Virus record (IMG/VR): IMGVR_UViG_3300044675_002427
Location: 1 to 21,464 of that record
Direction: 5' to 3' (one strand)
Source: a virus
Length of the DNA stretch: 21,464 nt
Both the position numbers and the translations under genes were made by a program. Every line of letters starts with the position of its first letter. Position 1 is the stretch's first letter. This document shows positions 1-21,464 of the stretch, one piece after another. The notes beneath the pieces were generated by a model. The model was not told the DNA's origin. It was given only the letters and a program-made list of their open reading frames with translations, and made no database searches.

Positions 1-1
1 T

Positions 2-43
2 GTTCAGTTTGGAGTAGGTGCCGACTTGGTATACTACGCCTAA
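2..43 (+). CDS. C-terminal end of an unknown protein (cut by window edge)
   Basis: Frame 2 from the window edge reads VQFGVGADLVYYA and then a TAA stop. Only 13 residues are present, so no function can be assigned. It is probably a late structural gene because the downstream genes are virion components. A hairpin with a T tract starts about 20 bases after the stop, which fits the end of a transcription unit. The coding frame is inferred only from being open to the edge and from its position before the hairpin. Confidence 0.45.
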   Translation, partial: VQFGVGADLVYYA

Positions 44-53
44 TCGCTGAAGG

Positions 54-392
54 ATGACGCAGGGGGAGGGCTTGGGTAAAACACCCTCGTCCTCCCTTTT
101 GTGTTTGAACTGTTCAAAGCAGTTGATAGGACAGCAGGCAAAATACTGCTGCGAGAAGTGCAAGCAATCGTGGAGGTATAAAACAAAAGGAGCAGTACGA
201 CCAAAAGATGTCTACCGAAAGCACAAGAAAGCGACTTGCGAAACGTGTGGATTTGTTCCTGTCCACGCTTGCCAGCTTGATGTCGACCATATAGACGGTA
301 ACCGCCACAACCACGAATTGAGCAACCTGCAAACACTATGCGCCAACTGTCACCGATTAAAAACTCACATTTCTAACGATTACAAAAAATAA
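54..392 (+). CDS. HNH endonuclease
   Basis: A 112-residue protein that probably cleaves DNA as a free-standing phage HNH nuclease. The N-terminal part carries a zinc-ribbon-like set (C17, C20, C32/C33, C36). The HNH core follows: C62xxC65, the DVDHIDGN block with D78 and H79, N91 in LSNLQTLC, and C96xxC99-H100. The length is normal for small phage HNH proteins. The start is uncertain. ATG 54 places the first 15 residues over a terminator-like hairpin, and TTG at 99 or 105 would begin right at the first zinc cysteines. It lies among virion genes, where such nucleases are often mobile insertions. A role in packaging is possible but less likely here because the terminase genes are far away on this map. 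Confidence 0.85.
   Translation: MTQGEGLGKTPSSSLLCLNCSKQLIGQQAKYCCEKCKQSWRYKTKGAVRPKDVYRKHKKATCETCGFVPVHACQLDVDHIDGNRHNHELSNLQTLCANCHRLKTHISNDYKK
62..100 (+). terminator. terminator-like hairpin after the first gene
   Basis: GGGAGG (64-69) pairs with CCTCCC (91-96). Inside it, GGGT (74-77) pairs with ACCC (83-86) around an AAAAC loop, and TTTT follows at 97-100. This is a plausible intrinsic terminator for the gene ending at 43. It overlaps the first 15 codons of the HNH reading frame when that frame is started at 54, so either the HNH gene starts later or the element is dual-purpose. Confidence 0.5.
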
Positions 393-398
393 AATAAA

Positions 399-953
399 AT
401 GGCTTGTTCATTAACACTTGGGCGCATTGAGCCCTGCAAAGACCAAGTAGGAGGACTGAATGCGGTCTACTTCATCAACTCCATCGACTTGGCACAAATT
501 TCCTACGACACCGCTGACACGGATGTCATTGACCAGTTGGCCACTACTGCCACGAGTGCCTACAAGTACGACTTGAAAGGTACCTCTAACTTCGAGCAGG
601 CCATCACTTCCAGCCGTGACAACGGCACGACCTTCTTCGAGCAGGTGTTGAACATCGTATTGAAGAAGCAAGATGCCGACACCCACAAAGAGGTGAAGTT
701 GCTCGCTTGGGCGAAGCCCGTGGTGATTGTCGAGGACAACAACGGCAACGCTTGGGTGATGGGCTTGGAACACGGTTCAGAAGTAACGGGAGGTTCTATC
801 GTAACTGGTTCTGCAATGGGAGACCTTACGGGCTACAACTTGACCTTGACTGGTCAAGAGCGTGTACCCGCAAACTTCCTGCTCGGAGCGGTGGCGAATA
901 ACCCGTTCGCTGGATTGCTTGGTACAAAACCTACAATCGTACTTGGGTCGTAA
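399..953 (+). CDS. putative tail tube (major tail) protein
   Basis: A 184-residue protein without signal peptide or membrane segment, starting at an ATG behind an A-rich leader. The N-terminal block MACSLTLGRIEPCKD-QVGGL and the later VTGGSIVTGSAMGDLTGYNL followed by LTGQE match my memory of an abundant Bacteroidota phage family. I take that family to be the tail tube subunit, which stacks in rings to form the tail shaft. The two early cysteines (C3, C13) are part of that pattern. An excellent intrinsic terminator follows 18 bases after the stop, as expected for a gene needed in many copies. It could instead be another abundant virion protein. The family match is recognition, and the tube role is inference. 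Confidence 0.62.
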   Translation: MACSLTLGRIEPCKDQVGGLNAVYFINSIDLAQISYDTADTDVIDQLATTATSAYKYDLKGTSNFEQAITSSRDNGTTFFEQVLNIVLKKQDADTHKEVKLLAWAKPVVIVEDNNGNAWVMGLEHGSEVTGGSIVTGSAMGDLTGYNLTLTGQERVPANFLLGAVANNPFAGLLGTKPTIVLGS

Positions 954-970
954 TTAGACCAACGGGACGT

Positions 971-1000
971 GAGAGGGGGCTTCGGCCCCCTTTCTTTTTT
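971..1000 (+). terminator. strong rho-independent terminator
   Basis: GAGAGGGGGC (971-980) pairs over ten positions, with one G-T wobble, with GCCCCCTTTC (985-994). The loop is TTCG, an exceptionally stable tetraloop, and six T follow at 995-1000. It sits between the tail-tube-like gene and the next + strand gene, with no room for a full promoter before the next start at 1032, so downstream expression probably depends on read-through. Confidence 0.93.
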
Positions 1001-1031
1001 CACACAAGTCCCACTCTTGGGTTATATAGGT

Positions 1032-1439
1032 ATGACTTTCGTATCATATAAAGCCCAGAACACTATCACTCTGCCCGTGCGTGACTGGCAAGTAGGGGTT
1101 GACACCCTCGCTGGGTACAATACAACGTGGCGTGTGCAGATGGTTCTCTACTCTAAAGACGGACGCACGGACACCATCTACAACGTGACCTCCCCTACCT
1201 TTGACGCAGACACTCGTGAGTTCACTTTCACTTACAATACCACGCCACTCGATGCCGAGGTAGTGTATATGATTCGCCTCACGGAGCAGACCTTCAACGT
1301 GGCTTGGACAAACACCAAGATACTCGCATTCGACCGCCTGCTGATGCTTCCGAGTGGTCAAACAACAAGCACCTATCAACCCGTCCTCCCGACAGTAGAG
1401 GAGACAATGAACAATCAGTTCAAGATTTATGGAGAATAA
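1032..1439 (+). CDS. unknown virion-region protein
   Basis: A 135-residue protein with a repeated beta-strand look (alternating hydrophobic and polar residues) and no cysteine or membrane segment. ATG 1032 is preferred over the open frame reaching back to 969, because the upstream part would translate the terminator hairpin. The leader GGTTATATA lies just before the ATG. The stop overlaps the start of the portal gene by 11 bases, so the two are likely translated together. I do not recognise the family. Position suggests a neck, tail or head decoration component. Confidence 0.72.
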   Translation: MTFVSYKAQNTITLPVRDWQVGVDTLAGYNTTWRVQMVLYSKDGRTDTIYNVTSPTFDADTREFTFTYNTTPLDAEVVYMIRLTEQTFNVAWTNTKILAFDRLLMLPSGQTTSTYQPVLPTVEETMNNQFKIYGE

Positions 1440-3435
1440 CATTCGCCTCGTTCAGTTCGAGTCCTACGTTGCACCTGCAATCGTGGAGAATCCCCGCCTT
1501 GATTGGGTGGAATATGGGGATGACAACAACTACTACCAATACCTTATTGACCGCAGAAACGGCTCCGCCACGAATAACGCCGTCATAACGGGTATCGTGG
1601 ATATGATTTACGGAAAGGGGCTTGACGCTACCGATTCGGCTACCAACCCGTCCGCATTCCTTGAGTTCCGCAGATTGATTTCGGAGGAGTGCGCCTACCG
1701 CTTTGCGAATGACGTCTACTGGCTGGGCAACGGAGCGTTGCAGGTGTTGTGGAACGCTGACAAATCAGCAATCGCAGAGGTGACGCATATGCCAGTGCAG
1801 ACATTGCGAGCCGAGAAGTGCGACCAAGATGGAACCATCAAGGCGTACTACTACGCTTGGGACTGGACGAAGGTTCGGAACCGCTCTGGAGTGCAGCGCA
1901 TCGCCGCCTTTGAGGAGTCCAACGAGAAGCGTGAAATCTTTTACTACCGCCCCTATTCGGCAGGTTCGTACTACTACTCACCCCCTCGCTACTTGGCGGC
2001 TTTGCCGTATGCGGAGTTGGAGGAGGAGATTGCGAACTACCACATCAATAACATCAAGAACGGACTCGCTCCGTCAATGATAATCAACTTCAATAACGGC
2101 ATCCCACCGCAGGAGGAGCAAGACAATATCAACTCTACCATCGCCCAGAAGTGGCAGGGAAGCACCAACGCAGGTCGTTGGATTCTTGCTTTCAATGACG
2201 ATAGTACAAAGGCGGCTACGATCGAGCCAGTCACCCTGTCGGATGCCCACTTGCAATATGAGTTCCTTTCTTCAGAGTCCGCTCAAAAGGTTCTTGTAGG
2301 CCACCGCATCACGTCTCCGATGCTCTTTGGTATTAAGGAGAACACGGGGCTTGGAAGCAATGCGGACGAAATCAAGAACGCTTACTTGCTTCTGGATAAT
2401 ACGGTGATTCGCCCTATTCAGATGGGCATCTTAAAGGCCTTTGACGAGCTGCTTGCGGTGAACAATGTCGCTTTGAATTTGTACTTCAAGCCGCTCTCTC
2501 CGATGGAGTTCAACGACATCAAGGTCACGGACTCCACAACAGTCGAGGAAGAAACGGGAGTGAAGGAAGCCGACCAAGTGACTACGGAAGTGGTATCTAC
2601 CGTGAACGAGGAAATCGCACAGAAGGAGGCATCGTACAACGGAGCGCAGATTGCGTCCTCTCTTGACATTATGCGAGCCGTACAGGAGGGCGTTCTTACG
2701 CAAGACCAGGCCATCACCTTCCTTGTGCAGATGTTGCAATTTGAGCCGTCTGTTGCGAAGGCGTTATTCGCAGGGAACTCCTCTGCGGTCATCACCCAGA
2801 TGAAGTCGCAAAAAAAGCTTGAAGCATCAGCCCCTGCCTCCGAGGAGTTGGTGCGTGAATTGACCTCGCTTGGAGAAGACGAGGATTTGGAGGAGTGGGA
2901 ACTGGTCGGTGACGAGCAGCTTTCAGAGCAAGATATAGTAAAGATGCGGGAGGTGAACTTCGCCTCCACAGGAAGCGCATTCCCGAACGCCAAGAGCGCA
3001 CAAGACGGCGTGACGAAGGAAGGGTTCAAGTATAAAGTTCGGTACGCTTATTCGGGCGAAAAAACGGGTGAGCGGGCTTTCTGCCGATTGATGCTACAAG
3101 CCAACAAAATCTACCGCATCGAGGACATAAATGCAATGAGCGAAAAGGTCGTCAACAAGGGATTCGGTGAGGGCGGTTCAGACACCTACGACATCCTGTT
3201 CTATAAAGGCGGCCCGAACTGCAAACACTTCTGGATGCGGAAGACCTATCTCTCAAGAGCGAAGGGAGCAGCACCCGACCCCAAGAACCCACGTTCCGAG
3301 GTAAGCGTGAACGACCTCCGCAAGTTGGGAGTGAAGTTACCCGTGAATGATTCGTTAGTCGCCAAACCGCCTATCTCGCAGGACTATCGGGGCTACACCC
3401 CAGAGTATGCAAAAAAGATAGGTATCCCCAAATAA
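1429..3435 (+). CDS. portal protein with extra C-terminal domain
   Basis: A 668-residue protein. Residues about 1-370 look like a phage portal, the dodecameric ring at the capsid vertex through which DNA is packaged. Visible features are the N-terminal region, the ANDVYWLGNGALQVLWN strand block near 93-109, and the long helical stem region with ITSPMLFGIKENTGLGSNAD (294-313). Residues about 375-470 are helical and Q/E-rich, then comes an acidic linker (482-500). Residues about 530-610 form a distinct domain with GERAFCRLM, YRIEDINAMS and GGPNCKHFWMRKTY, where C598, H600 and nearby residues could bind metal. Ordinary portals of this type end at about 450-500 residues. The start at ATG 1429 overlaps the previous stop. 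The portal call is family recognition; the C-terminal domain's role is unknown. Confidence 0.82.
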   Translation: MENNIRLVQFESYVAPAIVENPRLDWVEYGDDNNYYQYLIDRRNGSATNNAVITGIVDMIYGKGLDATDSATNPSAFLEFRRLISEECAYRFANDVYWLGNGALQVLWNADKSAIAEVTHMPVQTLRAEKCDQDGTIKAYYYAWDWTKVRNRSGVQRIAAFEESNEKREIFYYRPYSAGSYYYSPPRYLAALPYAELEEEIANYHINNIKNGLAPSMIINFNNGIPPQEEQDNINSTIAQKWQGSTNAGRWILAFNDDSTKAATIEPVTLSDAHLQYEFLSSESAQKVLVGHRITSPMLFGIKENTGLGSNADEIKNAYLLLDNTVIRPIQMGILKAFDELLAVNNVALNLYFKPLSPMEFNDIKVTDSTTVEEETGVKEADQVTTEVVSTVNEEIAQKEASYNGAQIASSLDIMRAVQEGVLTQDQAITFLVQMLQFEPSVAKALFAGNSSAVITQMKSQKKLEASAPASEELVRELTSLGEDEDLEEWELVGDEQLSEQDIVKMREVNFASTGSAFPNAKSAQDGVTKEGFKYKVRYAYSGEKTGERAFCRLMLQANKIYRIEDINAMSEKVVNKGFGEGGSDTYDILFYKGGPNCKHFWMRKTYLSRAKGAAPDPKNPRSEVSVNDLRKLGVKLPVNDSLVAKPPISQDYRGYTPEYAKKIGIPK

Positions 3436-3447
3436 GGTTATATAACT

Positions 3448-3945
3448 ATGTATCCCCTCTTTATCTCCCCCGATGACCTCGTCAAGCGCACCGCCATCAA
3501 CGGCAATGTCGACCGTGACCAGATGGTGCAGTTCATCAAGATAGCCCAAGACATTCACGTTCAAGCACTTCTTGGTACGGCCTTGTACAACGCCTTGAAG
3601 AACGACGTCTTAAACGATACGTTGACAGGCAACTACGAAACCTTGATGACCGACTACGTGCAGGACGTCTTGGTGCATTACGCAATGGTTGAGATACTTC
3701 CTTTCCTTGCTTACAAGGTGAGCAACGGTGGTGTGTTCCGAAAGCAATCAGAGAACTCGGAAGGCATCGATAAGAGTGAATTGGAATACTTGATTCAGAA
3801 GGAGCGAGATACGGCTGAACACTACGGAAGACGCTTGGTATCGTACTTGACTTTCTACGGATCGCTTACCCCAGAGTATTATGAGAACCAAAACGGACAA
3901 ATGTATCCCACCGATGGTCAATCGTTCCACGGCTGGTACCTATAA
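3448..3945 (+). CDS. head-tail connector / head completion protein
   Basis: A 165-residue, mostly helical protein directly after the portal, with the leader GGTTATATA before its ATG. The N-terminal pattern LFISPDDLVKRTAINGNVD, followed by an AQDIHVQALLGTALYNAL helix and a C-terminal YGRRLVSYL helix, matches a Bacteroidota phage family that I associate with gp6-type adaptors. Such adaptors sit under the portal after DNA packaging and form the tail-docking ring. The position after the portal supports this. The adaptor role is inferred from fold pattern and context rather than a proven homolog. Confidence 0.68.
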   Translation: MYPLFISPDDLVKRTAINGNVDRDQMVQFIKIAQDIHVQALLGTALYNALKNDVLNDTLTGNYETLMTDYVQDVLVHYAMVEILPFLAYKVSNGGVFRKQSENSEGIDKSELEYLIQKERDTAEHYGRRLVSYLTFYGSLTPEYYENQNGQMYPTDGQSFHGWYL

Positions 3946-3995
3946 AGTGAAGCCAGAGAACGAAGTGAAGTTGATAAATTTCTTAAAAGAGCAAA

Positions 3996-4208
3996 ATGGC
4001 AAATAGCATCGGGTGGGGTAATATCTACTGCTCCTCTTATTGGGGAGACGAAGATTACAATACGAGGGCAATAGGTGACGTACCTACTTGCTTTGGTAAC
4101 GCATATATTTATGCGGATGCGTATGTTGCTCGTGTAGCCGCCGATAGCGGAACCACCGAAGGGTACGAGTGTTTGGTAAATGCAATTGACGCCTTAAATT
4201 TTAACTGA
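3996..4208 (+). CDS. small conserved virion-region protein
   Basis: A 70-residue protein starting MANSIGWGNIYCSSYWGDE, a beginning I recall from many Bacteroidota phages. It is rich in aromatic residues and glycine, has C12, C32 and C59, and no membrane segment. Its stop overlaps the ATG of the tail fibre gene (TGATG), which implies coupled translation and perhaps assembly with the fibre. Function is unknown. A minor virion part is the best guess. Confidence 0.72.
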   Translation: MANSIGWGNIYCSSYWGDEDYNTRAIGDVPTCFGNAYIYADAYVARVAADSGTTEGYECLVNAIDALNFN

Positions 4209-5968
4209 TGAGTTCATTTTACGACGATGCCAGTTTGGTAGTAATTCCAAGCGGCTATAAGACAAGCAAGGTATATGCCGAGAAACCAACCGACGGAAGC
4301 GGTGATTTAGCCTTCACCCGCACTGGCGATACGGCTACCCGTGTAAATTCTGCGGGGATTATTGAAAAGGTGCGGACAAATATTGTACTGCAAAGTGAAA
4401 CATTTGCAACTACTTGGGCACCTACTTCAGCATCGGTATCCTCGAATGTTACAACTGCCCCGAATGGCGCATTAACTGCTGACAAACTTATAGCATCTGT
4501 AAGCGCAGTTACGCAACACAGATTAGACCAAACTACTACGAGCGCAATTGGCACTAATGTATTTTCCGTTTACGCCAAGAAGGCAGAATTAAGCTTCATT
4601 CAACTACGTGTAGGAAGCTCTGGTGCCTATTTCAATTTAGATAATGGTACAACCTCCGATTTGGTTGGCGTTACTTCTGCAATTCAAGACGCTGGTAACG
4701 GCTGGTATCGTTGTATAATCACTTGCGTTAGTGTTGCTGCAAATGAAATAGTACGCATAAATTTAGCAAGTGCAATAGGTGTTAATAGTTTTGCAGGAAA
4801 CGGAACCAGTGGAGCCTTTATTTGGGGTGCACAGTTTGAAGTTTCTGATTTCGGACCAACAGCCTACATCCCCACCACCACAGCAGCGGTATCGATAGGG
4901 CCAACGGCTAATACTGCCCGCCTTGACTATTTAGGTAGCACTTGCCCCCGCTTGATTTTGGAAGGTCAGCGGACGAACTTGGTAACGTTCAGCGAGCAGC
5001 TGAATAATGCGGCTTGGACAAAAGACAGAGTAACGGTAACGGCTAACGTAACTACCGCCCCCGATGGTACGGTAAGTGCGGAAAAGGTAGTAGATACTTT
5101 GCAGGGCAATAACGCATACCGTATTTACAATGGTGCTACTCTTTCAGCAATCTCGTATAGCGCAAGCTTTTACGTTAAGGCAGCAGAGTACAGCTGGGTT
5201 TACATTCGCATAGGAAACAGCTTGCGAGTTTGGTTTAACGTAACTACTGGAGTAGTAGGTGGTGCGGATAGTGGGATGGCTGGTAGAATTGAAAACGCAG
5301 GGAATGGCTGGTACCGATGCACCGCAATTATCACAACCGCAACAGCTGGAGGCGGCTTTGCTTTGCTTGGCCTAACAAATGCTAACAACGTAGAAACCTA
5401 CACGCCAACCACTGGAGGTCAGGGCGTTTTTGTATGGGGCGCACAACTTGAAGCTGGAGCCTACGCAACATCCTACATACCAACCCTTGCAGCATCCGCA
5501 ACACGCTCGGTTGACGACGCAACAAAAACGGGCATTACTTCGCTTATTGGCCAGACTGAAGGCACTTTGTTTTTGGATTTTGAAGGTGGTGCAAACGATT
5601 CCGCTAACCACTTTTTAGGACTTTCCGACGGCACAACTGGCAACCGTATTGTAATTGTACGTTCAAGCTCTAACACTTTGTACGCACAAATTCGTGTTGG
5701 TGGTGTTGAGCAGGCTTTCATCCAGACGGCTACACTTACTGCTAACACTCGCTATAAGTGCGCTATTGCATACAAAGCAAACGACATTGCGTTTTATGTT
5801 AACGGGGCGTTGGTAGGTACTGACACCTCCGCAACTATTCCAGCAACAAGCGTTTTTGCAACCAATACTGGAGTAAGCTCAAGCTTTTTTGAACGGGCGA
5901 TTAATCAAACTCTTGTTTTTAAGACACGCCTAACAAACGCCGAACTCGCAACACTTACCACCCTTTAA
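4208..5968 (+). CDS. tail fibre with duplicated sugar-binding-like domains
   Basis: A 586-residue protein, rich in T, S, A, G and V, with beta-strand character throughout. The N-terminal part (about 1-55, YDDASLVVIPSGYK, then TRTGDTATRVNSAG) resembles the attachment region of many environmental phage fibres. Two related copies follow, about 56-226 and 255-426. They share RTN-I/L-V at the start, VTTAP-N/D-G in the middle, AGNGWYRC, WGAQ-F/L-E and a closing Y-IPT. This layout is like a carbohydrate-binding jelly roll. The last part, about 440-586, resembles a LamG/concanavalin domain (GTLFLDFEGG, then IAFYVNGALVG). It probably recognises host surface glycan. The start overlaps the stop of the preceding small gene. 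No enzymatic motif is seen. Confidence 0.8.
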   Translation: MSSFYDDASLVVIPSGYKTSKVYAEKPTDGSGDLAFTRTGDTATRVNSAGIIEKVRTNIVLQSETFATTWAPTSASVSSNVTTAPNGALTADKLIASVSAVTQHRLDQTTTSAIGTNVFSVYAKKAELSFIQLRVGSSGAYFNLDNGTTSDLVGVTSAIQDAGNGWYRCIITCVSVAANEIVRINLASAIGVNSFAGNGTSGAFIWGAQFEVSDFGPTAYIPTTTAAVSIGPTANTARLDYLGSTCPRLILEGQRTNLVTFSEQLNNAAWTKDRVTVTANVTTAPDGTVSAEKVVDTLQGNNAYRIYNGATLSAISYSASFYVKAAEYSWVYIRIGNSLRVWFNVTTGVVGGADSGMAGRIENAGNGWYRCTAIITTATAGGGFALLGLTNANNVETYTPTTGGQGVFVWGAQLEAGAYATSYIPTLAASATRSVDDATKTGITSLIGQTEGTLFLDFEGGANDSANHFLGLSDGTTGNRIVIVRSSSNTLYAQIRVGGVEQAFIQTATLTANTRYKCAIAYKANDIAFYVNGALVGTDTSATIPATSVFATNTGVSSSFFERAINQTLVFKTRLTNAELATLTTL

Positions 5969-5969
5969 G

Positions 5970-6353
5970 ATGCAACACTTTAGGAAATACGCCTTTGCTG
6001 ACTGGGCAACATCCAAAGCAGCAATACAAAAAGAAGTAACAACACCAGAAGGTACAGAGCTTATCTGGAATCAAGACCTCGTTGCTTGCGTAGTGGAAAT
6101 TGGCCACCTATGTACGCAATGGGGAACCGATTCCGAGGGCTTGCAAGTATGCGAAGCAACAGACCCACTCTACGCCGTTGACATCGTATGGCAGGATACG
6201 GCTCTTGCTGCTTACGATGCAGCGTTGGTATGGCCTAATCCCTGCGGTGTAAACTCTTTTGGCTATACGTTGGACACCGAATACGCCCAAGCGTTTTGCG
6301 TGGCGAATCCAGAAGCAGCATACTGTCAACCTCCAACACCGATTGAACAATGA
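5970..6353 (+). CDS. unknown protein paired with the tail fibre
   Basis: A 127-residue protein, acidic and rich in tryptophan and cysteine (for example C40, C48, C60 and three cysteines near the end). It starts one base after the fibre stop and ends in a TGA that overlaps the next ATG. There is no signal peptide or membrane segment. Genes in this position are often fibre chaperones or small baseplate parts, but I do not recognise the family, and the role is inferred only from adjacency. Confidence 0.7.
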   Translation: MQHFRKYAFADWATSKAAIQKEVTTPEGTELIWNQDLVACVVEIGHLCTQWGTDSEGLQVCEATDPLYAVDIVWQDTALAAYDAALVWPNPCGVNSFGYTLDTEYAQAFCVANPEAAYCQPPTPIEQ

Positions 6354-6511
6354 AAGCAGATAGCTCAAGTGCCGTAGCGACCTCTTGGAGTTTAGCGGTA
6401 GGTGGATTAACGATTGCGGAGGTGCATCAGATTGCGGGGATGGTAGTAATGCTGACCTCGTTTATCTACACCTTGTGGCGTTGGAATAGAGATATCAAGA
6501 ATGATCGATAG
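6350..6511 (+). CDS. small membrane protein, holin candidate
   Basis: A 53-residue protein (MKADSSSAVATSWSLAVGGL at the start) with one or two hydrophobic stretches, about 12-23 and 28-43, and a charged tail WRWNRDIKNDR. The start ATG overlaps the previous stop and the last codons overlap the next ATG. Its size, topology and position two genes before the endolysin fit a holin, which would open the inner membrane at lysis. Holins have no common sequence motif, so the call rests on context. Confidence 0.62.
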   Translation: MKADSSSAVATSWSLAVGGLTIAEVHQIAGMVVMLTSFIYTLWRWNRDIKNDR

Positions 6512-6674
6512 AATTTTCCGAAGCCCAAAGACCACGACCATCGGACTTATTCTGATGGCTCTGGGTATGATTCTCGTGTGGTTCGAGAAAGCAACACTCG
6601 CCGAGTACAGTGCCTTCTTGATGGGCGGCTTCGCTTTGATGATGAGCAAGGACGGAGAGAAGAAGGTTAAATAG
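6501..6674 (+). CDS. small two-segment membrane protein, holin or antiholin candidate
   Basis: A 57-residue protein with a basic N-terminus (MIDRIFRSPKTTT), a hydrophobic segment about 14-27, a short polar turn, a second segment about 36-48, and a charged end (KDGEKKVK). It overlaps the preceding membrane-protein gene by 11 bases. Two consecutive small membrane proteins before the endolysin suggest a holin/antiholin pair, though which is which cannot be told from sequence. Confidence 0.62.
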   Translation: MIDRIFRSPKTTTIGLILMALGMILVWFEKATLAEYSAFLMGGFALMMSKDGEKKVK

Positions 6675-6746
6675 TCCATAAGGGCAATAAAGCGCACTTA
6701 AAGGCGCATAAACCCATCACGAGGCGCATTTTATGACCCATTATCT

Positions 6747-7163
6747 ATGACAAAGAACTTCACCATCAAGGAACTGTGCGTCACCAAAACGGGGATACAC
6801 AACGAACCAAACGCCGAGCAGAAGGAAGCCTTGCGTTTACTGGCGGTAAACATTTTGCAACCTGCTCGTGATGCGCTTGGCCCAATCAAGGTGACCTCTG
6901 GGTTCCGCAATGCAAAGGTGAATGCCGCCATCGGAGGGAGCAGAACCAGTCAGCATATGAAAGGAGAAGCAGCTGACCTGCAATGCGAGGACAACGCTGC
7001 CCTGTTCAACTTCATCAAGACGCTGGAGTTCGATCAGCTCATCTGGGAGTTTGGTGATAAGGAGCAACCCGACTGGGTTCACGTATCGTATGCAAGCAAG
7101 AATCGGAAAGAAGTATTAAAAGCAACCAAGAAAAATGGAGTCACCAAATACGTCAAATTTTAA
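6747..7163 (+). CDS. endolysin, M15-family peptidase
   Basis: A 138-residue protein of the D-Ala-D-Ala carboxypeptidase / L-Ala-D-Glu endopeptidase type, which cuts peptidoglycan cross-links at lysis. Motifs seen are VTSGFRN (49-55), the zinc-binding SxHxxGxAxD box as SQHMKGEAAD with H70 and D77, and WVHVSY with H112 as the third ligand. The length is that of a single catalytic domain, with no separate wall-binding domain and no signal peptide, so export must depend on a holin. It follows two small membrane proteins and precedes a spanin-like lipoprotein, a complete lysis cassette. The start at ATG 6747 follows a 72-base gap that contains three GCGCA-type repeats. Confidence 0.92.
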   Translation: MTKNFTIKELCVTKTGIHNEPNAEQKEALRLLAVNILQPARDALGPIKVTSGFRNAKVNAAIGGSRTSQHMKGEAADLQCEDNAALFNFIKTLEFDQLIWEFGDKEQPDWVHVSYASKNRKEVLKATKKNGVTKYVKF

Positions 7164-7248
7164 CGACTGGCTGAATGAACTCGAAGAAGTACCCACACCC
7201 CCTGCTTGCTCTATTGATAATCCTTCTTGCGAGTCTTGCTCTGGGTAG
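7135..7248 (+). CDS. tiny cysteine-rich ORF overlapping endolysin and spanin
   Basis: A 37-residue ORF beginning MESPNTSNFNDWLNELEEVP and continuing TPPACSIDNPSCESCSG. It overlaps the last 29 bases of the endolysin gene and the first 74 bases of the spanin gene, each in a different frame. The amino-acid pattern (an acidic helix, then PPAC, then SCESC) looks like a real protein and resembles short conserved proteins I recall from other phages of this group. No function is known. It could still be chance open frame. Confidence 0.45.
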   Translation: MESPNTSNFNDWLNELEEVPTPPACSIDNPSCESCSG

Positions 7249-7600
7249 TTGCTCGGCTAACTGGCATCTCAAGCAGGCGGTAAAAAAGGGAGCAAAAATC
7301 ACCCAAGATAAGTGGGATACGGTAATCGTAACCAAAGAGCGACAGTTGTTTGACACCCTTGTCCTCAAAGAGATTGATTCGGTAGTTGTACGAAAGGACA
7401 ACATCCAAGTTAGTTTGATTCGCAAGTTCGACACGATCCGAGTGAAAGCGATTTGCCTTCCAGATACAATCCGAGTGACCAAGTGGGTGAAGACCACCAT
7501 CAAGCCAGATGAGAAGCCAGTTCGTACTTGGATATTCATTTCCATCTGTTGCTTCCTGCTTGCAATGCTATTCGCAATAGAAGGCGCAAGAAGGCGATAG
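7175..7600 (+). CDS. unimolecular spanin-like lipoprotein
   Basis: A 141-residue protein with a basic N-terminus, a hydrophobic segment (10-24) and a lipobox LGSC with the lipidated cysteine at C26. The middle is charged and repetitive with DTV / DTL / DTI motifs (about 48-102), and a C-terminal membrane segment runs from about 118 to 135 before ARRR. An outer-membrane lipid anchor plus an inner-membrane anchor in one chain is the hallmark of unimolecular spanins (the T1 gp11 type), which join the two membranes in the last step of lysis. The position directly after the endolysin supports this. It is the last late gene before the non-coding switch region. Confidence 0.8.
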   Translation: MNSKKYPHPLLALLIILLASLALGSCSANWHLKQAVKKGAKITQDKWDTVIVTKERQLFDTLVLKEIDSVVVRKDNIQVSLIRKFDTIRVKAICLPDTIRVTKWVKTTIKPDEKPVRTWIFISICCFLLAMLFAIEGARRR

Positions 7601-7734
7601 AGGGCATTTAGAAGCGATTTGCGGGACTTTCTTTATCTCGGTGGGTGTTTTCCTTACTTGAGTATTAAAGTGCCTTAAAACGGCTCTAATTTTCTTTTAT
7701 TTATTTTCTTTAGTTACTTTAGTTTTTAGAGAAT

Positions 7735-7749
7735 AGTTCTTAAAGAACT
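7735..7749 (+). repeat. palindrome AGTTCTTAAAGAACT
   Basis: The two 7-base arms AGTTCTT and AAGAACT are perfect inverted repeats around one central base. It lies just before the tandem 13-mers in the non-coding region. It could be an operator or part of an origin. The helix-turn-helix proteins encoded at 10670 and 13661 are candidate binders, by inference only. Confidence 0.55.
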
Positions 7750-7771
7750 AACTAACTTAACTAACTAACTT
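7746..7771 (+). repeat. two perfect tandem copies of AACTAACTAACTT
   Basis: Copies at 7746-7758 and 7759-7771 are identical, each built from the tetranucleotide AACT. They are followed by the related ACTTA pattern up to the promoter-like box at 7785. Iteron-like repeats in an AT-rich gap are typical of protein-binding sites at origins or promoters. Confidence 0.7.
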
Positions 7772-7784
7772 ACTTATATACTAC

Positions 7785-7792
7785 TTACTTTG
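7785..7792 (+). promoter_or_regulatory. promoter-like -7 box TTACTTTG
   Basis: TTACTTTGGT here is identical to the box before the gene at 12616. It resembles the Bacteroidota -7 consensus TAnnTTTG. The sequence AAATAAACCAAAATTC follows, a loose relative of the AAAACCAATC leader. No clear -33 TTTG is found about 20 bases upstream. It would drive the early region beginning at 7859. Confidence 0.4.
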
Positions 7793-7858
7793 GTAAAATA
7801 AACCAAAATTCGGATTACACAACTTTTTTCTTATTTTTTTTTGAAAGAAGTTTGCCGA

Positions 7859-8053
7859 ATGAAAAAAGACAAGCGCAGACGTGACTACTACCAACAAGTC
7901 GAAGAAGGTAAAGCCAAGAACGACTATACCAACGCATTCCTCAACCACTTCGGATTCTGCGACTACCCAAAATCAGCCAGCGTCAGTGCCGACGAAAGAA
8001 AGTATCGAAAGACAGGAGGAGTCAAGATGGCGGGCAATAATGTCGAATGGTAA
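7859..8053 (+). CDS. unknown small basic protein
   Basis: A 64-residue protein (MKKDKRRRDYYQQVEEGKAK at the start), strongly basic at the N-terminus, with no membrane segment and a single cysteine (C36). ATG 7859 is preferred to the TTG at 7841 because the sequence between them is part of the leader. The TAA stop shares a base with an ATG of the next gene (TAATG), so the two are likely translated together. It is the first gene after the switch region. I do not recognise the family. Confidence 0.68.
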   Translation: MKKDKRRRDYYQQVEEGKAKNDYTNAFLNHFGFCDYPKSASVSADERKYRKTGGVKMAGNNVEW

Positions 8054-8445
8054 TGAGGGAACCCATTACGACCTCCACGGCAACTACGGAGAGTCATTCC
8101 TATGAACTGACCCTCGGAAAGGTGCCGTCATTGAACAAATACTACTCGGGTGCCCACTGGGCAGTACGAAAGAAAGAGGGAGACCTTATCCGCAACCACC
8201 TTTTGATGCAGCTCTCCCAGTTGCCGAAGGTGGTTCTTTCTTCCTACGAGATACACCTCACCCACAACTACCGCTACGACAACGACAACTGCATCACGGC
8301 AATCAAATTCGGGGCAGATGCTTTCCGTTATTGGGGAGGTTGTGTTGATGATACGAGTAAATACTTCACCAAATTGACAATTCAAAAGGATTCGCAACTG
8401 CCTGTAAATACAGGGCTTCTGAAAATAATTGGAAAAAAAGTGTAA
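8047..8445 (+). CDS. RusA-like Holliday junction resolvase
   Basis: A 132-residue protein that probably cuts branched DNA in recombination or before packaging. Motifs of the RusA family are visible: GKVPSLNKYYSG (24-35), then YRYDNDNCITAIKFGADAF (75-93) with D78 and D80, then GGCVDDTSKYF with D101/D102. These match the three metal-binding aspartates known from RusA. The length fits the family. ATG 8047 and ATG 8053 are both in frame; the second makes a TAATG junction with the previous gene and may be the real start. Other recombination enzymes lie downstream (11931, 13878). Confidence 0.82.
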   Translation: MVMREPITTSTATTESHSYELTLGKVPSLNKYYSGAHWAVRKKEGDLIRNHLLMQLSQLPKVVLSSYEIHLTHNYRYDNDNCITAIKFGADAFRYWGGCVDDTSKYFTKLTIQKDSQLPVNTGLLKIIGKKV

Positions 8446-8474
8446 ACAAATTTTTTTATTCCAACTTCCTTTTG

Positions 8475-8482
8475 TTAATTTG
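8475..8482 (+). promoter_or_regulatory. promoter-like -7 box TTAATTTG
   Basis: TTAATTTG differs at one position from the Bacteroidota -7 consensus TAnnTTTG. It lies in a 60-base AT-rich gap, 10 bases before an AAAACCAATC leader and 23 bases before the ATG at 8506. No convincing -33 element is seen. Confidence 0.38.
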
Positions 8483-8492
8483 CCTCATCATT

Positions 8493-8502
8493 AAAACCAA
8501 TC
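8493..8502 (+). promoter_or_regulatory. leader motif AAAACCAATC, copy 1
   Basis: First of five exact copies in the window. It ends 3 bases before the ATG at 8506. It may help ribosomes start, or mark the transcript's 5' end. There is no Shine-Dalgarno sequence here. Confidence 0.75.
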
Positions 8503-8505
8503 TAA

Positions 8506-8721
8506 ATGAAAAACCACGTCCGAAAGCTGGTTGCGTTGAGCAAGATGTTTCCCAACCACTACGCCCTAATCTCTGACCGCACACGGGTCACCGTCCAGAT
8601 GGACTACGATCAAGATACCTTTGACCAGCTCATCGACAACCCCAAGTGGACTGCCGACCTGTCAGACATTGACTTCACCCGTTTCACTCGTGGCAACTGC
8701 CAAGTAATTCTTTCGATGTGA
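8506..8721 (+). CDS. unknown small protein
   Basis: A 71-residue protein starting MKNHVRKLVALSKMFPNHYA, mixed alpha/beta in appearance, without membrane segment or known motif. It is preceded by a promoter-like box and by leader motif copy 1. Its TGA overlaps the next ATG. Function unknown. Confidence 0.75.
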   Translation: MKNHVRKLVALSKMFPNHYALISDRTRVTVQMDYDQDTFDQLIDNPKWTADLSDIDFTRFTRGNCQVILSM

Positions 8722-8879
8722 TGGAATACGGAACCCGCACCAACTGGTCGCAAGAGGCGGCACAACAAATGGTTGAGTACCTACAACACCGAGTGGAAGC
8801 AATGGCTGCAAAGATGGAGTTTCTTGAAGCCGAGAACGAGGTACTCAAGCAAACTCTCCTTCACGAATTAAGGCACTAA
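8721..8879 (+). CDS. small coiled-coil protein
   Basis: A 52-residue protein (MEYGTRTNWSQEAAQQMVEY at the start) whose second half (about 18-50) is a continuous amphipathic helix with heptad-like leucine, methionine and valine spacing ending in LKQTLLHELRH. The start overlaps the previous stop (TGATGG), and the stop codon is the first base-paired element of a small hairpin. It is probably an oligomer or an adaptor. No family is recognised. Confidence 0.68.
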   Translation: MEYGTRTNWSQEAAQQMVEYLQHRVEAMAAKMEFLEAENEVLKQTLLHELRH

Positions 8880-8901
8880 CACCCGCCTCCGAGTGGTGTT
8901 A
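8877..8901 (+). other. small RNA hairpin at a gene end
   Basis: TAACACC (8877-8883, containing the stop codon TAA) pairs perfectly with GGTGTTA (8895-8901) around an 11-base loop. Leader motif copy 2 starts one base later. There is no T tract, so it is not a standard terminator. It may define the 3' end or protect the leader. Confidence 0.5.
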
Positions 8902-8902
8902 C

Positions 8903-8912
8903 AAAACCAATC
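8903..8912 (+). promoter_or_regulatory. leader motif AAAACCAATC, copy 2
   Basis: Exact copy, ending 6 bases before the ATG at 8919. Unlike copies 1, 3 and 4 it has no obvious -7 box upstream; a hairpin occupies that place. Confidence 0.75.
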
Positions 8913-8918
8913 TAACAA

Positions 8919-9368
8919 ATGAAGATTGTATCTATCTCCCCCAACGGAACGTGGAACTCAAATGACGGAAACACGTTCTACAAATTCCAGATTCAGTTCG
9001 ACAACGGACAAAGCGGAACCCTGTTCTCCAAAAGCCAAGATGCCCCGCATCAAGTAGGCGAGGACATCAACTGCACCATCAACGAACGAGGCACCATCAA
9101 GGTCGAGCGTTCTGGTGGTAGTAACTGGAACCGAGGCGGTGCAGCACCTCGTGCTAACGATGCCGAACGCACAGCATCTATCGTCCGCCAAGTTGCACTC
9201 AAGGCAGCGATTGAACTGTCAGCAGCTCACGCAGCAGCAGGCAAGTCAATTCCTACGGATAACATCCTTGATCTCGCAGAGCGGTTCAACGCTTGGCTGG
9301 AGAAAAAAGAGGTAAAGCAGGAAGCGCATATGGCTATTCGCCAAGCGGTAGAGGAGTCACCTTTCTGA
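8919..9368 (+). CDS. OB-fold-like protein, possible ssDNA-binding protein
   Basis: A 149-residue protein. Residues 1-65 look like a five-strand beta barrel (MKIVSISPNGTW, then FYKFQIQFDNGQSG, then VGEDINCTINERGTIKVE). A glycine/asparagine-rich linker follows (66-80), and the rest is helical (TASIVRQVALKAAIELSAAH). I recall such proteins from Bacteroidota phage replication modules, where a single-strand-binding role is plausible. It carries leader motif copy 2, and the next gene is a RecA/DnaB-type ATPase. The acidic end (VEESPF) resembles the partner-recruiting tail of SSB proteins. The binding role is inferred. Confidence 0.6.
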   Translation: MKIVSISPNGTWNSNDGNTFYKFQIQFDNGQSGTLFSKSQDAPHQVGEDINCTINERGTIKVERSGGSNWNRGGAAPRANDAERTASIVRQVALKAAIELSAAHAAAGKSIPTDNILDLAERFNAWLEKKEVKQEAHMAIRQAVEESPF

Positions 9369-9389
9369 TTGGTTTTGGTGGTGACTCTG

Positions 9390-9411
9390 GGGGGGTAGTG
9401 ATGCACCCCCC
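9390..9411 (+). other. strong G/C hairpin
   Basis: GGGGGGT (9390-9396) pairs perfectly with ACCCCCC (9405-9411) around an 8-base loop. No T tract follows; instead a tRNA-like element begins 6 bases later. It could block read-through partly, or guide processing of the RNA that follows. Confidence 0.65.
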
Positions 9412-9416
9412 AACTT

Positions 9417-9480
9417 GGTCGGGTGTTGCAGTACAACTGTTGCCTCATTTGCAATGCTGGTTCGAGTCCAGCCCCGACCG
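9417..9480 (+). tRNA. shortened tRNA-Met(CAT)-like element
   Basis: GGTCGGG (9417-9423) pairs with CCCGACC (9473-9479) as a perfect 7-bp acceptor stem, with G9480 as discriminator. The T arm GCTGG-TTCGAGT-CCAGC (9456-9472) is textbook. The anticodon arm GTTGC-CTCATTT-GCAAT (9439-9455) gives anticodon CAT with T33 in place. The D arm is reduced to TTG-CAGTA-CAA, lacks the usual GG, and there is no variable loop between anticodon and T arms. Total length is 64 bases against about 72 or more for normal tRNAs, and no CCA is encoded. It is either a decayed tRNA or a tRNA-like structure. Confidence 0.5.
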
Positions 9481-9502
9481 CAAAAATTCCCGCATCTGGA
9501 AT

Positions 9503-9510
9503 TTATTTTG
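9503..9510 (+). promoter_or_regulatory. promoter-like -7 box TTATTTTG
   Basis: It lies 11 bases before leader motif copy 3, a spacing close to that of copy 1. A second similar box, TTTATTTG, is at 9511-9518. No -33 element is clear; the tRNA-like element occupies the upstream DNA. Confidence 0.3.
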
Positions 9511-9521
9511 TTTATTTGCAC

Positions 9522-9531
9522 AAAACCAATC
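9522..9531 (+). promoter_or_regulatory. leader motif AAAACCAATC, copy 3
   Basis: Exact copy ending 2 bases before the ATG at 9534. It supports that ATG rather than the longer open frame reaching back to 9423 through the tRNA-like element. Confidence 0.75.
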
Positions 9532-9533
9532 TT

Positions 9534-10436
9534 ATGCATCCAGACATCCTGTCCATCACGGACACAAGCCCGTATCTCGAACGGGCGCAAAAAGGTTCCT
9601 ACTTTGATATGGGACGAATCGGTAACGAGAAGATAGACGAGTTCCTCCGATTCAAGGAAGGGGAGTTCATCGTCTGCACAGGACACGCTAACGTGGGCAA
9701 GACGCACACGATGTTCTACCTTATGCTGATGCAGTCCATTACCCACGGCAAGAAGTGGCTCTGCTACGCAGCGGAGAACGAGGTTCACTCCATCCAACGA
9801 AAGCTGATTGAGTTCCTACACGCCAAGCCCATCAACCTCATTCCAGAGGCACGTATGCACGATGACCTCTGCTTCATCGATGAGTACTTTAAGTTCATCA
9901 ACCCGAACAAGATTCTATCGGCATTCGAGCTGCTAAAAATCTTTGGCGAAGTGCTGAATGAGTGGCCGTACACGGGTGCCTTTGTTGACCCGTACAACTC
10001 CCTCCGCACAGACCAGAGCGTCTTGGGCAAGACCTCGATGCACGAGTACCACTACGAGGTTGCAAGTGCCTTTCGGGTTTTCTCCCACAAGGAGCAGGTG
10101 ACCTTGATTGTATCCACGCACCCAGTTACGGAAGCAATGCGTAAAGTCCACCACGATAAACACGAATACGCCCGCCTCCCTATGCCAGTTGGTATTGCAG
10201 ATATTGAGGGAGGGGGAAAGTGGGGCAACCGCTCGGACTGTGTAGTGGTGATTCACCGTTATGCTGGTCACCCTACCGACTGGAAGCACACCCACATCCA
10301 CGTGCGGAAAGTGAAGGAGACGGAGACGGGAGGACGCATCACCCCATACGACAACCCGATCGTGCTGACCTCGATGATGGGTAACGTAGGATTTACAATT
10401 GACGGACAAAACTTGTTGAACTGTGTTGCCCTTTGA
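9534..10436 (+). CDS. RecA/DnaB-type ATPase (helicase-like)
   Basis: A 300-residue protein with a RecA-fold ATPase core. Walker A is GHANVGKTH (50-58), Walker B is AFVDP (149-153), a sensor-like strand reads LIVSTHP (191-197), and the GGGKWGNRSD loop (226-235) resembles that of DnaB-type C-terminal domains. The DnaB N-terminal domain is missing. It probably acts in phage DNA replication or recombination as a helicase or clamp-type motor. ATG 9534 is chosen because leader motif copy 3 sits directly upstream. The next gene overlaps its 3' end by 14 bases. An exact enzyme name cannot be given from motifs alone. Confidence 0.82.
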   Translation: MHPDILSITDTSPYLERAQKGSYFDMGRIGNEKIDEFLRFKEGEFIVCTGHANVGKTHTMFYLMLMQSITHGKKWLCYAAENEVHSIQRKLIEFLHAKPINLIPEARMHDDLCFIDEYFKFINPNKILSAFELLKIFGEVLNEWPYTGAFVDPYNSLRTDQSVLGKTSMHEYHYEVASAFRVFSHKEQVTLIVSTHPVTEAMRKVHHDKHEYARLPMPVGIADIEGGGKWGNRSDCVVVIHRYAGHPTDWKHTHIHVRKVKETETGGRITPYDNPIVLTSMMGNVGFTIDGQNLLNCVAL

Positions 10437-10680
10437 GTTCTTCCTCCAGCAAAAGGTCATCGACCTCGGCACAACTGCCCAATGGATTCTGGAGCAGCAC
10501 GGATACGATGGGGCAAAGCACTTCAACAATGTGTTTGACGCCTCCCGAACCATCGAGCAGTACCGTCAATTCCACAACGAAATATCAATGAAATTCTATC
10601 AGATGTCAGTTGAGAAGCAGGCACTCGAACAGAAGGTCTTGCAACTTGAACTTGAACTACAAAAGAAATATGAACTATAA
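10423..10680 (+). CDS. unknown small coiled-coil protein
   Basis: An 85-residue protein beginning at GTG 10423 inside the end of the ATPase gene; TTG 10426 is an alternative. The N-terminal half (PFEFFLQQKVIDLGTTAQWI) is globular helical, and the C-terminal third (about 57-85) is a heptad-like helix ending LELELQKKYEL. There are no membrane segments or cysteines. The 3' end overlaps the next gene by 11 bases. It may be a partner of the ATPase or of the HTH protein. The family is not recognised. Confidence 0.68.
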   Translation: MLPFEFFLQQKVIDLGTTAQWILEQHGYDGAKHFNNVFDASRTIEQYRQFHNEISMKFYQMSVEKQALEQKVLQLELELQKKYEL

Positions 10681-11065
10681 AGATTTTTGCGTACTCGTTG
10701 ATCACAAAGATGATGGCAGACGGACGCTTGCAAATGTCAAGGTGCGAGCAGCATTCACGCATTCATTCCGAAAGCGGTATAAATTGGTAGAGCTTGCAGA
10801 GCAAATGGGCAAGACCCACGCTACGGTGATTCATTATATGAGCTTGGAGTTCAGAAAGGATGCCGAATACTGGCGATGCTACCAGATAGCGCAGTCAATC
10901 ATCAACTCGGAGGAGGTCGTAGACACCTTGGACGTGGAAACTTTGGTGAAAGAACGTACCCAAATGCAGCAGCGTTTGGCGGAGAAAACTACGGAAGTTG
11001 CTATGTTACAGGAGGAAGTGGTACATTTACGTCAAAAGTTAGAGCGATTAAAGCAAATGATTTAA
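10670..11065 (+). CDS. DnaA domain IV-like HTH protein with coiled coil
   Basis: A 131-residue protein. ATG 10670 is chosen over an upstream in-frame ATG at 10610, because the latter would lie deep inside the previous gene. Residues about 25-60 contain RKRYKLVELAEQMGKTHATV followed by IHY. This matches the DnaA C-terminal DNA-binding helix-turn-helix and its signature loop (GxxHxTVxH). Residues about 92-129 form a long charged coiled coil (RLAEKTTEVAMLQEEVVHLR). It lacks the DnaA ATPase, so it is not an initiator by itself. It could bind the phage origin or act as a regulator. Its stop TAA overlaps the proposed start of the sigma factor gene. Confidence 0.75.
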   Translation: MNYKDFCVLVDHKDDGRRTLANVKVRAAFTHSFRKRYKLVELAEQMGKTHATVIHYMSLEFRKDAEYWRCYQIAQSIINSEEVVDTLDVETLVKERTQMQQRLAEKTTEVAMLQEEVVHLRQKLERLKQMI

Positions 11066-11613
11066 TATCGCAGTTCTACGCAAAGAAGCGTAAGGTCTTG
11101 GTAAATTTCACCAAGGGATACGTTGGCATGGAGGTAGCCGAGGACGTGGTGCAGGAGGTGTTCATTCGCCTTCTTCAACTTGCCGAGGAGGGAAAGGTTC
11201 ACTTCATCCAGAACGGAGAGGTGAACTTTTTTTTTGTGTACCGTTCCTGCATCAACCTCTGCATAAAACTCCAAAAGCAAAAGGAGAATTTGCACAAGCT
11301 GAACTTCGGTGATATGTACGAGTTGGATGAATGGCTACGGCAACCCGAAAACGAGTACAACTACGAGGAGGATGTGGCCTACGAGCAGCTCCTCAATTCT
11401 GTGAAAGACCAAGTGGAGGTCATCCGATGGTACGACCGAATGATTCTGGAAATCAACCAAGAGATGAGCATCAGCGAAATGAACCGCTCCATAGGCATCT
11501 CTCGTGACTCAATTCGCAACACTCTAAAACAAGCAAAAAATGAAATCAGAACAAACATCCAAGCCGACTACGAAGCGTGGCAGAAAGCCAAAAGGGGCGG
11601 GAGACGTGATTGA
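11065..11613 (+). CDS. ECF-like sigma factor with unusual start
   Basis: About 182 residues. Region 2 is seen at SQFYAKKRKVLVNFTKGYVG and EDVVQEVFIRLLQL (residues 2-39), and region 4 as a helix-turn-helix at MSISEMNRSIGISRDSI with RNTLKQAKNEI (134-161). It would redirect host RNA polymerase, perhaps to late promoters. The only in-frame ATG upstream is at 10876, which would overlap the previous gene by 190 bases and add a non-sigma-like extension. ATA at 11065-11067 shares its A with the previous TAA, the exact place of a TAATG junction, and gives a natural N-terminus. TTG 11098 and ATG 11128 would cut region 2. A run of nine T at 11227-11235 is in frame (NFFFV). The 3' end overlaps the next gene by 74 bases. 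Confidence 0.72.
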   Translation: MSQFYAKKRKVLVNFTKGYVGMEVAEDVVQEVFIRLLQLAEEGKVHFIQNGEVNFFFVYRSCINLCIKLQKQKENLHKLNFGDMYELDEWLRQPENEYNYEEDVAYEQLLNSVKDQVEVIRWYDRMILEINQEMSISEMNRSIGISRDSIRNTLKQAKNEIRTNIQADYEAWQKAKRGGRRD

Positions 11614-11941
11614 AAGCATCACGGAAGCGACAGGTATCAAAGCAGCCGTTGAATGGTTCTCCGAGGTTACGGGAGTTGACTGCGGTTGCGATGCCCGCAA
11701 GGAGAAGTTGAACAAGTTGTTCCCCATTAAGCAGCCGCATTGCCTTGAGCAGGCGGAGTACACGTTCCTCGGTACCGTCTTGGGCAAGCACAAGTTGACC
11801 GCCATTGAGCGTGAGGAGATTGCCCGTATTCACGCACGGACTTTTCAGCACAAGATGGTCGTGCCTTGCACTTGCTCGCCTAAATTATGGGCGGGATGGA
11901 TTCGTGACCTTCAGAATTTGTACGACACCTATGGTGAGTGA
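11540..11941 (+). CDS. conserved phage protein of unknown function
   Basis: A 133-residue protein. The N-terminus is basic and low-complexity (SKPTTKRGRKPKG). It is followed by GIKAAVEWFSEVTGVDCGCD with CGC at 48-50 and a later PCTCSP with CTC at 110-112, so the four cysteines could hold a metal. I recall the block GVDCGCDARKEKLNKLFP from other Bacteroidota phages, where it has no assigned function. It overlaps the sigma factor gene by 74 bases and the following nuclease gene by 11. Confidence 0.75.
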   Translation: MKSEQTSKPTTKRGRKPKGAGDVIESITEATGIKAAVEWFSEVTGVDCGCDARKEKLNKLFPIKQPHCLEQAEYTFLGTVLGKHKLTAIEREEIARIHARTFQHKMVVPCTCSPKLWAGWIRDLQNLYDTYGE

Positions 11942-12434
11942 CGCTCGCTGGGCGCAGTCCAGAGAGGTCGGAAAGCAGGGTGAGGAGAGTTTTGTCTTGG
12001 CTTGCGAAGCACTTGGGTACCGCTGCCGAAAGAGCAGCAGGCAAGAAGACATTGAGTTACACATTGACTACTGGGTTACCAGACCGCAAGGGGAGACCTC
12101 TGTTGACGTTAAAGGACAGAAGAAGAACGAACAGGTCTGGGTTGAGTTAAAGAACGTCAGAGGTCACGCAGGGTGGCTCTACGGGCACGCTGGGTACATT
12201 GCCTTTGAGATGGCTTCGCTTGGTGGGTTTGTTATGGTGTCACGATCGCAGTTGGCAGAGCTGATTGAGATGACAGTTGAGGAGGTCTTCGTTCACAGGG
12301 ACGATGCGTATCTCAAGTTGTACCAGAGGGACGGCCGCCTTGATGTAATTACACGTATTGAATTGTCCGACCTTGAGCTTTTACCAACTTTCAAAATAAT
12401 AAACTATGCCACTTCCCACCCCCAAGCCCGCTGA
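11931..12434 (+). CDS. PD-(D/E)XK nuclease, Holliday-resolvase-like
   Basis: A 167-residue protein. ATG 11931 is chosen over the open frame back to 11805, which is only shadow of the previous gene. The fold pattern is clear: GKQGEESF (14-21) with E18/E19, HIDYWV with D46, SVDVKG (57-62) with D59, and VWVELKN (69-75) with E72 and K74, followed by GWLYGHAGYIAFE. This is the PD-(D/E)XK nuclease arrangement and resembles archaeal-type junction resolvases or phage repair nucleases. The window also has a RusA-like protein, so two junction or branch nucleases may divide the work. Its end overlaps a small gene at 12406. Confidence 0.78.
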   Translation: MVSDARWAQSREVGKQGEESFVLACEALGYRCRKSSRQEDIELHIDYWVTRPQGETSVDVKGQKKNEQVWVELKNVRGHAGWLYGHAGYIAFEMASLGGFVMVSRSQLAELIEMTVEEVFVHRDDAYLKLYQRDGRLDVITRIELSDLELLPTFKIINYATSHPQAR

Positions 12435-12549
12435 AACGCAGGAAAAATTCATCCAAAGGTGCGTCTCAAATGACGTAATGAACACGGAGTTCCCCGATGA
12501 AAAGCAAAGAATTTCAGTTTGTTACGCCCAATGGAGAAAAAAAATGTAA
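12406..12549 (+). CDS. small conserved protein with FPDEKQR-CYAQW motif
   Basis: A 47-residue protein starting MPLPTPKPAETQEKFIQRCV and continuing to EFPDEKQRISVCYAQWRKK. I recognise this block: it commonly stands at the start of phage prohead-protease or related head-assembly proteins and also occurs as a short protein alone. Here it stands alone, far from the head genes, with only a stop after MRKK-type basic residues. Its function is unknown; a protein-targeting or processing tag is possible. It starts inside the end of the nuclease gene. Confidence 0.75.
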   Translation: MPLPTPKPAETQEKFIQRCVSNDVMNTEFPDEKQRISVCYAQWRKKM

Positions 12550-12555
12550 ATAAAA

Positions 12556-12587
12556 TTTGGTGGTCTGGTTTTTTGGTTGTTACTTTG
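12556..12587 (+). promoter_or_regulatory. Bacteroidota-type promoter candidate
   Basis: TTTG at 12556-12559 (-33 element) and TTACTTTG at 12580-12587 (-7 element) are separated by 20 bases, the spacing expected for the Bacteroidota vegetative promoter. Leader motif copy 4 follows 15 bases later, then the ATG at 12616. This is the best promoter candidate in the window. Confidence 0.55.
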
Positions 12588-12602
12588 GTGAATCAAATAA
12601 GA

Positions 12603-12612
12603 AAAACCAATC
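12603..12612 (+). promoter_or_regulatory. leader motif AAAACCAATC, copy 4
   Basis: Exact copy ending 3 bases before the ATG at 12616 and lying just after the best promoter candidate, so it would be at or near the 5' end of the transcript. Confidence 0.78.
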
Positions 12613-12615
12613 ACA

Positions 12616-12885
12616 ATGACCACTATCTCTGAATTCGGCATCACCATCAACTACTTCAACAACGATGATATGATGGCCATCAACTCTGAGCCATCAGTAG
12701 TTAAAGTTCTGGATGATGCACGCAACTGGTTGTACTCTGGCAACTACTCCAAGAACTTGAATTCAGCAAAGTACCAAACCTACCTTGTTCGCTACGAGAA
12801 GGCGATTGACAAGGTGGTTGCAAAGATGGGTATCGACCCAAAGACCGCTCGCTACTGCGGTTCATTCGGAGACCTTTTGTCCTAA
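12616..12885 (+). CDS. unknown small protein
   Basis: An 89-residue protein (MTTISEFGITINYFNNDDMM at the start), largely helical, with tyrosines and lysines and one cysteine (C82). It has its own promoter candidate and leader motif, so it may be well expressed early. No known motif or membrane segment is seen and no family is recognised. Confidence 0.75.
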   Translation: MTTISEFGITINYFNNDDMMAINSEPSVVKVLDDARNWLYSGNYSKNLNSAKYQTYLVRYEKAIDKVVAKMGIDPKTARYCGSFGDLLS

Positions 12886-12898
12886 TCAAACAACAATC

Positions 12899-12908
12899 AA
12901 AACCAATC
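12899..12908 (+). promoter_or_regulatory. leader motif AAAACCAATC, copy 5
   Basis: Exact copy ending 3 bases before the GTG at 12912. No promoter box fits in the 13-base space after the previous stop, so here it works within a longer transcript. That favours a translational role. Confidence 0.75.
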
Positions 12909-12911
12909 AAA

Positions 12912-13052
12912 GTGAGCAAGATTCAAAACCTAATCATTGACATCACCGTCCCTTTGGCGTGGATGCTCATCCTGTCGGCTGCCTTCTTTGCAGTTGTTCT
13001 CCTTCCTCAAATCATATACGTCCAGCTATGCGACTGTCAGCCGACTTTCTAA
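12912..13052 (+). CDS. small single-pass membrane protein
   Basis: A 46-residue protein starting at GTG (read as M) with SKIQNLIIDITVPLAW, then one long hydrophobic segment (about 8-37), and a cysteine-containing end (LCDCQPTF). The GTG start is supported by leader motif copy 5 and by the TAATG junction with the next gene. It probably lies in the host inner membrane. Small early membrane proteins often affect host defence or superinfection, but nothing here proves it. Confidence 0.65.
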   Translation: MSKIQNLIIDITVPLAWMLILSAAFFAVVLLPQIIYVQLCDCQPTF

Positions 13053-13297
13053 TGGACTATGCCGATAGAATCGGTATCGCTCCCGAGGATGTAGCCCCTC
13101 GTACTTGGAATGAAATCTTCGCTGACTGGGCAGGGTTCAAATCCGTAGACGATATGATACGATATGAGCTGCACGTTGACGTGGATAGTTGCGACGCTCC
13201 AGACGGCAAGTTCCACGATGTGGACTTCGTTCACTATCCATATGAACCAAACCTCCCGTTCGATGTGAACGAGATGTACAAAGCAATAATGCGATGA
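13052..13297 (+). CDS. unknown acidic small protein
   Basis: An 81-residue acidic protein (MDYADRIGIAPEDVAPRTWN at the start) without membrane segment. ATG 13052 shares a base with the previous TAA and is preferred to ATG 13028 and to the open frame from 12959, which run through the membrane-protein gene. The stop TGA overlaps the next ATG. It is very acidic (many D and E), like DNA-mimic proteins, but that is speculation. The family is not recognised. Confidence 0.68.
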   Translation: MDYADRIGIAPEDVAPRTWNEIFADWAGFKSVDDMIRYELHVDVDSCDAPDGKFHDVDFVHYPYEPNLPFDVNEMYKAIMR

Positions 13298-13482
13298 AGC
13301 GCATATTCAAGGAACTTGTGACCCGTGAATGCACGGACTGCAAGGAGGTAGTAGATGCAAAGTACTTCACGCATTGCAAGCGCACTAACAAAAACGAGGT
13401 GGTCTACTATCAGCGATCGGACTGCAAGTTCTGCCGTGCGAAGAAGGAACGTGACCGCAGAGCAAAAAACAAACAGAGATGA
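13294..13482 (+). CDS. small zinc-finger-like protein
   Basis: A 62-residue basic protein with C13xxC16, H27/C28 and C44xxC47, which could bind one zinc, and a highly basic end (RAKKERDRRAKNKQR). This looks like a small nucleic-acid-binding protein. A truncated HNH nuclease is possible, since some HNH proteins begin with such a finger, but the HNH core is absent. Both ends overlap neighbours by 4 bases. Confidence 0.68.
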   Translation: MKRIFKELVTRECTDCKEVVDAKYFTHCKRTNKNEVVYYQRSDCKFCRAKKERDRRAKNKQR

Positions 13483-13655
13483 AGACAGTCAAAGAGTACA
13501 GTTGGTTTGACGTAATTGCGGGAATGCCATTCGGGTCAAAGGATTACAAAATGCGAGTAGTTGGAAAGAAAAAAATGTGCTTTGAATATCTGCTGCATCC
13601 AGACGATGACAAGCAACTGGTCAAGGAGTACGAAGTGAAAAGAATCTTTAAGTAA
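13479..13655 (+). CDS. unknown small protein
   Basis: A 58-residue protein (MKTVKEYSWFDVIAGMPFGS at the start), rich in lysine and aspartate, with one cysteine. It starts in an ATGA overlap with the zinc-finger-like gene and ends 5 bases before the next ATG. No family is recognised; codon use and tight packing support it as a real gene. Confidence 0.65.
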   Translation: MKTVKEYSWFDVIAGMPFGSKDYKMRVVGKKKMCFEYLLHPDDDKQLVKEYEVKRIFK

Positions 13656-13660
13656 AAAGT

Positions 13661-13900
13661 ATGTACAACCAGCATCGACTTTATCGGGTATTTCAGATGA
13701 TTAAAGAGCTGCAATCGGGAGAGAATAAAACAACCCAGAGCTTGGCTAAAACTATGAAAGTAACCGTTCGTTCTGTATACCGATACCTTGAGCTTCTTGA
13801 GCAAGTAGGATTAAAAGTAGAGAAGGATAAATACGGCAAATTCTTTTTGACTAACGATATTAATTCCATATTGCAAAATGAAAACAATCAAACTACTTGA
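13661..13900 (+). CDS. winged helix-turn-helix DNA-binding protein
   Basis: A 79-residue protein. Residues about 6-50 fit an HTH_11/DeoR-type winged helix: YRVFQMIKELQSG (8-20), TTQSLAKTMKVTVRSVYRYL (24-43) as the turn and recognition helix, then LLEQVGLKVEKDKYGKFFL as the wing. It probably regulates phage or host genes. It overlaps the nuclease gene that follows by 23 bases, so the two may be made together. It could bind the palindrome in the 7.7 kb switch region, as an untested idea. Confidence 0.78.
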   Translation: MYNQHRLYRVFQMIKELQSGENKTTQSLAKTMKVTVRSVYRYLELLEQVGLKVEKDKYGKFFLTNDINSILQNENNQTT

Positions 13901-14657
13901 CGGCTCCATCTGGGACACCGTCACCCTCAAAGAGAAGATGCTTGACGATTCGTTCTACTACGGACACCTCGGCCGTGCGGCACTCTCAAGCAGCGCAGCA
14001 AAGCTCCTGCTTCAATCCCCAAAGACGTACCACTATGTGACGAAATACGGGCAGGAGGACTCCGATGCTTTCTCCGTTGGTCGTCTGGTTCACTTGATGG
14101 TACTGCAACCCGATCTCGTGAAGGACTACGAGGTCATTGACGTGCAAAGCAAAAACACGAAGACGTGGCAAGAGGCGAAGAAAACAGGAGCCAAAATCAT
14201 CACGGCAAAGGAGTTCAGCGAAGCCGAGCGAATCGCCAACGCACTACTGCGCAACGAACAGGTGATGGACTATGTGAATGACTGCGAGTACGAGGTTCCC
14301 CAAGTGGGAATGATTGAGGGGCTGCCCTTCCGTGCAAAGGCGGACATCTACACGAGCGGCTTCATTGCCGACCTTAAGACCACTACCGACCTTCGTGCGT
14401 TTCCTTACTCCGCAAAGAAGTACGGATACGACTTGCAGGCGTTCATCTACACCCGCCTCTTTGGGGTGCCGATTGACAAGTTCATCTTCATCGCCATTGA
14501 CAAAGCGTCCCTTGATATTGGGATTTACACGGTCTCTCCAGAGTTCGTAGCGGAAGGTGAGCGCAAAGCGCACGAGGCGATTGAACTATACAAGGAGTTC
14601 TTCCTCGGCAATGACAACCCCGAGCTTGACAGTTATACCATCATCGGTCAACTTTAA
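13878..14657 (+). CDS. RecE / exonuclease VIII-like nuclease
   Basis: A 259-residue protein that probably degrades the 5' strand at double-strand ends to start phage recombination. The PD-(D/E)XK family features appear in order: ALSSSAAKLLLQSPKTYHY (35-53), VGRLVHLMVLQPD (67-79) with H72, FRAKADIY with D156, ADLKTT (164-169) with D165 and K167, and YDLQAFIYTRLF with Q187 and Y191. This matches the C-terminal nuclease domain of RecE (DUF3799 type) at its usual size. No RecT-like annealing protein is seen next to it. The OB-fold-like protein at 8919 might serve instead, by inference. Confidence 0.85.
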   Translation: MKTIKLLDGSIWDTVTLKEKMLDDSFYYGHLGRAALSSSAAKLLLQSPKTYHYVTKYGQEDSDAFSVGRLVHLMVLQPDLVKDYEVIDVQSKNTKTWQEAKKTGAKIITAKEFSEAERIANALLRNEQVMDYVNDCEYEVPQVGMIEGLPFRAKADIYTSGFIADLKTTTDLRAFPYSAKKYGYDLQAFIYTRLFGVPIDKFIFIAIDKASLDIGIYTVSPEFVAEGERKAHEAIELYKEFFLGNDNPELDSYTIIGQL

Positions 14658-14667
14658 TGCTTACAAA

Positions 14668-14832
14668 ATGACTGACATTACCAAATGCACGGGCGAAGTT
14701 TGTGCCTTGAAGCAAACGTGCTACCGATTCACCGCCCCAATGGGAACGTATCAATCGATGTTTGTTGAGGTTCCAATTCGGAACGGCAAGTGCGATTATT
14801 ACTGGGAAACCTTTAACACCAAAGAGAAATGA
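14668..14832 (+). CDS. small cysteine-containing protein with shared C-terminal tail
   Basis: A 54-residue protein (MTDITKCTGEVCALKQTCYR at the start) with cysteines C7, C12, C18 and C44 that could bind metal or a cluster. ATG 14668 is preferred to the open frame from 14557. It ends in YYWETFNTKEK, a tail shared by four genes of this region. The stop overlaps the next ATG. The function is unknown. Confidence 0.72.
   Translation: MTDITKCTGEVCALKQTCYRFTAPMGTYQSMFVEVPIRNGKCDYYWETFNTKEK
14806..14832 (+). repeat. gene-junction repeat, copy 1
   Basis: Begins GAAACCTTTAACACCAA, encodes the tail ETFNTKEK and ends in AAATGA, which holds both a stop and the next start. It is identical over 27 bases to copy 3. 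Confidence 0.88.
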
Positions 14833-15059
14833 AAACACCAATGCAAGAAATGTTGGAGTGGGTTCGAGCAACCTTACCAATGGATTTAGATTGGCCTATA
14901 ATGATTGAGCAAAAAGTAAAATCATTACTTGAGAAAGAGAAAGAGGTGATTATGGACGCTTATGAGGCTGGTTCACATACTGAATGGGACGAAAATACTT
15001 GGATGTTAGTTGAGAAACGGGAGTATTACAACGAAACCTTTAACACCAACGAGAAATGA
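14829..15059 (+). CDS. unknown small protein with shared C-terminal tail
   Basis: A 76-residue, mostly helical acidic protein (MKTPMQEMLEWVRATLPMDL at the start) ending in YYNETFNTNEK. The middle part IMDAYEAGSHTEW resembles the helix IMDAYRCAIPDPDDWAYW of the protein at 15964, so the two may be paralogs. It overlaps both neighbours by 4 bases. Function unknown. Confidence 0.75.
   Translation: MKTPMQEMLEWVRATLPMDLDWPIMIEQKVKSLLEKEKEVIMDAYEAGSHTEWDENTWMLVEKREYYNETFNTNEK
15033..15059 (+). repeat. gene-junction repeat, copy 2
   Basis: The same 27-base unit with one base change (AACGAGAAATGA instead of AAAGAGAAATGA), changing K to N in the encoded tail. Confidence 0.88.
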
Positions 15060-15265
15060 CACCAAAAGAGAAGGCGGAGGAATTAGTAAGAAAATATTAC
15101 ACCTTTGGAATTAATAAAGAAGGCCAAACATTGAGTTGGTATGAATGCAAACAATGTGCATTGATTGCAGTGGATGAGGTATTGAATGAAGAAAATCATT
15201 TTATTCAAACAGATGCACACTTTTTATATTGGGGGGAAGTAAAACAAGAAATAGAAAAGTTATGA
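15056..15265 (+). CDS. conserved phage protein of unknown function
   Basis: A 69-residue protein starting MTPKEKAEELVRKYYTFGIN, with CKQCALIAVDEVL in the middle (C36 and C39) and VKQEIEKL at the end. I recall this family as one of the most common short proteins of Bacteroidota phages, often in several copies; no function is known. It lacks the YYNETFNTKEK tail of its neighbours. It overlaps both neighbours by 4 bases. Confidence 0.78.
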   Translation: MTPKEKAEELVRKYYTFGINKEGQTLSWYECKQCALIAVDEVLNEENHFIQTDAHFLYWGEVKQEIEKL

Positions 15266-15540
15266 AACAGACAGCAATAGAATGGTATACGGAAAAAACA
15301 TTTAATCAGATAGAGTTATTGAAAAGAGGATATGTGAACCAAGAAGAGTTTTTGGGTGGTATGCTTAAACTTAGAGACCAAGCCAAAGAAATGGAGAAGG
15401 AGCAGATTAAAAATAGAGCAGTAGAGTCTTACCATTCATTTACTCAATATTTAGACCGATTGCCTAAAATTGGTGGAGCATCAGTTGAGATGGACTTTGA
15501 ACAATACTACAACGAAACCTTTAACACCAAAGAGAAATGA
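15262..15540 (+). CDS. conserved phage protein with shared C-terminal tail
   Basis: A 92-residue protein (MKQTAIEWYTEKTFNQIELL at the start), helical, with AKEMEKEQIKNRAVESYHSF and the terminal YYNETFNTKEK. ATG 15262 is preferred to 15229 because it overlaps the previous stop (ATGA). I recall the AKEMEK-Q-I pattern from many phages of this host group, without a known function. Paralogous relation to 14829 and 15964 is suggested by the shared tail and helix pattern. Confidence 0.78.
   Translation: MKQTAIEWYTEKTFNQIELLKRGYVNQEEFLGGMLKLRDQAKEMEKEQIKNRAVESYHSFTQYLDRLPKIGGASVEMDFEQYYNETFNTKEK
15514..15540 (+). repeat. gene-junction repeat, copy 3
   Basis: 27-base unit identical to copy 1, again ending in the AAATGA stop/start overlap, about 0.7 kb downstream of copy 1. 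Confidence 0.88.
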
Positions 15541-15752
15541 AAATAGACCATATCGCACACTTCTGGGCGGGGATGGCAATCCTTGCCGTTACGGGTAGCT
15601 GGCCGATTCTTATCGCAGCAGCATTCGGCAGAGAATTAAAAGGAATCTTGCTCGACGGTCGTAGGGACTACAACGATAGCGTTTGGGACGTTGTGTACAC
15701 TTTGGTTGGTGGCCTTGCTGCAATGGTAGGTAAATTATTCTTTACTTTATGA
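15537..15752 (+). CDS. small membrane protein
   Basis: A 71-residue protein with two hydrophobic segments (about 9-30 and 50-69). They flank a conserved-looking polar loop, RELKGILLDGRRDYNDSVWD. The layout of a histidine pair near the start (IDHIAHFWAG) and a polar loop before the second segment resembles small VanZ or DUF2279-type membrane proteins found in phages. Function is unknown. It is linked by 4-base overlaps to both neighbours. Confidence 0.72.
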   Translation: MKIDHIAHFWAGMAILAVTGSWPILIAAAFGRELKGILLDGRRDYNDSVWDVVYTLVGGLAAMVGKLFFTL

Positions 15753-15967
15753 AAGCGATTCTTGAGTTCAATTTGCCCGATGACGAGCAAGAGTTCAGCG
15801 ATGTGACCAACGGGGGGATGTACAAGCACGTCCTCTGGAAGTTAGACCAAGACCTGCGAGGTAAAATGAAGCACGGGATGCTGAACGAGTGCGAGTACAG
15901 TTGCTACGACCAAGTCAGAGAAGACCTCCGAACGCTTTTACAATCCAATAATTTGAATATAGAATGA
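15749..15967 (+). CDS. conserved phage protein of unknown function
   Basis: A 72-residue protein beginning MKAILEFNLPDDEQEFSDVT, then MYKHVLWKLDQDLRGKMKHG. I recognise this as a widespread small phage protein with the pattern LEFNLP-D/E near the start and W-x-D-x-x-LR in the middle. No function has been established to my knowledge. A similar beginning and W / L-pattern in the protein at 17587 suggest a diverged relative. It overlaps both neighbours by 4 bases. Confidence 0.8.
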   Translation: MKAILEFNLPDDEQEFSDVTNGGMYKHVLWKLDQDLRGKMKHGMLNECEYSCYDQVREDLRTLLQSNNLNIE

Positions 15968-16197
15968 GCAGCATCCAAATGATAGAGGAGAACTTAAAGG
16001 TCATCATTGAATACCTTATCGAAGGAGTGATGAGCAAGGAGGACTTTGATATATCATTCAAGTTTATCGTTGATAAAGCAAGAGAGAAGCATCGCACGGA
16101 AATAATGGACGCCTATCGTTGCGCTATCCCCGACCCAGATGACTGGGCATACTGGCCCTCCCTTAATTACTACAACGAAAAATTCAATACCAAATGA
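15964..16197 (+). CDS. unknown small protein with shared C-terminal tail
   Basis: A 77-residue helical acidic protein (MSSIQMIEENLKVIIEYLIE at the start). The helix EIMDAYRCAIPDPDDWAYW and the end YYNEKFNTK relate it to the protein at 14829. The tail is shorter by two residues. Function unknown; probably part of a family of quickly changing accessory proteins. Confidence 0.75.
   Translation: MSSIQMIEENLKVIIEYLIEGVMSKEDFDISFKFIVDKAREKHRTEIMDAYRCAIPDPDDWAYWPSLNYYNEKFNTK
16168..16197 (+). repeat. gene-junction repeat, diverged copy 4
   Basis: Starts TACTACAACGAAAAATTCAA, encodes YYNEKFNTK, and ends in AAATGA. It matches copy 3 in its first part (TACTACAACGAAA) and at the stop/start junction. 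Confidence 0.78.
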
Positions 16198-16421
16198 GCG
16201 AAGTCAGACCCGATCACTATAAGCAAAATAACAAAGAGGTATGGGAGATGATGCTTGACATATGGGGGCCAGCGGCCTTCATTGCCTATTGCGAAATCAA
16301 CGCCTTCAAATACCGAATGCGAGCAGGCCGCAAACCAAACAATCCAATCGAGCAGGACATCCTCAAAGCACAATGGTACGAAGACAAGGCGTCCGAAATA
16401 GCAAGAGCCGAAAATGAGTAA
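16194..16421 (+). CDS. DUF3310-family protein
   Basis: A 75-residue protein with the family signature RPDHYK (5-10), an aromatic helix, then FKYRMRAGRKPNNPIEQDIL (39-58) and KAQWYEDKA. DUF3310 is common in phages. The T7 member, gp1.7, is a nucleotide kinase; whether this short form has that activity is unknown. The start overlaps the previous stop (AAATGA) and the end overlaps the next ATG. Confidence 0.83.
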   Translation: MSEVRPDHYKQNNKEVWEMMLDIWGPAAFIAYCEINAFKYRMRAGRKPNNPIEQDILKAQWYEDKASEIARAENE

Positions 16422-16662
16422 TGCGATTTGGATGCTGGACTTGGAGGTGTCGTACACCAAGAGCAAAAAGAAGCACACGAAAAAGGTCTGGGCTTCCTCC
16501 AGATGGGAGCAGTACCGCTCGGTAGTTACAGATGAGGAGTGCATTCAACAAATCAAAGACCGCTACGACTTGCAGGCGGCAACGGAGTTCCGCATCACAA
16601 AAGTCATCGGAGCGGTTTATTTAGGTGAGCGTTATGGTCAAACACAAGAAGGTCTACTTTGA
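16414..16662 (+). CDS. unknown small protein
   Basis: An 82-residue protein with a basic stretch (YTKSKKKHTKKVWASSRWEQ) and a mixed alpha/beta rest. It overlaps the DUF3310 gene by 8 bases and the HNH gene by about 29 bases. No motif is recognised. Codon use matches its neighbours. Confidence 0.7.
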   Translation: MSNAIWMLDLEVSYTKSKKKHTKKVWASSRWEQYRSVVTDEECIQQIKDRYDLQAATEFRITKVIGAVYLGERYGQTQEGLL

Positions 16663-16897
16663 TGCCACAGGGCTATCGCCCGTGGAGTTCGTTCCTTGCG
16701 AGGTGTGTGGAGGCCGTGCGGTTGACATCCATCACATTCAACCACGAGGGATGGGAGGGAGCAAGAGCCGAGACACAATCGAGAATCTGATGGCGGTATG
16801 CCGACCTTGCCACCACGAAGCCGACTTTGGCACTAAACTTTCAAAAGAGTACCTATATGAAATCCACTTACAGTACCTATCACGGATTCTCCCTTGA
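16634..16897 (+). CDS. HNH endonuclease
   Basis: An 87-residue protein. The zinc fingers C22xxC25 and C56xxC59 enclose the core DIHHIQPRGMGGSKS with H33/H34, then N51 in IENLMAVCRPCHH. This is a compact HNH domain. ATG 16634 is preferred to GTG 16625. HNH proteins near terminase genes can be needed for packaging-site cleavage, as in HK97 gp74; this one lies about 0.9 kb before the small terminase, so such a role is possible but unproven. A second HNH gene is at 54. Confidence 0.87.
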   Translation: MVKHKKVYFDATGLSPVEFVPCEVCGGRAVDIHHIQPRGMGGSKSRDTIENLMAVCRPCHHEADFGTKLSKEYLYEIHLQYLSRILP

Positions 16898-16922
16898 CAC
16901 CGTCATCGGTTCCTACTACATT

Positions 16923-17072
16923 ATGCGTATCAACGTATCGATGGCGGGCATTATGCTTCACCATTACGAGGTGTACAGACGAAAGGGAAAGGACTTCTTT
17001 TTGGAGTACCAGAGCGAGGAGATGAACGATGACGCCTTCAACGATTGCGTGAACTACATCCGCCTCAAATGA
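16923..17072 (+). CDS. unknown small protein
   Basis: A 49-residue protein (MRINVSMAGIMLHHYEVYRR at the start) ending MNDDAFNDCVNYIRLK. ATG 16923, 25 bases after the HNH stop, gives a natural sequence. ATG 16857 would add 22 residues read out of the HNH coding region and is less likely. The stop overlaps the ATG of the glycosyltransferase gene (ATGA). The family is not recognised. Confidence 0.62.
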   Translation: MRINVSMAGIMLHHYEVYRRKGKDFFLEYQSEEMNDDAFNDCVNYIRLK

Positions 17073-17590
17073 TACACATCCTCACGCCCTGCTCTCGTCC
17101 GTGGAACCTTGTGATGATAGCCCCAAGCATTCCACCCAAATGCAGCTGGAAGGTGGCCTTTGATAAATCAACAGGCGTACAATCAAGAGGCAAATGGTAT
17201 ACGTCTCAATTCACTGGCAGCTGGGGTCATCCTGTACGGAACGAAATGCTCTCCCGCCTAAAGGCCAAGCCAGACGATTACATCCTCTTTCTCGACGATG
17301 ACAACCTCATCCACCCCAACTGGTACGAACACATCCAAGGAAGCACCGCAGATATGGTCACGTGGGGGCAAGAGAACAAGGACGGCACCGTCCGACTACG
17401 AGCAACAGACCAGCCACAGATAGGCAATATCGATATGGCTTCCTTTATGGTCAAGTATAAAATCGCCAAGCAACTGAAATTCACCGACGTATACGAAGCA
17501 GATGGTATCTTTGCAATGCAGGCAGCCCAAAAAGCAAGCGACATCCAAACAATAAACGAAAGCATTTCATACTACAACTACCTAAAATGA
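17069..17590 (+). CDS. GT-A-fold glycosyltransferase
   Basis: A 173-residue protein. ATG 17069 is preferred to ATG 17045 because of the ATGA overlap. The N-terminal MIHILTPCSRPWNL looks like the first strand of a nucleotide-sugar-binding fold. GHPVRNEMLSRLKAKPDDYI is followed by FLDDDN (74-79), the DxD metal motif that holds the sugar nucleotide. EADGIF (143-148) may hold the catalytic acid. It is shorter than usual GT2 enzymes. It may modify a virion protein, host glycan or DNA; nothing tells which. A second glycosyltransferase follows the large terminase. Confidence 0.78.
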   Translation: MIHILTPCSRPWNLVMIAPSIPPKCSWKVAFDKSTGVQSRGKWYTSQFTGSWGHPVRNEMLSRLKAKPDDYILFLDDDNLIHPNWYEHIQGSTADMVTWGQENKDGTVRLRATDQPQIGNIDMASFMVKYKIAKQLKFTDVYEADGIFAMQAAQKASDIQTINESISYYNYLK

Positions 17591-17817
17591 AAGCAACACT
17601 CACATACAAGGTGGAGACCCACGAACAGGAGGCCATCTTCAAGAGAGCAGTCCGATCCGAGGACGCTTGGAACTCCCTATGGGAGACCGAACTGTTCTTG
17701 CATACAATGGTGCAGGAATCCAAGCACGAATACGAGCTAATCCTTTGGAAACAAGCGCAGTCCGTATTCCGCAACATCCTACAAACGAACTCAATATCTC
17801 TGGAGAATGAGTACTAA
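17587..17817 (+). CDS. unknown small protein, related to LEFNLP family
   Basis: A 76-residue protein beginning MKATLTYKVETHEQEAIFKR with W28 and W32 in a helical middle. Its start (MKATL / MKAIL) and layout are similar to the protein at 15749, so it may be a diverged relative. It overlaps the glycosyltransferase gene by 4 bases and the small terminase gene by 11. Function unknown. Confidence 0.7.
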   Translation: MKATLTYKVETHEQEAIFKRAVRSEDAWNSLWETELFLHTMVQESKHEYELILWKQAQSVFRNILQTNSISLENEY

Positions 17818-18154
17818 AACGGACATTACAAAAAGGGCAATGATTGAAGCCCTCGAAAAGTCGCTTGGTATTGTGTCTACTGCGGCACGGGTGGTAGGCA
17901 TCAGCCGCAACACCCACTACGAATGGTACCGTGAAGACCCCAAGTACAAGCAAGAGGTAGACGCTATCGCAGATATGGCTATTGACTTTGCGGAGTCCTC
18001 CTTGCACAACCAGATAAAGGACGGCAACCCAACCTCCACCATCTTCTACTTAAAGACAAAGGGCAAGAGCCGTGGCTATGTAGAACGGCAGGAGATAGAA
18101 CACCACGCAGACAAATCCTTCAAGGTCACCATTGTCGGAGATACGAACGAATAA
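17807..18154 (+). CDS. terS: terminase small subunit
   Basis: A 115-residue protein that would recognise phage DNA and load it onto the large subunit. Residues about 8-45 form a helix-turn-helix (KRAMIEALEKSLGIVSTAAR, then VVGISRNTHYEWYREDP). The rest is a helical oligomerisation part (IDFAESSLHNQIKDGNPTST, then IFYLKTKGKSRGYVER). The phrase TSTIFYLKTKGK is typical of the family. The gene overlaps the large subunit gene by 23 bases, the usual pairing. Confidence 0.88.
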   Translation: MSTKTDITKRAMIEALEKSLGIVSTAARVVGISRNTHYEWYREDPKYKQEVDAIADMAIDFAESSLHNQIKDGNPTSTIFYLKTKGKSRGYVERQEIEHHADKSFKVTIVGDTNE

Positions 18155-19289
18155 GGTATTTGCCCACCTACTGCGGAGCGACAAGCGAATCACAGTAGAG
18201 CAGGGAGGCACTCGGAGCGGGAAGACATACAACATCCTGCTCTGGGTTATTTTTCATTATTGTGCAAACAACAGGGACAAGGTGGTCACGGTCTGCCGAA
18301 AGACCTTCCCCTCTTTGCGTGCGTCTGTGATGCGTGACTTCATCGACATCCTGCGAGCGCACGACCTGTATCGGGAAGAAAACCACAATATGTCCAACCA
18401 CGAATATCAGTTGAATGGTAACCTCGTGGAGTTCATCTCCCTCGATCAACCCCAAAAGATTCGGGGACGGAAACGGAACCTATTGTACATCAACGAGGCG
18501 AACGAACTGTTCTTCGAGGACTGGCAGCAGCTTATCTTCCGAACGGACGGCAAAATCATTCTCGACTACAACCCCTCGGATTCCTTCCACTGGATCTACG
18601 ACAAGGTATTGACCCGTGACGATTGTGACTTCTACCAAACAACCTACAAAGACAACCCCTTTCTGGATGCCGTCATCATTGACGAAATTGAACGCCTCCA
18701 GTTTACGGACGAGGACTACTGGCGGGTGTACGGTCTGGGGGAACGTGGCAGCAACCGAGCAGCAGTATTCACCTTCTCAACGAGCGACATCCCAAAAGAA
18801 GCAAAACTACTGGCATATGGAATGGACTTCGGTTACACAAACGACCCGACCTCCCTCGTGGGTGTATACGAGTACGGGGACGCTCTTTATATGGACGAGC
18901 TTGTCTACCGCACGGGGATGACGAACCGAGACATTCACAACGTACTGACCGACCTCGGCATCAGTAGGTATGCGGAAATCTTTGCCGATAGCGCAGAACC
19001 CAAATCTATTGACGAGCTGCACCGCTTTGGGTGGAACGTGAAGCCCACCGCCAAAGGCCCAGATTCCGTAATGGCGGGCATCGATATGATGAAGCGGTTT
19101 CGGCTACTCGCTACCCCACGAAGCACGAACCTAATCAAAGAACTCCAGAACTACAAGTGGGCAGAGGACAAGAACGGGAACCTGCTCAATAAACCGATGG
19201 ACGCTTTCAACCACGCCTGCGATGCTGCGAGATATGCGGTATTTAATAAGAAGGCAAACCCTAACTTTGGACGATACACTTTGAGATGA
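18132..19289 (+). CDS. terL: terminase large subunit
   Basis: A 385-residue packaging motor and nuclease. ATPase motifs: Walker A GGTRSGKT (25-32), Walker B LLYINEAN with E122, coupling motif DYNPSD (145-150). Nuclease motifs: DFGYTND with D232, FADSAEP with D286, and DAFNHACDAARY with D357 and D364. The set is complete, so the protein should be active. It starts at TTG 18132 inside the small subunit gene; no ATG lies in a suitable place, and the N-terminal RTNKVFAHLL fits the family from the first residues. The length is at the low end for the family. The 3' end overlaps the glycosyltransferase gene by 4 bases. Confidence 0.95.
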   Translation: MSEIRTNKVFAHLLRSDKRITVEQGGTRSGKTYNILLWVIFHYCANNRDKVVTVCRKTFPSLRASVMRDFIDILRAHDLYREENHNMSNHEYQLNGNLVEFISLDQPQKIRGRKRNLLYINEANELFFEDWQQLIFRTDGKIILDYNPSDSFHWIYDKVLTRDDCDFYQTTYKDNPFLDAVIIDEIERLQFTDEDYWRVYGLGERGSNRAAVFTFSTSDIPKEAKLLAYGMDFGYTNDPTSLVGVYEYGDALYMDELVYRTGMTNRDIHNVLTDLGISRYAEIFADSAEPKSIDELHRFGWNVKPTAKGPDSVMAGIDMMKRFRLLATPRSTNLIKELQNYKWAEDKNGNLLNKPMDAFNHACDAARYAVFNKKANPNFGRYTLR

Positions 19290-20206
19290 TATTAGTTGTA
19301 GGTCAACCAAACGGAGTTTACTACCACCGACTCCAAGTTCCTTACGAGGACTTACTGATGCGTGGGTTTGCTGTGAAGTTCGGCACGATAGCCGACCTCG
19401 ACAAGTTAAAGGGGCATATCACGCACCTCGTGGTGAACCGTGGCTTGGCTACCAAAGACCACAACAAGTTCAAAGCCCTGCTGCGGAAGTACGACATCAA
19501 GTTCATCGTTGACTTGGACGATTGGTGGAACCTGCCTACCGACCACATCAACAAGTCGCTTGCAAAGGGAACGCAGATTCTCAACTCTCTCAAGATAGCG
19601 GACGAGATTCACACAACCAACGAGTATCTGGCAGAGAAGATTCAAAAGATAAACCCATATGTTCCTATCTACATCCTGCCCAACGGCATCGACCCACGGC
19701 GGGAGCAATGGAAAACGGACAAGGTAACGGAGGAGTTGAGCATCGGCTACCTCGGTGCCCTGCATCACGACTACGACCTCAAGTGGAATGAGATTGACCT
19801 CTCGGCTCACAACTCGTACTCAATCGAATACTACCAACAGGCGATTGGTACACGGCAGGCATTCGACAAAAAGAACTACGAGAATTACGGGGAACTGTAC
19901 AGGCAGGTGGACGTGTCTATCGCACCACTTGCACCAACCGAATTTAACCGATGCAAGTCCAACCTCAAAGCGTTGGAGGCAGGATTCACCAAGACCTGTA
20001 TCATCGCACAAAAGATGCACCCGTACACGCCCCTCTTGAACGATAGCAATTCAATCCTGTGCCGTACTCCGAGTGACTGGAGGGAAGCCCTTGCGTCCGT
20101 TACAAAAGAGAAAGCGCAGGAGCTGGCCGAGAACCTGTACCACGACGTGCAATTCTTTGACATCGAGAATATCAATAACACCCGACAGGAATGCTTCGTA
20201 AAGTAA
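19286..20206 (+). CDS. GT-B-fold glycosyltransferase
   Basis: A 306-residue protein with two Rossmann-like halves. The N-terminal half shows VVGQPNGVYYHRLQVP and the IVDLDDWWNLP block (74-84). The linker carries LPNGIDPRREQW (131-142), and the second half has SIGYLGALHHDYD (152-164) and FNRCKSNLKALEAG (220-233), the usual donor-binding region of GT1/GT4-type enzymes. It sits between large terminase and tail genes and overlaps both neighbours, so it is expressed with virion genes and may glycosylate a virion protein. Which acceptor or sugar is used cannot be seen. Confidence 0.8.
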   Translation: MILVVGQPNGVYYHRLQVPYEDLLMRGFAVKFGTIADLDKLKGHITHLVVNRGLATKDHNKFKALLRKYDIKFIVDLDDWWNLPTDHINKSLAKGTQILNSLKIADEIHTTNEYLAEKIQKINPYVPIYILPNGIDPRREQWKTDKVTEELSIGYLGALHHDYDLKWNEIDLSAHNSYSIEYYQQAIGTRQAFDKKNYENYGELYRQVDVSIAPLAPTEFNRCKSNLKALEAGFTKTCIIAQKMHPYTPLLNDSNSILCRTPSDWREALASVTKEKAQELAENLYHDVQFFDIENINNTRQECFVK

Positions 20207-20853
20207 TAATACCCACAGAGCTGGCTGACATCACGCTCAAGGACTACCAGCGTTTTATGGGGGCAAACCCCACGGATGAAACCTTCAACCAACTCGCTCT
20301 GTCTATCTTCTGCGGAATTGATGCGGAGGAGTATCCGTTATTCCCAAAGGCGCAACTGGAGGAAATCGAAGCCCTTGTTCTGTTTACCTTGAACGAGAAA
20401 CCAGACCTCAAGCGCATCATCAAAATCGGGGACGTGGAGTACGGCTTTCACCCCAACTTGGAGGACATCACCACGGGCGAGTTCATCGACGCACAGGAGT
20501 ACCTAAAAGATTCCATCAAGAACGCCACCAAATGGCTGGGGGTATTGTACCGTCCCATCACCAAGAAGGCCGCAGGACGCTACGAGATCGAGGCATACAA
20601 CCCAGCGAAGCACGACGGAGCAGCATTCGAGAATGTAACTATGGACATCGTGGAGGGGTGTCGGCTTTTTTTTACTCGTTTGCAACTATCATTACAGATA
20701 GGTACCCTACTGTCTTCGAGTCCGAACCCAGCGACCAAAGAGCTGCGGACATCAAAAGCCAGTTCGCTAAAAAATGGGGATGGTTTGCAGTCATCCATCA
20801 ACTTGCTGGCGGAAATGTACTCAATAGTGAGGCCGTCACGAATCTCCCGCTGA
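20191..20853 (+). CDS. tail assembly chaperone, zero-frame product
   Basis: A 220-residue frame of which the first 161 residues, up to LFF at the T run, look real: KVIIPTELADITLKDYQRFM (4-23), a helical part, then GFHPNLEDITTGEFIDAQEY (89-108). I recognise this as the Bacteroidota type of tail assembly chaperone that holds the tape measure protein during tail building. Residues 162-220 are rich in S, T, K and lack family features, like an out-of-frame tail. The second half of the family, with KWGWFAVIHQLAGG, lies in the -1 frame. So this product is the G-like short form, and the fusion at 20666-20674 would give the GT-like long form of about 247 residues. Confidence 0.75.
   Translation: MLRKVIIPTELADITLKDYQRFMGANPTDETFNQLALSIFCGIDAEEYPLFPKAQLEEIEALVLFTLNEKPDLKRIIKIGDVEYGFHPNLEDITTGEFIDAQEYLKDSIKNATKWLGVLYRPITKKAAGRYEIEAYNPAKHDGAAFENVTMDIVEGCRLFFTRLQLSLQIGTLLSSSPNPATKELRTSKASSLKNGDGLQSSINLLAEMYSIVRPSRISR
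20666..20674 (+). promoter_or_regulatory. frameshift site: run of eight T
   Basis: Eight T at 20666-20673 hold the slippery heptamer T TTT TTT in the zero frame (codons CTT, TTT, TTT, then ACT). After a -1 slip the next codon is TAC at 20673, giving LFF-YSFATI. The same joining would result from insertion of one U by RNA polymerase stuttering on the T run, or from a missing T in the assembly. Confidence 0.72.
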
Positions 20854-20933
20854 ACCAATGCCTTACTTGGCTTGCTTACGAAGTTGACAAGGCAAGGGTA
20901 GACCAAGCCCTCCTGCGACAACAAAGCAGGTAG
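20673..20933 (+). CDS. tail assembly chaperone, -1 frame extension
   Basis: 86 residues reached only by frameshift (YSFATIITDRYPTVFESEPS at the start, then FAKKWGWFAVIHQLAGGNVL and LPLNQCLTWLAYEVDKARVD). The block KWGW-x-x-x-x-LAGG with the closing CL-x-x-L-x-YE-x-DK is what I expect at the end of the full-length chaperone in related phages. An ATG in this frame at 20532 exists, but the sequence it would add (GGIVPSHHQEGRRTLRDRG) is shadow of the zero frame. The frameshifted fusion is thus the likely expression route. Confidence 0.72.
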   Translation, partial: YSFATIITDRYPTVFESEPSDQRAADIKSQFAKKWGWFAVIHQLAGGNVLNSEAVTNLPLNQCLTWLAYEVDKARVDQALLRQQSR

Positions 20934-20947
20934 GGGGTTTTATATAT

Positions 20948-21415
20948 ATGAAATACGGATACTATCAACTATGCGAGGCGTTGCAATCGGCAGCGACCTC
21001 GGCTGATTATATTACGACTACGACTTGGGGCAACATCTTTGACGTGGATATGCGTAAGATGACCCTGTTCCCGCTTTGTCATATCTTGGTGGGGAACGCC
21101 ACCGTCAGCGAACGGACGGTCACCTACGAGGTTGACCTGCTTGTGATGGACGTGGTGGACTATTCCAAGCAAGACCCGAATGTCGACCCGTACTCCTTTC
21201 AAGGGGTGGCGATTAAGCAGGACATCTACCACCGTGCGCTCTTTTCAGCGCAGCAAATGATTGCATCCCTCCGCAGGGGTGCTTTGTATTCCGATGGCTT
21301 TGAGTTGGTGAACGACCCCGTATGCGAGCCGATTGATGAGGACTACGAGAACACCCTTTGCGGGTGGAAGTTCACCCTCCAAATTATGACCCCGAACCCG
21401 ACAATCATCTGCTGA
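20948..21415 (+). CDS. tail terminator-like protein
   Basis: A 155-residue protein beginning MKYGYYQLCEALQSAATSAD. The TTTTWGNIFDVDMRKMTLFP block and the following LLVMDVVDYSKQDPNVD belong to a family I recall in Bacteroidota phages next to the tail chaperone. It is probably the tail terminator or completion protein that caps the tail tube. The leader TTTTATATAT lies directly before the ATG, similar to the GGTTATATA leaders at 1032 and 3448. Its stop TGA overlaps the next ATG. Confidence 0.65.
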   Translation: MKYGYYQLCEALQSAATSADYITTTTWGNIFDVDMRKMTLFPLCHILVGNATVSERTVTYEVDLLVMDVVDYSKQDPNVDPYSFQGVAIKQDIYHRALFSAQQMIASLRRGALYSDGFELVNDPVCEPIDEDYENTLCGWKFTLQIMTPNPTIIC

Positions 21416-21464
21416 TGGCGTCTGGAAAGCCCGACTTAAAGAAAGCCGAGAACACCAAGTTTGC
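21415..21464 (+). CDS. N-terminal fragment of a further gene (cut by window edge)
   Basis: ATG 21415 overlaps the previous stop (TGATGG), as at other gene junctions of this genome, and reads MASGKPDLKKAENTKF to the edge. Only 16 residues are visible. Position after the tail-terminator-like gene suggests another tail component, but no family can be named. Confidence 0.55.
   Translation, partial: MASGKPDLKKAENTKF

Follow-up and report, generated by a model that had tools for sequence, protein, structure and literature searches.

The noncoding gap between positions 7601 and 7858 of the window, by which we mean the complete 21,464-base virus record analyzed here, is a genuine early control region, conserved across a lineage of uncultured phages. 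It carries an array of AACT/AGTT tetramers that is conserved in kind and turns over quickly in its letters, an invariant 25-bp core, and a promoter-like box that keeps a fixed spacing from the start codon of the next gene. With moderate confidence, we regard the gap as the control region of the early operon, where promoters of the Bacteroidota type would be combined with an array that acts as a landing pad for a phage protein, either as a replication origin or in the regulation of two candidate promoters (P1 and P2).

Genome context and related phages

The gap spans 258 nt, 75 of which are G or C. A sequence-only reading of the same DNA had described it as the longest noncoding gap, placed between lysis genes and DNA-metabolism genes, and both points hold, the first among the gaps between hand-selected ORFs, the next longest of which has 94 nt. 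To the left are an endolysin gene (6747 to 7163; phrog_894, E = 1.3e-32) and an ORF whose start we read as lipoprotein-like (7175 to 7600), for which a PHROG search gave no family at an E value of 0.001. To the right is a replication module with RusA, a small phrog_993 ORF that by our own reading is SSB-like, and a primase/helicase-type ATPase. All of these genes lie on the plus strand. The label "switch region" from the same reading is not borne out, as the genes flanking the gap are codirectional and no repressor was recognized among the annotated genes.

The window was unmatched in a nucleotide search against 50,697 phage records. Its terminase is 38.5% identical to that of Flavobacterium phages, and this likeness, together with the -7 boxes described below, suggests that the phage probably infects Bacteroidota. 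The helicase had nine matches among the 50,697 records (Cellulophaga, Maribacter, and Bradyrhizobium), at identities of up to 34%. No Rfam family was found at the gathering level, no tRNA or tmRNA was detected, and a scan of positions 7500 to 7900 returned neither a sigma-70 promoter nor an intrinsic terminator. The segment after the last lysis-side ORF (7601 to 7712, plus strand) ends in a T-rich run (7690 to 7712) that is kept in relatives and perhaps marks the end of late transcription; across 15 aligned relatives, this segment offers a single weak 5-pair hairpin with one covarying pair, too little for a claim. Elsewhere in the window, the ORF at 10876 to 11613 (phrog_1740), conserved in near and distant phages, resembles an RNA polymerase sigma-70/ECF factor; it matched TIGR02985 with an E value of 1.2e-11 and 45.1 bits, below the curated cutoff of 126.4.

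Relatives were gathered in two ways. A protein search with RusA yielded 16 viral contigs, 15 of which (all except L017) contain the 22-mer TACTTACTTTGGTAAAATAAAC. The 22-mer-bearing contigs, the window, and L019, which was found through the 22-mer, make up the near set of 12 distinct sequences in two clades; L019 and L032 are incomplete at one end. With a profile of gene A, the first gene downstream of the gap, the best 80 of 89 loci comprised 15 near loci (the same ones again) and 65 distant loci (L062 to L126), the latter representing 51 distinct upstream-plus-gene sequences. Gene A is about 43 to 52% identical between the near and distant groups. The core, in the form GTA[AG]AAAATAAG[CAT], was found in 48 of the 51 distant sequences, the exceptions being one variant (L068) and two truncated loci (L098 and L118). 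No relatives of gene A were confirmed in genome contigs. Directly upstream of RusA, L002 and L003 (also L020 and L029) carry an extra ORF that we read as an HNH-type endonuclease, and in two contigs this ORF splits the gene A end/RusA start.

The AACT/AGTT array

Positions 7713 to 7784 hold a tract of AACT/AGTT tetramers. Near and distant phages alike have such a tract of 62 to 94 bp before the same small gene, flanked by the T-rich run on one side and by the core on the other; it is conserved in kind and hypervariable in letters. A script located the tract ends in 58 of 60 rows, which correspond to 49 distinct tracts. These contain 567 AACT and AGTT tetramers versus a mean of 52 and a maximum of 75 in 200 shuffles, an 11-fold excess over composition that is optimistic insofar as the tracts are treated as independent and are related to one another. 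The densest 100-bp tetramer window coincided with the tract site in 16 of 16 contigs (6 to 15 tetramers versus a contig mean of about 1). The enrichment in the window alone is modest, with 11 tetramers in the gap versus 6.3, a count that was reached by 44 of 2000 dinucleotide shuffles.

The tetramer units are mostly spaced 4 or 5 nt apart. A period of about 4.15 nt was stronger than in 300 of 300 gap shuffles, a weak result given that the tracts are related. Helical phasing was considered and dropped, with no periodic power at 10.5 bp. Many units read AAGT or ACTT. The prevailing orientation flips between clades, with 17 AGTT and 23 AACT in near clade 1, 9 and 43 in near clade 2, and 331 and 144 in the distant group, which makes duplex DNA, rather than RNA or one strand, the more likely form in which the array is read.

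The sequence-only reading had noted a palindrome and two tandem 13-mers here and had taken them, together with a -7 box, as an early promoter with an operator or as a replication origin with iterons. Both words are present as claimed, the palindrome AGTTCTTAAAGAACT at 7735 to 7749 and the two exact AACTAACTAACTT units at 7746 to 7758 and 7759 to 7771 (plus strand). Dinucleotide shuffling of the gap (2000 shuffles) produced a tandem 13-mer once and a 7+1+7 palindrome 127 times; chance is thus an unlikely source of the tandem, and the palindrome by itself carries little weight. Their conservation in relatives failed: the palindrome occurs in 3 of the 12 near sequences, the tandem form only in the window, and neither in any of the 48 distant sequences, with a single AACTAACTAACTT unit in 6 of the 12 near sequences. 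An operator or iterons in the form proposed are therefore not supported. Judged by this comparison, the palindrome and the tandem 13-mer look like private details, products of a tetramer array that is conserved in kind only. The earlier reading caught the most visible words of the region, and these are precisely its nonconserved parts.

Two exact tract words, which cover only part of the tract grammar, were searched for elsewhere. One gave a single match in genome contigs, in a Bacillota MAG, that looks like chance; the other, in viral contigs, was found in two already-known contigs and in L144. In L144, a seemingly unrelated virus contig, a long isolated AGTT/AACT palindrome lies at about 5355 to 5391 and is perhaps a terminator. 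Going by the listings of literature searches, nothing relevant was found on a comparable phage region or early promoter.

Promoter-like boxes and the first early gene

The 25-bp core (7779 to 7803, plus strand), which includes TTACTTTGG, is invariant in the 12 near sequences, one of which was found with 22 of the core bases as the search word; the other relatives were found by protein. Within the core lies the -7-like box TTACTTTG (7785 to 7792, plus strand), our candidate promoter P1, with a predicted start at about 7797. The box, one mismatch away from TAnnTTTG, is present in all 12 near sequences and in none of the 48 distant ones, and TTACTTTGG, with P1's TTTG, is likewise missing from all 48. 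The ten bases TTACTTTGGT at 7785 to 7794 recur at 12580 to 12589, a repetition to which the sequence-only reading had drawn attention. In itself, this is unremarkable, since the 8-mer TACTTTGG, present twice in the window, occurred at least twice in 10 of 100 shuffles. Moreover, a single TTACTTTGG was found in the contig of each near relative scanned (8 of 8), and the copy at 12580 is therefore not common to them; the gene that follows this copy, at 12616, was matched in 0 of the other 28 loci searched. Both sites look like members of one -7 box class, but as a pair they are not conserved.

A second -7-like box, GAAGTTTG (7847 to 7854, plus strand), constitutes candidate promoter P2 and ends exactly 4 nt before the ATG at 7859. 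The arrangement nAnnTT[TC]G-CNNN-ATG was found in 35 of 35 distinct core-to-ATG segments, and the strict form TAnnTTTG was found in 22 of them. Most distant P2 variants read TAGGTTTG, with GG at -10/-9, and the near ones begin with G or C. By eye, the -33 position, about 19 nt upstream of P2, reads TTTG in most of near clade 2, TTTT in clade 1, and TTTG, TTGG, or neither in the distant group. In Flavobacterium johnsoniae promoters, the usual start is 4 nt from the -7 element (PMC6847099). From the spacing of P2, a leaderless early mRNA starting at 7859 is therefore predicted.

Both boxes resemble Bacteroidota primary-sigma (sigma-ABfr) promoters (-33 TTTG/-7 TAnnTTTG, with a start expected 4 to 5 nt after the -7 element). 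They match the six near-invariant -7 bases at 5 or 6 positions, and P2 stands at the usual 4 nt from its predicted start (PMC6847099). They also differ from these promoters. P1 has T for A at -11, a substitution of this near-invariant base that is shared by several other boxes, and shows no clear -33 TTTG by eye; P2 has G or C for T at -12 in the near group and mostly GG at -10/-9 in the distant group, where the refined F. johnsoniae consensus has virtually no G (PMC6847099), and the -33 element of P2 is not clear. A leaderless P2 transcript would further belong to a minority: in F. johnsoniae, 87% of transcripts have leaders of more than 10 nt (PMC6847099), and in Bacteroides thetaiotaomicron, about 3.7% have leaders below 10 nt (PMC7366714).

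Boxes of the same class, in counts for which loci overlapping in content were retained, lie 15 to 28 nt before other phage genes (8475, 9511, 12580, and homologous sites), with leaders often ending in AAAACCARTC. TTnnTTTG precedes 8506 in near clade 1 (5 of 5 loci shown), TAnnTTTG precedes the SSB-like gene in near clade 2 (4 of 4 loci), and -7-like boxes precede the helicase gene in both near clades; the box at 12580 also fits the class. The promoter half of the earlier proposal is supported by the position of the gap, by the invariance of the core in the 12 near sequences, and by the constant distance of the second box from the ATG.

In the distant group, a hairpin is found downstream of the core, about 95 to 65 nt before gene A (e.g., in L065, L093, and L105). 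Its stem has 7 to 8 bp in 35 of 48 rows and 4 bp in 11 and is weak in 2, and it is kept through changes on both sides (GGGCG/CGCCC and GGAGG/CCTCC). Near relatives have no hairpin downstream of the core.

Gene A, the first early gene, is a frame 0 ORF of 64 amino acids (7859 to 8053, plus strand), and in the near relatives, conservation at the amino acid level continues in the +1 frame (8010 to 8105, plus strand). The frame changes by +1 between 8008 and 8010 in 11 of 11 distinct near sequences examined. Counted by frame 0 codon position in these 11 sequences (L020 was excluded beyond an insert), variable columns number 12/13/32 up to 8002 and 18/6/5 in 8015 to 8092, so that variation falls mostly at third positions of frame 0 before the junction and of the +1 frame after it. 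The last frame 0 codon with only synonymous variation, an Arg codon in every sequence (CGA or AGA), is 8006 to 8008; conservation of the +1 frame sets in at 8010. No shared start codon that could open the +1 frame was seen among the near sequences. A match to phrog_6291 runs across the junction, with an E value of 0.023 for frame 0 alone and of 0.0012 when read through. The simplest reading of these patterns is a programmed +1 frameshift, for which gene A is a candidate. Distant gene A homologs lack the +1 extension. A family search with gene A returned no Pfam, NCBIfam, or strong PHROG match, and its protein had no match at an E value of 1 or better in 50,697 phage records.

Function and turnover of the array

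Iteron-type origins consist of repeats of about 20 bp in fixed order and orientation. The tract resembles them as a set of short words repeated in an AT-rich stretch beside replication genes; unlike them, it has a 4-bp unit that runs in both directions in nonconserved order, and it lacks an established initiator gene next to it. Conserved long ordered repeats, as expected of iterons, were not found, the tandem 13-mer being confined to one near sequence of 12 and missing from all 48 distant ones and the units being bidirectional. The DnaA-trio opening elements of bacterial oriC have a period of 3 and lie beside a DnaA box. They share with the tract very short words rich in TAG/TAA in an AT-rich stretch, but the period of the tract is about 4.15 nt, its strand is not kept, and no DnaA box lies alongside. 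The DnaA box TTATNCACA is absent from the window, a weak result with only 0.72 expected by chance, and a phage initiator need not use DnaA boxes. The sequence-only reading had proposed GC skew as a check of the site, and the outcome is mixed. In contigs that are mostly fragments, skew was lower in the 4 kb after than in the 4 kb before the site in 15 of 16, but its sign changed in only 7, and the global extremum fell within 500 bp of the site in only 1 of 16.

Of the two helix-turn-helix (HTH) proteins named in that reading, the one encoded at 13661 matches HTH_11 and is present in only 3 of 28 loci. The early protein at 10670 to 11065 (plus strand) was found in 14 of 15 other contigs searched, at 28 to 95% identity, and is absent from G004, a fragment. 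It combines an HTH part like DnaA domain IV with a long C-terminal helix. Bac_DnaA_C matched weakly in 7 of 13 family members (best E = 0.0018). In the structural model (pLDDT 88.9), which covers all 131 residues as an HTH part and long helices, the top five structure rows belong to DnaA or replication-initiator entries (Z scores of 9.0, 8.2, 6.9, 6.6, and 6.2); the Z 9.0 row is DnaA domain IV, and according to a warning of the tool, such a score may reflect merely a common helical arrangement. In VIA-align/Foldseek comparisons, other HTH proteins ranked below DnaA, and the best Foldseek E value was 0.43. DnaA was not among the matches in PDB sequence and profile searches with this protein. 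The structure rows and the Bac_DnaA_C matches thus liken the protein to DnaA domain IV, and it differs from DnaA in having 131 residues, the long C-terminal helix, and no AAA+ part in the full model. We consider it a candidate binder of the tract. On this comparison, origin function of the region is possible, and an origin is our slightly preferred, if tentative, reading of the array.

The region may instead be an early promoter region only, with the tract as an AT-rich upstream element or regulator array for P1/P2 and with no replication role, a reading that we also hold to be tenable without expecting it to be correct. The tract ends beside the P1 box, at a distance of about 75 bp from gene A; in F. 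johnsoniae promoters, the -33 box is less pronounced than the AT-rich motifs at -18 and -28 (PMC6847099); and neither GC skew nor DnaA boxes point to an origin. AT-richness alone, however, does not demand AACT/AGTT, given the 11-fold excess over composition, and the tract of the distant group is separated from P2 by a hairpin and a total of about 95 bp.

The letters of the tract change quickly. In pairwise comparisons of 45 distant loci, median tract identity was 0.76 in the 22 pairs whose downstream DNA is at least 99% identical, and mean tract identity was 0.69 in the 479 pairs with a downstream identity below 0.85. In 100-bp bins relative to gene A, L077 and L085 are 98 to 100% identical from -1500 to -200 and 100% identical from -100 to +500 but only 72% identical in the tract bin from -200 to -100, within about 1.9 kb of surroundings at 98 to 100%. 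Conversely, identical tracts occur in differing backgrounds (e.g., L085 and L092, with a downstream identity of 0.886). The same tract types were found again in contigs of several metagenomes, which makes assembly error unlikely as the whole story. Inversion of a fixed tract was rejected as the source of variation; inverted shared words exist, yet they follow from the palindromic grammar. Such turnover between nearly identical flanks, with units mostly 4 or 5 nt apart, would also be seen in a mutational hot spot, i.e., a functionless degenerate tetranucleotide microsatellite maintained by slippage and recombination. We find this improbable, since a neutral repeat is expected to decay or move, and the tract, confined to one site in each of 16 contigs, holds the same place in the near and distant groups despite their divergence in gene A, with its letters scrambled.

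That the tract acts as RNA, either as a folded leader or as an all-frame stop-codon barrier, is very improbable: stop trinucleotides on either strand do number 1382 versus 706 in composition shuffles, folding of the distant tracts is somewhat better than that of dinucleotide shuffles (mean z score of -1.3; 8 of 37 below -2), and the distant hairpin downstream keeps its stem through two-sided changes, but near tracts do not fold (mean z score of 0.15; 0 of 12 below -2), tetramer orientation flips between clades, and the many AAGT or ACTT units contribute no stop. A six-frame stop barrier and a single conserved RNA structure, for which folding was inconsistent, were both considered and dropped.

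We thus return to an early control region with a protein landing pad. Host RNA polymerase of the Bacteroidota type would begin transcription of the early (replication) operon in the gap, starting at P2 directly on the gene A ATG to give a leaderless mRNA, with P1 in the core as a probable additional start. The array upstream is taken as a double-stranded landing pad because its presence is kept and its order is not. It probably binds a phage protein, which would either open the DNA and load replication proteins, as at an origin, or regulate P1/P2. A more daring and rather unlikely version is that this early control or replication element is set by the 4-bp word alone, with order, length, and strand free; that alleles of about 80 bp are swapped or rewritten as cassettes among phages that are nearly identical elsewhere; and that their reader is a small DnaA-like protein combining a domain IV-like part with a coiled coil.

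If the first early gene is translated from a leaderless mRNA and through a +1 frame switch, as predicted here, this lineage would show an unusual strategy of early translation. Origins and operators are usually sought by their conserved words; a region such as this one, in which the grammar persists and the words do not, would escape such searches. Should the array prove to be an origin or an initiator pad, dozens of naturally occurring variants in the lineage could be used to deduce the binding rule.
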